From the NCBI RefSeq assembly GCF_000733475.1, contig NZ_JPFK01000009.1, positions 62,001 to 126,000 on the forward strand: DNA of 64,000 bases, in the 5' to 3' direction. Positions within the stretch are counted from its first letter, which is position 1; each line of letters opens with the position of its first letter. The translations under genes were made by a program, and so were the position numbers. Of this stretch, positions 1-64,000 are shown one piece after another. A model generated the notes under the pieces. That model worked only from the letters and a program-made list of their open reading frames with translations, did not search any database and was not told the origin of the DNA. The DNA is from Mangrovimonas yunxiaonensis. Its GTDB lineage: Bacteria; Bacteroidota; Bacteroidia; Flavobacteriales; Flavobacteriaceae.

Positions 1-323
1 ACACGCTTAACCGAAAACCCTTTTTCCTTTAGCATGGCCATAATCTGGTCGCGATAATCGCCTTGTATAATTATGGTATTGTTCTTAAACGACCCGCCAA
101 CACTTAGTTTGGTTTTTAGTGTTTTGGCCAACTGTTTAAAATCGCTTTCGGCACCATTGTACCCTTCTAGAATGGTTACAGGTTTCCCTTTGCGCTTTTC
201 ATACTTGCAAATAATAGGGTCGTCCTGCAGCCATATATCGGGGGTTTCATTAGTGTTTTCTGGTTCCTGTTCTTCTGGAACATGGTCTGGAAAAAGCTGT
301 TTTAATTGGTCTTGCAAATCCAT
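1..323 (-). CDS. SUI1/eIF1-family translation initiation factor (YciH-like), C-terminus cut by the window edge
   Basis: Translating the minus strand from the ATG at 321-323 gives about 107 residues with no stop before the window edge. The end of the visible part has the SUI1 signature: LSVGGSFKNN, then IIIQGDYRDQIMAMLKEKGF and VKRV. Families of this size usually end a few residues further on, so the protein is almost complete. SUI1-like proteins bind near the ribosomal P site, and their role in bacteria is not settled. The acidic linker (DHVPEEQEPENTNET) before the domain is typical of Bacteroidota members. The ATG lies 4 nt after the stop of the upstream oxygenase gene, which implies co-transcription. 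Confidence 0.85.
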   Translation of the reverse strand, partial: MDLQDQLKQLFPDHVPEEQEPENTNETPDIWLQDDPIICKYEKRKGKPVTILEGYNGAESDFKQLAKTLKTKLSVGGSFKNNTIIIQGDYRDQIMAMLKEKGFSVKR

Positions 324-327
324 GGGA

Positions 328-1278
328 TTACTTTTTAATAAGTCCTAACTCTACCAAGCGTTCGTGTAAAAAGGCGCCTGCAGTAATATCGTCGTACTGT
401 TTTGGGTGGGCATCGTCTACACAGCTATCAAGGACATCTAATTTCATTTCGGAAATGGGGTGCATAAAAAACGGAATGGAGTAACGGGACGTTCCCCAAA
501 GTTCTTTTGGTGGGTTTATAACCCTATGTATTGTAGATTTTAGCTTGTTGTTGGTGTGTCTAGAAAGCATATCGCCAACATTAATCATTAACTCATCGGG
601 CTCGGCAATGGCATCAATCCAGTCGCCTTTATGATTTTGCACTTGCAAACCACGGCCTTGAGCACCCATTAATAGCGTAATTAAATTAATGTCGCCATGG
701 GCTGCAGCTCTTACCGCATTTTTAGGTTCTTCGGTTATAGGCGGATAGTGTATGGGCCTTAAAATAGAGTTTCCGTTATGAATATAGGCATCAAAATAGG
801 TTTCTTCTAGGCCTAAGTGCAACGCCAAAGCCCGCAAGACATACCGGGCTGTTTTTTCTAACATTTCATAAGCTTCCTTACCGGTTTGGTTAAATTCCGG
901 CAACTCTTCAACCATAACATTTTCGGGGTACTCTGCAGCTAGTTTTGGATTGTCCTCGACATATTGTCCAAAATGCCAAAACTCTTTTAAATCGCCTTCT
1001 TTCTTCCCTTTGGCACTTTCCTTACCAAACGATACATAACCGCGTTGACCACCAATGCCTGGAATTTCATATTTCTGTTTAACCGGTACAGGTAAATCAA
1101 AAAAGCGTTTAATTTCAGCGTACAGTCTGTCGACTAATTCATCATCAAGAAAATGCCCTTTTAAAGCCACAAAGCCAATCTCTTCGTAGGCTTTACCAAT
1201 TTCATCCACAAATTTTTGTTTTCTATCAGTATCTCCAGAAAGGAAGTCCGATAAATCAACACTTGGTATACGATTCAT
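328..1278 (-). CDS. Isopenicillin N synthase-like 2-oxoglutarate/Fe(II) oxygenase
   Basis: This 316-residue protein has the two-part plant-type dioxygenase layout. The N-terminal DIOX_N segment includes IPSVDLSDFLSG and ends near residue 130. The C-terminal double-stranded beta-helix core follows. The Fe(II) facial triad is visible as H-x-D in AAHGDINLITLL and a distal His in STIHRVINPP. The R-x-S pair that usually holds the co-substrate carboxylate is in RYSIPFF. Length and motifs fit soluble Bacteroidota oxygenases of unknown substrate; nothing points to beta-lactam synthesis. It is the first gene of a minus-strand pair with the SUI1 gene and is divergent from the E1 gene, with 147 bp between them. 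Confidence 0.85.
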   Translation of the reverse strand: MNRIPSVDLSDFLSGDTDRKQKFVDEIGKAYEEIGFVALKGHFLDDELVDRLYAEIKRFFDLPVPVKQKYEIPGIGGQRGYVSFGKESAKGKKEGDLKEFWHFGQYVEDNPKLAAEYPENVMVEELPEFNQTGKEAYEMLEKTARYVLRALALHLGLEETYFDAYIHNGNSILRPIHYPPITEEPKNAVRAAAHGDINLITLLMGAQGRGLQVQNHKGDWIDAIAEPDELMINVGDMLSRHTNNKLKSTIHRVINPPKELWGTSRYSIPFFMHPISEMKLDVLDSCVDDAHPKQYDDITAGAFLHERLVELGLIKK

Positions 1279-1382
1279 GTTATTTCTGTTTAATGGTATG
1301 TCTTACAAATGTACAAAAACATTGCTAAGTTTGAGGCACAATTAATAAGCAAGATTTTCATGCGAGCTAGGTAACATTTGCC

Positions 1383-1390
1383 TATATTTG
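1383..1390 (+). promoter_or_regulatory. Candidate -7 box for the E1 dehydrogenase gene
   Basis: TATATTTG matches the Bacteroidota -7 consensus TAnnTTTG exactly and lies 35 nt before the ATG at 1426. No clear TTTG -33 box is seen at the expected distance, so the call rests on one box and its position. Confidence 0.45.
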
Positions 1391-1425
1391 GGAAATTTTT
1401 TAACCCAAAAGGGGATTAACCTATT

Positions 1426-3405
1426 ATGATTTCTTACACACCGACCCAATTAGACACCGATACGTTAAAAGCACTTTATTTAAACATGCTTAAGCCAAGG
1501 CTTATAGAAGAGAAAATGCTTATTCTACTGCGCCAAGGCAAGATTTCCAAATGGTTTTCTGGCATTGGTCAGGAGGCTATTTCTGTAGGGGTAACCATGG
1601 CTCTGGAAGCCGATGAATATATTTTGCCCATGCACAGAAACTTAGGCGTGTTTACCACCAGGCAAGTGCCGTTAAAGCGGCTGTTTTGCCAATGGCAAGG
1701 TAAGGCCAGCGGGTTTACTAATGGGCGAGACCGCTCGTTTCATTTTGGCACTCAGGAGTATAACCTAGTGGGCATGATTTCCCACCTAGGGCCGCAGTTA
1801 GGTGTAGCCGATGGTATTGCCCTAGCCAAGACCCTTAAAGGGGAACAAAAAGTCACTGCCGTTTTTACGGGAGAAGGCGGCACAAGCGAGGGCGATTTCC
1901 ATGAAGCCTTAAATGTGGCTTCTGTTTGGCAGTTACCGGTGTTGTTTTGCATAGAAAATAATGGCTATGGCCTTTCAACACCAACATCAGAACAATACAA
2001 TTGCGAGCATTTGGCCGATAGAGGCAAAGGGTATGGCATGGAAGCCCATATTATAGAGGGCAATAACGCCATTGAGGTTTTTGAAAAGATTAATGCGATT
2101 GTTAAAAGCATGCGCGCCAATCCTAGGCCCGTACTTATCGAGTTTAAAACTTTTAGAATGCGTGGGCATGAAGAGGCGAGTGGCACCAAATATGTTCCTG
2201 AAGATTTAATGAACGCCTGGGCTAAAAAAGATCCTGTCGATAATTTTAAGCAGCACCTTATTGCTGAAGGCATTATTAGTGAAGCCGATGATGCCGCTTT
2301 TAAACAGAGTATTAAACAGGACATTGACACCGCTTTAAATGAAGCCTATGCCGAAGCGCCAATTACTCCAGATGAGCAAAAAGAATTGGCCGATGTATAC
2401 AAACCCTTTCACTACCAGCATGTAGCTGCCGAAGGGCCTAAAGAAGAACTACGTTTAATTGATGCCATTTCGTTAGGATTACGACAAGCCATGGAAAAAC
2501 ATGACGATTTGGTGATTATGGGACAGGACGTGGCCGAGTATGGCGGAGTTTTTAAAATTACCGAAGGTTTTGTGCAGCAGTTTGGTAAAGCGCGTGTGCG
2601 CAATACACCTATTTGCGAGTCGTCTATCATAGAAGTAGGAATGGGGCTATCTATTGCCGGTATAAAAAGTGTGGTAGAAATGCAGTTTTCAGATTTTGTA
2701 ACATCCGGATTCAACCCCATTGTAAACTACTTGGCCAAGGTGCATTACCGCTGGAACCAAAATGCCGATGTGGTGGTGCGTATGCCATGTGGTGCCGGTG
2801 TTGCTGCAGGGCCATTCCATTCGCAAACCAACGAAGCTTGGTTTACCAAAACCCCCGGATTAAAAGTAGTTTACCCAGCTTTTCCTTACGATGCGAAAGG
2901 GCTTTTGGCTACAGCCATTAACGATCCTAACCCAGTGATGTTCTTCGAGCACAAAGCACTATACCGCAGCATTCGTCAGGAGGTGCCGACTAACTATTAC
3001 ACCATACCGTTTGGACAGGCTGCCAAAATAAAAGACGGGCAGGAGGTTACTATAATTACCTATGGCGCTGGAGTGCATTGGGCGTTGGAGACCCTAGGGA
3101 AACACCCCAACATTAGTGCCGATGTTATTGATTTGCGTACCCTGCAACCGCTCGATACCGAAACGGTTTTCAGTTCTGTAAAGAAAACATCAAAAGCTAT
3201 CATCCTACAAGAAGATTCGTTGTTTGGTGGTATTGCTTCTGATTTGTCGGCATTAATTATGGAAAATTGTTTTGAGTATTTAGATGCCCCTGTAAAACGT
3301 GTGGCGAGTATAGAAACTCCAATTCCTTTTATTAACCAATTGGAAGACCAATATTTGCCTAAAAACCGTTTTGAAGAGGCTCTGTTAGCCCTTTTAAAAT
3401 ATTAA
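1426..3405 (+). CDS. Fused E1 alpha/beta subunit of a 2-oxoacid dehydrogenase complex (branched-chain type)
   Basis: The 659-residue protein joins two subunits that are separate in most bacteria. Residues 1 to about 320 are E1-alpha: HRNLGVFTTRQVP, then the thiamine diphosphate motif beginning GEGGTSEGDFHEA and ending IENNGYG. Residues from about 345 on are E1-beta, starting LRLIDAISLGLRQAM with GQDVAEYGGVFK and the conserved NPIVNYLAKVHYRW. The complex oxidatively decarboxylates a 2-oxoacid and passes the acyl group to E2 lipoate in the cytosol. Similarity to 2-oxoisovalerate enzymes is the better guess, but pyruvate cannot be excluded. No E2 or E3 gene is adjacent, so they must lie elsewhere. 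A terminator follows immediately. Confidence 0.9.
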   Translation: MISYTPTQLDTDTLKALYLNMLKPRLIEEKMLILLRQGKISKWFSGIGQEAISVGVTMALEADEYILPMHRNLGVFTTRQVPLKRLFCQWQGKASGFTNGRDRSFHFGTQEYNLVGMISHLGPQLGVADGIALAKTLKGEQKVTAVFTGEGGTSEGDFHEALNVASVWQLPVLFCIENNGYGLSTPTSEQYNCEHLADRGKGYGMEAHIIEGNNAIEVFEKINAIVKSMRANPRPVLIEFKTFRMRGHEEASGTKYVPEDLMNAWAKKDPVDNFKQHLIAEGIISEADDAAFKQSIKQDIDTALNEAYAEAPITPDEQKELADVYKPFHYQHVAAEGPKEELRLIDAISLGLRQAMEKHDDLVIMGQDVAEYGGVFKITEGFVQQFGKARVRNTPICESSIIEVGMGLSIAGIKSVVEMQFSDFVTSGFNPIVNYLAKVHYRWNQNADVVVRMPCGAGVAAGPFHSQTNEAWFTKTPGLKVVYPAFPYDAKGLLATAINDPNPVMFFEHKALYRSIRQEVPTNYYTIPFGQAAKIKDGQEVTIITYGAGVHWALETLGKHPNISADVIDLRTLQPLDTETVFSSVKKTSKAIILQEDSLFGGIASDLSALIMENCFEYLDAPVKRVASIETPIPFINQLEDQYLPKNRFEEALLALLKY

Positions 3406-3414
3406 ACACTCTTT

Positions 3415-3446
3415 AAAAAGGAGCGCATTTTTCGCTCTTTTTTTTT
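3415..3446 (+). terminator. Rho-independent terminator after the E1 gene
   Basis: Stem GAGCG (3421-3425) pairs with CGCTC (3433-3437), flanked by an A run and followed by nine T. It starts 10 nt after the stop codon. Confidence 0.8.
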
Positions 3447-3457
3447 ACATTTAAACT

Positions 3458-3895
3458 GTGTTACAACGCGTTGCTTTTTATACATTAATAGGTTTGCTAA
3501 CTGCCTGCAACCCTAAAAAACAAACGCCGCCATCGCCCTACAAATGGCAATGTTTGGCAGTTACTGCTACGGCTTACAACAGTCTGGCCTACCAAACCAA
3601 CAGCCAGCCCAACATAGGCGCATTTGGCGACACCCTTAAGCCCGGTATGAAATGTATTGCCGTATCGCGCGACCTGTTAAAATTAGGACTAACACACAAC
3701 ACGCCCGTAACGATCGATGGGTTTGATGGGGTTTATTTGGTTAAAGACAAAATGCATTGGCGCTGGAGAAAGCGCATCGATATTTATATGGGAACCGATG
3801 TTAAAGCAGCCAAAACTTGGGGCAAACAAAAGTTAGAAATTGGTTTCCAGGTGTTAAAAGACACCACAACGGCACTAAAAAAAGCCAGTAAATAA
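3458..3895 (+). CDS. 3D-domain lipoprotein
   Basis: The 145-residue protein begins with a lipoprotein signal (FYTLIGLLTAC, Cys about residue 17) and continues into a 3D (three-Asp) domain. The domain shows TATAYNS, GDTLKPGMKCIAVSRD, KDKMHWRWRKRIDIYMG, and carries the conserved aspartates. 3D domains belong to the double-psi barrel fold seen in MltA-type lytic transglycosylases, so a peptidoglycan-related role in the envelope is plausible but not shown. The start is GTG at 3458; an ATG is not available near the signal peptide. It is flanked by terminators on both sides and so looks monocistronic. Confidence 0.75.
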   Translation: MLQRVAFYTLIGLLTACNPKKQTPPSPYKWQCLAVTATAYNSLAYQTNSQPNIGAFGDTLKPGMKCIAVSRDLLKLGLTHNTPVTIDGFDGVYLVKDKMHWRWRKRIDIYMGTDVKAAKTWGKQKLEIGFQVLKDTTTALKKASK

Positions 3896-3904
3896 CTGGC
3901 TTTT
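3880..3904 (+). terminator. Terminator overlapping the end of the 3D-domain gene
   Basis: AAAAGCCAGT is followed by a short loop holding the TAA stop, then ACTGGCTTTT. The stem begins inside the last codons of the gene. Confidence 0.7.
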
Positions 3905-3925
3905 ATAACTAACTAATTCAAAATG

Positions 3926-4057
3926 TTATTGGGCATAACGTAAATGTCCGGTCCATAACGCATCATGGTAGCTGTTAATGCTTTCCACAAACTTTTGCTT
4001 GGGTAAAGGCTTATACTTGTTAAAAGAATCTCTTGTAAGTTTAATAATTGCTTTCAT
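3926..4057 (-). CDS. Possible small ORF of 43 residues, unknown
   Basis: Reading from the ATG at 4055-4057 gives a 43-residue basic protein beginning MKAIIKLTRDSFNKYKPL and ending WTGHLRYAQ. Composition and codon use look coding-like, and it is the most convincing reading of the 490-bp gap between the 3D-domain gene and the secreted protein gene. Its leader (ATCAATCAAAAAAAACAT) closely resembles the leader of the small ORF just upstream. No family is recognised. The overlapping plus-strand frame looks random. Confidence 0.4.
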   Translation of the reverse strand: MKAIIKLTRDSFNKYKPLPKQKFVESINSYHDALWTGHLRYAQ

Positions 4058-4104
4058 GATGCGAATGTTTTTTTTGATTGATGTCTTAATTAATGGAACA
4101 CGGG

Positions 4105-4191
4105 TTATCTGTAACGGCGCTTACTGTTCCAAGTATGGCTTTTGGTGTTACTTAATGTTCCCGAAATCTGATTGTTGTTTAAAGTTCTCAT
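4105..4191 (-). CDS. Possible small ORF of 28 residues, unknown
   Basis: The minus-strand ATG at 4189-4191 opens 28 codons, beginning MRTLNNNQISGTL and ending SKRRYR. It is preceded by AATCAATCAAAAAACACAT, nearly the same leader as the 43-residue ORF downstream. It is too short to judge by composition. It could be a leader peptide, a gene fragment or chance. Confidence 0.25.
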   Translation of the reverse strand: MRTLNNNQISGTLSNTKSHTWNSKRRYR

Positions 4192-4385
4192 GACTATGTG
4201 TTTTTTGATTGATTACACTAAATAGACGAGTATAATCACAAAATGTTACAGTACTATGCATTACATAATAGTAATTTAACACATTTTAACTATTTTGGGA
4301 AAATTTTTGCTTCCAGCGTAACATTATCTTTTTAATTTTACAAACGGTATATTATTTGCATACCCCTTGTTATCAAACAGCATAT

Positions 4386-5069
4386 ATGAAACACGTCTTT
4401 TTAATAGCATTCATCATGTTGGCTTGTGGTTTAAACGCTCAGGCCCAGGTTACAGATGGGACTAGTAACTCCACCAGTATTCCTGCAGAAAACACCGATA
4501 ATAAAGACGAAGCCCCAAGCTTAGACTTTAAGCCCTTACCCCAAGAGGCCGAAAATACCAAAACCTTAAATGGCTTATCGTTGCCCGAGGGGAAGACCTT
4601 AAACATTAAAAACCAAAAGGAGTTTTCCATGTTTGGCGAAGCGTTTGGAAACCCTGGCGAATTGTACAAAAAACGCTTTGAAAAAACCGAAAAATCCCTG
4701 CAACCAAGTGTCGATAACCGGTTAACTGGCGAAACATCCGACCAATATCTGGGTGATTACAAAACCAATGTTGGTAGGGTGAATGTGGTGTATAGAGACT
4801 TTGGTGAAGAAGATGGCGATTTAATTAGAGTGTATGTTAACGATGACGTTAGGGTGCCATCGGCCATGCTTCAATACAACTACAAAGGCTTTCATCTAGA
4901 CCTGGTAGAAGGGTTTAATAAAATAGATTTCCAAGCCCTTAACCAAGGGCGTGTAGGTCCCAACACCGCCGAACTTAAGGTGGTCGATGACGAAGGCAAC
5001 GTTATAGCCTCCAGCAATTGGAATTTGGCCTCGGGGGTTAAAGCCACCATAATTCTTATAAAAGAATAA
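4386..5069 (+). CDS. Secreted protein of unknown function conserved in flavobacteria
   Basis: The preferred start is the ATG at 4386, which gives a clean signal peptide (MKHVFLIAFIMLACGLNAQA, cleavage after AQA). The frame is open back to a TTG at 4356, but that would add ten residues before the signal. The mature protein of about 205 residues has a Ser/Thr/Asn/Asp/Glu-rich linker, a middle region with FGEAFGNPGELYKKRF, and a C-terminal beta-rich part (VNVVYRDFGEEDGDLIRVYVND, VPSAMLQYNYKGF). No enzyme motif is visible. It is probably periplasmic or surface-exposed; the function is unknown. Confidence 0.6.
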   Translation: MKHVFLIAFIMLACGLNAQAQVTDGTSNSTSIPAENTDNKDEAPSLDFKPLPQEAENTKTLNGLSLPEGKTLNIKNQKEFSMFGEAFGNPGELYKKRFEKTEKSLQPSVDNRLTGETSDQYLGDYKTNVGRVNVVYRDFGEEDGDLIRVYVNDDVRVPSAMLQYNYKGFHLDLVEGFNKIDFQALNQGRVGPNTAELKVVDDEGNVIASSNWNLASGVKATIILIKE

Positions 5070-5166
5070 CCCCATAACGTTACGCGCCAGAGGTTATTAA
5101 CGGCCATTGTTAAAAAAACTTACTCAAATTTGAAGGTATTCTTCTTTTATTACTTAGAAAAGGCCT

Positions 5167-5174
5167 TATTTTTG
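5167..5174 (+). promoter_or_regulatory. Candidate -7 box for the helicase gene
   Basis: TATTTTTG fits TAnnTTTG and lies 16 nt before the ATG at 5191, so the leader would be short. No convincing -33 element is seen. Confidence 0.45.
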
Positions 5175-5190
5175 CACATCACAAAAATTT

Positions 5191-6750
5191 ATGAGTAAGA
5201 ATATCACATCATTAGAATTAGAAGATAGAAGAGTAGGCAAAGACTTGTACAGCTACCAAAGAGGGGCTATAAACAAGATTTTCAAGTGTTTTGAAGAAGC
5301 GCCAGAAGACTATCATTTATTATATCAGCTACCAACCGGTGGAGGAAAAACCGTTATTTTTTCAGAAATCGTTAGGCAATATCTAAAGCACCATAAAAAA
5401 AAGGTGTTGGTCATGACGCACCGTATAGAGCTTTGCAAGCAAACCTCTAACATGCTTAAAGAGTTTGGAGTTGTTAACAAGGTGGTAAGCAGTAAAGCCA
5501 ATTTAGAGGACCAAGACCAATACAGCTGTTTTGTAGCCATGGTAGAAACCCTTAACAATAGGCTACAGGACAACAAACTGGATATTTCAGACATTGGGCT
5601 AGTTATTATAGACGAGGCGCATTACAACTCGTTTACCAAGCTGTTTAAGTTTTTCGAAAAATCCTTTATCCTTGGGGTTACAGCAACCCCGTTAAGCTCT
5701 AACATTAAGCTTCCTATGAAGGATAATTACAACGAGCTAATTGTTGGAGAAACCATAGAGTCCTTAATAAACAACCAGTTTTTGGCAAAAGCCCAGGTGT
5801 ACTCGTACAATGTGGGGCTAACATCGCTTGTGGTGGGCGCTAACGGAGACTATACCGTAAAATCTTCTGAAGATCTTTATACAAACACCGACATGCTCTC
5901 GAAGCTTATACATGCTTACGAAGAGCGTTCTAAAGGAAAAAAGACGCTTATTTTTAATAATGGTATTAACACCTCGTTGCATGTTTACGATACCTTTAGA
6001 CGTGCCGGATACCCCGTCGCGCATTTAGACAATACCCATTCTAAAAAAGAACGTAAAGCCATCCTAAAGTGGTTTAGAGAAACCCCCGATGCCATCTTAA
6101 CATCGGTAAGTATTTTAACCACAGGTTTCGATGAGCCTACCGTGGAATCCATCATTCTAAACCGAGCAACAAAATCGCTAACCCTTTACTACCAAATGAT
6201 TGGGCGTGGATCGCGTATTTTAAAAAACAAAAGCACCTTTACGGTTATTGACCTCGGGAATAACTTTCACCGTTTTGGCCCTTGGGGATCCGATATCGAT
6301 TGGCAACGCATTTTTAAATCGCCAAACTTCTACTTAGATAGTTTATTGAACGATGAAGATATTGAGGAAAACTTCCGTTACGAAATGCCCGAAGCACTTC
6401 GCGAAGCGTTTTCTAAGTCTGAAGATGTTTATTTCGATATAAAAAACGCCTACATTTCTGCAGTAAGAGCAGGGGAGTCCTCGAAAGTGGTTTTAGAGCG
6501 CTCTATAGAACACCATGCTAAAATATGTATTGAAAATAGTGAGGATGTTTACGATGCGCTAGATCTGGCCAAACAACTAAGCGACGATATAGACCACCGC
6601 ATTCATAAATACACCAAGTGTATTAGTAAAAGTACCTATAACTTTGTTAAATGGCTGGAAGACGATTACCGCAAAAAGCTACGCAGCTATTTACGCCATA
6701 ATTTCGACGAGGTTTTTGAGGCCATCCACGGGAAACCAGCCGAAGGATAA
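5191..6750 (+). CDS. DEAD/DEAH-box superfamily 2 helicase
   Basis: The 519-residue protein has a complete SF2 core. A Q-like region with YQRGAINKIF precedes Walker A, PTGGGKT (residues 48-54). Motif II is DEAH (VIIDEAHYNSF, near residue 140), motif III is GVTATP, and motif VI is YYQMIGRGSR. This resembles RecQ/XPB-type enzymes and restriction-type translocases, which use ATP to move on nucleic acid. The last 140 residues or so are charged and helical and match no domain recognised here. No nuclease, methylase or other defence partner is adjacent, so a housekeeping role in nucleic-acid metabolism is more likely. It ends at a strong terminator. Confidence 0.85.
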   Translation: MSKNITSLELEDRRVGKDLYSYQRGAINKIFKCFEEAPEDYHLLYQLPTGGGKTVIFSEIVRQYLKHHKKKVLVMTHRIELCKQTSNMLKEFGVVNKVVSSKANLEDQDQYSCFVAMVETLNNRLQDNKLDISDIGLVIIDEAHYNSFTKLFKFFEKSFILGVTATPLSSNIKLPMKDNYNELIVGETIESLINNQFLAKAQVYSYNVGLTSLVVGANGDYTVKSSEDLYTNTDMLSKLIHAYEERSKGKKTLIFNNGINTSLHVYDTFRRAGYPVAHLDNTHSKKERKAILKWFRETPDAILTSVSILTTGFDEPTVESIILNRATKSLTLYYQMIGRGSRILKNKSTFTVIDLGNNFHRFGPWGSDIDWQRIFKSPNFYLDSLLNDEDIEENFRYEMPEALREAFSKSEDVYFDIKNAYISAVRAGESSKVVLERSIEHHAKICIENSEDVYDALDLAKQLSDDIDHRIHKYTKCISKSTYNFVKWLEDDYRKKLRSYLRHNFDEVFEAIHGKPAEG

Positions 6751-6778
6751 AAGATATTTACTGTAGGATATAAAAAGT

Positions 6779-6808
6779 AAAAGGGTTGTCTTAAAGACAA
6801 CCCTTTTT
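6779..6808. terminator. Bidirectional terminator between convergent genes
   Basis: The near-perfect inverted repeat AAAAGGGTTGTCTT / AAGACAACCCTTTT has A and T runs on either side. It serves the helicase gene (plus) and the OmpA gene (minus). Confidence 0.85.
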
Positions 6809-6848
6809 CAATGGATTAAAATAACATAAATGCTGCGGTTAAGTCAAA

Positions 6849-7694
6849 TTACCCTTGTACATTTTGGTTACTCTCCATTAAAGCAAAAAACTTGTTAATG
6901 TTTGGTAGAATAATAATTCGTGTACGTCTGTTTTTAGCACGATCCTCGGCGGTTTCGTTACCGGCTATAGGCGCGAAGTAACTTCTACCAGAAGCAATCA
7001 TTTTCGCAGGGTCTACCTTGTAATCATCTTGTAGCTTACGTACAACAGATGTGGCACGCAACACGCTTAAATCCCAGTTGTCTGAAACCTTGGCATTGTT
7101 AATGCTTCTAGAGTCGGTATGGCCTTCAACCATAACTTCAATACTAGGCTCAGAGTTAATCACGTCGGCCAATTTTTGTAGGATGTTGTTCGCTTTAGAG
7201 CTTACACGGTAACTAGCCGTATTGAACAACATTTTGTCTGAAATAGAGATCATCACCACCGTTTCGTTAATGTTAATAGCAATGTCTTCATCCTCGTTAA
7301 GGCTAGACGTATCTATCGATTTCTTTAGGTTGTGCGATACCGCTAAATTCATAGAGTCTTTTAAGGTCTTGGCCTCAGCCAGTTTAGCTTGGTCTACGTG
7401 CTTTAAGGTTTCGTTCATTTGCTTTCTTACGTCATTAGAAATTACCAAATCGTCACCAACAGTAACCAATTTAGCATCATTTTCTTCGGTAAGTGAGTTG
7501 ATTTTAGTGTTATAGGCATCAACTCTAGCTTGGATGGCAGAAAATTTCTGCTCTAAATCTTCTTTTTCAACGCGTGTTTTGGTTAATTCGCTCTTTAATT
7601 CACCGTTTTGCTGTTCTAGTGCAACATATTTTTTCTTAGAAACACAAGAGAATGCAAAAACTCCAGTTAATACTAGCAAAGCTATTTTCTTCAT
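6849..7694 (-). CDS. OmpA-family peptidoglycan-binding lipoprotein
   Basis: The 281-residue protein has a lipobox (GVFAFSC, Cys 17), a coiled coil over about residues 25-75, and a C-terminal OmpA domain. That domain shows VMVEGHTDSRSINN, LSVLRATSVVRKLQ and the NRRTRIIILP signature. It is anchored in the membrane by lipid and binds the cell wall through the OmpA domain, which helps envelope integrity. It differs from the second OmpA protein in this window (22948-23649) in having a coiled coil instead of a glycine zipper. It is a single gene ending at the shared terminator. Confidence 0.88.
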   Translation of the reverse strand: MKKIALLVLTGVFAFSCVSKKKYVALEQQNGELKSELTKTRVEKEDLEQKFSAIQARVDAYNTKINSLTEENDAKLVTVGDDLVISNDVRKQMNETLKHVDQAKLAEAKTLKDSMNLAVSHNLKKSIDTSSLNEDEDIAININETVVMISISDKMLFNTASYRVSSKANNILQKLADVINSEPSIEVMVEGHTDSRSINNAKVSDNWDLSVLRATSVVRKLQDDYKVDPAKMIASGRSYFAPIAGNETAEDRAKNRRTRIIILPNINKFFALMESNQNVQG

Positions 7695-8285
<591 letters not shown>

Positions 8286-8627
8286 ATGGAGAGGTTATTA
8301 AATCTAGACACTGAAACCTACAAGGCTATCTTACTAAGTTTAATGGTAATCTTTATTTGGGGTTTTAAGCATTATTTTTCTGCGATGCAACGTGAAAAAC
8401 GCTGAAAACGCCGAAGCGATTATTACCGCAACGTTTACCTTAAATCTGATGCCTGGAGACGCAAACGTTATGTGGTTTTAAAACGTGATAATTGGCGTTG
8501 TGTTTATTGTGGTGCACGAGCCACCCAAGTTCACCATAAACGCTATGCCAGAAAAAACATTGGTAAAGAACCTATTAAATGGCTTGTATCGATTTGTAAG
8601 TCTTGCCATGATAACCTACATGCTTAA
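8286..8627 (+). pseudogene. HNH endonuclease interrupted by an in-frame TGA
   Basis: The frame opens at the ATG at 8286. The first 39 codons encode a membrane-like helix (YKAILLSLMVIFIWGF) followed by a basic stretch, then meet TGA at 8403-8405. The same frame continues without a shift into a full HNH domain: LKRDNWRCVYCGARATQVHH, then SICKSCHDNLHA, with two zinc CxxC pairs and the HH motif, to TAA at 8625. There is no ATG after the TGA; the first in-frame GTG lies inside the domain. A nonsense mutation in a short HNH protein is the simplest reading. Readthrough is possible but unsupported. Confidence 0.8.
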
Positions 8628-8672
8628 ACTTTTAAATCGCGAAGCCCTTTTATAAACCAAAAAAACACCGCC

Positions 8673-9266
8673 TTAATCAGGCGCTTCAATAGCTTCCATT
8701 AGCGCTTCTAGTTTTCGGCCTGGCACCAACCACATTAAGGCTACGGCAATATATGCCGCAATAGAAATCCAGGTGTTTATATAAGCCAGTGCAACAGCCA
8801 AAAGATACAGGATTAACGAGGCATATTCTTTTACACCATTGGTGCAGAGCTTAGACAGGGCGGAATTGTGACCGTGGTAAGTTACTAAAACGCGTTCCAA
8901 AATAAAATATGCCACCGCACTCATAAGCAACACAAACCCATATACAGCCACTGGTAGAGCCTCGTAATAATGCCCCTGCTCGCCTAGCCAGCTTGTAGCA
9001 AACGGGATGAGCGACAACCAAAACAGCAAGTGCAAATTGGCTCAAAGTATTTTTCCGTTTACTTTTTGGGTAACCTGCATTAAATGGTGGTGGTTGTTCC
9101 AATAAATCCCTAAGTAGATAAAACTTAACAAATAGCTTACAAACAAGGGAGCTACGGCTATTAAACCTTGTATCGTGGTGTTTTCTGGAGCTTTCATTTC
9201 CAGCACCATAATAATGACAATGGCTAAAACGCCATCGCTAAACGCTTATAATCGGCCTGTTTTCAT
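8673..9266 (-). pseudogene. TMEM175-family (DUF1211) potassium-channel-like gene with two in-frame stops
   Basis: A frame of 198 codons from the ATG at 9264-9266 reads through a TAA at codon 7 (9246-9248) and a TGA at codon 75 (9042-9044). The family signature FSDGVLAIVI stands directly after the TAA, and ANLHLLFWLSLIPF directly after the TGA, where relatives normally have Trp. The six membrane segments are otherwise recognisable. The longest stop-free part (8673-9035) would make only the C-terminal half. Two independent nonsense changes indicate decay. It lies 24 bp after the pirin gene on the same strand and probably belonged to that operon. Confidence 0.85.
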
Positions 9267-9290
9267 CTGGTATTGTTTTTTTGATTTGTT

Positions 9291-10178
9291 TTACCCGCCA
9301 AAGCGCTTTGGTGGCGGTAACGGAATGCGTTCGGTTTCGTTTGGTACCGGTGGGAAGCTGTTGTTTGTCCAGGCTTCTTTTGCACGTGCTATTAGGCTTT
9401 TATCCGAAGCCACAAAATTCCACTCTATAAAACGCGTTTCGGGAAAGGCTTCTCCGCCAAAAATATAAACGGTGGTATTTGCAGCAAGTTCAAACGCACA
9501 TAAGGTGCTGTCTTTTGCTACCAGTAGCTGCTTTGCGCCATAAGTATGTCCGTCGCTACTAATGTGTCCTTCCAAAATATACAGGGCACTTTCGCCAAAC
9601 AAATGCTGTCCAATCGTTACCGTTTGGGTGGTTTTTGACTTAACCTCAATAAAATATAACGGACTATACACTGGCACAGGCGATTGCTTGCCAAAAGCCT
9701 TTCCTGCAATAAGTTTAAACTGCACGCCATTGTCTTCCCAACTGGGGATTTCATCTGCCTCCACATGTGTAAAACTTGGCTCGCATTGCTCCTTTTCTAC
9801 CGGTAAAGCCACCCAAATTTGCAACCCATGTAGCGTTTTTTCTGAATGTCGTAAACGTTCTGGCGTTCTTTCGGTATGAACAACGCCTTTACCTGCGGTC
9901 ATCCAGTTTACGGCTCCCGGCGTAATCTCAACAGCGGTTCCTAAGCTATCGCGATGCATAATGGCGCCTTCAAATAAAAAAGTAAGCGTCGATAGGCCAA
10001 TATGCGGATGCATGGCCACATCTAAATTATCCTGAGCGCCCAAATGTGCTGGCCCCATGTGATCGATAAAAATAAACGGTCCTACCATGCGTTTTTGCCG
10101 GAAGGGCAATAAGCGCCCTACCAGAAAATTTCCAATGTTGGCTGCACGTTCTTCTATAATCAGTTTTGTGTTCGACAT
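9291..10178 (-). CDS. Pirin-family protein
   Basis: The 295-residue bicupin carries the pirin metal site. HPHIG supplies two His, and GVVHTE supplies His and Glu, spaced as in characterised pirins. Members of the family bind Fe or Ni; some act as quercetin dioxygenases and others as redox-linked regulators, so the reaction here is unknown. It is 3 bp downstream of a GNAT gene and precedes the decayed channel gene. The two pirins in this island are divergent paralogues (FEGAIMHRDSLG here, YKGRVEHTDSAG in the other). Confidence 0.9.
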   Translation of the reverse strand: MSNTKLIIEERAANIGNFLVGRLLPFRQKRMVGPFIFIDHMGPAHLGAQDNLDVAMHPHIGLSTLTFLFEGAIMHRDSLGTAVEITPGAVNWMTAGKGVVHTERTPERLRHSEKTLHGLQIWVALPVEKEQCEPSFTHVEADEIPSWEDNGVQFKLIAGKAFGKQSPVPVYSPLYFIEVKSKTTQTVTIGQHLFGESALYILEGHISSDGHTYGAKQLLVAKDSTLCAFELAANTTVYIFGGEAFPETRFIEWNFVASDKSLIARAKEAWTNNSFPPVPNETERIPLPPPKRFGG

Positions 10179-10181
10179 TTG

Positions 10182-10499
10182 CTATAAGTTATCATACCCC
10201 TTAAAACGCTTATCTACAAGACGTTTCCATTCGGGATGTTTTTTTATGTAGGCAAACACATAAGGACAAATGGGCAGTAACGTGTTATGGTGCGCCTCTA
10301 GGTGGTTTAATGTTTTTTCTACCAAAGCAGCGGCAACGCCCCTACCGCCTATGGCTTCGGGAACTTCTGTATGTACCAAGGCCGTTTGCTGTGCCGTTTC
10401 TTTATACTCTATAAAGGCATCATGCCCATCTATAGTTATTTGAAACCGCTTTTTATCTTGGTTTTTCACCAATGGTATGTGTTCAAATTCTGATCTCAT
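10182..10499 (-). CDS. Small GNAT-like N-acetyltransferase (NATD1/YjdJ type)
   Basis: The 105-residue protein matches the short GNAT-like family. It has a beta strand region (FIEYKETAQQTALVHTEVPEA), the acetyl-CoA loop GGRGVAAALVEKTLNHLEAH, and the C-terminal CPYVFAYIKKHPEW signature typical of this group. The substrate is unknown. It sits 3 bp upstream of a pirin gene and just after the terminator of the other pirin gene. Confidence 0.85.
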   Translation of the reverse strand: MRSEFEHIPLVKNQDKKRFQITIDGHDAFIEYKETAQQTALVHTEVPEAIGGRGVAAALVEKTLNHLEAHHNTLLPICPYVFAYIKKHPEWKRLVDKRFKGYDNL

Positions 10500-10511
10500 T
10501 TTTTAAAGATA

Positions 10512-10547
10512 TAAAAAAAGCAGCTTGTAAACACAAACTGCTTTTAA
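10512..10547 (-). terminator. Terminator after the second pirin gene
   Basis: On the minus strand AAAAGCAG is followed by TTTGT, a loop, ACAAG and CTGCTTTTTTT, so the stem is about 12 bp with a T run. It separates the 11795-10556 operon from the GNAT-pirin pair. Confidence 0.75.
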
Positions 10548-10555
10548 GGTTTAGT

Positions 10556-11431
10556 TTAGTCTTCCAAATACCCAAACTTTCCGGTGTTAAAATCCTGAAA
10601 AGCCTGTATAAGCTCATCTTGGGTGTTCATAACAAAAGGGCCATGTGCTGCAATGGGCTCGTTTAAAGGCGCACCACTCAATACCAGAACAACGGTATCT
10701 TCCAGAGCGTCTAAGGTAAAGGTATCGCCATCATTATTTGCAAACAGTGCAAAGTGGTCTTGTAAAACAACGGTTGTTTCGTTTACCTTCACGCTACCCT
10801 CAACAGGTAATATGGCCGTGGTATAATGCGCTGGAAACGTCAAGGGCATTTTTGCACCTTTTTTCAGCCTAACATTAAACATGTTTACTGGAGAAAATGT
10901 TGATGCTGGCCCTTTATTTCCTTCATACGCACCAGCAATCACCTCTACCTCTCCTGCCCCATCGGGCAACGGAACTTTTGCCATTTCGGCATTTGCAATG
11001 GCCTGATATTTTGGCGGGCTCATTTTATCTTTTGCAGGAAGGTTTACCCACAATTGTACCATTTGAAATTCGCCTCCTGTTTTACTCCACTCGGTTTCGT
11101 GAAACTCTTTATGCAGCACCCCCGAAGCGGCAGTCATCCATTGCACATCACCTTCGCCAATAACCCCTCCACCACCAGCGCTATCGGTGTGTTCTACACG
11201 TCCTTTGTAGGCAATGGTTACGGTTTCAAATCCTCTATGCGGGTGCACACCTACGCCCTTGGGTACATGGGTTGGCGGAAAATGGTACTTAGAATTGTAA
11301 TCCAACATAATAAACGGATCCATACGTTGCATGGTTGAAGTGCCAGGAATGAAATTGTGCACTCTAAAACCATCCCCCACAAAATGAGGGGTTCCTGGTT
11401 GTACTATTTTTTCTATGTGTCTTGTTTTCAT
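10556..11431 (-). CDS. Pirin-family protein
   Basis: The 291-residue bicupin has HPHRGFETVT and GVLHKEFHE, which contain the three His and one Glu expected of the iron site. The C-terminal pirin_C half includes PINEPIAAHGPFVMNT-like features (LNEPIAAHGPFVMN). It lies 19 bp after the receiver-like gene and is preceded by a good Shine-Dalgarno-like AAAGAAAGGAT, unusual for this phylum. It is probably expressed from the Crp/Fnr-type promoter at 11903-11946. Confidence 0.9.
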   Translation of the reverse strand: MKTRHIEKIVQPGTPHFVGDGFRVHNFIPGTSTMQRMDPFIMLDYNSKYHFPPTHVPKGVGVHPHRGFETVTIAYKGRVEHTDSAGGGGVIGEGDVQWMTAASGVLHKEFHETEWSKTGGEFQMVQLWVNLPAKDKMSPPKYQAIANAEMAKVPLPDGAGEVEVIAGAYEGNKGPASTFSPVNMFNVRLKKGAKMPLTFPAHYTTAILPVEGSVKVNETTVVLQDHFALFANNDGDTFTLDALEDTVVLVLSGAPLNEPIAAHGPFVMNTQDELIQAFQDFNTGKFGYLED

Positions 11432-11450
11432 CGTTATATCCTTTCTTTTA

Positions 11451-11795
11451 TTAATGTAAACTGCATGCTAACTTTATGTCGAACGCATTATCTAAATAAC
11501 GACGCTGCATGCCGGGTTTGTTTTTAGACCAATAGGCGGTTTTTACTTCATCCGAAAGTATCCCTTCATCTTTATAGTCCAAAATAATGGCCTCTGGAGA
11601 TAGCATTGTAATTATTTTCTTCAGCTTATTGCTATCCGTTTCGTTGATGTTTTCTGAAATGGCCAACACATGATAGGTGTCTTGCTGAAATTTTTCGATG
11701 GCTGTCTCGACATTGTCAACTGTTAAAACCTGCCAGTTTAAAATGCTAGGCCGTGTTGCATGCTTTGTTACAACCAATGTTTTTAAATGTCTCAT
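11451..11795 (-). CDS. Degenerate receiver-like protein of unknown function
   Basis: The 114-residue protein has alternating strands and helices like a response-regulator receiver: LKTLVVTKHA, YHVLAISENI, AIILDYKDE. The acidic pocket expected at the end of the first strand and the phosphoacceptor Asp of the third strand are both missing. No DNA-binding domain follows. Family membership is inferred from the strand pattern alone. It is the first gene after a Crp/Fnr-type promoter and shares a transcript with a pirin gene. Its leader has the same AAAGAAAGGATWTA motif as the pirin leader. Confidence 0.5.
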   Translation of the reverse strand: MRHLKTLVVTKHATRPSILNWQVLTVDNVETAIEKFQQDTYHVLAISENINETDSNKLKKIITMLSPEAIILDYKDEGILSDEVKTAYWSKNKPGMQRRYLDNAFDIKLACSLH

Positions 11796-11902
11796 AATAA
11801 ATCCTTTCTTTTCTTCCCATTAAATGGGATTAATTACCCGATGTTTCCATCGATTTCCTATTTAAAACATCCCGCGGGTCGCCCCTACGTTTTATTTTAA
11901 TG

Positions 11903-11946
11903 TAAAATTACGGCAACAAAAAAAGGTGTGCATTGACCTATGGTAA
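11903..11946 (-). promoter_or_regulatory. Candidate Crp/Fnr-type site plus -7 box upstream of the receiver-like/pirin operon
   Basis: The imperfect site TTGACCTATGGTAA (11933-11946) has a full TTGAC half. On the minus strand a TAATTTTA box (11910-11903) resembles TAnnTTTG. The site centre is 33 bp from the box centre, identical to the arrangement upstream of the Old Yellow Enzyme operon. If transcription starts about 10 bp beyond the box, the site would be centred near -43. Confidence 0.5.
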
Positions 11947-11968
11947 GAATGGATTAGGTGCAATAAAA

Positions 11969-12568
11969 CTAATGGTTAGGTTTGAAATTCGCATCGGCTA
12001 GGGCCTTACGAACGCGGCTTAAACTCTCTGGCGTGATGCCCAAATACGAAGCGACCATCCATTGCGGAACACGCAGCAAAATATCGGGGTGCATGCTTAC
12101 AAAATCTAAATAGCGTGTTTTTGCCGATACGCCTAACAGCTGACTGATGCGCTTATACAAATGCCGAATATGGTTTTGCAACAACTGCTCGTTTTTTTCT
12201 CTAAAACCAGCATTCACCTGCGATACCTCGTTTATAAAATGTTCGTCTAGCATGACTACTAGGGTGTCCTCGACAGCATCGATATAGTAGGTAGATGGTT
12301 CTTGAAAAAACACACTTCCCCTATCGCTTACAATCCACCCTTCGGTAGCAAATTGCAAGATATTTTCTTTGCCTTCTTCGTTTAACGCATACATGCGCAA
12401 CAGGCCCTGTTCAACAAAAAAGAAATGCGAACAAATGGCGCCCTGTTTTAGTAAAAACTCGGTTTTGGGAATTGTTTTGGTTTGAATAAACGGCTGTATT
12501 AAAGCGTAATCGTCTTCCGATAGGCCGCCTTTTTCAATCAGGTGTTTTTTAAAGTTGGGTAAGCTCAT
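11969..12568 (-). CDS. Crp/Fnr-family transcriptional regulator
   Basis: The 199-residue protein has an N-terminal cyclic-nucleotide-binding-type barrel, a long dimer helix and a C-terminal winged helix. The recognition helix holds E181-S-L-S184-R185, the E-x-x-S-R pattern by which E. coli FNR reads TTGA. The usual cAMP-contacting Arg/Ser motif and the FNR cysteine cluster are not seen, so the signal is unknown. It is 29 bp downstream of a GNAT gene, and its stop codon is 22 bp from the candidate TTGACC site that precedes the pirin operon. It is paralogous to the regulator at 17696. Confidence 0.88.
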   Translation of the reverse strand: MSLPNFKKHLIEKGGLSEDDYALIQPFIQTKTIPKTEFLLKQGAICSHFFFVEQGLLRMYALNEEGKENILQFATEGWIVSDRGSVFFQEPSTYYIDAVEDTLVVMLDEHFINEVSQVNAGFREKNEQLLQNHIRHLYKRISQLLGVSAKTRYLDFVSMHPDILLRVPQWMVASYLGITPESLSRVRKALADANFKPNH

Positions 12569-12597
12569 CCTGCTTGGGTGGTTTTAACAGCAAATCG

Positions 12598-13041
12598 TTA
12601 GGTTTTGTTATTCATTTTCATTTGATACAGGTCGAAACCTGCTGCCCAAAAGTCCTTTTCTATGCGCTCAAGCTCGAAGCCCATTTTTTCATAAAACCTA
12701 TAGGCCATTTGGGTTGTTCTAACCATAATATGCTCGATATTAGTTTTCGTACTCAAGTGTTTTAGCCGGTATTGTACAAGCTGTTTGCCTATGCCCTGAC
12801 CGTGATATTTGGGGGCGATTATATCCCAGGACATTCGAGCGCTCTTTTCGCTCGGGAAATAGTTAAGCCCTCCAGCCCCAATAATTTCAGAATCGCTTTC
12901 ATAAACAAAATAATCCTCCACGGCATGGTCTAGATATGTTATTAAATCGGAGGTTTCAGAAACGTCAAAATAGTCGGGGGTGTTTTGTTTTAACAATTCG
13001 ATTATTCTTGGCTTATCGGTATTTGAATATGCTCTAATCAT
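12598..13041 (-). CDS. GNAT-family N-acetyltransferase
   Basis: The 147-residue protein shows the GNAT fold. SEIIGAGGLNYFPSEKSARMSWDI is the core strand pair. YHGQGIGKQLVQYRLKH contains the acetyl-CoA-binding Q/R-x-x-G-x-G/A loop, and YRFYEKMGFELERIEKDFWA is the terminal region. The substrate cannot be told. It is on the same strand as the Crp/Fnr regulator and may share its transcript. Confidence 0.85.
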   Translation of the reverse strand: MIRAYSNTDKPRIIELLKQNTPDYFDVSETSDLITYLDHAVEDYFVYESDSEIIGAGGLNYFPSEKSARMSWDIIAPKYHGQGIGKQLVQYRLKHLSTKTNIEHIMVRTTQMAYRFYEKMGFELERIEKDFWAAGFDLYQMKMNNKT

Positions 13042-13171
13042 AATGCTTTGTTATAGCTCTCTTGAAATTAATGACCGATGGTCTGTGTGTGGTTTAAACA
13101 CCTAATTTAGTAAAATAAGATACTAAAACCTAGCACATTTTAAGCCGCCTTATTTTTGGACACAGCATAAT

Positions 13172-13208
13172 AAAAAAACGGTTCAAGTATGCACTTAAAC
13201 CGTTTTTT
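13172..13208 (-). terminator. Strong terminator beyond a hydrolase remnant
   Basis: AAAAAACGGTT-CAAG and CTT-AAACCGTTTTTT form a long stem with A and T tails. It lies 20 bp downstream of the stop of the alpha/beta hydrolase remnant, as if it once terminated that gene. Confidence 0.75.
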
Positions 13209-13227
13209 GTTTGATTAAAATCTAAGT

Positions 13228-13317
13228 TTATTTTAGGTTTTCACTAAAGAACATCTGCAATTTAGCAAACGGAATAACATCCGTTTGATCGTATAAATCG
13301 GTATGGACTTTATTTGG
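13228..13317 (-). pseudogene. C-terminal remnant of an alpha/beta hydrolase
   Basis: Minus-strand codons from 13317 to the TAA at 13230-13228 read PNKVHTDLYDQ, then TDVIPFAKLQMFFSENLK. This resembles the C-terminus of dienelactone-hydrolase-like proteins, where HxDLYD holds the catalytic His. The frame is closed by TAA just upstream, there is no start, and the rest of the gene is absent. The remaining 110 bp up to 13423 hold nothing recognisable. Confidence 0.6.
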
Positions 13318-13423
13318 TTAACATGCTGCCACCACCAAAATTCTACATAATATATCTAGAACTTAGGGGCTAAGCATCCAAAAACATAAAGAGGCAACGC
13401 TGTGGGCAAAAACGAACCACGCC

Positions 13424-14050
13424 CTACTCTACTTCTGCCGCGCGAAGAACAATATTTTTTTCAGCTAGGTAAAACGTCTCTTTTTTTACCGTTGTAAGTA
13501 TGCAGTCTACACCTTTTTTACGCATGCGCTTGCGGCAATGCTTGCTTAAAAACGGATCGTCGTTAAAAATAAAATCCGGTAAGTTGTAGGCCGCTTCTCC
13601 AGCTGCTTTAACGCTCGCATGAATACGCCTTAACTCCTTACTGTGCAGATATGACCCCGGAATAAACGTGTAAAACGTATACACACCATCGGCATTGGTT
13701 TTTACCCAACCACGGTGGTACACATAGCGCTTATCGTTTTGGGTTCTCACATCAAACTTTCCTTGCTCACCAGCATGACGAATAAATACAATAACATCTT
13801 TAGCAGGTGTTATGCCATCTGGCTGGTACACAATGCCCGTAAGTTTTAGAGGTGTTGTTTTGGATTGAAACTCCGGAATGCTATCTGTATTGGTTAAACG
13901 GTTAGCATCAAAATCGTAAATCGCATGGCGCGTAGCATAATCAAAAGGGATATCCTCTAAAACGTTTGCTGCATCTTGAGCTTTAACAATTTGAAGAACG
14001 CTCAAAAAACAACCTAATATCAATAGCCTACTCATAACAAAAATCATCAT
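13424..14050 (-). CDS. Secreted intradiol-dioxygenase-like protein, probable loss of one metal ligand
   Basis: The 208-residue protein has a signal peptide (CFLSVLQIVKA) and the beta sandwich seen in bacterial secreted intradiol-like proteins: LTGIVYQPDGITPAKDVIVF, RGWVKTNADGVYTFYTFIPGSY, then DFIFNDDPFL. Tyr 134 matches a metal ligand. Where relatives have H-x-H, this protein has R142-I-H144, so one of the two His ligands appears lost. Catalysis is therefore doubtful. The start could also be the ATG at 14035. It has no operon partner. Confidence 0.65.
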   Translation of the reverse strand: MMIFVMSRLLILGCFLSVLQIVKAQDAANVLEDIPFDYATRHAIYDFDANRLTNTDSIPEFQSKTTPLKLTGIVYQPDGITPAKDVIVFIRHAGEQGKFDVRTQNDKRYVYHRGWVKTNADGVYTFYTFIPGSYLHSKELRRIHASVKAAGEAAYNLPDFIFNDDPFLSKHCRKRMRKKGVDCILTTVKKETFYLAEKNIVLRAAEVE

Positions 14051-14200
14051 TTAACACGCTCAAAATTAACCCATTAATCTGGTATTGTTAAAAAAATCTT
14101 ATGAACGCATTAAAAAAACGATAAACGTAACACGCAGGCTTTCAACGACTTATTTTACCGATGTATGACGGCGGTTTTCAGGAACAACCATACTGCCCAT

Positions 14201-14240
14201 AAAAAAGCAAAAGCAGCCCGATAACAGACTGCTTTTAGCT
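14201..14240 (-). terminator. Terminator of the OYE-OsmC-ADH-nitroreductase operon
   Basis: On the minus strand AAAAGCAG (14236-14229) and CTGCTTTT (14216-14209) form a stem, with further T-rich sequence to 14201. Confidence 0.7.
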
Positions 14241-14306
14241 ATCAACTAAAACTAACCAACCAAAAACACTACACACGTAGTGTACTATTAAAAATACTTT
14301 TTATCA

Positions 14307-14939
14307 TTATGCCAGCTCTGTAACAAACTGGTCCTTAGGGGTGCGTACCTTCTTCATGTTTACCAACCAATCGTTACTTTCGTCTCTATACCCTAAGGTT
14401 AATACCAAGGCAGACTTAAGTCCTTTTTGGTCTAGCTGTAAAAGTTGGTCCAATGCTTCGGCATCAAACCCTTCCATTGGGGTGGCATCGACCTTTTGTT
14501 CGGCTGCGGCAGCAATGGCCATTCCAAAGGCAATATAAGCCTGTTTTGCCGCATGGTTTGCGTGCCACGCGTCGCCTAGGGGTTCGTATAACCCCCATAA
14601 ACGGGCCTTGTAAGCATCCATAGTATCACTTGGTAAATTACGCGCTTGTAACGTCGCTTGAAATACGGTTTCTATACGCTCTAAGGTATAATTGTCCCAT
14701 GCCGCAAATACCAAGACGTGCGAGGCATCGACAATTTGGTTTTGATCGAAGGCAATGGGTTTTATTTTTTCCTGAAGTTCTTTATTTGTAATTACAAAAA
14801 CTTCATATGGTTGAAGCCCTGACGATGACGGTGCCAAACGTGCAGCTTCTAAAATGTAATCTATTTTTTCTTGCGGAACGGTCTTTCCGTTCATGGCTTT
14901 AACGGCATAACGCCACTGTAAATCATTAATTAAACTCAT
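14307..14939 (-). CDS. NAD(P)H-dependent nitroreductase-family oxidoreductase
   Basis: The 210-residue flavoprotein begins WRYAVKAMNGKTVPQEKIDYILEAARLAPSSSGLQPYEV, the FMN-binding start of the nitroreductase fold. It continues with AAEQKVDATPMEGFD and LGYRDES-like loops near the C-terminus (LVLTLGYRDESNDW). Such enzymes reduce nitro groups and quinones with NAD(P)H. It is the last gene of a four-gene operon, 4 bp after the alcohol dehydrogenase, and the members all suit detoxification of reactive electrophiles. Confidence 0.9.
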   Translation of the reverse strand: MSLINDLQWRYAVKAMNGKTVPQEKIDYILEAARLAPSSSGLQPYEVFVITNKELQEKIKPIAFDQNQIVDASHVLVFAAWDNYTLERIETVFQATLQARNLPSDTMDAYKARLWGLYEPLGDAWHANHAAKQAYIAFGMAIAAAAEQKVDATPMEGFDAEALDQLLQLDQKGLKSALVLTLGYRDESNDWLVNMKKVRTPKDQFVTELA

Positions 14940-14943
14940 ATTC

Positions 14944-15993
14944 TTATTTAAGGGATTTCATATCGATTACAAATCGATATTTAACATCAGATTTGACTAC
15001 TCTATCGTAAGCCGTATTAATGTCCTGCATATTAATCATTTCTATATCCGATACAATATTGTGCTCGCCACAGAAGTCTAGCATCTCTTGGGTTTCTTTA
15101 ATACCACCTATTAGCGAGCCTGCTATGCGCTTGCGCCCCATAATAATGCCGCCTCCGTGGAAGGGCTCTAACGGCTCGACCGCACCAACAATAACCATAG
15201 TCGCATCAATTTTAAGCAACTGGATGTAAGGGTCCATATTATGGCCTACAGGAATGGTATTCAATATAAAATCGAAACTCCCTGCATGTTTTACCATATC
15301 GTCTTGGTTTGTAGAGATTAACACTTCATGCGCACCCAAAGCTTTGGCATCGCTGCCTTTTTCTGGCGACGTGGTAATCATAACCACCTCGGCGCCTAAT
15401 GCATTGGCAAATTTTACGCCCATATGCCCTAGTCCGCCAAGACCTACAACCCCTACCTTATCGCCTTTTTTTACATTCCAATGGCGCAATGGCGACCATG
15501 TTGTAATACCGGCACATAATAGTGGTGCGGCGGCAGCGGGATCGATATTTTCTGGCACGCGAAGCACAAACTCCTGATCGACAACCACCATGGTGGAGTA
15601 ACCTCCATACGTTTTTTGTCCTGGTATGTGTGCATCGCTACTGTTGTAAGTAAAAGTAGCGCCATTTTCGCAAAACTGCTCCAAATCGTTTTTACAGGAG
15701 TTACAGGATTGACAGGAATCAACCATACATCCTACACCTACTAAATCCCCTTCTTTAAAGTTGCTAACATCTCCTCCAACACTTACTACGCGTCCTATAA
15801 TTTCGTGTCCAGGAACAACAGGGTATTTTGCGCCTCCCCATTCGTTTCTAGCAGTGTGAATATCACTATGGCAAACACCACAGTAAAGGATATCTATTTT
15901 AACATCGGTTTCTCCAACATCTCTACGTTTTATATCTAACGGTTCTAAAGCATTTTCTGGTGCCATAGATCCGTATGCTTTTATTGTTGTCAT
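14944..15993 (-). CDS. Zinc-dependent NAD(P) alcohol dehydrogenase (YahK / cinnamyl-alcohol type)
   Basis: The 349-residue MDR protein has the catalytic zinc ligands in CGVCHSD, GHE and a later Cys (PLLCAGITTW). The structural zinc cluster is CQSCNSCKNDLEQFC. The Rossmann motif is GVVGLGGLGHMGVKFA. It resembles broad-range aldehyde reductases that use NADPH. In the operon it follows OsmC by 10 bp and could reduce aldehydes that arise with peroxide or electrophile stress. Confidence 0.92.
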   Translation of the reverse strand: MTTIKAYGSMAPENALEPLDIKRRDVGETDVKIDILYCGVCHSDIHTARNEWGGAKYPVVPGHEIIGRVVSVGGDVSNFKEGDLVGVGCMVDSCQSCNSCKNDLEQFCENGATFTYNSSDAHIPGQKTYGGYSTMVVVDQEFVLRVPENIDPAAAAPLLCAGITTWSPLRHWNVKKGDKVGVVGLGGLGHMGVKFANALGAEVVMITTSPEKGSDAKALGAHEVLISTNQDDMVKHAGSFDFILNTIPVGHNMDPYIQLLKIDATMVIVGAVEPLEPFHGGGIIMGRKRIAGSLIGGIKETQEMLDFCGEHNIVSDIEMINMQDINTAYDRVVKSDVKYRFVIDMKSLK

Positions 15994-16003
15994 TGTATCT
16001 TGT

Positions 16004-16423
16004 TTATTGATTAAGATTAATATGTAACTTAATATCAGTATCTAAAAGTTTTGAGATTGGGCAAACGTTTTTAGCATTTGTAGCCACCTCTTTAAACTTT
16101 TCTTCGCTTATACCAGGTACATCGGCTTGTAAATTCAGTTCTATTTGTACAATACTACCATCTTGAAAATTTACTGAGGAAGCAACATCTAATGTGTTTG
16201 GTGTTACACCTTCTTCTCCTAATAAAAAGCTTAATTGCATGGCAAAGCATCCTGCATGAGCTGCCCCTACAAGCTCTTCAGGGTTGGTGCCATCACCATC
16301 CTCAAATCGTGTATGAAACGAATAGCTTGTATTGTTTAAAACTTTACTATCGGTTGTTAAGGTACCGCTTCCTTCTTTTCCGGCTCCTTTCCATACTGCT
16401 TTTGCGTGCCTTGAAAATTTCAT
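16004..16423 (-). CDS. OsmC-family peroxiredoxin
   Basis: The 139-residue protein has both redox cysteines of the OsmC family, in HAGCFAMQLSF and NVCPISKLL, plus the N-terminal Arg region (HAKAVWKGAGKEGSG). OsmC/Ohr proteins reduce organic hydroperoxides with thiols or lipoyl partners. It lies 12 bp after the Old Yellow Enzyme gene. Confidence 0.92.
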   Translation of the reverse strand: MKFSRHAKAVWKGAGKEGSGTLTTDSKVLNNTSYSFHTRFEDGDGTNPEELVGAAHAGCFAMQLSFLLGEEGVTPNTLDVASSVNFQDGSIVQIELNLQADVPGISEEKFKEVATNAKNVCPISKLLDTDIKLHINLNQ

Positions 16424-16435
16424 AGTTGTGTGTGT

Positions 16436-17533
16436 TTAATTGGTTTTATTTAATTCTGCTTTTTTATAATCGGTATAGCCTTTTTCGCCTTGCGTGTAAA
16501 AGGTATCGTTATCCCATTTGGTTAGTGGAATACCATGCTGAAACTTTTCAACTAAGTCTGGATTAGATATAAATGGTTTACCAAAAGCTACCAAATCGGC
16601 TAAACCATCAGCTATAATTTTATTTCCAGATTCTTGAGTAAATCCAGCATTAATCATTAATGTACCATTATATAGTGGTCTAAAATGCTCTGCTATATTG
16701 GTTACAGCATGAGGCACATTAGAAACATCGGTAAACGGTTCAGATAAATGCACATACGCTAGATTGTAATTATTTAATCTTTTAATGATGTATTCGAAGG
16801 TTGGTATCGTTTCTTCATCAACGGTTATTCCAAATAACCCATGTAAAGAAGGATTAAATCTTACGCCAATTTTATCTTCTGGCACAACTTGCTTGACAGC
16901 CTCTAAAACCTCAAAAAAGAATCGACTTTTATTTTCGGTATTTCCACCATATTCATCTGTTCTTGTATTAGAACAATTACTAAAAAATTGATGAAATAAA
17001 TACCCATTTGATGAGTGAATTTCTACACCATCAAACCCAGCTTCCATGGCATTAGCTGCTGCATTTTTAAAATCGGCTACGGTTTGCTTAATATCCTCCT
17101 TTGTCATTTCACGAGGCGTTACAGTGTCTTTAAATCCGTTAGGGGTAAATGATTGTGCCTTAGGATTGATTGCTGATGGAGCTAATGGAAGTTCGCCATT
17201 ATGAAAATCGGGATGCGATATGCGGCCAACATGCCATAATTGAATATAGATTTTACCACCTTTGTCATGCACGCGTTGGGTAACGTTTTTCCAGCCTTCA
17301 ACTTGAGCTTTACTGTGTATTCCAGGTGTAAAAATGTAACCAACAGCCTGTTTAGAAACTTGCGAACCTTCTGTAATAATTAGTCCTGCTGATGCTCTTT
17401 GCTCATAATACAACGCATGCATTTCTACTGGTTTTCTTTGCTCGTTATCGGCACGACTTCTCGTCATAGGCGCCATAACAATTCGGTTTTTTAGGGCTAG
17501 TTTGTGATAAGGTTTTAATAGTGATTGTGACAT
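16436..17533 (-). CDS. Alkene reductase of the Old Yellow Enzyme family (NemA-like)
   Basis: From the ATG at 17533 the protein has 365 residues, the family length. The frame is open 41 residues further, but that extension has no homology and covers the promoter. It has the FMN barrel start LKNRIVMAPMTRSRA, the substrate His pair in QLWHVGRISHP, EAGFDGVEIHSSNGYLFHQF and the flavin-phosphate region INAGFTQESGNKI. OYEs reduce alpha,beta-unsaturated carbonyls and nitrate esters with NAD(P)H. It leads the operon and lies downstream of a Crp/Fnr-type site. Confidence 0.92.
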   Translation of the reverse strand: MSQSLLKPYHKLALKNRIVMAPMTRSRADNEQRKPVEMHALYYEQRASAGLIITEGSQVSKQAVGYIFTPGIHSKAQVEGWKNVTQRVHDKGGKIYIQLWHVGRISHPDFHNGELPLAPSAINPKAQSFTPNGFKDTVTPREMTKEDIKQTVADFKNAAANAMEAGFDGVEIHSSNGYLFHQFFSNCSNTRTDEYGGNTENKSRFFFEVLEAVKQVVPEDKIGVRFNPSLHGLFGITVDEETIPTFEYIIKRLNNYNLAYVHLSEPFTDVSNVPHAVTNIAEHFRPLYNGTLMINAGFTQESGNKIIADGLADLVAFGKPFISNPDLVEKFQHGIPLTKWDNDTFYTQGEKGYTDYKKAELNKTN

Positions 17534-17640
17534 TAGTTTAATTTTATGCTTAGGGATTTTAATTGTCTTTAAGATACTACATTTAGCCATTACTAAAACA
17601 TCTTTTAGCTGTCTTTTCATTGTACCAAGACAATGGTATA

Positions 17641-17684
17641 CAAAAATAAGGGACATAAATTAGAATATAATTGACCTAAATCAA
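17641..17684 (-). promoter_or_regulatory. Candidate Crp/Fnr-type site plus -7 box upstream of the OYE operon
   Basis: TTGACCTAAATCAA (17671-17684) fits TTGAY-N4-ATCAA with both half-sites. On the minus strand TATTTTTG (17648-17641) is an exact TAnnTTTG box. The centres are 33 bp apart, as upstream of the pirin operon. The site lies 11 bp beyond the stop codon of the adjacent Crp/Fnr gene and about 140 bp before the OYE start. Confidence 0.65.
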
Positions 17685-17695
17685 TTCACAAAATT

Positions 17696-18271
17696 TTAAC
17701 CTTTAAGTTGCCTGCGCACCCTACTCAGGCTTTCGGCAGACATTCCCAAATAGTTGGCTATGTAATAATTAGGCACCCTATCTTGAATGGTAGGGTAAAG
17801 TTCGCAAAACTCCTGATAACGCGCTTTTGCTGAGTTATGTAAGGTAGACAAAATACGCTTTCGCTGGGCAACAAAGGCATTGGTAACCAGAACACGGAAG
17901 TAACGTTCAAAAATAGGTGCTTCAATTAAAAGTTGATTAAAGTGTTTTTTACTTAGCGCAAATAAAGTCGCATCTTCTATAGCTTGAATATATAACTTGG
18001 ACGGAGTATTATTAAAATAAGCATCGAAATCGCCTATCCACCAGTCTTCAATAGCAAACTGTACAATGTGTTTATTGCCTTTGGTATCTAAATAATATGC
18101 AATTAAACACCCCTTTACAACAAAGTATTCGTTATGAATAAAGGTCTCTGGCTTTAATAAAAACGCCTTTTTTTGAATGTTAATAGGTGCTAACCTAGAG
18201 GTGAAGGCTTGTAGTTCCTCTGTCGAGGTTTTTACATAATTAGCTATATGCTTTTCAATGCTTTGATACAT
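17696..18271 (-). CDS. Crp/Fnr-family transcriptional regulator
   Basis: The 191-residue protein has a cupin-like sensor domain, a dimer helix and a winged helix. The recognition helix (NYLGMSAESLSRVRR) contains E180-x-x-S183-R184 and is almost the same as that of the regulator at 11969 (SYLGITPESLSRVRK). The sensor domain lacks the canonical cAMP-binding residues and any cysteine cluster, and has Trp residues in the phosphate-cassette region (EDWWIGDF). It is followed directly by the OYE operon, which it probably activates through the site at 17671-17684. Confidence 0.88.
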   Translation of the reverse strand: MYQSIEKHIANYVKTSTEELQAFTSRLAPINIQKKAFLLKPETFIHNEYFVVKGCLIAYYLDTKGNKHIVQFAIEDWWIGDFDAYFNNTPSKLYIQAIEDATLFALSKKHFNQLLIEAPIFERYFRVLVTNAFVAQRKRILSTLHNSAKARYQEFCELYPTIQDRVPNYYIANYLGMSAESLSRVRRQLKG

Positions 18272-18321
18272 GATTGTTTTTAAATACAGAAGTATTATCG
18301 TATAAGGTAAATATACATATT

Positions 18322-18354
18322 AAAAAAACGACGCATAGAAATACGTCGTTTTTT
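18322..18354 (-). terminator. Terminator of the M16 peptidase gene
   Basis: AAAAAACGACG and CGTCGTTTTTT flank a 10-nt loop, 21 bp after the M16 stop codon. Confidence 0.85.
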
Positions 18355-18375
18355 ACAGATTTTATTTTATTAGTG

Positions 18376-21210
18376 CTATTCTACTTCATTGCCGTGAATA
18401 TCTAATTCTACCATAGGCTTACCTAACTTTTTAACTTCCTGCCATTGCGATTCTTTATCCCCTACTACCACATAAAGCATGTCCTTTTCTTGTAAGTATT
18501 TATTAATCATGTTATGATAGTCGTTTAACGACATGGCTACCAATTCATTTTGATCTTGCTTTACAAAATCTATAGGTTTATTGTACTTACTAATATCTTG
18601 TAGCATGCCAAGTTTTGCGCCAAGACTTTCGAAAGCTCTCGTATTTCCTTTAAGGAGCTTGTCTTGGGTTATTTTTACTTCATCTGCTCCAAAATTACTA
18701 GCATAATTAGTTACCATATCTTGTATAATTTCTAAAGATGCCAAGGTAGCATTTGTTCTAACGCTGGAGTTAATGTAAAACGGCCCTACTTCTTTACTTT
18801 TTCGTACACCAGAGTAAGCGCCATAAGTATACCCTTTTTCTATACGCAATGTTTGAAATAGACGTCCGCTTGAACCACCACCTAAAATTTCGTTAGCAAA
18901 TGCTAAATTATTGGCCTCTGGATTGGTTTCCGACAAGGCCAATTTACCAACATATAATACCGATTGTTTAGCCCCTGGAACATTAACAAAATATACGGTG
19001 TTTGTTTTAGGTGTTTCTGGCAAACTATATTGTGGTTGTTCTGGTTGTGGTGTATTCCAATCGTTTAATATACTCGCTATATCCATGACTTGAGACTGGC
19101 TTAAATCGCCTGCTACGTGCAAGTTTGCGCCTTTTGGAGATAGATTACTGTAAAACGCTTTAAGATCATCTATTGTGATGCTTTTAACGGTTTCTAAGGT
19201 TCCTGAGGTTGGTACACCAAAGCCGTGATTGTTGCCATAAAGTAATTTTGCATAAACGTTATAAGCAATTCGCCTTGGGTTAGATTCGCTATCTTTTAAA
19301 CTAGTTTCTATGGCCTGCTTTAAACGCTTAAACTCTTTAGTATCCCAACGAGGTTCTAAAATAATTTCTTTAACCAAACGCATGGTTTCATTAAAATTTT
19401 TAGCCAAACAAGACCCTGAGATGTGCATGTCTTCTGAAGCTGTATACATGCTAATATTGGCGCCTAAAAGCCCAATAGCTTCTTCTAATTCGGCAGGTGT
19501 TTTATTGGCTGTTCCCTCCATCATAAGGTCGGTAAATAAGTTAGCGACACCAGATTTCCCTTCTGGATCCATTAAATGTCCTCCAGGAATGGTAATATCG
19601 AACTGTATTAAAGGCACCTCATTATTTTCAATACCATAAACGGTTAAGCCATTTTGTAAATTTCCTCGATAAACTTCTGGCGCTTCAAACAATGGTAACT
19701 CTCCAAAAGGGGGTTCGCTTCTATCGTATTTAGATGGTGTTTTTTCGTATTCGGCTTCTTCGCCTTGGCTAACTTCTTCACTCGCGACATCTTGTTTTAC
19801 TTCTTCAATCCATACTTCGGCTTTATCAGCATCTGTTACCGCCAATTCTAATTGTCCTTTAGGAACAACACTTGTCATAACATAATTTGCATTTTTTATA
19901 TACGTATTATACACGCGCATAATATCTTCTGATGTAACTGCTTGGGTAAGTTTTGCGGTTTGCGTAATATAACTAGGATCGCCATTAAACTCGTTGTCTT
20001 GAGCTAATTGAAAAGCCTTATTTAATACAGTACTTACACCGCGATATAGATTTGTTTCTAATTCGGCTTTAATACGTTTTAAGTCTTTTTCGCTAACGCC
20101 TTGTTCTTCAAAACGTGTTAATCCTTCATTTATAGCTAGTTTTACACTATCTAAATCGGTCCCAGCATTAGCGCGTACTCTAAACACAAACTCTCCTGCC
20201 AATTCGCTACTGCTTTGATAAGTGCTAACATCAGGCGTTAGTTTTTGCTCTTCAACAAGCACTTGATATAACGGTGCTTTTTTGCTGCCGCTTAATAAAT
20301 TACCAAGAATTTGCAAGGCATAAGTGTCTTTATGATACTCTTCTACAGTAGGGATTACCATACGCAATTCTGGCAGTTTTGCAAAGTCATCTTCAAAGTA
20401 TAATGATTTTGTTTTATTTAAAGTTACGGGCATGGGTTGTAATGGCTCGACATCTGGTCCTCTTCTAATTTCACCAAACCACTGCGCTACTTTTTGTTTT
20501 GTTTCGGCTACATCTATATCTCCTGCTATTACTAATGTCGCATTTGCAGCACCATAATATTGGTTGTAGAATTCCTTAACATCATCTATTGTAGCTGCCT
20601 GCAAATCTGGCAACTGCCCAATAACCGTCCAGTTATAAGGATGCCCTTCTGGATATAGATTTTTACGAATAATTTCATCGGTATAACCATAAGGTGCATT
20701 ATCTACACGTTGGCGTTTTTCATTTTTAACCACTTGTTTTTCTCTTTCTAGAGCTGCTTTAGTAACGGTGTTTATCATATAACCAAAACGATCGGAATCG
20801 ATCCACATAATTTTATCGAAAGCATCTTTTGGTACCACTTCGTAATATACAGTCCCATCGTTCCAGGTGCCTCCATTTCGGCTTCCTCCCCATTCTGGAA
20901 TCATTTTTCTATTGGCACCACGAGGCACATTTTCAGAATCGTTAAAACTCATGTGCTCAAAAAAGTGCGCAAATCCTGTTCGCCCAGGTTTTTCTCTATT
21001 AGACCCCACATGCATCATAGTAGCCACGGCTACAATAGGGTCGCTATGGTCTTGGTGTAAGATAACTTCTAGGCCATTGTCTAGAGTGAACTTTTCATAA
21101 TTAATTTTGAATTCTGTTGGTTTTACTCCCGTCACGTCTTTTTGTATTTTTTCTTTACATGAAACTAAAGATACAACAAGTAATACGAGCGATAATTTAA
21201 TGTATTTCAT
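18376..21210 (-). CDS. M16-family zinc metallopeptidase, two-domain lipoprotein
   Basis: The 944-residue protein has a lipobox (Cys 18) and two M16 halves. The first half carries the inverted zinc motif H82-F-F-E85-H86 in GFAHFFEHMSF, and a downstream Glu in REKQVVKNEKRQ. The second half, from about residue 500, has the M16_C-type ILGGGSSGRLFQTLRIEKGYTYGAYS but no zinc motif. This is the usual one-active, one-inactive pitrilysin-like pairing. It probably degrades peptides in the periplasm. It is monocistronic, with a terminator behind it. Confidence 0.93.
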   Translation of the reverse strand: MKYIKLSLVLLVVSLVSCKEKIQKDVTGVKPTEFKINYEKFTLDNGLEVILHQDHSDPIVAVATMMHVGSNREKPGRTGFAHFFEHMSFNDSENVPRGANRKMIPEWGGSRNGGTWNDGTVYYEVVPKDAFDKIMWIDSDRFGYMINTVTKAALEREKQVVKNEKRQRVDNAPYGYTDEIIRKNLYPEGHPYNWTVIGQLPDLQAATIDDVKEFYNQYYGAANATLVIAGDIDVAETKQKVAQWFGEIRRGPDVEPLQPMPVTLNKTKSLYFEDDFAKLPELRMVIPTVEEYHKDTYALQILGNLLSGSKKAPLYQVLVEEQKLTPDVSTYQSSSELAGEFVFRVRANAGTDLDSVKLAINEGLTRFEEQGVSEKDLKRIKAELETNLYRGVSTVLNKAFQLAQDNEFNGDPSYITQTAKLTQAVTSEDIMRVYNTYIKNANYVMTSVVPKGQLELAVTDADKAEVWIEEVKQDVASEEVSQGEEAEYEKTPSKYDRSEPPFGELPLFEAPEVYRGNLQNGLTVYGIENNEVPLIQFDITIPGGHLMDPEGKSGVANLFTDLMMEGTANKTPAELEEAIGLLGANISMYTASEDMHISGSCLAKNFNETMRLVKEIILEPRWDTKEFKRLKQAIETSLKDSESNPRRIAYNVYAKLLYGNNHGFGVPTSGTLETVKSITIDDLKAFYSNLSPKGANLHVAGDLSQSQVMDIASILNDWNTPQPEQPQYSLPETPKTNTVYFVNVPGAKQSVLYVGKLALSETNPEANNLAFANEILGGGSSGRLFQTLRIEKGYTYGAYSGVRKSKEVGPFYINSSVRTNATLASLEIIQDMVTNYASNFGADEVKITQDKLLKGNTRAFESLGAKLGMLQDISKYNKPIDFVKQDQNELVAMSLNDYHNMINKYLQEKDMLYVVVGDKESQWQEVKKLGKPMVELDIHGNEVE

Positions 21211-21345
21211 TGATGTTAATTTGTTAATCTAGCTAAAAGTACGTATAAATGATTAAGCATAACTTTAATGTAAAGTTAAAATTGCTTTTAGCAGTGTTCT
21301 TAAGTTTTTTAGGTTGTATTTTTGTAGGTTGAAAACCAAATTTAA

Positions 21346-21654
21346 ATGAAACTACTTTTAAACACCTTCCGCATTGTAGCCTTACTAGAAGGCCTATCGT
21401 ACATCTTATTGTTATTTATAGCAGTCCCCATAAAATATTTTGGTCAGGATCCGCAATACGTAAAGCTTCTAGGCATGCCACACGGTTTGCTTTTTGTAGG
21501 ATACATTGTATTAGCCGTTTTAATAGGAAAAGAATTAAAATGGTCTACCAAAACATTTACGGTGGTATTTTTGGCTTCAATCCTGCCTTTTGCTACCTTT
21601 TATGTAGACCAAAAAATCCTTAAAAAAACCATTCCTGTAAATGCAGCATCTTAA
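21346..21654 (+). CDS. DUF3817 membrane protein
   Basis: The 102-residue protein starts NTFRIVALLEGLSYILLLF and contains KLLGMPHGLLFVGYIVLA, the features of DUF3817, with three predicted membrane segments. The function is unknown. Its last 14 bp overlap the start of the MscS-type gene, so the two are translationally coupled. Confidence 0.8.
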   Translation: MKLLLNTFRIVALLEGLSYILLLFIAVPIKYFGQDPQYVKLLGMPHGLLFVGYIVLAVLIGKELKWSTKTFTVVFLASILPFATFYVDQKILKKTIPVNAAS

Positions 21655-22888
21655 AGACTTTTTTTATAACCTTTTTGTAGAATCAGGCCTTTCCGAAACC
21701 GTTTCCAGCTACTTGAACATGTTGGTGTTGGCAGCGCTTTTATTAATCGTACTGTTTATCGCCGATTTAATCGCGCGAAAAATTTTGGTAAGGGCATTTC
21801 ATTCGTTTGCAGGGCGGTCTAAAACACACTTCGACGATCTTCTAGTGGAGCACAAAGCCCCAAATTACATAGCCCATTTGGTCCCTTTGTTAATCACGCT
21901 TGAATTGTTCCCTATAGTTTTTAGCGACTTCCCCAATTTTGAAGCACCTGTAGAGAAACTGATAAAAATTTACGGGATTTTACTGTTCATTTGGATTTTA
22001 AGAAGTGTTTTAAAAACCTTTGAAACCTATATTAAAACCATCCCTCGACTAAAGGACAAGCCCATAGACAGCTACATACAAGTAGTCATGCTCTTTATGT
22101 GGGTGGTTGGTGTAGGGTTTGCTTTTGTTGTAATTACCAACATTTCCATCTGGAAATTCTTTACCACCCTTGGGGCGGCTTCTGCTGTTTTACTATTAAT
22201 TTTTAAAGACACCATTTTAGGGTTTGTTGCCAGCATACAGGTTGCCGTTAACGACACCATTAGAATTGGCGATTGGATTACCATGGAAAAATATGGCGCC
22301 GATGGCGATGTGATTGAAATTAACCTATCGACCGTCCAGGTGCAAAATTTCGATAAGACCATCACCAACATTCCTACCTACGCCTTAATTTCCGATGCCT
22401 TTAAAAACTGGCGCGGCATGAGCCAATCTGGTGGGCGCCGCATTAAGCGCTCTATCGTTATTAAAGCGAGTAGCGTTTGCTATTTAAGCGATGAACGTAT
22501 TGAAACCTTAAAAGGCATTCAGCTTATAAGCGATTATTTAACCGACAGGCAGTCTAGCATTAAGGAATTTAACCAAAAGCATAACATTGATAAATCGTTG
22601 TTGATTAACGGCAGAAACCTAACCAATTTGGGCGTTTTTAGAAAATACGTCCAATCGTATATCGAAAACCACCCGGCCATTAATAAGGACATGACCATTA
22701 TGATACGACAGTTGGCGCCATCAAGCCAAGGTATTCCTTTAGAAATATACGCCTTTAGTAGCGATAAACGATGGGAAAATTACGAGTACATTATCGCCGA
22801 TATATTTGACCATTCGTTGGCTGCAGTCCCGTATTTCGACCTTAAGGTTTTCGAGCTTAGTATAGGCCCCGATCATGAAACCGCATAA
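21641..22888 (+). CDS. MscS-family mechanosensitive ion channel (YbdG-like)
   Basis: The 415-residue protein has about five membrane helices and then the MscS core. The pore helix region is FFTTLGAASAVLLLIFKDTILGFVASIQ. The beta domain follows with IGDWITMEKYGADGDVIEINLSTVQVQNFDKTITNIPTY. The long C-terminal cytoplasmic part is like E. coli YbdG. It should open under membrane tension at osmotic downshock. It overlaps the DUF3817 gene and ends at a strong terminator. Confidence 0.92.
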   Translation: MQHLKDFFYNLFVESGLSETVSSYLNMLVLAALLLIVLFIADLIARKILVRAFHSFAGRSKTHFDDLLVEHKAPNYIAHLVPLLITLELFPIVFSDFPNFEAPVEKLIKIYGILLFIWILRSVLKTFETYIKTIPRLKDKPIDSYIQVVMLFMWVVGVGFAFVVITNISIWKFFTTLGAASAVLLLIFKDTILGFVASIQVAVNDTIRIGDWITMEKYGADGDVIEINLSTVQVQNFDKTITNIPTYALISDAFKNWRGMSQSGGRRIKRSIVIKASSVCYLSDERIETLKGIQLISDYLTDRQSSIKEFNQKHNIDKSLLINGRNLTNLGVFRKYVQSYIENHPAINKDMTIMIRQLAPSSQGIPLEIYAFSSDKRWENYEYIIADIFDHSLAAVPYFDLKVFELSIGPDHETA

Positions 22889-22892
22889 AAAT

Positions 22893-22930
22893 ACCCCCAA
22901 AAAGTGCCTCACTTTTTGGGGGTGTTTTTT
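22893..22930. terminator. Bidirectional terminator between convergent MscS and OmpA genes
   Basis: CCCCCAAAAAGTG and CACTTTTTGGGGG form a 13-bp perfect stem around a CCT loop, with T-rich sequence on the plus side. Confidence 0.9.
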
Positions 22931-22947
22931 TGTATTTGCAATACCAT

Positions 22948-23649
22948 TTAATTGCTACCAGATTTCGCCTCTTCAATCATGGTTTCGTTTGGTACAATCG
23001 CAATGTTTACTCTACGGTTCTTAGCACGTCCTTCAACGGTACTGTTGTCGTATTTAGGCTGTGTTTCGCCAAACCAATTGGCTGTAAACCTCGATGCGCT
23101 TAACCCGTTTTGAATAAAATACCCCATAACAGCGTTGGCGCGGTTTTTAGACAGGTTCATGTTGTAGCCTGCATCGCCTGTGCTATCGGTATGCCCTACA
23201 ACCAACACATTGGTATCTGGGTACTCTTTAAACACATTAATCAGCTTATTTAAGGTTTGTTGCGAAGCGGCATTAATGTTATACTTTTCGGTATCGAAGT
23301 ATACCCCGCTATTCTCATCAAAAGTGACTACAATACCATGATCTACACGCTCTACTTGGGCACCTGGCACTTCTTCTTCTATACGTTGGGCCTGTTTGTC
23401 CATTTTATGACCAATAAGCACCCCAGCGCCACCGCCTACAACACCGCCTATTACAGCGCCTAGCTCGCCATTGCCGCCTTTACCTACATTGTTACCAATA
23501 ATGGCACCAATAATGGCACCACCGGCTGTTCCTATAACAGCACCTTTTTGTTTATTGTTTGCGTTTTTTGTCGCTTCGCAGCTTGTAACCCCTATAAAAA
23601 GGATTAAAGCCACCGCTATTGCAGCGTATTTAGTTACTATTGTTTTCAT
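22948..23649 (-). CDS. OmpA-family lipoprotein with glycine zipper
   Basis: The 233-residue protein has a lipobox (FIGVTSC), then a glycine-zipper segment (GGAIIGAIIGNNVGKGGNGELG) over about residues 40-80. The C-terminal OmpA domain shows VLVVGHTDSTGDAGYNMNLSKNRANAV and KNRRVNIAIVP. The layout is that of YiaD-like envelope proteins. It lies 2 bp after a lipocalin-like lipoprotein gene, so the two are likely made together. Confidence 0.9.
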   Translation of the reverse strand: MKTIVTKYAAIAVALILFIGVTSCEATKNANNKQKGAVIGTAGGAIIGAIIGNNVGKGGNGELGAVIGGVVGGGAGVLIGHKMDKQAQRIEEEVPGAQVERVDHGIVVTFDENSGVYFDTEKYNINAASQQTLNKLINVFKEYPDTNVLVVGHTDSTGDAGYNMNLSKNRANAVMGYFIQNGLSASRFTANWFGETQPKYDNSTVEGRAKNRRVNIAIVPNETMIEEAKSGSN

Positions 23650-23651
23650 GT

Positions 23652-24125
23652 CTATTCGTTGATTTTAGTAAAATTCATATAAATTGTAAAAGGACTACCG
23701 TCTAACATAACCGTTTGTTGCCATTGCATGTTGGTCTCGCTTAAATGAGCTAACTTAACACGGAAGCCTTTGTTGGTTTCAGATTTGTGCTTCTCGTTGG
23801 TGGGTTTCAATAGAAAATCGTACAACCCAGACGTTTTATCAACTTCATCAATTGTAAATACGAAATGTCGCTCACTACTGTCGCAATCCATACCGCTTAA
23901 GGTGTATATCCCAGTGTTGTTGTTAGGAATAAATCGCCAAGTACTAGCCTCGAAACAGGCTTTAGATGCGTCGTTAAACAAGGTTACGTTAAACTCGCCT
24001 CCTTCGCTATATGTGATTTCATTTAGGCTCCAATACCCTTTCATAACGCGTTTTGAAAGGCTTTTGGTCGAGCCACAAGAAACCAACACAACCGATAAGA
24101 GTAATAAGAAAAAAGATTTTTTCAT
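23652..24125 (-). CDS. Lipocalin-like lipoprotein
   Basis: The 157-residue protein has a signal peptide with lipobox (VVLVSCG) and a small beta-barrel-like domain. It starts GYWSLNEITYSEGG and has a Cys pair (KACFEASTWRF, GMDCDSSERHFVF) that may form a disulphide. This matches short Bacteroidota lipocalin-like proteins whose ligand is unknown. It precedes the OmpA gene by 2 bp. Confidence 0.7.
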   Translation of the reverse strand: MKKSFFLLLLSVVLVSCGSTKSLSKRVMKGYWSLNEITYSEGGEFNVTLFNDASKACFEASTWRFIPNNNTGIYTLSGMDCDSSERHFVFTIDEVDKTSGLYDFLLKPTNEKHKSETNKGFRVKLAHLSETNMQWQQTVMLDGSPFTIYMNFTKINE

Positions 24126-24202
24126 GGTGTGTGGTTTTAAGTTATTAACATTTTAATATACGAATTCCATTACAATTTTAGATGTTATTTATATGTTAAG
24201 AC

Positions 24203-24589
24203 TTAAGCTAACCGGTCCTTAACAAACTCTACCTGAGTCTTTCCATGAGGTGTTGGCAAGCCATCTTTACCCAAGTTTACCATAATAATCTTATCGATGG
24301 TCAAGATTGTTTCTCGGGTCATTTTATTTCTCGCCTCACACCTAATGGTTAGCGACGTTTTTCCAAAGTTAACAACCTCCATACCCAACTCGACAATATC
24401 GCCTTGCTTTGCCGAACTCATAAAGTTTATTTCCGACATGAATTTGGTGACAATGCGCTTATTCTCCAACTGAATAAGGGTGTACAAAGCGGCCTCTTCG
24501 TCTATCCATGCTAAAAGCCGACCACCAAACAAGGTGCCGTTTGGGTTTAGGTCTTCGGGTTTTACCCATTTGCGTGTGTGAAATCTCAT
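24203..24589 (-). CDS. Acyl-CoA thioesterase, hotdog fold
   Basis: The 128-residue protein has the YciA-like hotdog pattern. LNPNGTLFGGRLLAWIDEEAAL holds the catalytic region, and FMSSAKQGDIVELGMEVVNFGKTSLTIRCEARN follows. It should hydrolyse acyl-CoA to free acid and CoA in the cytosol. It is 2 bp downstream of the DUF72 gene. Confidence 0.88.
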   Translation of the reverse strand: MRFHTRKWVKPEDLNPNGTLFGGRLLAWIDEEAALYTLIQLENKRIVTKFMSEINFMSSAKQGDIVELGMEVVNFGKTSLTIRCEARNKMTRETILTIDKIIMVNLGKDGLPTPHGKTQVEFVKDRLA

Positions 24590-24591
24590 AG

Positions 24592-25479
24592 TTATAATAA
24601 TTTTCCTTGGTTATCGTTATTGGGGATGGTTAGGCTACAGCCCAACGCCTTGTTTAATTTTTTAATAAAATAGGCCGCTAGCAAGGGCGATTCTTTTTCG
24701 ATGTTTTGATGAATAAAAAAAGCCACTTCTTTCACGCCCTGCTCCTGCCACTGTACAATACGGGTTACCCACTCATCCAGCCGGGTATAATCCGATTCGT
24801 GATTGGCCCCTACATAACGCACAAAGGCTGTAGCGTTGGTTAAACGCATGTGCATTAAATCGCGCCTTCCAGCAGTATCAACAATAATATTAGCAATGTT
24901 GTTATCTTCCAATACGGTGTAAAGCTGCTTGGCAATAACGGGGTCGTTGTACCAATCGGTATGTCTAAATTCTATAGCCAAAGGAATTTCTTTAGGCCAA
25001 CTTTCTGCAAAGGCCACCACCCGATCAAAATCCTTAGGAGCAAAGTTGTTATGCAACTGCAAGAAAATGGTTCCTAGTTTTTCCTTTAGGTTAATAGCAT
25101 TGTACAGGTAGTTTTCTACAACCTCCTTTACATCGTTAAGCCGTTTCCAGTGGCTTATTTCTTGATTTAGCTTAGGGAAAAATTTAAACCCTTCAGGGGT
25201 TTTATTGTACCACTTTTCAAACTGTTCTGCTGGAAAAACTCTATAAAACGTCGCATTTAGCTCAATGCTGTTAAATTGTCTGGAATAGTATTCCAACTCG
25301 TCTTTTGTACCTCTTGGGTAAAAACCTTTTAAATCGGCGCGGTTCCATTTGGCACAACCTACATAAATTTTTGGAGGCGTATCGTCCTTTGTTTTAAGCA
25401 ACACTTTTTTGGTTGCCATATGGTCTTGTGGTAACGTAAAATCGATTGTTTCGGGCTGTTCTACACGTCCAAATTTCAT
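24592..25479 (-). CDS. DUF72 (YecE-like) protein
   Basis: From the ATG at 25479 the protein has 295 residues. A longer frame to 25539 adds 20 residues without homology. DUF72 features are IYVGCAKWNRADLKGFYPRGT, NSIELNATFYR, AIEFRHTDWY and the C-terminal AFFIHQNIEKESPLLA. The fold is a TIM-like barrel; the function is unknown. It forms a pair with the thioesterase gene. Confidence 0.85.
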   Translation of the reverse strand: MKFGRVEQPETIDFTLPQDHMATKKVLLKTKDDTPPKIYVGCAKWNRADLKGFYPRGTKDELEYYSRQFNSIELNATFYRVFPAEQFEKWYNKTPEGFKFFPKLNQEISHWKRLNDVKEVVENYLYNAINLKEKLGTIFLQLHNNFAPKDFDRVVAFAESWPKEIPLAIEFRHTDWYNDPVIAKQLYTVLEDNNIANIIVDTAGRRDLMHMRLTNATAFVRYVGANHESDYTRLDEWVTRIVQWQEQGVKEVAFFIHQNIEKESPLLAAYFIKKLNKALGCSLTIPNNDNQGKLL

Positions 25480-25656
25480 TGTAGCTGTTGTTTTATGTAA
25501 AGATACTCGATATTCTTTAGCTGTGCCAACAACGCGCATAATAAAGGTTTATGCCGCCATATTAAACCGCTATTGTTAATAACCTTGTTAACATCAATTT
25601 ACACAACGGTTTAGATGAAGCCCTCATCTTTTTAAATTTATTAAAAACTTCTAGAA

Positions 25657-26073
25657 ATGAGCAATCGAAACCAAGACCTCTTGCAGTGCCGTCCTCAAAT
25701 CAGTTCAATAGTTTTTTCAAAGGACATGAGTAACGATGAATATTTTCAGAACAAAACGTTAAGACCCATTATTAAGTTGCAAAACGATTTGTTTATCGAG
25801 GTATTTAAAAATTATGCCAATAAGCATAAAAATGTCTTTTATGATTTATCGGGACAAAAACAGATAAATTACATTGAAAACGCCATACACAAGGACATGA
25901 AGTTTAGAAACTCGCTTAAAGGTATGGTTATTGGGCAGTTTACACTTGATGAATACACTTTTTACATCACCAACTCATCGGCCTTAAACAAGCGTATGAT
26001 GAATTTGGTAAAAGAGCAGCTCATAGACCATTTAATGGTTTTACAAAAGCACCCGGTGCTGCAGGCTATATAA
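25657..26073 (+). CDS. Conserved flavobacterial protein of unknown function
   Basis: The 138-residue soluble protein contains EYFQNKTLRPIIKLQNDLFIEVF and MKFRNSLKGMVIGQFTLDEY, stretches typical of a family widespread in Flavobacteriaceae. I recall relatives labelled glyoxalase, but no VOC metal-binding motif is visible, so that name is not supported. It is transcribed alone and its 3' end overlaps the convergent DUF2461 gene by 8 bp. Confidence 0.6.
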   Translation: MSNRNQDLLQCRPQISSIVFSKDMSNDEYFQNKTLRPIIKLQNDLFIEVFKNYANKHKNVFYDLSGQKQINYIENAIHKDMKFRNSLKGMVIGQFTLDEYTFYITNSSALNKRMMNLVKEQLIDHLMVLQKHPVLQAI

Positions 26074-26746
26074 TAGACTCGCCGTTAAGATTGGTGGTAA
26101 GCACGCTACTCATATAATCGAAAAAAGGGCGAACAGCCTTAAAGCTGGTACTAACCTCGTCGATAAATCCTTCGGAAGTGACTTGGCTATCGGTATAGGT
26201 TTTTGTAAAAATGTACTGTTTCTTTTTAATAAGATCTATGGCTGGATGGTTTTTATCAAAACCACGGGGCGCTGTTTTTACTTCATCGCCAACCAAATCG
26301 CCCCAGACCGCCTTAAACGACGGGTTATTTATTATGCTGCGCAGGTCTTCACTATCGGCTTCAAACTCTTTTCTAACCCGCATTAAATCGTCTTTATTGG
26401 GCGCCCAAAATCCCGTTGCAATAAACGATTGGTTGTTTGGCGCAAGCTGCAAGTAATAACCACCCCTAAGCTCTGGTTTTTTTCGGTGAAATGTGCCTCC
26501 TATATGGGTTTTGTAGGGTTGTTTGTTTTTTGAAAACCTAACATCTCTATAAATACGAAACATTTTAAGAGCATCGATGGTGTCGTGCTCGTTAAGCCGA
26601 GCCATCACCTTTTCGTAAGCTTGCTTAACGTTGGCCTCTATGCGCTTAAAATCGCTCTTATGTGCGTTAAACCAATCGCGGTTATTGTTCTTCTCAAGCT
26701 GTTTGAAAAAATTTAGCAGTTCTATTGGTATGGGTGTTGTCTTCAT
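26066..26746 (-). CDS. DUF2461 (TIGR02453) protein
   Basis: The 226-residue protein has the family start FFKQLEKNNNRDWFNAHKSDF. The central motif is FRIYRDVRFSKNKQPYKTHIGG, and the end of the domain is FIATGFWAPNKDDLMRVRKE. The function is unknown. It overlaps the end of the gene at 25657 on the opposite strand. Confidence 0.88.
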   Translation of the reverse strand: MKTTPIPIELLNFFKQLEKNNNRDWFNAHKSDFKRIEANVKQAYEKVMARLNEHDTIDALKMFRIYRDVRFSKNKQPYKTHIGGTFHRKKPELRGGYYLQLAPNNQSFIATGFWAPNKDDLMRVRKEFEADSEDLRSIINNPSFKAVWGDLVGDEVKTAPRGFDKNHPAIDLIKKKQYIFTKTYTDSQVTSEGFIDEVSTSFKAVRPFFDYMSSVLTTNLNGESII

Positions 26747-26772
26747 AAAAACAAGGGATTGGGTTTAAAAAT

Positions 26773-26805
26773 AAAAAAACGCCACAAATTATGTGGCGTT
26801 TTTTA
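26773..26805 (-). terminator. Terminator after the DUF2853 gene
   Basis: AAAAAACGCCACA and TGTGGCGTTTTTT form a perfect 13-bp arm pair 23 bp beyond the stop. Confidence 0.85.
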
Positions 26806-26827
26806 TATTTCTTTAGCATTGCTCCTA

Positions 26828-27166
26828 TTAATAAACAGACTCTTTGTTAAAGTGTTTGGTTAGCAAATAGTAAACTACTGCTCTGTATTTGTTACGGTTA
26901 GACTTGCCGTATTGCTCCATAACTTTTTCGATACCTTCGTCTAGAGCTGGACCATCGCTCAAGCCTAGTTTTTTGATTAAAAAGTTGTTTTTTACGGTAG
27001 TCAACTCAGATGCATCAGATCCAGAAACCGTTTCAGCATCTGCATTGTAAATTGATGGGCCTAAGCCAATGGTTACGTTCGTTAACAGCGCCATGTCTGG
27101 AGTAACACCTACTTTACTTTTTAAATCATCAGCATACTTTGCAATCAATTCGTCTCTTTTGCTCAT
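26828..27166 (-). CDS. DUF2853 protein
   Basis: The 112-residue soluble helical protein starts DELIAKYADDLKSKVG and ends NRNKYRAVVYYLLTKHF, both characteristic of DUF2853. The function is unknown. It lies upstream of the terminator at 26773 and 88 bp after the menD stop, with an A/T-rich gap between them. Confidence 0.85.
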   Translation of the reverse strand: MSKRDELIAKYADDLKSKVGVTPDMALLTNVTIGLGPSIYNADAETVSGSDASELTTVKNNFLIKKLGLSDGPALDEGIEKVMEQYGKSNRNKYRAVVYYLLTKHFNKESVY

Positions 27167-27254
27167 TTTTATCTTTTTTAGGTTAAAATATTAATGTCCT
27201 TAAATATAGGTATTTTATAGGACACCAAAAAAAAGCAAACGTCACATTTAACGA

Positions 27255-29015
27255 TTATTTAATGAATTTGAAGTAGTTAAGCAACACCTCGTCATTTACA
27301 GTTCTTGGTGTAAACACCTCTAACAATTTTGGTGTTTCTGAATCATTAAAAAAGCCCTTTAGCGCACCTTCCAACTCGGTAAGACTTGTTGTGGTACTAT
27401 ACTCTATCCCGTACATCGCGCACAATTGTTTTGCGGTTAGCGTATGCTTGGTCTCGAAAAAGCGATCAAAATTATCGGTGTTTTTATGGCCTGGCAGTAT
27501 TCTAAAAATGCCACCGCCATTGTTATTTACCAAAATGATTCTAAAGTTTTTAGGAATGTAGGCATTCCACAACGCGTTGCTATCGTAAAAGAAGCTCAAA
27601 TCGCCAGTAATAAAGGTGGTTTGTTTGGTAGACGCCAAGGCAAATCCTATGGCGGTACTCGTGCTGCCATCTATACCACTGGTCCCTCTATTACAATACA
27701 CCTCTAGGGTTTTATTTAAGTCGAATAACTGCGCATACCTAATGGTCGAGCTGTTACTTAACTGTAAAGCACTGTTGTCTGGCAATGTTTTAAAAATGGT
27801 ATTATACACCAAAAAATCGCTATAGGGTATGGTATTTAAATACGCTTCGTGTTTTTCTTTACGGTGTTTTTTAACAGCCTTCCAATAGCCCTTATAATCA
27901 CTTTTTCGCTGATGGGTTAATTGAGGCAAAAACGTTTTGAAAAAATCATTCGGACGCATTTTAATGTGCTTGTCCAAGCAAAAAAAGGTGTCGTTCGCGT
28001 TTACCGGATCGATATGCCAGTGCTGCTTGGGTTGGTACGTTCTTAAAAACGCCTTGATTTTTTTTGATACAATCAATCCGCCAAAAGTTAATAAAACATC
28101 AGGCTGTAACTGCTCCAGTTCACTTTCGGTTAAAGGCCAAATAAGCTTATCTATACTCGGAAAAAAGGCTTTGTTATGAAGGTTGGAAGTCGTTTCGGTA
28201 AACACCACAATACTATCGTCATCGGCCAAGTCTTTCAGCCAAGACGCATCAATGCTATCTGGCTGGTTTACACCTACTAAAATCATTTTTCTTGAAGCAC
28301 TACTCCAAATATCCAAACACGCTTTAAGTTCTGCCAAAGGCAGTGTTTCCGTTCGCATTTTGGGAGCGATAACCTCTGGCGTTACGGTTGGCTTGTCTAC
28401 CATATCATACAGCGGCTCATTAAACGGCACGTTAATATGTACAGGGCCCTTTTTAGCTATGGCTTTGTTTATGGCTGCGTTAATCGCTTCTTCATTAGCC
28501 TTTTGAATTTCCTGTTTAATGCCCAAAAAACGCTCTAGCCTGTTTTCTAGGTTTTTAATGATAACTGGCTCATCATCATCACGGCGTTTTTTTGGGGGAT
28601 CTAGGTCCAGTTTTAAATTGGCAGAATGTAAGATATGGTTCTTATAAACTTCTGGCTGGTTTATGGTTTGGCCATCGCCTATGCCTATAAGGTGCTCTGG
28701 GCGATCTGCCGATAGCACCACCAAAGGAATGTGGCTGTAAAACGCTTCGGCAATAGCCGGATAATAATTTAACAACGCACTCCCCGAAGAGCACACCAAA
28801 GCAACCGGATGCTTTAAGTTTTGCGCCATGCCCAGTGCAAAAAAGGCCGCGCATCGTTCGTCTACAATGCTGTAGCAATTAAAATAATCATCCTCGGTAA
28901 AACCTATGGTTAATGGGGCATTACGACTGCCTGGAGAAATAACAATATGCTTTATGTTTTTTGCTTTACAAAGCTGAACAACAGTTTGCGCTAACGGAAT
29001 TTTAGGGTATGCCAT
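27255..29015 (-). CDS. menD: 2-succinyl-5-enolpyruvyl-6-hydroxy-3-cyclohexene-1-carboxylate synthase
   Basis: The 586-residue thiamine diphosphate enzyme has the expected three-domain MenD layout. The start is VVQLCKAKNIKHIVISPGSRNAPL, with the catalytic Glu in SIVDERCAAFFALGMAQ. The cofactor-binding segment runs from NRGTSGIDGSTSTA and GDLSFFYDSNALWNA to LVNNNGGGIFRILPG. It joins isochorismate and 2-oxoglutarate in menaquinone synthesis. It is 87 bp after the isochorismate synthase gene on the same strand, so both steps are encoded together. Confidence 0.95.
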   Translation of the reverse strand: MAYPKIPLAQTVVQLCKAKNIKHIVISPGSRNAPLTIGFTEDDYFNCYSIVDERCAAFFALGMAQNLKHPVALVCSSGSALLNYYPAIAEAFYSHIPLVVLSADRPEHLIGIGDGQTINQPEVYKNHILHSANLKLDLDPPKKRRDDDEPVIIKNLENRLERFLGIKQEIQKANEEAINAAINKAIAKKGPVHINVPFNEPLYDMVDKPTVTPEVIAPKMRTETLPLAELKACLDIWSSASRKMILVGVNQPDSIDASWLKDLADDDSIVVFTETTSNLHNKAFFPSIDKLIWPLTESELEQLQPDVLLTFGGLIVSKKIKAFLRTYQPKQHWHIDPVNANDTFFCLDKHIKMRPNDFFKTFLPQLTHQRKSDYKGYWKAVKKHRKEKHEAYLNTIPYSDFLVYNTIFKTLPDNSALQLSNSSTIRYAQLFDLNKTLEVYCNRGTSGIDGSTSTAIGFALASTKQTTFITGDLSFFYDSNALWNAYIPKNFRIILVNNNGGGIFRILPGHKNTDNFDRFFETKHTLTAKQLCAMYGIEYSTTTSLTELEGALKGFFNDSETPKLLEVFTPRTVNDEVLLNYFKFIK

Positions 29016-29102
29016 TGACTTAAAAATAGACCTACAAACAGCCCTTAGGATGTTTGGTCTTGGTTATTGGGTAAAATTACGAAATACCCACACGATACAA
29101 AA

Positions 29103-30215
29103 CTATTGCAAAACCTTTTTCATGGTCATGGCTTTTGCCACGGTTTCGTTCCATTCGGACTCCGCATGAGAGTCCTTCGTTATCCCACCGCCAACAAAAA
29201 CATTTGCCATACTGCCTACCACCTCCATACAACGCAAATTTACATACAAATTGGTCGCGTTTGTTAACGCCCTATACACATTGTTTTCTATGTTTCTGGG
29301 ATTGCGGTTTCTAGATTTATCCACTTTTAAATTGAGCTCTCCCAAAAACCCTGTGTAAAAAGTACGCTGATAGTTTTCATTATTTATGATGAAGTTTTTA
29401 GCCGCCAATTTTGGCAACCCACATACTGCCGGCGTTGGATGCAAAGCATCTATAACAGGTTTTAAGCTGCTTTTTAAAAGCGCCGTAATAGAGGTTTGAA
29501 GATGCAACAACTTCCCTGCCTTTACCGTTTTTACATTACCTTGTTTTAAATGGGTTACATACGGCTCTAAGCTATCCGAAATAAAGGTTGTTACAAATGC
29601 TTGCTCTTCTTTCTCTTTTACCCCCCAAGCAACTTCTAAGCTGCCTGTGTATTGTTGGGTGCCTGCCAAGGCCATTGTAGACAAACGCTTGTTTTCAACA
29701 CTCAACAAAGTTTCTGGCGTAGCGCCCAACCACAGCCCCACTTTTGGGTGATACCAGCAGTACACAAAGGCCGTGGGATAGCTTGCCAACAAGTCTGCAA
29801 ACAACTTAAAAACCGAATCGGACTTTATAGCAACAGACTCTTTACGGGATAAAACCACTTTTTCAAATTTATTGGTGCGTATGGCTTCAATACCTTTTTC
29901 CACCAACCTAATGTGTCTGTCCTTCTCTGTTTCATCTACCTCAAACACCTTGTCTTCAGCATGCTTAAAAACTACATCCTCAAAATCACTTTCAATATTT
30001 TTTGAAGTCTCATTAGGAATTAAAACGGTCTGATCTGCATTATCAAACGGCGCAAAAACAAAGCCACTTTCGGTAAAATCTACCGCCAAATGCAAACTAT
30101 CGTCTTGCTGCAGCAAGGCTTTCACCTGCTTTTGGTTAGGCTTTCTGTATGCTACAAAAGGCAACTGGCTTTTGTATTGTTGCTCAAGCAACTCTAAAAA
30201 AGACGGCATTTCCAT
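29103..30215 (-). CDS. menF: Isochorismate synthase
   Basis: The 370-residue protein carries the chorismate-utilising domain. LSRKESVAIKS leads into it, then LGATPETLLSVENKRLSTMALAGTQ, HPTPAVCGLPK, and the C-terminal magnesium region GGGITKDSHAESEWNET. It converts chorismate to isochorismate for the MenD step. EntC-type use for a siderophore is less likely given the neighbour. Its ATG overlaps the stop of the hotdog gene by 1 nt. Confidence 0.92.
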   Translation of the reverse strand: MEMPSFLELLEQQYKSQLPFVAYRKPNQKQVKALLQQDDSLHLAVDFTESGFVFAPFDNADQTVLIPNETSKNIESDFEDVVFKHAEDKVFEVDETEKDRHIRLVEKGIEAIRTNKFEKVVLSRKESVAIKSDSVFKLFADLLASYPTAFVYCWYHPKVGLWLGATPETLLSVENKRLSTMALAGTQQYTGSLEVAWGVKEKEEQAFVTTFISDSLEPYVTHLKQGNVKTVKAGKLLHLQTSITALLKSSLKPVIDALHPTPAVCGLPKLAAKNFIINNENYQRTFYTGFLGELNLKVDKSRNRNPRNIENNVYRALTNATNLYVNLRCMEVVGSMANVFVGGGITKDSHAESEWNETVAKAMTMKKVLQ

Positions 30216-30658
30216 TATTTTTTTCTTGGCAAACTAATGGTTGATAAGCGGCATATTGAAACCAAATTGTCTTGCTCGTCTGTAATGCGAATGTCCAAAA
30301 GCTGAGTGGTCCTTCCTTTGTGTAAAAACGTGGCTTTGGCATACACATAGCCCTCGGTTACGCTTTTTAAATGGTTGGCCGTAATCTCTATTCCTCTAAC
30401 AAATTTCTCTTCTATATTGGTAAAAATATGCGAGGCGAAGCTTCCAACACTTTCGGCCAAAGCGGCCGTTGCTCCACCGTGCAATACTCCGTCTGGCTGA
30501 TAAACACGGGAATTTACAGGCATTCTAGCCGTAAGAAAATTGTCGCCAAAATCTATTATCTCAATCTCTAGGGTCTCCATCAAGGTATTTTTGCTTGCTG
30601 CATTAGCCTGGGCTAGAACAGCTTCTTTTGTAAGTGCCATAGGTGTGTTTTTCTTCAT
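30215..30658 (-). CDS. PaaI-like hotdog thioesterase, candidate DHNA-CoA thioesterase (MenI role)
   Basis: The 147-residue protein has RMPVNSRVYQPDGVLHGGATAALAESVGSFAS, the hotdog active-site region with a Glu on the long helix and HGG. The 1-nt overlap with menF suggests a menaquinone role, and DHNA-CoA hydrolysis is the pathway's thioesterase step. The assignment rests on context; an unrelated acyl-CoA substrate is possible. Confidence 0.8.
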   Translation of the reverse strand: MKKNTPMALTKEAVLAQANAASKNTLMETLEIEIIDFGDNFLTARMPVNSRVYQPDGVLHGGATAALAESVGSFASHIFTNIEEKFVRGIEITANHLKSVTEGYVYAKATFLHKGRTTQLLDIRITDEQDNLVSICRLSTISLPRKK

Positions 30659-30790
30659 TTTGTGTTTTTAAATGCGCTACCACTTTCTTTTATAACATCG
30701 CTTCAGCCAAATCTTTTACTTTCGTTCGAAATGGTAGTGCAAAAACCTTAATTTTGAGGTTTTGTCAAAAATACAAAACCAAACACAATA

Positions 30791-31435
30791 ATGAATTCTA
30801 CAGAAAAAGAAATCTCCTACACGGCAACAAATTCGTACAGCACCTTAAACACCCTTTCTAATCAAACTAAAAACATTTGGTTTGTTTGCCATGGCATGGG
30901 GTATTTAAGCCGGTATTTCTTGCGGTATTTTAGTAGCCTTTCGCCAGAGGAAAACTACGTTATTGCCCCTCAAGCACAAAGCAAGTACTACATTGCTCCA
31001 AAAATGAAACATGTAGGCGCCAGTTGGCTTACCAAGGAGAATACCTTGAAGGAAACCGAGAACGTGATGCGCTATTTTGATGCGATTTTTAATACTGAAA
31101 AGATAACACCCGACAAGAACTTAATGTTATTAGGGTATTCGCAAGGAGTAAGTGTTGTTATGCGTTATATGGCCAAACGCCAATTGTCATGCCAACGGTT
31201 AATTATCCATTCTGGAGGAATTCCTAAAGAACTTACTCCAAAAGATTTCGAGTATTTAAACCTAAAAACCAAGGTTAATTTGGTTTACGGCACCCAAGAC
31301 GAATATCTTGACCACAACAGAATTGAACAAGAAGAACTAAAGGCTAAGGCGCTTTTTGGCGACCGATTAAGCCTCCATCCTTTTGAAGGCAAACACGAAG
31401 TAAACAGCAGCCTAATCAAGGTTTTTAGCGAATGA
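30791..31435 (+). CDS. Alpha/beta hydrolase, phospholipase/carboxylesterase type
   Basis: The 214-residue protein has the nucleophile elbow GYSQGV (LMLLGYSQGVSVVMRYM), an Asp in YGTQDEYLD and a His in PFEGKHEV, a plausible Ser-Asp-His triad. Length and the LIIHSGGIPKEL stretch fit the YpfH/carboxylesterase group. The substrate is unknown. It is divergent from the menaquinone genes and 83 bp before fumC. Confidence 0.82.
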   Translation: MNSTEKEISYTATNSYSTLNTLSNQTKNIWFVCHGMGYLSRYFLRYFSSLSPEENYVIAPQAQSKYYIAPKMKHVGASWLTKENTLKETENVMRYFDAIFNTEKITPDKNLMLLGYSQGVSVVMRYMAKRQLSCQRLIIHSGGIPKELTPKDFEYLNLKTKVNLVYGTQDEYLDHNRIEQEELKAKALFGDRLSLHPFEGKHEVNSSLIKVFSE

Positions 31436-31518
31436 ATTTTCACCGCTTGAAAACGTAGTAAAGCGACTTAAAATCATTAACTTTGTTACCCTAAATACAA
31501 ATTAACACAACAATAAAA

Positions 31519-32916
31519 ATGTCATACAGAATTGAGAAAGACACCATGGGCGAGGTTCAAGTTCCATCGGATAAACTTTGGGGCGCACAAACAGAACGCT
31601 CAAGAAATAACTTTAAAATTGGTGCTCCGGCTTCTATGCCCTTAGAAGTTGTTTATGGTTTTGCCTACCTTAAAAAGGCTGCCGCCTATACCAACCACGA
31701 ATTAGGCGCCCTTGATGTTAAAAAAAGAGATTTAATCGCGACAGTGTGCGATGAGATTTTAGCGGGCAAACACGACGATCAATTCCCATTGGTTATCTGG
31801 CAAACAGGTTCGGGCACACAAAGTAACATGAATGTTAATGAGGTTATTGCCAACCGCGCCCATCAAATTGCAGGAAATGCTATTGGAGAAGGTGAAAAAA
31901 CCATTCAACCTAACGACGATGTTAACAAATCGCAATCCTCCAACGACACCTTTCCTACCGGAATGCACATTGCCGCTTACAAGAAAATAAAGGAAGTTAC
32001 CATTCCTGGTGTCATCCAATTGCGCAACACACTACACCAAAAGGCCATCGAGTTTAAAGATGTTGTAAAAATTGGCCGTACACACCTTATGGACGCCACA
32101 CCCCTAACCTTAGGTCAAGAGTTTTCTGGATACGTATCGCAGTTAGACCACGGCTTAAAGGCTCTGGAAAACACCCTGCCCCATTTGGGCGAATTAGCCC
32201 TTGGAGGTACAGCCGTTGGCACCGGATTAAACACTCCTGAAGGCTATGCCGTACTGGTAGCCAAATACATTGCAGAGTTTACCAACCTGCCTTTCACTTC
32301 AGCAGAAAATAAATTTGAGGCGCTTGCCGCCCACGATGCATTGGTTGAAACCCACGGCGCTTTAAAACAACTGGCGGTTTCCCTTAACAAAATTGCCAAC
32401 GACATTCGCTTAATGGCCTCTGGACCAAGGTCTGGAATAGGCGAATTAATTATCCCTGCCAATGAGCCTGGAAGCTCTATTATGCCAGGAAAAGTAAACC
32501 CTACCCAATGCGAAGCCCTAACCATGGTTTGCGCACAGGTTATGGGTAATGATGTTGCTGTTACTGTTGGAGGCACCCAAGGGCATTACGAACTTAATGT
32601 TTTTAAACCCATGATGGCCGCCAATGTTTTGCAATCGGCGAGATTAATTGGTGATGCTTGTAAAAGTTTTGAAGCGCATTGCGCTAGCGGCATAGAACCA
32701 AACCACAATACCATTAAACAATTACTAAACAATTCGCTAATGCTGGTTACCGCTTTAAACACCAAAATAGGTTACTATAAGGCTGCCGAAATTGCTAATA
32801 CAGCCCACAAAAACGGTACGACTTTACGCGAAGAAGCCATTAACCTTGGCTATGTTACCGCCGAAGAATATGACGAATGGGTAAAACCAGAAGCCATGGT
32901 AGGTAGCTTAAAATAA
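31519..32916 (+). CDS. fumC: Class II fumarate hydratase
   Basis: The 465-residue protein has the complete class II fumarase pattern. [16 protein letters not shown] and [16 protein letters not shown] are substrate-binding loops, [18 protein letters not shown] holds the active-site His, and [16 protein letters not shown] is the mobile SS loop. It interconverts fumarate and malate in the TCA cycle without an Fe-S cluster. A terminator follows. Confidence 0.97.
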
Positions 32917-32930
32917 AATCCTGATTCACA

Positions 32931-32959
32931 CAAAACGCCAACCCCCATTGGCGTTTTGT
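32931..32959 (+). terminator. Terminator after fumC
   Basis: CAAAACGCCAA and TTGGCGTTTTG are separated by a 6-nt CCCCCA loop, 15 bp after the stop. Confidence 0.75.
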
Positions 32960-32994
32960 ATGTTTAAAACATCCAACCCAAAAAACAATCAAAA

Positions 32995-34230
32995 TTGTCA
33001 ATACTAATAAAAAACATCAAAGAGCTGCTTCAGGTAAGGGAAAACAATGTTACGCTTGTTAAGGGAGCAGACATGAAAACGCTTCCAACCCTAAAAAACG
33101 CCTATGTGCTTATTGAGCATGATACCATTGTTGAATATGGCTCTATGGCCGACCTTGGAGAGATTGAAGCCGAAACCATTATCGATGCCACAGGGAAAAT
33201 CGTGCTCCCCACCTGGTGCGATTCACACACACATTTGGTCTATGCCGGCAATCGCGAACAAGAATTTGTAGACCGCATAAATGGTTTAAGCTACGAAGAG
33301 ATTGCCAACCGTGGCGGTGGCATCTTAAATTCGGCTGCAAAACTTCAAAACATGGACGAGGATGAGCTGTATAACATTTCAGCAGAAAGGCTTATAAATG
33401 TTATGAAACAAGGCACTGGGGCTATCGAGATAAAATCTGGATACGGCCTAACTGTCGAGGCCGAACTAAAAATGCTACGCGTTATTAAACGCCTAAAACA
33501 GGAATTCCCCATAAAGGTTCGCGCCACATTTCTTGGAGCACATGCTTTCCCAAAACAATACAAAGAGCAGCCCGACAGCTATATCGATTTAATTGTTAAC
33601 GAGATGATTCCGCTAGTAAGCCGTGAACGACTGGCTGATTTTATTGACGTGTTTTGTGAAAAAGGCTACTTTAGCCTAGAGCAAACAGCACGCATTCTGG
33701 AGGCTGGAAAAGCGCATGGGTTAACCCCTAAAATTCATGTTAATCAATTTAATGCTTTTGGCGGCGTTGCCTTAGGAGTAAAGCACCAAGCCCTTTCTGT
33801 AGATCATTTAGAGATCATGACCGATGAAGATGTTGAGGTATTAAAGAACTCAAACACCATGCCTGTAGGGCTACCGGCCTGTTCTTATTTTATTAGCATT
33901 CCGTACACGCCCGCAAGACAGATTATAGATGCCGGTTTGCCATTTGCCCTAGCAACCGATTACAACCCCGGAACCTCCCCAACAGGCAATATGAACGTTG
34001 TTGTTAGTGCCGGTTGTATTAAAATGAAAATGACTCCAGAAGAAGCCATTAATGCCGCAACCATAAACGGAGCGTATGCCATGGGCATTAGCAACATGTA
34101 TGGCAGTATTTGCAGAGGTAAAAAAGCCAACCTAATGATAACCAAGCCCATTTCGAGCTACAACTATCTCCCCTACGCCTTTGGCGACAATTTAATTGAT
34201 CAGGTGATTATAAACGGTAGCATTATTTAA
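32995..34230 (+). CDS. hutI: Imidazolonepropionase
   Basis: The 411-residue amidohydrolase has zinc ligands in DSHTHLVYAGNREQEF, the later His residues in IHVNQFNAFGG and SVDHLE, and the Asp in ALATDYNPGTSP. It opens the imidazolone ring in histidine degradation. The start is a TTG at 32995, which gives the conserved N-terminus ILIKNIKELLQVRE; there is no ATG near. The next pathway gene, hutG, lies 1.1 kb downstream beyond a convergent gene. Confidence 0.94.
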   Translation: MSILIKNIKELLQVRENNVTLVKGADMKTLPTLKNAYVLIEHDTIVEYGSMADLGEIEAETIIDATGKIVLPTWCDSHTHLVYAGNREQEFVDRINGLSYEEIANRGGGILNSAAKLQNMDEDELYNISAERLINVMKQGTGAIEIKSGYGLTVEAELKMLRVIKRLKQEFPIKVRATFLGAHAFPKQYKEQPDSYIDLIVNEMIPLVSRERLADFIDVFCEKGYFSLEQTARILEAGKAHGLTPKIHVNQFNAFGGVALGVKHQALSVDHLEIMTDEDVEVLKNSNTMPVGLPACSYFISIPYTPARQIIDAGLPFALATDYNPGTSPTGNMNVVVSAGCIKMKMTPEEAINAATINGAYAMGISNMYGSICRGKKANLMITKPISSYNYLPYAFGDNLIDQVIINGSII

Positions 34231-34231
34231 A

Positions 34232-34267
34232 AAAAAGAAAGCCAGAAGTAAAACTTCTGGCTTTTTT
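34232..34267. terminator. Bidirectional terminator after hutI
   Basis: AAAGCCAGAAGT and ACTTCTGGCTTT form the stem, with A and T runs on both sides, between convergent genes. Confidence 0.85.
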
Positions 34268-34320
34268 GTCATTTAATTTTTAAGGATAATATGGATATTT
34301 TTTCTAATTTAAATGACACC

Positions 34321-35205
34321 TTATTTTAAGGTAAACTCTGTGCTAGAAACCAAGTTTTTCTGGTTAAAAACATTTACCACATAACGGCCTTTTTCAAAAC
34401 CGTCTTCTTTAGGCTCTACAAACTCGCATACATTTAGGTTGGTATTTTCGTAATTAAAGCGACTTACCAAGCTGTAGTTTAAAATTTCCTCTTCAAACTG
34501 AACCTGTTCGTTTACACCCAAAGTATTGTTATTAGGGTCGATTACCTGAATATAAAGTTCTTGGTCGCCTGCCTGCACCAAGGTATTCTTGGCTACGGTA
34601 AAGCAAATACGAATCTTATCGGAACGTCCGGCACGCTCGGTAGGAATTAATTTCCCCGAGGTTCTTTCTATCACTCCAAACCCTTTTAAATCTACCGTTT
34701 GCAATACCGCTGCATTTTCTACAACTTCAGCCAATTCGGTATTTTGCACCAATAAAGAATCGGTAAACATGGTACGCTCTTCCAGTTGTAGCTTGGTACT
34801 ATCTAAAGAGGTAGCCAACAGTTCGTTTTCAATTTTAAGTCTGTCGTTCTCTTCCAAAAGCACATCCATCTCCTTTTGAAGGCTTAGGTACTTTTGCTTA
34901 TAACGCCACAAACTCTTTACATTGGTTTCAGAAACCTGCAACGAATCCATCAATCCCTGAATACGCGCTTTGGCCTCAACCAGCTTATCGTTCGCTATTT
35001 CGTTATCCTGTATGGCGATATCGTATTGTTTGGCCATGTTGTTTAAATCGTTCATAACCAATTGCTTTTCTTCTTTTAACTGAGCCTCAGTCTCTCTTTT
35101 TTCATTTAAAAGATTAAAGGAAGCGAATGCTGCACCTAAAAAAAGCACCAAAGCAATGCCTAAGGCTACTTTTAATCCTAGGTTGTTTTTGTTTGTATTC
35201 TCCAT
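34321..35205 (-). CDS. Membrane-anchored coiled-coil protein of unknown function
   Basis: The 294-residue protein has one N-terminal membrane helix (VALGIALVLFLGAAFASF). A long coiled coil covers about residues 30-170, and a C-terminal beta-rich domain has IRICFTVAKNTLVQAGDQELYIQVIDP. That domain resembles envelope or gliding-related flavobacterial proteins in style only. It is not part of histidine degradation despite sitting between hutI and hutG on the opposite strand. No enzyme motif is seen. Confidence 0.6.
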   Translation of the reverse strand: MENTNKNNLGLKVALGIALVLFLGAAFASFNLLNEKRETEAQLKEEKQLVMNDLNNMAKQYDIAIQDNEIANDKLVEAKARIQGLMDSLQVSETNVKSLWRYKQKYLSLQKEMDVLLEENDRLKIENELLATSLDSTKLQLEERTMFTDSLLVQNTELAEVVENAAVLQTVDLKGFGVIERTSGKLIPTERAGRSDKIRICFTVAKNTLVQAGDQELYIQVIDPNNNTLGVNEQVQFEEEILNYSLVSRFNYENTNLNVCEFVEPKEDGFEKGRYVVNVFNQKNLVSSTEFTLK

Positions 35206-35308
35206 AATTTACTTGTTTTTAAATTAATTTTTTCAACGTTATTTTAAGCGATATTAAATATTTTTAATTAATTAAATGTAATTTTAAGCTCGCAAAGCAA
35301 TTTACTAC

Positions 35309-36337
35309 ATGAATCGATTAGTTTTATTCAACAATGCTACAAAAAAACAATTTTTAAACAAACGTGCTGCCGAGGTAAAATTTGGGGAACACGTTATGAT
35401 GTTGAACGACATTTCCAATATATACGAGAGCATTAACCATTTAGATGTCAAGTATGTAATAATTGGTTTACCAGAAGATGTTGGCGTGTTTGCAAATCTA
35501 GGAAACACAGGAACTCACAAAGCTTTTAATGCCACTCTTAAAAGCTTGTTAAACATACAGAGCAACGTGTTTACACAGGCCAGCAAAGTCCTTATTTTGG
35601 GTTATTTAGACTTTGAAAGCGAGCTTAAAAAACTAGCAAAATTAGATCGCAGTAAGAAGAAAGACATTGCCAAAGCAAGAACCTTGGTCGCCGAAATAGA
35701 CAAGCGCGTTTCGCAGCTTGTTTACACCATAGTCAAAGCGGGGAAAATTCCGATTATTATTGGTGGCGGTCACAATAATGCTTATGGCAACATTAAAGGG
35801 ACTTCACTAGCCTTAAACCGAAGCATTAATGCCGTTAATTTTGATGCGCATACCGATTACAGAAAGGAAGAAGGCAGACATAGCGGCAATGGCTTTAGTT
35901 ACGCCACCTCTGAAGGATTTTTAAACAAATACTTTGTTTTTGGGCTTCATGAAAATTACACTTCCGATCAAATTTTTGACACCATGAACAATAACGACAA
36001 CATCGCCTACAACACCTACGAGGCCATTGCCGTTAGAGAGGAATTGGAATTTAGTACCGAAATAAAACGCGCCAAAACACATGTTTGTGACGACTTTTTT
36101 GGAATTGAACTGGATTGCGATGCCATAAAAAACATTACCAGCAGCGCCATGAGCCCTACTGGGTTTAGTGTAGCAGAAGCCCGAAGGTTTATTCACGCCT
36201 TTGCAACCAACCCCAAGGTTGCGTATCTTCATATATGCGAAGCCGCCCCTACTTCTAAAAACGAATCGCAAATAGGAAAACTCATTACCAGCTTCATTAC
36301 AGATTTTATAAAAGCACACGAAAAAGCTGCAGATTAA
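35309..36337 (+). CDS. hutG: Formimidoylglutamase-like protein, arginase family
   Basis: The 342-residue ureohydrolase has three manganese motifs: GGGHNNAYG, NFDAHTDYR and a degenerate third one, GIELDCDAIKN, where the usual S-x-D-x-D becomes E-L-D-C-D. The spacing is right. With hutI nearby, the likely reaction is formimidoylglutamate to glutamate plus formamide. Arginase or agmatinase activity is possible from sequence alone. Confidence 0.85.
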   Translation: MNRLVLFNNATKKQFLNKRAAEVKFGEHVMMLNDISNIYESINHLDVKYVIIGLPEDVGVFANLGNTGTHKAFNATLKSLLNIQSNVFTQASKVLILGYLDFESELKKLAKLDRSKKKDIAKARTLVAEIDKRVSQLVYTIVKAGKIPIIIGGGHNNAYGNIKGTSLALNRSINAVNFDAHTDYRKEEGRHSGNGFSYATSEGFLNKYFVFGLHENYTSDQIFDTMNNNDNIAYNTYEAIAVREELEFSTEIKRAKTHVCDDFFGIELDCDAIKNITSSAMSPTGFSVAEARRFIHAFATNPKVAYLHICEAAPTSKNESQIGKLITSFITDFIKAHEKAAD

Positions 36338-36558
36338 TTTCCACCACAAATTGCTTTTTTTTAAAGGAAGACGTTTCGCTTTTCTTAAATAATTCTCGCT
36401 CTATATTTACCCCAAAAAACGAGGAAATACTGGTTTTTTATATGGGTCAAAATGAAGCCTACAACCGCTTAATAAAAAAACAAACATTTCATTTTAAGTT
36501 TGTTACTAAATAAAAAGTAGTATATTTGGGTTAGCTATTAATTCAATTCCAATCTACA

Positions 36559-36798
36559 ATGTTAACCAAAACCGCCCTTATACCCTACCATCTTTCGGTG
36601 ACTTTAATTTCCGAAGTGCAAATCATTACAATTCTATTAATTTCTACTTTTTTCTTTTTAATCCTATTGATTTTAGGTATTAAAAAATCGTACAAACTCC
36701 GAAAGGAAAACGATAGACTGAATGAAATTAGCGCATTAAACGACGACGAATCTGATAAGGCCTATAAAGATTTTACAGACGGCCATTTATACGAATAA
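36559..36798 (+). CDS. Small single-span membrane protein
   Basis: The 79-residue protein has one hydrophobic helix (IITILLISTFFFLILLIL) followed by a basic and then acidic tail ending FTDGHLYE. No family is recognised. It is monocistronic with a terminator after it. A start at the ATG at 36559 gives a normal length. Confidence 0.6.
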   Translation: MLTKTALIPYHLSVTLISEVQIITILLISTFFFLILLILGIKKSYKLRKENDRLNEISALNDDESDKAYKDFTDGHLYE

Positions 36799-36804
36799 CA
36801 ACAT

Positions 36805-36842
36805 AAAAAAAAGCCTGAGAATTAAATCAGGCTGTTTTTTTA
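36805..36842. terminator. Bidirectional terminator
   Basis: AGCCTGA and TCAGGCT with flanking A and T runs, between convergent genes. Confidence 0.75.
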
Positions 36843-36861
36843 TTGCTTGTGTTTTTAACAA

Positions 36862-37341
36862 CTACAACTCGTTAAAAATAGAGTGCATTAAACGCTTTTT
36901 ATCGTTAATGCTTTCCTCTAAGGAAATCATTGTTTCGGTGCGGTACACGCCTTCTATATCGTCTAACTTGAAAATAACATCTTTAGCGTGTTCGGTATTT
37001 TTTGCTCTAATTTTACAGAAAATATTAAACTTCCCTGTGGTAACATGGGCTACCGTAACAAAAGGAATTTCGTTTATGCGTTCCAAAACAAATTTGGTTT
37101 GAGAAGTTTTTTGAAGGAAAACCCCAACATAAGCAATAAAGGAATACCCCAGTTTTTTATAATCCAATGTTAAGGAAGAGCCTTTAATAATGCCCGCTTC
37201 CTCCATTTTCTTAACCCTAACATGTACGGTTCCAGCAGATATTACCAATTTCTTTGCAATATCGGTAAAAGGCACTCTGGTATTATCAATTAACATGTCT
37301 AAAATCTGATGATCGATTTCGTCTAACTTAAATTTTGCCAT
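36862..37341 (-). CDS. Lrp/AsnC-family transcriptional regulator
   Basis: From the ATG at 37341 the protein has 159 residues. The longer frame from 37377 adds 12 residues without homology. It starts DEIDHQILDMLIDNTRVPFTDIAKKLVISAGTVHVRVKKMEEAGII, a winged helix-turn-helix. The RAM effector domain follows, with VTTGKFNIFCKIRAKNTEHA. Lrp-family proteins sense amino acids. Its closeness to hutG raises a possible link to amino-acid breakdown, but that is a guess. Confidence 0.92.
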   Translation of the reverse strand: MAKFKLDEIDHQILDMLIDNTRVPFTDIAKKLVISAGTVHVRVKKMEEAGIIKGSSLTLDYKKLGYSFIAYVGVFLQKTSQTKFVLERINEIPFVTVAHVTTGKFNIFCKIRAKNTEHAKDVIFKLDDIEGVYRTETMISLEESINDKKRLMHSIFNEL

Positions 37342-37415
37342 ATAGTTTTTATTAAATAAAAGGCAAAAATAATACATTGTTGTTGAACATTATGCATTAT
37401 TTTTTAAGTTTATGT

Positions 37416-38564
37416 TTATTTTAATGAATATTTCTCATTCCCAATCATAATAAAATTACATTCAAATCCAACTTTTAATCCCTTTTTTTCACCATTATGC
37501 ACTAATTTTTCTTGAGCATCGAGCTCCAAATGACCAAAATACCCATCTACCCCCCCTATTTGTTTGACTATTGGTATAAAAACCACTTCATTAGCCTTTA
37601 ATTCTTCTTCATATTGTATGGCCACATCGCACACGATATCGTCGCTAGCACTTAATTTCGCACGCCTAACAATAATATCGAAAAAAGTCTTTTCGTTTTG
37701 CGGAATTTCCAAATAACGCTCATAAGCCTCGCCATCTACGGCATGTTTAGATATATAACAAACAGCGGCCACTATAGCTTTGCATATAAAAAACCGCACC
37801 TGCTCCCTCTGGTAGTCGTTACTATAATGTCCAGCTTCGAACAAAACCGTTGGCACACCTAAAGATTGAAACAAATCCCCGACACAATTAATATTAAAAC
37901 CATCATCATAAATACCTATTTGCTCCGGAATATCGGTTTGCAGCGCCGTGTACATGGCCACAATAATCTCCATCGCCTTTTTTCTTGTCAGAGTAAGACT
38001 TCTATTTTTGTCTTGCGAAGGTGATAAAAACGATACTGTTGCAGACTTATTTTCTTTACCAGCGCCAAATATGGTTCGTTGACCGTGAAGATTAAAACAA
38101 AAATGCGGCTTAAACGCTTTAAAATAATCGCTAAGCAGCTTGCTTTCCGGTTGGGTCAACGCACTGGCATCGCGGTTTAAATCTACATTATTGGCATTAA
38201 ATCGCGTGTAACGCTCAGCGCCATCTGGATTTAAAATGGGTATAATGCTTATTGTGCAGTTATCTAGTATTGTATTGGCCAACGCATGGCCTGCATTAGA
38301 AAGAAGGTTTAAAAAGTCGAAAACAGCTTTAGTTGTCGTGCTCTCGTTACCATGCATTTGCGACCACATTAAAATTCGCTTGTCACCACGTCCAACGGTA
38401 ATAGCCTGTATGGGGTTGTTTAAAACCGATCTTCCAAGCTCTGTTACTGTAAACTTTTCCCCTAAGCCATTAACAACTGCTTCAATATGGTTGTTAGTAA
38501 TGTAACGTCCATATAAGGACTTCTCTCTTACCTTAATGTAATCAGTCTGGTTAAATGCACACAT
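37416..38564 (-). CDS. M14-family zinc carboxypeptidase
   Basis: The 382-residue protein has the M14 zinc motif H-x-x-E (SQMHGNESTTTKAVF), the later zinc His (FNLHGQRTIFG), the substrate-binding ILNPDGAERYTRFNANNVDLNRD and the catalytic Glu in VLFEAGHYSNDYQ. No signal peptide is seen, so it acts in the cytoplasm. It may trim peptides or hydrolyse acylated amino acids. It is divergent from the XRE regulator, with palindromes in the shared gap, which suggests control by that regulator. Confidence 0.9.
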   Translation of the reverse strand: MCAFNQTDYIKVREKSLYGRYITNNHIEAVVNGLGEKFTVTELGRSVLNNPIQAITVGRGDKRILMWSQMHGNESTTTKAVFDFLNLLSNAGHALANTILDNCTISIIPILNPDGAERYTRFNANNVDLNRDASALTQPESKLLSDYFKAFKPHFCFNLHGQRTIFGAGKENKSATVSFLSPSQDKNRSLTLTRKKAMEIIVAMYTALQTDIPEQIGIYDDGFNINCVGDLFQSLGVPTVLFEAGHYSNDYQREQVRFFICKAIVAAVCYISKHAVDGEAYERYLEIPQNEKTFFDIIVRRAKLSASDDIVCDVAIQYEEELKANEVVFIPIVKQIGGVDGYFGHLELDAQEKLVHNGEKKGLKVGFECNFIMIGNEKYSLK

Positions 38565-38586
38565 GTCTTTTTTTATAAACAGTTTT

Positions 38587-38657
38587 TTACAAATGTAAAG
38601 ATATATTATTTCACAATTGTAAACGATTTGAATTTGATAATGTGATTACATTTATAA
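38587..38657. promoter_or_regulatory. Cluster of TTACA-NN-TGTAA palindromes upstream of the M14 gene
   Basis: TTACAAATGTAA (38587-38598) is a perfect palindrome and the exact reverse complement of the core at 38823. TCACAATTGTAA (38611-38622) matches it at 10 of 12 positions. TTACATTTATAA (38646-38657) matches TTACATTTGTAA at 11 of 12. Confidence 0.55.
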
Positions 38658-38820
38658 ACAAACTTAAGTATTGATAACACCTTTAAAATTAAGGTATTGA
38701 ATAAATTTATATTAATTATATAAAAACATCTATTTCAATAAGTTATGTGTTTATGGTTAAAGTAATTATTTAGGTGTTCTAGTCATTTAACACCCGTTAT
38801 TTGGTGATCTCACCCTCTTT

Positions 38821-38836
38821 TGTTACATTTGTAACA
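38821..38836. promoter_or_regulatory. Perfect palindrome upstream of the XRE gene
   Basis: TGTTACATTTGTAACA is a 16-bp inverted repeat ending 26 bp before the XRE start, placed for autoregulation. Its core repeats on the M14 side of the gap. Confidence 0.6.
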
Positions 38837-38862
38837 TATAACTTTTTTACACTTTGTTTACA

Positions 38863-39273
38863 ATGATAAACAACAAAGCATTTGTTAATCGACTACAGCA
38901 AATCATAGATTATTACAGTGAAAGCGCTTCGTCTTTTGCTGAAAAAATTGGCGTGCAGCGTTCAAGCATCTCCCACATTATCTCTGGAAGAAACAAACCC
39001 AGTTTAGATTTCATTATGAAAATACTAGACGCCTACCCAGAAGTTGGGCTCTACTGGTTGTTAAATGGTAAAGGAACGTTCCCGCAGTCGCCTACCCACG
39101 AAGAAACATTACCCCCAACGCCAGCAGCAACAAATACGGCAACCAAAGAAGATGCACCAAATTTGTTTTCACAAATAAAAAATGCGCCCAAAGGCAAAAC
39201 CATTGAGCGCATTGTAATATTTTATAACGACGGTAGCTTTAAAAGCTATTTAAGCGACGAAAGCCTGTCGTGA
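38863..39273 (+). CDS. XRE-family DNA-binding protein
   Basis: From the ATG at 38863 the protein has 136 residues. The helix-turn-helix is SFAEKIGVQRSSISHIISGRNKPSLDFIMKIL at about residues 22-53. The C-terminal half is a Pro/Thr/Ala-rich linker and a short tail (ERIVIFYNDGSFKSY). No sensor domain is seen. It is divergent from an M14 carboxypeptidase gene with repeated palindromes between them, and it ends 1 bp before a convergent gene. Confidence 0.9.
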   Translation: MINNKAFVNRLQQIIDYYSESASSFAEKIGVQRSSISHIISGRNKPSLDFIMKILDAYPEVGLYWLLNGKGTFPQSPTHEETLPPTPAATNTATKEDAPNLFSQIKNAPKGKTIERIVIFYNDGSFKSYLSDESLS

Positions 39274-39274
39274 A

Positions 39275-39760
39275 TTAATTTAAAAATCTACTGTGCCAGC
39301 TTTCAGAGGCTGGAACTTCCCAGTTTTCTTTAAATTCAGCTATGTTAGTCACCAAGTTGTTAAAAACAATGGTATTTTTAGAAACCGCACGATCTTTGGC
39401 CATTTTCCTAAAGTCTATTAATGGCTTGTACGCAATAAATTCCCCTTGCCTATAAGAAACATTCATTTTATCCATTAAATCGACATTGTACTCCTTTTCC
39501 AATTGCTGAATAAAATGAACCGAAGCATCAATAGAGCACCCCGTTGCATTATTCATGTTTTGGTTTAAGCCTATAACGATAAATCGCTTATAAACAACAT
39601 CGTATCCAGCTTGCAAATCACTGCCATGAGCGGTCCAATTTTCAAGAAACGTATTTAATTTGTCTTTTAATTCAACTAATTCATCCTCGGTAAAGGATCT
39701 GTTGGATTGGTACACCCAAACCCTAGACTCTTCTGGTAGGGCATCAAAATCTACTAGCAT
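39275..39760 (-). CDS. Conserved flavobacterial protein, sometimes labelled ABC transporter ATPase
   Basis: The 161-residue soluble protein starts FDALPEESRVWVYQSNRSFTEDE and has GCSIDASVHFIQQLEKEYNVD. The family is often given the name ABC transporter ATPase, but no Walker A, Walker B or signature motif is present, so that name is not supported by the sequence. It lies 3 bp after the CCG-domain protein, and the two are probably functionally linked. Confidence 0.65.
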   Translation of the reverse strand: MLVDFDALPEESRVWVYQSNRSFTEDELVELKDKLNTFLENWTAHGSDLQAGYDVVYKRFIVIGLNQNMNNATGCSIDASVHFIQQLEKEYNVDLMDKMNVSYRQGEFIAYKPLIDFRKMAKDRAVSKNTIVFNNLVTNIAEFKENWEVPASESWHSRFLN

Positions 39761-39763
39761 CTT

Positions 39764-40555
39764 CTATAAATTTTCAGCATTCGCAATTAATTCAACAACA
39801 TCAAAAACCTGGATGTTATTTTCTTGTTCTTTAGCTTTCACGCCGTCGGTCATCATGGTGTTGCAGTAAGGGCATCCTGTTGCGATTACATCTGGCTTGG
39901 TTTTTAAAGCATCTTCGGTTCGCAGCACATTAACATCCTTATCACCTTTTTCGGGCTCTTTAAACATTTGCGCCCCTCCCGCGCCGCAACATAAAGCCGT
40001 TCGTTTATGGCGTTTCATCTCAACAAGATCAACACCTAAACGTCTAAGCAGTGTTCTTGGAGCTTCGTAAACCTCGTTGGCACGCCCTAAATAGCAAGGG
40101 TCGTGAAATGTAACACGCTTGCCTTTAAAAGCTGTATTGCCTACCTCTAGTTTCCCATCATTTATCAATTCTTCTATAAATTGGGTATGGTGCTGCACTT
40201 GGTAGTTACCACCTAGCTGTGGGTATTCGTTTTTTAAGGTGTTGTAGGAGTGCGGGCAGGCGGTTACTATACGTTTTACTTCGTAAGCATTAAGTATTTC
40301 GATGTTTGTCATGGCTTGCATTTGAAACAAAAATTCGTTTCCTGCGCGTTTTGCCACATCGCCCGTGCAGCTCTCCTCGGTTCCTAAAACCGCAAAGTCT
40401 ACATTGGCTTTGTTTAATATTTTTACGAAAGCACGGGTAATTTTCTTCGCTCTATCGTCGTAGCTACCTGCAGATCCTACCCAAAAAAGAATTTCCGGCT
40501 GTCTGCCTTCTGCCATACATTCTGCCATAGTGGGCACCTTAAGTGACTGGCTCAT
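39764..40555 (-). CDS. Cysteine-rich (CCG-domain) Fe-S protein, HdrB/GlpC-like
   Basis: The 263-residue protein has the second-half CCG pattern: FHDPCYLGRANEVYEAPRTLLRRLG, then ALCCGAGGAQMF and ATGCPYCNTMM. A further Cys pair lies earlier (SCTGDV and TACPHSYNTL). CCG domains bind non-cubane Fe-S clusters in heterodisulphide reductase and glycerol-3-phosphate or lactate dehydrogenases. It is encoded near the membrane Fe-S protein at 41084, with a HAD-like gene between. The substrate is unknown. Confidence 0.85.
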   Translation of the reverse strand: MSQSLKVPTMAECMAEGRQPEILFWVGSAGSYDDRAKKITRAFVKILNKANVDFAVLGTEESCTGDVAKRAGNEFLFQMQAMTNIEILNAYEVKRIVTACPHSYNTLKNEYPQLGGNYQVQHHTQFIEELINDGKLEVGNTAFKGKRVTFHDPCYLGRANEVYEAPRTLLRRLGVDLVEMKRHKRTALCCGAGGAQMFKEPEKGDKDVNVLRTEDALKTKPDVIATGCPYCNTMMTDGVKAKEQENNIQVFDVVELIANAENL

Positions 40556-40614
40556 AATACATACGTTTTTATCTTATAATGTTGTCCTGAAAAAACAGGG
40601 CATTATTTTATTTA

Positions 40615-41061
40615 TTAATTCTGGTCGCCATCATCAAATACTTGGATGGTGACATTCTTTTCAACTAAATCGGTAAACTTACCTTTATATCTTGTCGCTT
40701 TTACCAAATGATTATCTATCCAATGGTAATTGCCGCCACGCGGTTTCCCCATAAGCAAGCTGTGGTATTTAAACCCGTGAGTGTTCAGCCATGTTTCAGT
40801 AACCTCGCGATGGTCTTCCGTTCTGGATGTGAAGAAACATATCATATGTCCTTCGTCGTACCATTTGTTGCAGGTTTCCAACGCATCGGGAAAAGGCTTA
40901 CATGTTACCATACGCTCGGGCTCCTCATTTGGAACATCCTCTGTTATGGTGCCATCTATATCGATTAAATAGTTTTTTATGCCTTCTGGTAAAACAGGGC
41001 TCACTTTCTCTCCTGCTTCTACCTTGTCGTGCAACATTTTATCGGCGTCTTCCCTTTTCAT
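40615..41061 (-). CDS. HAD-like protein of unknown substrate
   Basis: The 148-residue protein has the HAD motif I in NYLIDIDGTITED and motif II in ICFFTSRTEDHREVT. The small size leaves little room for a cap domain. The name phosphoheptose isomerase is sometimes given to relatives but nothing in the sequence supports it. It sits between two Fe-S protein genes, 22 bp after the larger one. Confidence 0.7.
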   Translation of the reverse strand: MKREDADKMLHDKVEAGEKVSPVLPEGIKNYLIDIDGTITEDVPNEEPERMVTCKPFPDALETCNKWYDEGHMICFFTSRTEDHREVTETWLNTHGFKYHSLLMGKPRGGNYHWIDNHLVKATRYKGKFTDLVEKNVTIQVFDDGDQN

Positions 41062-41083
41062 AGTTTTTGCTGAATTCTAGCGT

Positions 41084-42397
41084 TTAATTTTCATCTTTCC
41101 AATTAAGACGGTCCATTTGATTGTACGGCCATGGCGCCCCATTGTTTTCTATATTACTCATCATGTTGTTTAACTCCATTGGCGCAGCACTTTGCTCCAT
41201 AACCAAATAACGACGCATATCGATGATGATTGAAAGCGGATCGATACTCACCGGACAGGCTTCTACACAAGCGTTACACGTTGTACAAGCCCAAAGCTCT
41301 TCGTTGGTAATGTAGTCGCCCAACAATTGTTTACCATCATCTTTAAACACCCCGTTATTGGCGTCGATGTTTTTACCAACTTCCTCTAGGCGATCCCTAG
41401 TATCCATCATGATTTTACGTGGCGATAATTTTTTTCCTGTTTGATTAGCGGGACATTCACTTGTACAACGACCACATTCGGTACAGGTGTATGCATTAAG
41501 CAGTTGCACCCAATTTAAATCCTGAACATCGCTAGCGCCAAATTTATCTGGAACGTCGCTCTCTGCTCCTGTTTCTTCTGGTGCTGCAAAAGGATCGACA
41601 TTAGGGTCCATCATCATTTTAACTTCATCGGTAACCGCTTGCAGGTTGTTTAATTGTCCTTTGGGGTTAACCTTACCAAAATAAGTATTTGGAAATGCTA
41701 GTAGAATATGTAAATGCTTTGAGTAGTACAAATAATTTAAAAACACCAGTATACCTAAAATATGTAACCACCAGGCACTTCGCTCTATAAGGTGCAACGT
41801 CCCTTCTGAAACCCCACTAAACCAAGGCGCTATATATTGACTGATGACGTTTCCGGAATTCATATCCTGAAATACAACATCTGTGGCATTCATTATTAAG
41901 AATAACGCCATTAAAACCATTTCGAAATACAGGATAAAATTTCCGTCGTTTTTAGGCCAGCTGGTCATTTCAGCTTTCCAAAAACGGCTTAGTTTTATGA
42001 TGTTTCTTCGTATCCAGAAAATAACCACCGACACAAAAACCAATAAGGCTAAGACTTCAAAAGCACCAATTAAAACGCCGTAAACACTGCCTAGGGATTT
42101 AAAAATACGGTGGGTACCAAAAAGGCCGTCGATGATAATCTCTAAAACCTCTATGTTTATGATTATAAACCCAATATAAACAATTACATGAAGTATTCCT
42201 GCAACTGGACGTCGGGTCATTTTGCCTTGTCCTAAGGCGATTCTAACCATATTTTTCCAACGTTGCTCTTTATGGTCGCTTACATCAACATCTTTTCCTA
42301 ACTTTATGTTGCGTACAAGTTTTTTTACGTTTCTGGCAAAGTAGCCAATACCCAAAATTAAGGCTGCTGCAAAAAGTATGTTCGGTATTATATTCAT
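41084..42397 (-). CDS. Membrane-bound (Fe-S) protein, HdrC/E-like electron carrier
   Basis: The 437-residue protein has about five membrane helices in the first 230 residues, with His residues that could bind haem b (HVIVYIGF, HILGILVF). A cytoplasmic tail with two 4Fe-4S motifs follows: CTECGRCTSECP and CTTCNACVEACP. This resembles the NarI/HdrE plus HdrC arrangement. With the CCG protein at 39764 it could move electrons between quinones and a soluble partner. The partner is not identified. Confidence 0.85.
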   Translation of the reverse strand: MNIIPNILFAAALILGIGYFARNVKKLVRNIKLGKDVDVSDHKEQRWKNMVRIALGQGKMTRRPVAGILHVIVYIGFIIINIEVLEIIIDGLFGTHRIFKSLGSVYGVLIGAFEVLALLVFVSVVIFWIRRNIIKLSRFWKAEMTSWPKNDGNFILYFEMVLMALFLIMNATDVVFQDMNSGNVISQYIAPWFSGVSEGTLHLIERSAWWLHILGILVFLNYLYYSKHLHILLAFPNTYFGKVNPKGQLNNLQAVTDEVKMMMDPNVDPFAAPEETGAESDVPDKFGASDVQDLNWVQLLNAYTCTECGRCTSECPANQTGKKLSPRKIMMDTRDRLEEVGKNIDANNGVFKDDGKQLLGDYITNEELWACTTCNACVEACPVSIDPLSIIIDMRRYLVMEQSAAPMELNNMMSNIENNGAPWPYNQMDRLNWKDEN

Positions 42398-42406
42398 AGT
42401 GTAAAA

Positions 42407-43378
42407 TTATTGCCTTTCGTCTTGTGGTTTTGTATACCCTTCTTTGTTCTTGCCACCAAACACCGATACGTTGATGTAACGTTTTGGATTTAGCTTAACA
42501 TCCTGTAATAGATCTTTTAATTGCATGGAAGCAACTTCCAGATTGTGGTAAAGTTTATCGTCTTTCATTAATTTACCCATAGTGCCTTGCCCGTCTTCTA
42601 TAGCAGCAAGTACTGTGTTTAAACTATTTAAGGTATCGTCTAGGTTTTTAACGGTTTTAGAAATTTCAACCGTTTTTAGATCATTGGAAAGCACAGCCAA
42701 ATCCTTACTTATTGTATTGAAATTACTAATTAAGGCCGTTAAACTGTCGTCATTCTTTTTCACTAATGTATTAACCGAATACGACAAAGATTTAAACGAT
42801 GTCAAGGTGGCGTTTAATTCTTTTATGGCGTACTTAAGTCCGGTTTCGGTATCGTCTTCTACCAGCGTATTAATATTAATTAAAAGAGAATCTGCAGACC
42901 GCAAGGTATTGTCTAAACCAGAGCTTAAGCCAGAAAAGTTACTGGACAGGCTTTTAATAAGGCCTTCTTCTACTTCAGACTGAAGAATGTCGCCATCTTT
43001 TGCAAAGGGCGCCCCATCGTCTGCCGGAATAATAGCCATGCCATTTTCGCCTAGCAGTCCCAGTTCGTACAACCGTATTCTGCTATTTTTAGAAAACTTA
43101 AGCTTATCGTCAACCGTAAACGACACGCGGGTTTTCCCCGTTTTAAAATCGTAAACAATGTCTTTTATTTTACCAACATTATTGCCTTTAATGGTTATAG
43201 GCGATGAGGATGACAATGCGTTGTACTCGAATTCGGTATAAAACGTATTGGATGTTTCGAATAAATCTTTTCCTTTTAAATAATTAAACCCAAAAATAAA
43301 GAGGACAATTCCTAGAATGACTAATATGGCAGTTTTAATTTCTCTGGATACTTTCAAAGTAAAGTGGTTTGGTTTCAA
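42407..43378 (-). CDS. MlaD/MCE-family lipid transport protein
   Basis: The 323-residue protein has one N-terminal membrane helix (TAILVILGIVLFIFGFNYL) and an MCE domain: SSSPITIKGNNVGKIKDIVYD and IRLYELGLLGENGMAIIPADD. A long helical C-terminal region follows from about residue 140. MCE proteins form hexameric lipid channels across the periplasm. The ABC partners (MlaE, MlaF) are not next to it. It is 9 bp upstream of the Fe-S gene and 31 bp after the amidase gene. Confidence 0.88.
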   Translation of the reverse strand: MKPNHFTLKVSREIKTAILVILGIVLFIFGFNYLKGKDLFETSNTFYTEFEYNALSSSSPITIKGNNVGKIKDIVYDFKTGKTRVSFTVDDKLKFSKNSRIRLYELGLLGENGMAIIPADDGAPFAKDGDILQSEVEEGLIKSLSSNFSGLSSGLDNTLRSADSLLININTLVEDDTETGLKYAIKELNATLTSFKSLSYSVNTLVKKNDDSLTALISNFNTISKDLAVLSNDLKTVEISKTVKNLDDTLNSLNTVLAAIEDGQGTMGKLMKDDKLYHNLEVASMQLKDLLQDVKLNPKRYINVSVFGGKNKEGYTKPQDERQ

Positions 43379-43409
43379 AACAAAATTAGAAATAAATTTT
43401 AAGAACTTT

Positions 43410-44522
43410 CTAATTTACATGGGATTTTAAGGCTTCTTCTAAAGTTATCTGTTGGCCTGCTTTAAACGCAACTATAAAACTGGAGTTGTAACCCTTTGAT
43501 TTTGCCTGCTCTTGCAATTCCTGCACCTTGGTATAGTTAGAGGTGTGCCCGTAATAATATTTGTACAGGCCGTTTATCTTATCTCTAGAAACATCGCTTA
43601 ACCCCTTAAAATTATAAGGCTTGAGCTCCAATGCTTTCGAGCTGGCTGCGATTTGCACCTTAAACACTATATTAGGGTATACTTCGGCCGTGTCTGCTTT
43701 TGATTCGTTTGCAGGAGTACCAACTGTAAAATCGCCATCCTTTTGAAAAATGGCCTCTTTATAATTTAAAATGGCTTCTTTTATGGCAGACGACACCTCG
43801 GTTTTTCCTTTATTAGAGTGCAAATATGCGCCTTCGTTCTTATTGGTAATAAACCCGGTTTCGATAAGCACGCTAGGCATAATGGTTTGGTGCAACACAA
43901 TAAACCCGGCTTGTTTTACACCTCTATTTTTTCGTTTTAACTTGTTGGTGAAATTCTCTTGTATGAAGCTGGCTAGCAAAATACTTTGGTCCAAATACTC
44001 CTCTTGCATTAACGTTAACCCAATAAAAGAGTCTGGAGAATTAGGATCGAACCCTTTGTAGTTTTGTTCGTAATCCTCTTCTAGATAAATCACCTCATTT
44101 TCAGCCTTGGCCACATTAAAGTTTGTTTCGTTTCTATGAATTCCCAACACAAATGTCTCAGAGCCATACGCTTGCGAATTGTGTGCATTGCAATGCACCG
44201 AGACAAACAAATCGGCTTTGGCCTCGTTGGCGATTTTCCCTCTTTTAAAAAGATCGACAAAAACATCGGTTTTTCGCGTGTAAACCACTTTAATATCTGG
44301 GTTTTTCTCTAACATCTTCCCCACTTGCAAAACAATATCCAGAGCAATGTGTTTTTCTTTATATCCATACTTAGAGTGTTTACCAGGGTCTTTACCCCCG
44401 TGCCCGGCATCTAATACAACAACAAACTTATTGGCTGCTGTTTGCGAAATCGCTTGAGGGGCATAAAAAAACGTTAAGGTTAAAAAAAATAATACGAAAA
44501 ATATTCTACGGTGCGTTTTCAT
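43410..44522 (-). CDS. N-acetylmuramoyl-L-alanine amidase with SPOR-like C-terminus
   Basis: From the ATG at 44522 the protein has 370 residues, with a signal peptide (FFVLFFLTLTFFYAPQAISQ). The Amidase_3 domain has zinc ligands in VLDAGHGGKDPG, a Glu in YKEKHIALDI, FVSVHCNAH and the catalytic Glu in VLIETGFITN. The last 80 residues look like a SPOR domain (FKVQIAAS, YYYGHTSNYTKVQELQEQAKSKGY). It cleaves the peptide from glycan strands, typically at division. It is divergent from the LptD-like gene. Confidence 0.92.
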   Translation of the reverse strand: MKTHRRIFFVLFFLTLTFFYAPQAISQTAANKFVVVLDAGHGGKDPGKHSKYGYKEKHIALDIVLQVGKMLEKNPDIKVVYTRKTDVFVDLFKRGKIANEAKADLFVSVHCNAHNSQAYGSETFVLGIHRNETNFNVAKAENEVIYLEEDYEQNYKGFDPNSPDSFIGLTLMQEEYLDQSILLASFIQENFTNKLKRKNRGVKQAGFIVLHQTIMPSVLIETGFITNKNEGAYLHSNKGKTEVSSAIKEAILNYKEAIFQKDGDFTVGTPANESKADTAEVYPNIVFKVQIAASSKALELKPYNFKGLSDVSRDKINGLYKYYYGHTSNYTKVQELQEQAKSKGYNSSFIVAFKAGQQITLEEALKSHVN

Positions 44523-44607
44523 GTAAATTATAACAACTTTAGTCACGGTTTATTTTATATTCAAAAAAATGTGAATATTAATTTAATCACAAAAAATATA
44601 TGTAATT

Positions 44608-47367
44608 TTGGCAATTCAAAAACCGAGCCATACTTTTACAAAAATACATTTAAAAGCATTGCGTACAAACTACTTCAACATACTTTTTGCCTTAAGTTTT
44701 ACCGTGTTTATTAACACTTTTTGTTTGGCGCAAGACCTCCCTAAACAAGGCGGGCAGATTAAGGCAAATGCCCAAGAAAAAAACGACAGCATAAATTTAA
44801 AGGTCGACCGTTTCTCTGAAGTGAAAGCCCAAGAGATTGCACAAGATACAACAACCCAAGATTCGGTAAAAACCAAGACAGAATACCTTACCGGAGAGGT
44901 AACCTACAAAGCCCAAGACTCTAACTACTTTAATGTTAAAGAGCAAAAAGTGTACCTGTATAACAATGCCGAAGTATACTACGAGGACATGGAGCTAAAA
45001 GCAGGGGTGATTGTTATAGACTACGGGAAAGACGAGGTGTATGCCGGACGAATTAAAGACTCCTTGGGCGAGTACTCACAGCGCCCCGTTTTTAAACAAG
45101 GCGAAAATATTGTAGAACCAGACTCCATACGGTTCAATATTAAAACCGAAAAGGCTTTGGTGTTCAACTCCAAAACCGAACAGCAAGGCATGAACATACA
45201 CGCCCCCATTACCAAAAAGGAAAACGATTCGGTTATCTTTTTATATAAAGGACGGTTTACCACTTCTAAGGATATTGACAACCCCGAGTATTACTTTCAA
45301 GCCAATAAAATTAAACTTGTCCCAAAAAAGAAAATTGTTGTGGGCCCGACCAATATGGTCATTGCCGATGTACCAACCCCAATTGGGTTACCATTTGGTT
45401 TTTTCCCGTTGACGGACAAACATACCTCCGGCGTTTTAATCCCTAGTTTTGGCGAGCAAAGCGAACGGGGTTATTTTTTACAAAATGGGGGGTATTATTT
45501 TGCGATTAGCGATTATTTAGATCTGGCCGTTTTGGGCGATTATTATACCAACGGCAGTTATGGTCTTAGGCTAGAAAGCAACTATGCCAAGCGTTACCGC
45601 TATTCTGGCAATTTAGGGTTTAGGTACGAAAGTTTAATTACGAGCGAACGTGGCTTCCCTAATTATGGCAAATCAAACATTTACAACATTAGGTGGTCGC
45701 ATATGCAAGACTCCAAGGCAAGTCCTAATTCTAGGTTTTCGGCCTCGGTAAACTTGGGTAGTAGTAAGTATTACAAATCGTCCTTAAACCAGGTAAACAC
45801 CCCTAGCTTTTTAAACAACACCATGGCCTCGTCTGTATCGTACTCCAAAACCTTTCAAGGCGAACCACAAATAAACGCGAGTGTTACAGCCACCCACTCG
45901 CAAAACACCAACACCGAGTCCATTAGCATGACCCTACCTACAGTACAGGCAAGCATGAGCAGGGTGTTTCCTTTTGCATCAAAATCGGGGACTAAAAAAG
46001 GCATCATTCAAAACATTAACTTTCAATACAACTTAAGAGCAGAGAACCGCATTCAAACCTCCGATTCGCTTTTCTTTAAAAAAGAAATGTGGGACGATGC
46101 TAAAAACGGCATTAAGCACAGCATTCCGCTTAGCACCAATTTTAAGGTGTTTAAATACTTTAGTGTTAGCGCGAGCACCAACTTTGAAGAAAACTGGGTA
46201 TTTAAAACCGTTAGGCAATCGTACGACACCCAAAACCAAATGGTTGTCGAGACCGAAAACAATGGGTTCGATAGCTTTAGAACCTATAATTTTAGTGCCA
46301 GTTTAGGAACGACCCTTTACGGTATGTTTAACTTCGAAAAAGAAGGCGAGGATAGAAAAATAAAGGCCATACGGCATGTTATGAGGCCGTCTATAAGCTA
46401 TAACATTAACCCCGCTTTCGACCAGTATTACGACACTTATGAGGTGATAGATGCCGATGGCACAACAACTTCTGAAGAATATACAAGGTTTGAAAACAGC
46501 ATCTTTGGAAGCCCCAACAACCGCTTTTCTAGCTCGATGGCCTTTGCTTTAGGCAATAACATAGAAGCAAAAGTGCGCGACAAGGACTCTACAGCCACCG
46601 AACCAAAGAAAATTAAGATTTTAGACAACCTTAATTTCTCAACCAGTTATAATTTTGCCGCCGATTCGGTAAAATGGCAACCTCTAAGGGTTTCTGGAAG
46701 CACCCAAATCTTAAACAACAAAATGAGCATAAACTTTGGCGCCACCTTAGATCCTTATGCTCTTGATAACAACAACCGCAAAATAGACAAATGGAATGTT
46801 GACAACGGCGGAAGCTTGTTTAGGTTAAGCAGTGCTAATCTTACCATGAACTACACCCTATCCAACACCACTTTCGATGGTGGGCAAAGCGATAGGTCGG
46901 TGCAGGAAAACTTGCGTAGTGGTGGTCGGGCAGACGATTTATTTGGCCGCGCCCAAGATTTTGCCGACCAAACCTATTACGAAGATGAAGAAGATGATGA
47001 GGAAGACGAAAAACCAAGCGAGCTTTACAGCTCCCCAATCCCGTGGAGCCTCCGGTTGGCTTATGCCCTAAACTACAACAATACGGCTAGGCAAAATGAA
47101 GTCTCTTCGCACTCGCTTATGTTTTCTGGCGATGTCGAACTTTCGCCAAGATGGACCGTAGGCGCATCCTCTGGTTACGACTTTAAAAACCAAGGCTTTA
47201 CCTATACCCAACTGCGCTTTGAACGCGACTTGTTAAGCTGGCGCATGAGCTTTAACTGGGTGCCCTTTAGCGCTAGAAGCTCATGGTACTTTTTTATAGG
47301 TATTAAATCCAACTTATTAAAAGACATTAAATACGATAAGCGTCGTCAACCAGACCAACAATTGTAA
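44608..47367 (+). CDS. lptD: LptD-like outer-membrane LPS assembly protein
   Basis: The 919-residue protein has a signal region (FNILFALSFTVFINTFCLA), an OstA/LptA-like N-terminal domain (LTGEVTYKAQDSNYFN, LYNNAEVYYEDMELKAGVIVID) and a large beta-barrel with many alternating aromatic strands. A short acidic loop (YEDEEDDEEDEK) lies near the C-terminus. It should insert LPS in the outer membrane. The start is uncertain: the TTG at 44608 overlaps a TAATTTTG box, and the TTG at 44659 gives a tidier signal peptide. Confidence 0.85.
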   Translation: MAIQKPSHTFTKIHLKALRTNYFNILFALSFTVFINTFCLAQDLPKQGGQIKANAQEKNDSINLKVDRFSEVKAQEIAQDTTTQDSVKTKTEYLTGEVTYKAQDSNYFNVKEQKVYLYNNAEVYYEDMELKAGVIVIDYGKDEVYAGRIKDSLGEYSQRPVFKQGENIVEPDSIRFNIKTEKALVFNSKTEQQGMNIHAPITKKENDSVIFLYKGRFTTSKDIDNPEYYFQANKIKLVPKKKIVVGPTNMVIADVPTPIGLPFGFFPLTDKHTSGVLIPSFGEQSERGYFLQNGGYYFAISDYLDLAVLGDYYTNGSYGLRLESNYAKRYRYSGNLGFRYESLITSERGFPNYGKSNIYNIRWSHMQDSKASPNSRFSASVNLGSSKYYKSSLNQVNTPSFLNNTMASSVSYSKTFQGEPQINASVTATHSQNTNTESISMTLPTVQASMSRVFPFASKSGTKKGIIQNINFQYNLRAENRIQTSDSLFFKKEMWDDAKNGIKHSIPLSTNFKVFKYFSVSASTNFEENWVFKTVRQSYDTQNQMVVETENNGFDSFRTYNFSASLGTTLYGMFNFEKEGEDRKIKAIRHVMRPSISYNINPAFDQYYDTYEVIDADGTTTSEEYTRFENSIFGSPNNRFSSSMAFALGNNIEAKVRDKDSTATEPKKIKILDNLNFSTSYNFAADSVKWQPLRVSGSTQILNNKMSINFGATLDPYALDNNNRKIDKWNVDNGGSLFRLSSANLTMNYTLSNTTFDGGQSDRSVQENLRSGGRADDLFGRAQDFADQTYYEDEEDDEEDEKPSELYSSPIPWSLRLAYALNYNNTARQNEVSSHSLMFSGDVELSPRWTVGASSGYDFKNQGFTYTQLRFERDLLSWRMSFNWVPFSARSSWYFFIGIKSNLLKDIKYDKRRQPDQQL

Positions 47368-47379
47368 TCCGCTATAGTC

Positions 47380-47763
47380 ATGAAACGTATTATTACAACA
47401 CCAAATGCCCCAGCACCAATAGGCCCTTACAACCAAGCTGTACTTGTTAACGGCATATTGTATACCTCTGGACAAATTGCCATAAACCCCAGTACCGGAG
47501 TGCTAATTACCGAAGACATCAAAACCGAAACCCAACAGGTTATGGAAAACTTAAAAGCGGTTTTAACAGCAGCAGGCATGACGTTTGACGATGTGTTTAA
47601 AGCAACTATTTTTGTTAGCGATATGCACAACTTTAGTCAAGTTAACGAGGTTTATGCCACCTATTTTAACGAAAGCATTGCCCCTGCCAGAGAAACGGTA
47701 GAAGTGGCCAACCTGCCTAAATTTGTTAATGTAGAAATAAGTGTTATGGCTACCAATGGGTAG
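47380..47763 (+). CDS. ridA: RidA-family enamine/imine deaminase
   Basis: The 127-residue protein starts TTPNAPAPIGPYNQAVLVNGILYTSGQIAINP, the RidA signature, and ends with VEVANLPKFVNVEISVMA. The conserved active-site Arg lies in SIAPARETVEV. RidA removes reactive 2-aminoacrylate. It lies 12 bp after the LptD-like gene. Confidence 0.95.
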   Translation: MKRIITTPNAPAPIGPYNQAVLVNGILYTSGQIAINPSTGVLITEDIKTETQQVMENLKAVLTAAGMTFDDVFKATIFVSDMHNFSQVNEVYATYFNESIAPARETVEVANLPKFVNVEISVMATNG

Positions 47764-47799
47764 TGCAAAGAGGGGGTGTTTTAGCTAAAATAGGACCGC

Positions 47800-48660
47800 T
47801 TACAGTTGTGATGTGTGGAATTTTACCAACCCGTCTATTGGGCGGCGTTCAAAATTACCTGTTTTAAACCCAAATTCCTTGGCCATAGCTTTAATATCAT
47901 CTTGGATATAAAACGCTATCGAGCCAACGAAATGCAGCGGCACGTCCTCAAGCTCCTTTTTATATTGCATAACCAAGTTTTCAAAAAATAACCGTAGCCC
48001 ATCATTAATCAAACCTTGCATATACTCCGAAGTTTTATTTAAAACTAAAAACTCTGCAAAACCCGCTAAAAAAGCATTAGGGTTGGGTTGTTTATATAAC
48101 TGGTACTTAAGGTAATCGGCATCTAAATTATATTGGCTTTCGAAGGCTGCTTTGATATTTTCTGGCATGTGGTTAAAATAATACCCCCTTATAAGCGCGC
48201 GGCCAAAGTAGTTTCCACTAGCATCGTCCATAACAGAATAGCCTAACGATTCTACATTCTGGAAAAGCGTTTTTCCGTTGTAATAACTGCAATTGGATCC
48301 TGTTCCTAAAATACAGACCACTGCGGCCTCAAACGGAGTATTTATAGTGGCTCTTACAGCTGCCATGGTATCTTCTTCCACCTCAATATGCGCTGCCTTA
48401 AACACGTCTAGCAACACCTCCTTAAGCATTTGCTTAGGTGTGGCGGTGCCACAACCAGCACCATAAAAATAAAGGAGGGTTACGGCATCTTTACAATCGG
48501 CAAGTGCCGGACTCTCAAAAATTCGTTGTTTTAACGTATCGCGGTCTAGAATGGCTGGATTAAGGCCTTTGGTTGTGATTTTCTCTAAAACTTGGGCACC
48601 CGTTTTATCAACTGGTATCCAGTCGCACTTGGTAGATCCGCTATCGGCAATTAATATCAT
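47800..48660 (-). CDS. N-acetylglucosamine kinase-like protein (BadF/BadG family)
   Basis: The 286-residue ATPase has the phosphate-1 motif DSGSTKCDW at residues 6-14, a second glycine motif LGTGSN with SYYNG, and the adenosine region HFVGSIAFYIQ. Bacteroidota members are usually called N-acetylglucosamine or glucosamine kinase. It lies 56 bp after gap, in a glycolytic neighbourhood, which fits feeding amino sugars into glycolysis. The substrate is inferred. Confidence 0.82.
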   Translation of the reverse strand: MILIADSGSTKCDWIPVDKTGAQVLEKITTKGLNPAILDRDTLKQRIFESPALADCKDAVTLLYFYGAGCGTATPKQMLKEVLLDVFKAAHIEVEEDTMAAVRATINTPFEAAVVCILGTGSNCSYYNGKTLFQNVESLGYSVMDDASGNYFGRALIRGYYFNHMPENIKAAFESQYNLDADYLKYQLYKQPNPNAFLAGFAEFLVLNKTSEYMQGLINDGLRLFFENLVMQYKKELEDVPLHFVGSIAFYIQDDIKAMAKEFGFKTGNFERRPIDGLVKFHTSQL

Positions 48661-48715
48661 GAAAAAAGTAATGTAGCTGTCGTTTCGTTGTACTAGCAGC
48701 TGGTATTGTCGTTAT

Positions 48716-49717
48716 TTACAGCTGGTGAATGTGCACCGCCAAATCAACCAATTTATTAGAATATCCAAACTCATTGTCGTACCAGGCGACTATTTTATAA
48801 AATTTCGGACTAAGCTCAATTCCTGCTTCAGCATCAAAAATGCTTATTCGGGGGTCGCTTACAAAGTCCTGAGACACCACAGCTTGATCGGTATATCCTA
48901 GAATGCCTTTTAACGCTCCTTCTGAAGCGGTTTTAAAAGCTGCTTTAATGGCTTGGTAAGATGTATCTTTTAGCAAACGTACGGTAAGGTCTACCACCGA
49001 TACATCGGCTGTTGGTACGCGAAAGGCCATTCCGGTAAGTTTTCCATCTAATTTAGGAATTACCTTCCCTACGGCTTTAGCCGCTCCTGTGGTGGTTGGA
49101 ATAATATTTACCATGGCCGAACGCCCTAAGCGGTAGTTTTTTCTAGAAGGAGAATCGACCGTAAACTGCGAGGATGTCGTAGCGTGAATGGTTGTCATTA
49201 AGGCTTCATCTATGCCAAAATTATCGTCTAAAACCTTAGCTATTGGTGCCAGGCAATTGGTAGTACACGAGGCGTTAGAAACAATTGTATCTGAAGCTTT
49301 AACCTCCTGGTGGTTTACCCCCATAACAAACATAGGAGCATCTTTGCTAGGCGCCGAAATAACTACTTTTTTTGCACCGGCAGCAATGTGTTGCTTCGCG
49401 GTGTCTACGGTTTTAAAAATCCCAGTACAATCGGCAACCACATCTACCTCCACAGCATCCCATTTTAAGGCTTTAGGCTCTCTCTCGGCAGTAACTCTTA
49501 CAGTTTTGCCATTAACCACCAAGTTACCATCTTTCACCACAATGCTGCCATTAAACTTACCATGTACAGAGTCGTACTCCAACAAATACGCTAAATGGTC
49601 AACATCCAGCAAATCGTTAATAGCAACAACCTCCACATCTGGCCTGTTAATGGTCGCTCTAAAGACCAATCGGCCTATTCTTCCAAAGCCGTTAATTCCT
49701 AATTTTAATATCGCCAT
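48716..49717 (-). CDS. gap: Type I glyceraldehyde-3-phosphate dehydrogenase
   Basis: The 333-residue protein has the Rossmann start [15 protein letters not shown], the catalytic Cys in [17 protein letters not shown], the His in TIHATT and the conserved [12 protein letters not shown] near the C-terminus. It catalyses the oxidative phosphorylation step of glycolysis. It is 14 bp after pfkA and so is part of a glycolytic operon. Confidence 0.97.
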
Positions 49718-49731
49718 ATTTTTAATATTTT

Positions 49732-50718
49732 TTAAGTGGTCATAATATCAGACACACGTAGTAATTCCATATTTATTTTCGATTGCCCTTTTACGGCATT
49801 CTCCAGAGGGGTAAGCGCCATTTTATCGTTTTGTAGGCCTACCATAAAATTGGTTTTCCCTTCTAAAAGGCTTTCAACTGCTTTAACCCCCATACGGCTG
49901 GCCAAAACCCTATCGAAACACGAAGGCGAACCACCGCGCTGCATGTGCCCTAAAACAGACACTCGCACATCGTATTCCAGCATGTTTTCTTCAACATAGT
50001 CCTTTAATTCAAAGACATTCTTCCCTATTTTATCGCCTTCGGCAACCACAACAATGCTTGAGGATTTTCCCGATTGCTTGCTTCGCCTTAACGACTCTAA
50101 AAGCCGCTCCAAACCTAGGTCTTCTTCAGGGATTAAAATCTCCTCTGCTCCTGCTCCTACACCCGCGTTTAGGGCAATATGCCCGGCATCGCGCCCCATA
50201 ACCTCAACAAAAAATAAGCGGTTGTGCGAACTTGCCGTATCTCGAATTTTATCAATGGCCTCTACAACCGTATTTAGTGCCGTATCGTAGCCCAAGGTAT
50301 GCGAAGTGCCAAAAATATCGTTGTCTATAGTACCCGGAATGCCCATAATGGGTATTTTATAGGTGTTGTTGAATACCATGGCTCCGGTAAAAGTCCCATC
50401 GCCCCCAATGGCTATTAAGGCATCTACTTGGGCTTTTTTTAATTCCTGATAAGCTTTTTCCCGGCCTTCTGGACTTAAAAAATCACGTGAGCGTGCAGAT
50501 TTTAAAACCGTGCCGCCTTTGTTAATAATGCCTTTAACGCTACGGGCGTCCATGGGCTTAAAATCACCTTCTATCATGCCTTGAAACCCCCGGTAAATGC
50601 CGAGACATTCAATATTATGATACGCACAGGCCCTAACTACCGACCTGATTGCAGCATTCATTCCTGGGGCATCGCCGCCAGATGTAAACACGGCAATTTT
50701 ATTTATAGGTATTGTCAT
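49732..50718 (-). CDS. pfkA: ATP-dependent 6-phosphofructokinase
   Basis: From the ATG at 50718 the protein has 328 residues; a TTG at 50727 would add three more. It has the ATP motif [21 protein letters not shown], the substrate loop GIPGTIDND, and [12 protein letters not shown] near the C-terminus. It phosphorylates fructose 6-phosphate, the committed step of glycolysis, and precedes gap. Confidence 0.97.
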
Positions 50719-50794
50719 TAATTTCAATTTTCAACGTAAATCTATATAAAGAAAATGAATAAAATAGGTGCTGGCAAAAATATTTTAAGGGCTT

Positions 50795-53700
50795 TTAATC
50801 GGTGTTCGATTTTTTAAACCCAATATACCCTGGTTGCTCTACGGCCTCTTCTTTTGGAGCATCATCGTCTTCTTCTCGCGCTTCTGTAGCTTTAACAGAG
50901 CCTTTGAATATTTTCTGAATCAATTCTTTAAAAGTATCAAAATCGACCGAATATGCAATACCAAGTCCTTGTGTATAGCCAATTTCTTCGCCTAAATTCC
51001 GGATACTGTTTTCCCTATTGAACACTTTTGCGGTTAGCGTTCCCTCTTCATTCAACAAAAAGTCTATTTGAACATCGCCGGCCACCACCGTTTCGCCAAC
51101 GCCTCCAACGGGCACCCCTAGCTTACTGTTAAGCATAATCCTATCGCTTATGTTGGTTTGCAGGGTAACGCCTAGTCGGTCTGTGGTTTGATATTCTGGT
51201 GTGTTTTCTCCAGCTTCGTAGTTTAGGCCTACATTTACTTTGTTGTCGCTACTGGTTAGCAGCCCATTTACAATGCCGTTAAGCCGCTCTGTAATGGTTC
51301 CTGTAAAGTTTATGTTAAACCTGTTAGAGAAAGCTCCTGTAGCCAAAAGGTATAGCGCTTGGTTGTCGCGGTCTTCTTTAGAATCTAACCTATAATTTAA
51401 CTCCGACTTTACGGTAGAACTCACATTAGGAAATACAAAATCGAAATTGATTTCTGGTTTTTCCAGCTGCCCGGTTAATGTGGTCTCTAAATTTACAGGA
51501 ATGCTCCTGTTTATGGGGTTATCCAGTAATGGCGAAGGGTTAGCCCTGGTTTTGTATTCGGCTTTAATGTCTATCCGTGCTTTTAACGGGTCGCCATCCC
51601 AAGCTAGGTTTCCTTCCAGTACGTTGAATTTTTTTTGTACAAAGCCACCATATAAAAAATTATACACCCCTTCAAACACCACAAAGTCGCCATACATATT
51701 AAACTTTCCGTTGGTATTGATATCGATTAACAAACCGCCTTCTCCCCGACCGCGAATGGTGCTTCCAGAGTTTTTATCGATAACAATCTCTATTTCGGCA
51801 TCTTGGGTAATCTCTAAGTCAAAATCAAGTTCTAGGCCCGACACATTAGTCGATGAGATTTCCTCACCTTTTAGCTTGGCGGCTTTTTCTTCTGGAGTTA
51901 AAAAATGAATGTACGAATTGTCACCAAAAGATTCGGTATCGCTTAGCGGAATAACAAATACGGTTCCGGGATTGGTTTCTGCCAACACATCGATAACCAA
52001 CTGTTCTGTTGGCCCAAAAATTCTGGCACGCCCATTAATAAAAGCGGTACCGTAATACAGCGACTCTTCTTCTTCCTTGGTGTTTAGCACCAGTAAATTA
52101 TCGGAAGCCACCTCGAGGTCTAGACTCCATTTAGAAAAGTTATCGTGGGAAATAGACCCGTTTAACACGCCCTTAGTATGGTGTGCTGTGTCTTCTATGT
52201 TTAATGTGTTAAAGATAAAGCTTTGCTGGTTTAGTATGACCGTGCTGCCTGAATCGAATTTAAAATCGGTGTTGAGTTCGTTTATGGTTAACCCTCCACG
52301 GTCCAAAAGCAGCGTACCGTCTAAACTTGGGTCTTTTAAGGCGCCTGTTACAGTAGCTGTACCGGTAACCTCGCCCCTAATGTTACTAAGCACGTCCTCT
52401 AGAAAAGGATTTAATGGCTGAAGGTTGAATTGGTTAAACCTGAGGTCGACATCCAAAAGGGCCTGTTCCCCCTGGGCATCGATATTTCCTACGGCTCTAA
52501 ACGATTCTGTGTCGTCGTCCTTTATCCCTATGTCTACATTGTAATAGGTTAGGGTTTTATTACCAATAATGTTCGCATCGAAAGCTCCTAAATTAAGGGT
52601 GTTCAACTCAAAATCATCTATGGTCACTTGCGCATTTGGAAGGTAATCGCCGTTTTCCTGTAAAATATCGAGACGCCCATTTACCATACCGCCTAACGAC
52701 AGGCCTTCGATGTCTGGTATAATATGATCTAACTGTACCTGGTTAAAATTAAGCTTAATGTCCTTATAGGTGGAGTCTTTTAGTTGGGCTGTAAGTTTTA
52801 TGAGTTCTTGTTTGTGGCTCATGGAAATTTCGTCTATACTAAAGTTTTTAAGCCTTTTATCGAACTCTATTTTATGCAAATTGTTACGGCGGCTGTTAAT
52901 AATCCACGTGTTGCCTTTAAACGTTACATCGGAGCGCTTAATCCCAACAACCGATTTCTTGTCTTGGTTTATGGTGTGGTAAAAGTTTAGGTTATAGGCA
53001 TCTTTACTATGGTCGCCACCTTTAAACTCCGATCTTACAAACAGCGTGTCCTTTAAGGTTTTGTTTATCAGTTTAAACTTCGATAAATTATAGACTCCCG
53101 TATTAATGCTATCGACCTCTACATAGGCGTTAAACAAAGGGTTTTTGTTGTCTAATTGAAGTTCTATTTTCTCGGCAAAATAATCGAACAACCTAATTTC
53201 CGGCGATTTAAACGTTAAGTTAAACTCATCCTGATTGCTTTCTACACGCCCTCTTACATAGGTGTTTTTTCCCAACTGAATGTCTGGCACAAAAACCTCT
53301 ACAATCTTGTTATAAATTTTAAAGTTAAAATCTATGTATTGGTCGTTTTTAACCTTGTAGTGCGCATAATTGGTATAAATACTCCCCAAGGCATTTTGAA
53401 ACAGCTTCCCAATGTCCTCGAACAAAAATTCGCCTTTTAACTCGCCTTCAACAATATCTGGTGAGTTTACGGTAATGTGTCGGGTGCTGTTGGTGTACTT
53501 AGAGGTTACTTGAAAATCGACAAAATGATAATCGTCGTGCTCGTTGGTGTAATGGGTATTTGTAAACTGTATGTTTCCTGTGGCGTTGTTTACCGATGTG
53601 CCTTCCATTTTCATGTCTATCTTACCGCGAAACACCGACAGGCTGTCGTTGGTTACAAAGTTCATGGCCTTTAAGTTGGCATGGGTTACATCGGCCACAA

Positions 53701-55186
53701 AATCGAAAGTATTAATGTCTTTAGATAAATCGGCCAAACCATCAAATTTCAGTTTGAGATTTTTATCGTTAGAGCGGATTTTACCGTTAAACACCCGATC
53801 TTTTAAAACCCCGGAGACCTCAATATTTTGATAGGTATAGTTGTTGTAGGTAAACTCAAAAATATCGCCAATCATTTTCGTTTTGATGTTCATTTTTGTA
53901 AACCCAGAACCATCAACATCCAAGTTAAGCGACGTTGTTTTTACCGTGGGATCGTTTAAAAACTGCCCGATATCAAACTCATCTAAAATAATATTTCCTT
54001 TATACGAGGCATTATCAATATCATCAATATGAGTCATTTGCAAATCAGAATCAATAAACCCCAGCTCGGTGTCTATTTCTATATCGGCCACAATGGTAGA
54101 CGGCGTAACGTGCGACGTTCCTATTATGGTAAAATCGCCCAACTTATCGAAAGCCGACGGAATAGACTCGCCCAAAACATTTGGCAGTAGGGCTTTTAAA
54201 TCCCTGTAGTTGGAAGACAGGTTGGTAAAATCGCCATACATTGAGAAGTTATTGGCAGCAGCATTAAACAAGTTCTCAAAAGTAATGTTACCGTATATTT
54301 TACTTCGGGTGCTGGTGTTAAGCTTTAAGTTGTTTACCTGTAAATTGTTTAGGGTGCCCGATAAATTAGCACTTAAACTAGCGCGTTGGTTTACGCCAAA
54401 TTCATCGTAAAACGTGTTCAGCTCATTTAAGGCAACATCGGCATGTTTAAAGGTGGCTTCTATGTTTACCTTATCGGTAAAATATTGCAAGTCCTCCCTA
54501 TTGTACAAAAACTTCACAGCACCTGTTAGGGTCGATTTTGCAGTTTTAATGTCTAAATCTTCCAGAATAATGTCGTTAGGGGTATAAGAAAAATTAGCCA
54601 CGAGATTTTTCATCTTTAACCCTCTACTGTCCAAAAATGCCAACGCATTAATGCGGGTGCTTACATCGCTGCCTTTAATAAGCAGGTTGGTTGTATTGGT
54701 ATTAATTTTTGTGAACTCAAGAATTTTTGGCGTTTCTTTATTTTCATCTATCAGCCTAAATATCCCATCCACTATAGTTACATCGCTCGAAGACAATAGA
54801 AAATCGCTTTTTTCCTCACTTGGCGGGTCTTCATCAAACCTAGCAACAAACACATCTAAATTGGTGTTGGTTTCCCCTTGGTAGGTTTTTATATTAAAAA
54901 TAAGCCCTTCAATATCAATATCTCCAAAGGCCAATTTACTATTATACAGGTTTTTAAAATTTAAAATAGAGGTGTTAAGCTCCAAAATACTTATTAAAGT
55001 GTCTTTTTTATAGTCTTTAACAAGAATGTCCTTTATCTCGACATCGCCATTAAATTGAAGCCCTACCCTACCAATATTAATGTTGGTGTTATAGGTTTCG
55101 TTAAGCTTATTTGTAGCATATTTACCCAAATAGGTTTGTACGGAAGGTATAGAAAGCAAGAGCACCAAAATGATGAAAAGCAGCAA
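50795..55186 (-). CDS. tamB: TamB-like translocation and assembly protein (DUF490)
   Basis: This very long protein (at least 1463 residues) starts with a hydrophobic anchor and consists of repeated beta-helical segments typical of AsmA/TamB proteins. The C-terminal TamB domain contains GEGGLLIDINTNGKFNMYGDFVVFEGVYNFLYGGFVQKKF. It probably bridges inner and outer membranes for lipid or barrel assembly. The TTG at 55184-55186 lies inside the membrane helix. The frame is open to 55297, adding the positive stretch LKRIKKFLKIASKL, but with no ATG, GTG or TTG, so the true start is unresolved. Confidence 0.85.
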   Translation of the reverse strand: MLLFIILVLLLSIPSVQTYLGKYATNKLNETYNTNINIGRVGLQFNGDVEIKDILVKDYKKDTLISILELNTSILNFKNLYNSKLAFGDIDIEGLIFNIKTYQGETNTNLDVFVARFDEDPPSEEKSDFLLSSSDVTIVDGIFRLIDENKETPKILEFTKINTNTTNLLIKGSDVSTRINALAFLDSRGLKMKNLVANFSYTPNDIILEDLDIKTAKSTLTGAVKFLYNREDLQYFTDKVNIEATFKHADVALNELNTFYDEFGVNQRASLSANLSGTLNNLQVNNLKLNTSTRSKIYGNITFENLFNAAANNFSMYGDFTNLSSNYRDLKALLPNVLGESIPSAFDKLGDFTIIGTSHVTPSTIVADIEIDTELGFIDSDLQMTHIDDIDNASYKGNIILDEFDIGQFLNDPTVKTTSLNLDVDGSGFTKMNIKTKMIGDIFEFTYNNYTYQNIEVSGVLKDRVFNGKIRSNDKNLKLKFDGLADLSKDINTFDFVADVTHANLKAMNFVTNDSLSVFRGKIDMKMEGTSVNNATGNIQFTNTHYTNEHDDYHFVDFQVTSKYTNSTRHITVNSPDIVEGELKGEFLFEDIGKLFQNALGSIYTNYAHYKVKNDQYIDFNFKIYNKIVEVFVPDIQLGKNTYVRGRVESNQDEFNLTFKSPEIRLFDYFAEKIELQLDNKNPLFNAYVEVDSINTGVYNLSKFKLINKTLKDTLFVRSEFKGGDHSKDAYNLNFYHTINQDKKSVVGIKRSDVTFKGNTWIINSRRNNLHKIEFDKRLKNFSIDEISMSHKQELIKLTAQLKDSTYKDIKLNFNQVQLDHIIPDIEGLSLGGMVNGRLDILQENGDYLPNAQVTIDDFELNTLNLGAFDANIIGNKTLTYYNVDIGIKDDDTESFRAVGNIDAQGEQALLDVDLRFNQFNLQPLNPFLEDVLSNIRGEVTGTATVTGALKDPSLDGTLLLDRGGLTINELNTDFKFDSGSTVILNQQSFIFNTLNIEDTAHHTKGVLNGSISHDNFSKWSLDLEVASDNLLVLNTKEEEESLYYGTAFINGRARIFGPTEQLVIDVLAETNPGTVFVIPLSDTESFGDNSYIHFLTPEEKAAKLKGEEISSTNVSGLELDFDLEITQDAEIEIVIDKNSGSTIRGRGEGGLLIDINTNGKFNMYGDFVVFEGVYNFLYGGFVQKKFNVLEGNLAWDGDPLKARIDIKAEYKTRANPSPLLDNPINRSIPVNLETTLTGQLEKPEINFDFVFPNVSSTVKSELNYRLDSKEDRDNQALYLLATGAFSNRFNINFTGTITERLNGIVNGLLTSSDNKVNVGLNYEAGENTPEYQTTDRLGVTLQTNISDRIMLNSKLGVPVGGVGETVVAGDVQIDFLLNEEGTLTAKVFNRENSIRNLGEEIGYTQGLGIAYSVDFDTFKELIQKIFKGSVKATEAREEDDDAPKEEAVEQPGYIGFKKSNTD

Positions 55187-55291
55187 AATAATGGCTGCTA
55201 ACTTAGATGCTATTTTTAAAAATTTTTTGATACGTTTTAAAGTTATAACTTTGACTTCAAAATTAACAATTATTGTGCCTAAATATTCATA

Positions 55292-56314
55292 ATGGCTTCA
55301 CAAAATATTTACATCCTAGGAATTGAATCGTCTTGCGATGATACTGCGGCTGCCGTGATACACAACGGTAAAATATTAAGCAATGTTATTGCTAGCCAAA
55401 AAATACATGAAGACTATGGTGGGGTTGTACCCGAGCTTGCTTCGCGAGCCCACCAGCAAAACATTGTTCCTGTTGTGGACCAGGCCCTAAAAAAAGCCGG
55501 GATTACCAAGTCGCAGCTTCATGCGGTGGCCTTTACCAGAGGCCCTGGACTAATGGGCTCGTTATTGGTAGGCACCTCTTTTGCCAAGTCCCTTGCCTAT
55601 GGGCTGGACCTCCCCCTTATTGATGTTAACCACATGCAGGCACACATCCTAGCCCATTTTATAGAGGAAGACGGCTATAACAAACCGCCATTTCCTTTTT
55701 TAGCCATGACCATTTCGGGCGGGCATACACAAATTGTTAAGGTAAACGATTACTTTAACATGACGGTTATTGGCGAAACTATTGATGATGCCGTTGGTGA
55801 AGCTTACGACAAAAGCGGAAAAATTTTAGGCCTTGGTTATCCTGCCGGGCCAGAAATAGATAAAAGGGCAAGACTAGGCAATCCCAAAGCCTTTAAGTTT
55901 ACCAAACCTAAAGTAGCGGATTTAAACTTTAGTTTTTCCGGACTAAAAACTGCCATTCTGTACTTTATTCAACGTGAAACAAAAGCAAATCCCAATTTCA
56001 TTACCGAAAACCTTAACGACATTTGCGCCTCTATACAATACACCATTATTGGCATTTTAATGGATAAGCTAAAACTTGCCAGCAAGCAAACAGGCATTAA
56101 ACATATAGCCATTGGTGGCGGGGTTTCGGCGAATTCCGGCATTCGGGAAGCTCTAAAAAACGGCGAACAAAAATTTGGCTGGACAACTTATGTACCCAAA
56201 TTCGAGTTTACTACAGACAATGCTGCCATGATAGCCATTGTGGGATATTTAAAGTATTTAAAGGGGGAATATGCGCCTTTTGATGTAACGGCTACTGCTA
56301 GGCTAAAAATTTAA
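55292..56314 (+). CDS. tsaD: tRNA N6-adenosine threonylcarbamoyltransferase TsaD
   Basis: The 340-residue protein has ILGIESSCDDTAAAV, the metal-binding HMQAHILAHF, and the ATP-binding signatures GGHTQIV, DDAVGEAYDKSGK and GGGVSANSGIRE. It transfers threonylcarbamoyl to tRNA A37 with TsaB and TsaE. It is divergent from tamB with 105 bp between the annotated starts. Confidence 0.97.
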   Translation: MASQNIYILGIESSCDDTAAAVIHNGKILSNVIASQKIHEDYGGVVPELASRAHQQNIVPVVDQALKKAGITKSQLHAVAFTRGPGLMGSLLVGTSFAKSLAYGLDLPLIDVNHMQAHILAHFIEEDGYNKPPFPFLAMTISGGHTQIVKVNDYFNMTVIGETIDDAVGEAYDKSGKILGLGYPAGPEIDKRARLGNPKAFKFTKPKVADLNFSFSGLKTAILYFIQRETKANPNFITENLNDICASIQYTIIGILMDKLKLASKQTGIKHIAIGGGVSANSGIREALKNGEQKFGWTTYVPKFEFTTDNAAMIAIVGYLKYLKGEYAPFDVTATARLKI

Positions 56315-56362
56315 GCCCTGTTTCATTGTTTTAAAACATTAACTTTATTCCTTTTAAAAGCC

Positions 56363-57073
56363 ATGCAATTATTTTATAACCCCACCCTTACTCAGCACGA
56401 CAACCAAGTTACTTTCCCAAAAGACGAAAGCCGACATATTGTTAAGGTGCTTAGAAAAACCACTGGCGATACCCTTTATATTACCAACGGAAAAGGCTGG
56501 TTATTTCAGGCCCAACTAAGTGTGGCCGATTTTAAAAATTGCTTGGCGACCATTACAGAAAAATCGTTTCAGGAGCGACACAAGTATTACCTGCATCTTG
56601 CTGTAGCCCCCACCAAAATGAACGATCGTTACGAGTGGTTTCTTGAAAAGGCAACAGAAATCGGCATTGATGAGATTACCCCCATTATTTGCGACCACAG
56701 CGAACGTAAGACCATAAAACCAGAACGTTTTGAACGTATTTTGCAATCGGCCATGAAACAGGCATTGCAGCATTACCTGCCCAAACTTAATCCGGCCCAA
56801 ACTTTTTCAGAATTTATGCATCGCCCTCCTACCGGCGAGTTGTTTATCGCCCATTGCGAGCCCACCGAAAAGCAGGCCCTAAAACAGCGCTTAAAACCGG
56901 CACAGCACATAACCATCCTTATTGGTCCAGAAGGCGATTTTAGTGTTAAAGAAATTGAAACCGCCCTAAAAAACAACTTTATTCCTGTAACTTTGGGAAA
57001 CACTAGGTTACGCACAGAAACGGCAGCCATTGTCGCCTGTCATTCCGTAGCCTTTATAAACGACAGTCTATGA
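56363..57073 (+). CDS. rsmE: 16S rRNA (uracil-1498-N3)-methyltransferase
   Basis: The 236-residue protein of the SPOUT class has the N-terminal PUA-like part (DESRHIVKVLRKTTGDTLYI). The methyltransferase signature is APTKMNDRYEWFLEKATEIGI, then ILIGPEGDFS and LGNTRLRTETAAIVA, which is the trefoil knot. It methylates U1498. Its last 4 bp overlap the DUF4159 start. Confidence 0.95.
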   Translation: MQLFYNPTLTQHDNQVTFPKDESRHIVKVLRKTTGDTLYITNGKGWLFQAQLSVADFKNCLATITEKSFQERHKYYLHLAVAPTKMNDRYEWFLEKATEIGIDEITPIICDHSERKTIKPERFERILQSAMKQALQHYLPKLNPAQTFSEFMHRPPTGELFIAHCEPTEKQALKQRLKPAQHITILIGPEGDFSVKEIETALKNNFIPVTLGNTRLRTETAAIVACHSVAFINDSL

Positions 57074-57711
57074 GCAAGGTTTTAGCCTTTTTTTTATTTT
57101 TTGTTAGTAGTGTACTCACGGCACAAGAATTGGCCGTCCTAAAATATCAAGGCGGCGGCGATTGGTATAGCAACCCTACGGCCCTGCCCAACCTAATTGC
57201 TTTTTGCAACAACAATATAGGTACTGCCCTATCGCCAAACCCCGAAACCGTAGAGGTTGGTAGTGTTGACATTTTTCAGTACCCCTTTCTGCATATGACA
57301 GGGCACGGCAACGTTTTTTTTAGTGATACCGATGCCGAAAACCTGAGAAACTATTTACGTTCTGGCGGCTTTTTACATATTGATGATAACTATGGCATGA
57401 AGCCCTACCTTACAGAAGAGCTAAAAAAAGTGTTTCCAAACGACGCCCTTATCGAGCTCCCTAAAAACCACCCTATTTTTAATGTGGCTTTTAAATTTCC
57501 TGAAGGCCTCCCCAAAATCCATGAACACGATGGCAAACGCCCGCAGGCCTTTGGTATATTTTACGAAAATCGGTTGGTGCTGCTCTTTACCTTTGAAAGC
57601 GATCTAGGCGACGGCTGGGAAGACGAGGTGGTACATAACGACCCACCACATGTAAGGGAAAAAGCACTAAAAATGGGCGCTAACATTATAAAATATGCTT
57701 TCGAACATTGA
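57070..57711 (+). CDS. DUF4159 protein
   Basis: The 213-residue protein has a signal peptide (FFLFFVSSVLTAQ) and the DUF4159 features LAVLKYQGGGDWYSNPT, FPFLHMTGHGNV-like (YPFLHMTGHGNVFFS) and GGFLHIDDNYGMKPYL. The domain resembles glutamine-amidotransferase-like folds, but the function is unknown. It is coupled by overlaps to both neighbours, which are RNA methyltransferases; no functional link is evident. Confidence 0.85.
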   Translation: MSKVLAFFLFFVSSVLTAQELAVLKYQGGGDWYSNPTALPNLIAFCNNNIGTALSPNPETVEVGSVDIFQYPFLHMTGHGNVFFSDTDAENLRNYLRSGGFLHIDDNYGMKPYLTEELKKVFPNDALIELPKNHPIFNVAFKFPEGLPKIHEHDGKRPQAFGIFYENRLVLLFTFESDLGDGWEDEVVHNDPPHVREKALKMGANIIKYAFEH

Positions 57712-58214
57712 AACAGCTTACCCATTATAACATCCCTTTTAAAAAACAGACCTTCCCCATAACCTTGGTTTGCGATAACATTACCAATGCCCCAAATGTG
57801 GGCAGCCTTTTTAGAACAGCCGATGCCTTTGGGGTAGAGCGCATTATTTTTTGTGGCAGCCCCATTCCCATGGGACGAAAAATGACCAAAACAGCACGAG
57901 CTACCGAAAAAGTTGTCCCGTTTGAAGTTTCAGAAAACATCGAACACACCCTAAAAGAATTAGAACAAGAAAATTATACCATTGCCGCCCTAGAAATAAC
58001 CAGCACCAGTAGCCCTTTATCTAATTTGGCCATACACAACCAACCTATAGCCTTGGTTATTGGCGATGAAAATTTTGGGGTATCTAAGGCAGCTTTAAAT
58101 TTATGTCATGCCGTATACCATATCGATATGTTTGGGCAAAACAGCAGCATGAATGTGGTTCAGGCAACAGGCATTGCTTGCTATGTCATAACCCAAAAGC
58201 TACTTGGTAAGTAA
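57708..58214 (+). CDS. TrmH-family RNA 2'-O-methyltransferase
   Basis: The 168-residue SPOUT protein has DNITNAPNVGSLFRTADAFGVERIIF, the N-terminal signature, and VIGDENFGVS and IDMFGQNSSMNVVQATGIACY at the knot. The target RNA is unknown; it lacks the extra N-terminal domain of RlmB. The start is a TTG at 57708 that overlaps the TGA of the DUF4159 gene. Confidence 0.92.
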   Translation: MKQLTHYNIPFKKQTFPITLVCDNITNAPNVGSLFRTADAFGVERIIFCGSPIPMGRKMTKTARATEKVVPFEVSENIEHTLKELEQENYTIAALEITSTSSPLSNLAIHNQPIALVIGDENFGVSKAALNLCHAVYHIDMFGQNSSMNVVQATGIACYVITQKLLGK

Positions 58215-58236
58215 TTTTTTAATGTATATTTATCCT

Positions 58237-59325
58237 ATGGACTCAAAAGTTATCTCGAAAGGTATTTTACGTGCGATAGCCATTTTATTTGGCATAACCC
58301 TATTGTGTGTGTTACTTTATAAAATTCAATCGGTTATTGTTTACATTGCTGTTGCATCGGTTATCTCCCTTATAGGCAGGCCTATAGTCTTGTTTTTAAG
58401 GCAGAAGTTAAAATTTAAAAATACCCTTGCCGTTGTAACGACCATGTTTATTTTCCTGGGTTTGTTGGCCGGGCTAATAGGGCTCTTTATCCCCTTACTC
58501 ATTAAGCAAGGACACAATTTATCGCTTTTGGATATTGAGCAGTTAAAGCACAACATTCAACATGTGTACATCCAAATTGTAAGTTATTTTGACATCAACC
58601 AAATAAACATTGAAAAATCCCTTCAGGAATCGAACTTGCTTAACCGAATAGATTATGCCTTAATCCCCAATTTTTTAAATGCTTTGCTAAGCGGTTTTGG
58701 GTCTTTTGGTATTGGGCTTTTTTCAATCCTATTTATTTCGTTTTTCTTTTTAAAGGATAGCCGGCTGTTCGAAAACAGCCTTATGGCCTTAATTCCAGAA
58801 GGTAAGGAAAGCCGTTGGGAAAAATCTTCAGAAAAAATTAAAAGCCTCCTTTCGCGCTATTTTGTGGGATTGATTTTTCAGATTTCCATTTTGTTTTTAA
58901 TCTATACCATCGGGCTGCTAATTGTTGGGGTAGAAAATGCCATAGTAATTGCTTTTTTATGTGCCCTTTTAAACCTTATCCCTTATGTGGGCCCTTTAAT
59001 TGGTGGGGCTTTAATGATTACCCTAACCATGACCAGTAACCTAGAAAATAGCTTTAGCGAAGTTATCCTTCCCGATGCGCTTTATGTTTTAATTGTTATT
59101 GTTATTGGCCAGTTGGTAGACAATTTTTTTAGTCAGCCATTTATTTTTTCCAAAAGTGTAAAATCACATCCTTTAGAGATTTTCTTAATTATTTTAATTG
59201 CCGGAATCCTGTTTGGTGTGGTGGGCCTTATTGTTGCCATACCCGCCTATACAGCCATAAAAGTGATTTTGAAGGAGTTTTTGGCAGAAAACAAATTGGT
59301 AAAAAAACTTACTAAAGACCTGTAA
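58237..59325 (+). CDS. AI-2E family transporter-like membrane protein
   Basis: From the ATG at 58237 (MDSKVISKGILRAIAILFG) the protein has 362 residues; upstream starts would overlap TrmH. It has eight or so membrane helices and the family signature NLIPYVGPLIGG. Members export small molecules or function as sodium/lithium-proton antiporters, so the substrate is not settled. Confidence 0.88.
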   Translation: MDSKVISKGILRAIAILFGITLLCVLLYKIQSVIVYIAVASVISLIGRPIVLFLRQKLKFKNTLAVVTTMFIFLGLLAGLIGLFIPLLIKQGHNLSLLDIEQLKHNIQHVYIQIVSYFDINQINIEKSLQESNLLNRIDYALIPNFLNALLSGFGSFGIGLFSILFISFFFLKDSRLFENSLMALIPEGKESRWEKSSEKIKSLLSRYFVGLIFQISILFLIYTIGLLIVGVENAIVIAFLCALLNLIPYVGPLIGGALMITLTMTSNLENSFSEVILPDALYVLIVIVIGQLVDNFFSQPFIFSKSVKSHPLEIFLIILIAGILFGVVGLIVAIPAYTAIKVILKEFLAENKLVKKLTKDL

Positions 59326-59331
59326 TTTCTT

Positions 59332-60558
59332 TTGAACAAAGCCATTTTAAATACTAGTTTTCAGGCGTTTATACAAACCCATTTAAATACCCAAATTACC
59401 GATTTAGCCTTAAAAGGCTCGCCCTTTAGCGCCATTGACATTAAGGCCCTTATCGAACAAATTGAAGCCAAAAAACGATGTGAAAGCAAACTCCCCACAT
59501 GGTTTAACACAACAAACATTTACTACCCCAACAAGCTTAATATTGAACAGACCTCGTCTGAAATTACCGCTAAATACAAATCGAAATTAATGACTGGAAA
59601 CACCTTAATCGATCTAACCGGCGGTTTTGGGGTTGATGCGTATTACTTTTCAAAACAGTTTAAAACCGTAACGCATTGCGAGATTAACAGCGAGTTGTCT
59701 CAGATAGTTTCACACAATTTTAAAGCCCTTAAAACCACCAATATTGACACCGTTTTAGGGGACGGATTAAACTATCTAAAAACAGCCCAACAAACCTTCG
59801 ATTGGATTTATGTAGACCCCTCCAGAAGGCACGATACAAAAGGGAAGGTCTTTTTTTTAAAAGATTGTTTGCCCAACATCCCACAACATTTAAACACCCT
59901 GTTTAACCACACCAATAGCGTTATGGTTAAAACCTCGCCTCTTTTGGATATTTCGATAGGATTGGAAGAGCTAAACCACGTAAAAGACATTCATATTATA
60001 GCAGTTAATAATGAGGTTAAAGAGCTTTTATGGGTTTTAGAAAAAGCCTACACTAAGGCACCGTCAATAAAAACTGTTAATTTAACCAAAACAAAACAAC
60101 AGGAATTCAGCTTTAAGTTAGATGACGAAGTCAGTGCTAAACCCAACCTAAGATTGCCTCTAACCTATTTATACGAGCCCAACGCTGCCATTTTAAAATC
60201 TGGAGCGTTTAAATTAATCTCTGAGGCCTTCAACGTTTTTAAACTTCACCAACATGCGCATTTATACAGTGCGAACACTGTAATAGATTTTCCGGGAAGG
60301 GCTTTTAAAATAACTGCGGTGCTCCCCTACAACAAAAAAGCCTTAAAAAAAGCCGGGCTTGTAAAAGCAAATATTACAACAAGGCATTTTCCTGAAAGCG
60401 TGCAACACATCCGAAAGAAATTCAACATAAAAGATGGTGGCGAACTGTATTTGTTTTTCACAACCAACCTAAACAATGAAAGAATGGTACTAATTTGTGA
60501 AAAATTGGGCGAGTTACAGCGCAAGCCCTTATCTTCGCAAAAAAAACTACCATGTTAA
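59332..60558 (+). CDS. Class I SAM-dependent methyltransferase, THUMP-like C-terminus
   Basis: The 408-residue protein has a Rossmann core with LIDLTGGFGVDAYYFSKQF (SAM binding) and the catalytic-like FDWIYVDPSRRHDTKG. The C-terminal 100 residues resemble the THUMP-like domain that recognises RNA. A tRNA or rRNA target is likely but unnamed. The start is TTG at 59332, 6 bp after the transporter gene, and the 3' end overlaps the HAD gene by 7 bp. Confidence 0.85.
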   Translation: MNKAILNTSFQAFIQTHLNTQITDLALKGSPFSAIDIKALIEQIEAKKRCESKLPTWFNTTNIYYPNKLNIEQTSSEITAKYKSKLMTGNTLIDLTGGFGVDAYYFSKQFKTVTHCEINSELSQIVSHNFKALKTTNIDTVLGDGLNYLKTAQQTFDWIYVDPSRRHDTKGKVFFLKDCLPNIPQHLNTLFNHTNSVMVKTSPLLDISIGLEELNHVKDIHIIAVNNEVKELLWVLEKAYTKAPSIKTVNLTKTKQQEFSFKLDDEVSAKPNLRLPLTYLYEPNAAILKSGAFKLISEAFNVFKLHQHAHLYSANTVIDFPGRAFKITAVLPYNKKALKKAGLVKANITTRHFPESVQHIRKKFNIKDGGELYLFFTTNLNNERMVLICEKLGELQRKPLSSQKKLPC

Positions 60559-61220
60559 AAGCTGTTTTATTTGATATGGACGGGGTTATTGTAAACACCG
60601 AGCCTTTGCACCACAAAGCTTATTACCAAATGTTTAACCAAGTAAACATTCATGTTCCTGATGCTTATTACCGTGCGCATACAGGCAGCTCTACCATAAA
60701 CATCTGCCGGCAGATAAAGCAAGATTTTAATTTGCCGCACACGCCAGAAACCTTGGTACAACTAAAACGGGACAGCTTTAAGGAACTCTTTAAAAACGAC
60801 CCCAGTTTACAGCTTATTGAAGGCGTACTGGATTTAATTAAGGACTATTACCACAACGGCTTAAAATTAGTCTTAGCATCTTCTGCACACATGAACACCA
60901 TTAATAGTGTTTTCGACAGGTTTGAATTGGCTCCTTATTTTGATGCCAAATTTAGTGGCGCCGATTTAAAAGCCTCCAAGCCACATCCTGAGATTTTTAT
61001 AAAGGCAGCAGCCTCAACAGGATTTAACAAACAAAACTGCATGGTTATCGAGGACTCGACAAACGGCATTAAAGCCGCTAAATCTGCCGGGATTTTTTGT
61101 GTGGGTTACGACAGTAAAAACTCCAAAGCGCAAGACTATTCGCTAGCCGATAAGGTTATCGATGATTTTTCCAGCATTCACTACCATAAAATTGTTACCC
61201 TTCACAAACAAGGTTTTTAA
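60552..61220 (+). CDS. HAD-family phosphatase, beta-phosphoglucomutase-like
   Basis: The 222-residue protein has the four HAD motifs: FDMDGVIVNTEPLHH (nucleophile), VLASSAHMN (motif II), a Lys in LKASKPHPEIF (motif III) and IEDSTNGIKAAKSAG (motif IV). A small alpha-helical cap lies between motifs I and II. It acts on a sugar phosphate or other small phosphate; the substrate is unknown. It ends the tsaD-led plus-strand gene run. Confidence 0.9.
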   Translation: MLKAVLFDMDGVIVNTEPLHHKAYYQMFNQVNIHVPDAYYRAHTGSSTINICRQIKQDFNLPHTPETLVQLKRDSFKELFKNDPSLQLIEGVLDLIKDYYHNGLKLVLASSAHMNTINSVFDRFELAPYFDAKFSGADLKASKPHPEIFIKAAASTGFNKQNCMVIEDSTNGIKAAKSAGIFCVGYDSKNSKAQDYSLADKVIDDFSSIHYHKIVTLHKQGF

Positions 61221-61232
61221 GCTAAAGCATTA

Positions 61233-61260
61233 AAAAAAGCAGCCTATAGGGTTGCTTTTG
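61233..61260 (+). terminator. Weak terminator after the HAD gene
   Basis: AAAAGCAGCC and GGGTTGCTTTT pair around TATA with one wobble, ending in T. Confidence 0.5.
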
Positions 61261-61303
61261 CATTTTGTTTATTTGGAGCCCGAAGTACAGAATAAAATAA
61301 AAA

Positions 61304-61520
61304 TGACGTCACCGCAAGCTTGTCGTAATAACGTCATGGCGAACGTAGCGAAGCCATCGCTTTCCGGATAGACACATCACAAGGCTAACGTCATTGCGAT
61401 CACGAGGCACGAAGTGGGAAGCAATCTTTAAACTAATAGGCCACACTAAAAGATTACTTCGGTCGTGCCTCCCTCGTAATAACGCTAATCGTTTTGGTGA
61501 ACACAACGAAGCAATCGCTT
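61304..61520. repeat. Extragenic REP-like inverted repeats
   Basis: Several diverged copies of a unit resembling CGTCATTGCGA...GAAGCAATC are present: 61330-61360 (plus), 61387-61429 (plus), 61448-61484 (minus) and 61491-61520 (plus), with a partial minus copy from 61304. The second and third copies form a long imperfect hairpin (61387-61484). Units of this kind recur between genes in many bacteria. No protein is encoded in this 370-bp gap. Confidence 0.7.
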
Positions 61521-61592
61521 ACCAGTAAACCACCATAGCAAGGCACTTTCATGCAGTATTAGGGAAACAAACCACGTAATGAGCTTGATTGA

Positions 61593-62450
61593 TTATGCTT
61601 TATTTTTCAAAATAGTCTGTGCTATCCCTTCAAAATCGGCATTACTGGGAACATGTTTAGATCCTTCCAATAAAATAACTTTTTCTAAAGAAGGAAAAAT
61701 TTCTTTAGTGCGTTTCATCATCTTTCTACCGGGAAACATCAAGTCCTTTTCGGCTGCAATAATAGTGATGGGTGTTTTTATATTTTTTGCTGTCTGTTTA
61801 GGAATTATTGGCAAGGGTGAAAAGTCCATATGACAATGCTGAAAAGTAGCTGACATAAACTGAAGCGCAAAAGCATCGTACTCCGAAAACAGGGCATCCA
61901 TAACCCGCTTGATATACTTTGGCTTATTGGTTTTTATAAACTTTTTTAAAGGGATGAACATTTTAATCAAACCCAGCAAGGGATTTCCGTTAACGATGTA
62001 AACAGGCGCTATTAAAAACACATGTTTGATGGGAGTTTCATTAAACTCCAATGTTTTTAAGCTAATCAAACCACCAAATGAAAAGCCAACCAAAGTGACC
62101 GCTTTAAGTCGTAACTTAATGATGATTTCGGTGAGCCATTTGCCATAATCCAATGACTTCATATCTAATCGGTTTTCGGCACTTTTATTGGGCTGCGCCA
62201 AAACATCTACCGCATACACGCAGTATTTGGTAGTGAGCCTGGAAAACGATTCCAATATGAGTGGCGCACAACCGCCTGTACCATGAATGAGCAGTAAAGG
62301 CGGATTCTGTTTATCGCCGGACACGATGATGTTGGTACTACCAAAGCGCGTTTCCAACTGTTGCTCGGAATAGGCTAGCTCTAGTTGTTCTAATTTTTGC
62401 TTATACAGCTTTAAAATGGTTTCTTTTCCTTCTTGTGATTTAAAAAACAT
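61593..62450 (-). CDS. Alpha/beta hydrolase
   Basis: The 285-residue protein has the oxyanion region LLLIHGTGGCAPLI, the nucleophile elbow GFSFGG, an Asp in AAEKDLMFPGRK and a His in LEGSKHVPS. It is soluble with no signal peptide. The substrate is unknown. It is on the same strand as the oxidoreductase at 62477, which lies upstream, so they may be co-transcribed. Confidence 0.88.
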   Translation of the reverse strand: MFFKSQEGKETILKLYKQKLEQLELAYSEQQLETRFGSTNIIVSGDKQNPPLLLIHGTGGCAPLILESFSRLTTKYCVYAVDVLAQPNKSAENRLDMKSLDYGKWLTEIIIKLRLKAVTLVGFSFGGLISLKTLEFNETPIKHVFLIAPVYIVNGNPLLGLIKMFIPLKKFIKTNKPKYIKRVMDALFSEYDAFALQFMSATFQHCHMDFSPLPIIPKQTAKNIKTPITIIAAEKDLMFPGRKMMKRTKEIFPSLEKVILLEGSKHVPSNADFEGIAQTILKNKA

Positions 62451-62476
62451 CGGTTCGTTTTTTGATTGCTGATTAT

Positions 62477-63439
62477 TTAGGATTGACTGATGACGATGTT
62501 ACCTACTTTACGGCCCGTTTCAAGATAGTGATGCGCTTCTACAAGCTGTTCTAACCTGTACGTTCTATCGATAACGGTTTGAAGTTTCTCCTGCTTAAAA
62601 AGAGGCACCAATTCAGTCAATAGGGCTTTTAGAACGTGTTGTTTACGAATACCCGTTGCTGAAAACTTTACTTGTTTAGGCTTAAAAAGGCTATATCGTA
62701 AGGTTTCAAAACTTAATACCGGTGTTACAAATACTCCGTTATCACTGATTATATTTTTACAAGCTTTATAGGATGACTTCCCAACCGTATCATAAACAAC
62801 ATCATAGCGTGTGCCTCCAGTTGTAAAATCGGTTTCCTTGTAGTCGATAACCTTATCCGCTCCCAGTGATTTTACCAATGTCCCATTTTTGGCACTACAT
62901 ACACCCGTTACTCTGGCTCCCATATATTTTGCCAATTGTACGGCAGCCGTACCCAAACTTCCAGAAGCTCCATTCACTAAAATATGCTGTCCTGACTGGA
63001 GTTTGGCTATATCCTTTAAAAAACTGTAGGATGTTAAAAATCCATCACAGATGGGTGCCGCTTGTTCATGGGAGAGGTGGTCTGGCTTTGAAACTATGAT
63101 GCCTTCTTGGTTCACACAGATATATTGCGCGTTGGTACCATTGCTGAATAGCTTTTCCCCAAATACGGCATCGCCTATTTTAAATTTAGTAACCTGATTG
63201 CCCACAGCTTCCACAATGCCTGAAAACCCAGTTCCCAAGGCTGGATTTTTGGGTTTAAAAAGCCCGACAAAAAATCGCCCAAACTTTGGCGTGCCTTGGC
63301 GCATCATGGTATCGGCCCGTGTTATGGATGATGCCCTAATGTTTATTAAAACTTCATGGGGTTGTGGTGTGGGCTTGTCCACTTCTTGTATTTGAATGAC
63401 TTTTGGCGAACCATAAACAGTATATACTGCTGCTTTCAT
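62477..63439 (-). CDS. MDR-family NADPH:quinone oxidoreductase-like protein
   Basis: The 320-residue protein has the N-terminal GroES-like fold (SPKVIQIQEVDKPTPQPHEVLI), the Rossmann motif ILVNGASGSLGTAAVQLAKYMGA and no zinc ligands, which places it with zeta-crystallin-type quinone reductases. It probably reduces quinones or enones with NADPH. It is 26 bp upstream of the alpha/beta hydrolase gene. Confidence 0.9.
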   Translation of the reverse strand: MKAAVYTVYGSPKVIQIQEVDKPTPQPHEVLINIRASSITRADTMMRQGTPKFGRFFVGLFKPKNPALGTGFSGIVEAVGNQVTKFKIGDAVFGEKLFSNGTNAQYICVNQEGIIVSKPDHLSHEQAAPICDGFLTSYSFLKDIAKLQSGQHILVNGASGSLGTAAVQLAKYMGARVTGVCSAKNGTLVKSLGADKVIDYKETDFTTGGTRYDVVYDTVGKSSYKACKNIISDNGVFVTPVLSFETLRYSLFKPKQVKFSATGIRKQHVLKALLTELVPLFKQEKLQTVIDRTYRLEQLVEAHHYLETGRKVGNIVISQS

Positions 63440-63512
63440 ACTTGTAATTATTTACAACAAAGTTGCAACTTGTTTGTGTTGTGAAGGTTCGTGTTTGGAA
63501 ATTGGAACTTAT

Positions 63513-64000
63513 TTAGCCTTTCATCAATTTGTTCAATGCACTTTGTGATCCTTCACTACCCAATTCAACGGCTTTTGTATAGCTTTTTATGGCAGCTTCT
63601 TTTTGGTTGTATTTTAAGTAAGCTTCACCCAATGAATCCCATAAATTACCATCTTCAGGAAATAATTTCACATTGAGTTTAAACAATGCCAATGCCCAAT
63701 CAGGTTGGTCTTCTTTTTTCAGCCTGCTGTATCCTAACCTATTTAAAACCTTATGGTCGTTAAATTCATATGTAAGTTCTCTATTTAAAAAATCAGGTAA
63801 TTTTTCGGCATCGGATGATGGATTGGTTCTCATAAATTCATGAATCAATTCATATATATTTCTGGGAATGGGTGTCGCATTATAATTGGTGTCGAAAATC
63901 ATCTTACCAATTTCTCTCGCCACGTTTTCCGATTCACGCCCTAAAAATGCATTTGTGATGTATATGACCACAACATCGTCGTCTATAAATCGAACGAAGT
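63513..64000 (-). CDS. C-terminus of a serine hydrolase with tetratricopeptide repeats
   Basis: The minus-strand frame runs off the window edge. The first visible part is FVRFIDDDVVVIYITNAFLGRES, which resembles the final strands of beta-lactamase-type serine hydrolases. Two or three TPR-like helices follow (ALALFKLNVKLFPEDGNLWDSLGEAYLKYNQKEAAIKSYTKAVELG). The frame continues upstream of the GTG at 63971, so no start is in view. Catalytic residues are outside the window, and the hydrolase assignment is only moderately sure. Confidence 0.65.
   Translation of the reverse strand, partial: FVRFIDDDVVVIYITNAFLGRESENVAREIGKMIFDTNYNATPIPRNIYELIHEFMRTNPSSDAEKLPDFLNRELTYEFNDHKVLNRLGYSRLKKEDQPDWALALFKLNVKLFPEDGNLWDSLGEAYLKYNQKEAAIKSYTKAVELGSEGSQSALNKLMKG

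Follow-up and report, generated by a model that had tools for sequence, protein, structure and literature searches.

The FNR box has the form TTGAT-N4-ATCAA and is found at class II promoters, and in FNR itself the E..SR residues read the TTGA letters. In Escherichia coli, reactive electrophiles are handled with the help of NemR and YqhC, and the nemA gene is under the control of the repressor NemR (PMC5297802). A centre at -41.5 has been reported for the dehalobox of CprK and for other Crp/Fnr promoters (PMC7062800). In addition, a start-site map of Flavobacterium psychrophilum placed the TAnnTTTG promoter element at -12 to -5 (PMC9723704). Among the open-access papers listed in our literature searches, none dealt with a local Crp/Fnr regulator from Flavobacteria whose site was known.

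Here, we computationally analysed a genome stretch of 64,000 nucleotides from Mangrovimonas yunxiaonensis (positions 62,001 to 126,000 of contig NZ_JPFK01000009.1), referred to below as the window. At one of its loci, a Crp/Fnr-family regulator, designated REG, was encoded directly upstream of an operon that begins with an old yellow enzyme (OYE) gene. We propose that REG is probably a local class II activator of this electrophile-detoxification operon and acts through a palindrome located between them.

Gene order and sequence elements of the locus

An earlier note on this DNA had described a near-perfect FNR-type palindrome and a TAnnTTTG box ahead of a four-gene redox operon. Both elements were present (Table 1), and Pfam identified the four genes as OYE, OsmC, zinc alcohol dehydrogenase (ADH) and nitroreductase. 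Since the operon was on the minus strand, the operator and the box were read from that strand as well. The resulting order was REG, 11 bp, the operator TTGATTTAGGTCAA, 22 bp, the -7 box TATTTTTG, a leader, OYE, OsmC, zinc ADH and nitroreductase. The distance of 33 bp given in the note was correct as a centre-to-centre measure, which corresponds to the operator-to-box gap of 22 bp. Among the four enzymes, OsmC was the only one that passed a curated NCBIfam cut-off.

Table 1. Coordinates of the features in the window
Feature	Position	Strand	Comment
CRP2 imperfect -7 box TAATTTTA	11903-11910	-	ahead of pirin operon
CRP2-associated site TTACCATAGGTCAA	11933-11946	-	gap 22 to imperfect box TAATTTTA, read by hand
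CRP2, Crp/Fnr-family regulator, helix ESLSR	11969-12568	-	same layout as REG
Nitroreductase	14307-14939	-	Pfam; best NCBIfam match oxygen-insensitive NAD(P)H nitroreductase, below cut-off
Zinc alcohol dehydrogenase	14944-15993	-	Pfam; best NCBIfam match aldehyde reductase Ahr, below cut-off
OsmC-subfamily peroxiredoxin	16004-16423	-	Pfam; TIGR03562 above cut-off
Old yellow enzyme (OYE)	16436-17533	-	Pfam; best NCBIfam match N-ethylmaleimide reductase, below cut-off
Predicted transcription start (+1)	17636	-	from the sequence, if TAnnTTTG spans -12 to -5, and PMC9723704
-7 box TATTTTTG	17641-17648	-	gap 22 to operator; position relative to start from PMC9723704
Operator TTGATTTAGGTCAA	17671-17684	-	11 bp past REG stop codon; predicted position -48 to -35, centre -41.5
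REG, 191-aa Crp/Fnr-family regulator, helix ESLSR	17696-18271	-	PF00027, predicted structure, profile alignment

The OYE gene was likely to start at 17533. Another start at 17656, taken from the open reading frame list, was not credible because it was located upstream of the -7 box and the corresponding extension met a stop codon in Mangrovimonas spongiae, as judged by eye. An imperfect palindrome (TTGTCTTGGTACAA, window positions 17620-17633, minus strand) was also seen just past the predicted transcription start, and a similar one was seen in the other two species sampled from the genus.

The pattern TTGAYN4RTCAA had two matches in the window against 0.30 expected (at least two in 3 of 100 shuffles), and the other match was at 15709-15722, inside the ADH gene. 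Genome-wide, 16 matches were found versus 11 for the reversed pattern. The palindrome by itself was unremarkable, being barely commoner than the reversed control. A genome search for the palindrome together with the box, as proposed in the earlier note, gave a single occurrence when TTRAYN4RTCAA was combined with an exact TAnnTTTG at a gap of 19-25 bp, and the reversed control gave none. A genome-wide REG regulon was not seen in this exact-box scan at gaps of 19-25 bp, and the boxes of the three other cassettes in the same genome were imperfect.

A Crp/Fnr-family regulator encoded next to the operator

The REG gene had been missed in the earlier note. It ended 11 bp before the operator and was read toward the operon. 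The only Pfam match of the protein was the cNMP-binding domain PF00027 (33.3 bits, cut-off 27.5), corresponding to an N-terminal beta roll of the cNMP-binding type; Pfam showed no helix-turn-helix family and no TetR or HxlR domain of the kind found in NemR or HxlR regulators. The NCBIfam matches to the YeiL, CRP and FNR models were far below the cut-off. A C-terminal helix-turn-helix was nevertheless found by a structure alignment with FNR over 187 residues and by a profile in which the recognition helix was aligned.

The AlphaFold2 model of REG (pLDDT 94.4) ended at the recognition helix. It was superimposed on A. fischeri FNR with Z 20.9 over 187 residues at 1.8 A and on a mycobacterial CRP with Z 21.0, so the fold alone cannot separate FNR from CRP. 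In the search with the family profile, the structure 3dn7 came first, followed by FNR ahead of CRP, with ESLSR of REG aligned to ETISR of FNR. The operator half-site was of the form TTGAY/RTCAA, and the TGTGA-type half-site of cAMP-CRP was not found in it. REG had cysteines only at positions 55 and 156 and lacked the N-terminal cysteine cluster for [4Fe-4S], therefore it was not an oxygen-sensing FNR. The closest named relative was M. spongiae, where REG was 89% identical.

Conservation of the site and its spacing

Relatives of REG were gathered by protein similarity only. Out of 199 genomes of the family, 124 matched at 1e-20 and 30 loci were taken from among the matches; a genome collection added 80 loci out of 197 REG relatives. 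These 110 loci contained 106 distinct regulators, with identical proteins counted once. Some regions were drawn from two sources and so entered as more than one locus, which was apparently the case for L002 and L031. In 27 of the distinct cases, a co-directional OYE gene was located no more than 1000 bp downstream.

A site followed by a -7-like box was present in all 27 distinct REG-OYE loci, with a gap of 22 bp in 21 of them and 23 bp in six. Thus, the motif was not lost in the examined relatives that keep the synteny, an absence that the earlier note had named as refuting its proposal. The box was an exact TAnnTTTG in 24 loci, and the start of the site ranged from 20 bp ahead of the REG stop codon to 26 bp past it. 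The proximal half-site was the best preserved part (RTCA in 27/27, RTCAA in 26/27), and the central TA was invariant. The full TTGAY-N4-RTCAA was found in 11 loci, while the rest had TTAAC, CTAAC, ATAAC or TTATC as the distal half. In one clade, where it was CTAAC or ATAAC, this degeneracy made the symmetry weak. Within the genus, all 14 operator letters were common to the three sampled species, and the 22-bp spacer was partly different. For each of the 27 loci, none of 100 shuffles reached the score of the real site.

A group designated clade B (L011, L035, L037, L041 and others, from Salegentibacter, Christiangramia and relatives) was seen by eye to carry two extra TTAAC repeats (CTTAAC..TTTAAC) before the site. 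They can possibly be considered as a second binding element.

Such conservation at a fixed spacing bears on whether the palindrome arose by chance or belongs to a terminator after the REG gene. The modest excess of the palindrome over its reversed control (16 versus 11) would fit a chance origin, but the presence of the site at 27 of 27 loci with its fixed spacing argues against it, and we rejected this explanation. A terminator or RNA structure was rejected as well because nothing terminator-like was found in 16400-18400 and RNA folding was no better than that of shuffled sequences (z 0.14). Altogether, chance or a terminator was extremely improbable. The sigma-70 model used in the scan of this region does not cover Bacteroidetes promoters.

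The spacing was also apparent when the starting point was the motif. With the gap left free between 7 and 37 bp in 149 genomes, a gap of 22 bp accounted for 30 of 59 matches and every other gap for at most five. The site-box pattern was matched in 92 of 397 genomes, versus 14 for the reversed control (hand count). We considered 30 pattern-search loci besides the one in the window. A Crp-type gene was present in the 3-kb stretch at 17 of the 25 loci with gap 22 and at none of the five with other gaps (p 0.009), and eight gap-22 loci had none. At 13 of the 25, the end of the Crp-type gene lay no more than 53 bp ahead of the first letter of the site or 9 bp past it, and REG-OYE loci made up three of the 13.

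The site follows the regulator gene

OYE orthologues were represented by 44 matches in 43 of the 199 genomes, and the best 30 were taken as loci. A REG-type gene was present within 1.5 kb upstream in 12 of these best 30, and all 12 had the site. By comparison, the site was absent from 17 of the 18 loci without a detected REG (Fisher p 1.5e-7); the site pattern had been modelled on sites linked to REG and was used in the same way for the two groups. The exception (L233) had a site 1364 bp upstream, and the locus as taken was too short on that side to reveal a regulator. In a wider stretch around this site, a Crp-type gene divided between two reading frames (L242:1017-1619) was found to end at the site; the division was either a mutation or an assembly error.

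Several loci had other genes between REG and OYE, namely DJ-1 in L008, an HbpS-like gene in L005 and, in L014, a 97-aa gene that matched nothing in Pfam. In all three, the site and the box remained directly after REG. Thus, the site tracked the regulator rather than OYE. Together, conservation, spacing and this tracking strongly supported the link between an FNR-type operator and the OYE operon that the earlier note had put forward. Separately, L112 and L123 appeared by eye to have the same two-gene target downstream of the site, with an adjoining Crp-type gene in L112 alone; therefore, the regulator may sometimes be located elsewhere.

The genome encoded seven proteins matching PF00027. Four of them were of the short type (REG, CRP2, L145 and L146), and these were scored; L143 and L148, which had other C-termini, were left out, and L142 likewise. 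Each of the four was followed by a palindrome-like site after its stop codon with a gap of 22 bp to a box, and REG alone had the exact -7 box. For L145 (ETLSR), the site after its own stop was TTGATTTAGATCAA and the box AATCTTTG, and for L146 (helix EFLSK) they were ATAAACTGGTTTAT and GAACTTTG. On the minus strand of the window (9291-12568), the CRP2 cassette was followed by a 114-aa gene, pirin, a GNAT protein and a second pirin. Judging by eye, a similar regulator also preceded a pirin-like operon in L133 and L134.

Since two other paralogues had similar helices and sites, cross-binding was possible. It might even be that the site at the OYE operon is mainly read by CRP2 or the L145 protein, which would make it part of a shared regulon instead of a REG site, as the similar helices and the site after the stop codon of L145 would allow. 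However, among OYE orthologues the site tracked REG, and a single copy of the motif in the genome had an exact box at near-correct spacing, so we regard a paralogue as a quite improbable main reader.

Proposed regulation of the operon

On the assumption that the TAnnTTTG box occupies -12 to -5, its place in F. psychrophilum, a gap of 22 bp would put the operator at -48 to -35 with the centre at -41.5, which is the position of a class II activator. According to the proposed mechanism, the palindrome would be the binding site of REG encoded directly upstream. A REG dimer would bind there and recognise the RTCAA half-site through its E180-S183-R184 helix, which is of the FNR type (E..SR). REG would be triggered from within the cytoplasm, probably by an electrophile, for example a quinone, enal or dicarbonyl, or by the ensuing redox change. 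Acting as a class II activator from -41.5, REG would recruit RNA polymerase, replacing the -33 contact, and thereby turn on OYE, OsmC, ADH and nitroreductase.

In the promoter model that we assume, the operator occupies the place of the -33 element. This location would also suit a repressor that blocks RNA polymerase at -48 to -35 and is released on electrophile stress. NemR, the repressor of E. coli nemA, offers a precedent for such behaviour (PMC5297802), and HxlR, TetR or MarR-type genes were found upstream of OYE in three relatives (L221, L217 and L237, out of the 18 loci without a detected REG). On the other hand, a repressor needs no fixed distance to the box, whereas the gap was always 22 or 23 bp at the 27 REG-OYE loci and peaked at 22 bp in two further spacing tests. 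Hence, repression by REG was unlikely, and activation was the preferred reading.

An electrophile would be the likely signal for REG, judging by the enzymes encoded by the operon, the HxlR, TetR or MarR-type genes near OYE and the parallel with NemR and YqhC. The stress circuit suggested in the earlier note, which would respond to quinone, methylglyoxal or peroxide, draws on the same enzyme content and on these neighbouring regulator genes. Cysteine sensing through Cys156 was considered and rejected: this residue was present in 25 of 27 OYE-linked regulators versus 13 of 79 others and may indicate clade membership instead of function. Cys55 was found in 27/27 and 73/79 of these regulators, respectively.

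A wider regulator-site-target layout

The layout was further analysed with 173 distinct regulators selected by homology, which were found by similarity to REG and were mutually related; three further paralogues from its own genome were included. Sixty further regulator places came from the 199-genome search and were taken in the listed order, with one at a contig start swapped for a later one. Loci L210 and L211 were left out of the analysis. The regulators were grouped by the last residue of the recognition helix. An RTCAA-type site was present downstream in 69 of 94 R-type regulators, 6 of 52 K-type regulators and 1 of 27 with another or unread residue. Upstream of the gene, the respective counts were 1/94, 0/52 and 0/27, and 400 bp further downstream there was no such site in any class of the 173 regulators. 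Without the 27 OYE-linked cases, the site was located just after the stop codon in 42 of 67 R-type regulators and was missing by the same score in 25. Among R-type regulators fetched later from the 199-genome search, it was found in 6 of 14. With an upstream site in a single R-type case, autoregulation at the regulator's own promoter was rejected. In one motif-selected locus (L136), a site was seen directly before a Crp-type gene.

A consensus-free test on 170 regulators counted palindromes with at least five of seven pairs. At gap 22 downstream, 22 were found with TAnnTTTG and 26 with a box that had another first letter, compared with 0 to 7 for each remaining downstream gap and 0 and 3, respectively, at gap 22 upstream. 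This peak was located just downstream of the gene, and there was none upstream or 400 bp on. Recognised clade B sites fail the strict symmetry of this test.

Palindromic R-type sites had RTCAA in 15 of 16 cases and TAnnTTTG also in 15 of 16. Palindromic K-type sites had TTCAA, TTCAT or TTTAT in 11 of 18 and ATTAA, ATTAT, GTTAT or CTTAT in the other seven, and the first letter of their -7 box was not T in 14 of 18. Regulators of the EFLSK type (e.g., L085, L097 and L146) mostly had GAnnTTTG and sometimes AAnnTTTG. The R-type regulator L086 (EFLSR) was an exception to the link between helix and operator. On the tree, the helix changed three times and the site two times, and with so few changes a relatedness-aware test cannot reach significance. 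Therefore, the correlation between helix and operator was suggestive.

Taken jointly, these data allow a broader proposal, which we consider about evenly balanced between true and false: that short wingless Bacteroidetes Crp/Fnr proteins make up a large class of self-contained cassettes, as yet undescribed, with a partly readable operator code. In each cassette, the regulator gene would be followed, at most about 50 bp from its stop codon, by an operator of its own, then after 22 bp by a -7 box and finally by the target operon. The last helix residue would set the letters, so that R reads RTCAA and K mostly TTCAW or TTTAT, and with the K type the TAnnTTTG box would become mostly GAnnTTTG. A good share of the targets (OYE, DJ-1, pirin, HbpS-like, nitroreductase) would deal with stress caused by electrophiles, quinones or flavonoids. 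Among the open-access papers listed in our searches, none described the REG-site pair or this wider cassette family.

If our reading of the locus is right, then the regulator, its site, the promoter position and the target can be read from the sequence here and in many relatives. REG would then be a candidate sensor of reactive electrophiles, and a class II activation system that suits the unusual Bacteroidetes promoter would be at hand. If confirmed, the wider cassette family and the operator code that goes with it would be of greater interest, and the targets of many orphan regulators would become readable from sequence.

Comparison with known systems

The REG circuit would fall within the Crp/Fnr class II kind. 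REG resembled FNR in its fold (Z 20.9, 187 residues), the E..SR helix, the TTGAY-N4-RTCAA site and the predicted centre at -41.5. Unlike FNR, it had no N-terminal cysteine cluster, ended at the recognition helix and apparently had one local target instead of a global regulon. The closest solved relative was 3dn7, a Crp-type protein of Cytophaga hutchinsonii (E 8e-63 by profile).

Several described systems shared individual features with REG. The CprK/RdhK regulators and their dehalobox TTAATacacATTAA were similar in that the regulator was encoded inside the target cluster and the site was a 14-bp 5-4-5 palindrome at -41.5 (PMC7062800, PMC3638464). The REG operator had the same 5-4-5 form and, with the predicted start site, the same centre; unlike the dehalogenation clusters, none of the four genes in the REG operon encoded a reductive dehalogenase, and its promoter had the Bacteroidetes -7 box. 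The motif of the Bacteroides Crp protein BT4338 (TATGTTnTAnAACATA) was likewise a Bacteroidetes Crp-family palindrome with an nTAn centre, but it was longer, had another half-site and served a putative global sugar regulon with possible autoregulation (PMC3878776).

CrpR1 of Riemerella anatipestifer was a Crp-type protein of a related group, comparable to REG in length with ORFs of 540 to 594 bp, and some of its subtypes also had the helix-turn-helix at the very end (PMC13277301). No binding site or target promoter was found in the text of that paper. Finally, NemR-nemA-gloA and YqhC-yqhD of E. coli were comparable to REG as local regulators located beside OYE or aldehyde reductase genes. In contrast to REG, NemR is a TetR-family and YqhC an AraC/XylS-family protein (PMC5297802).
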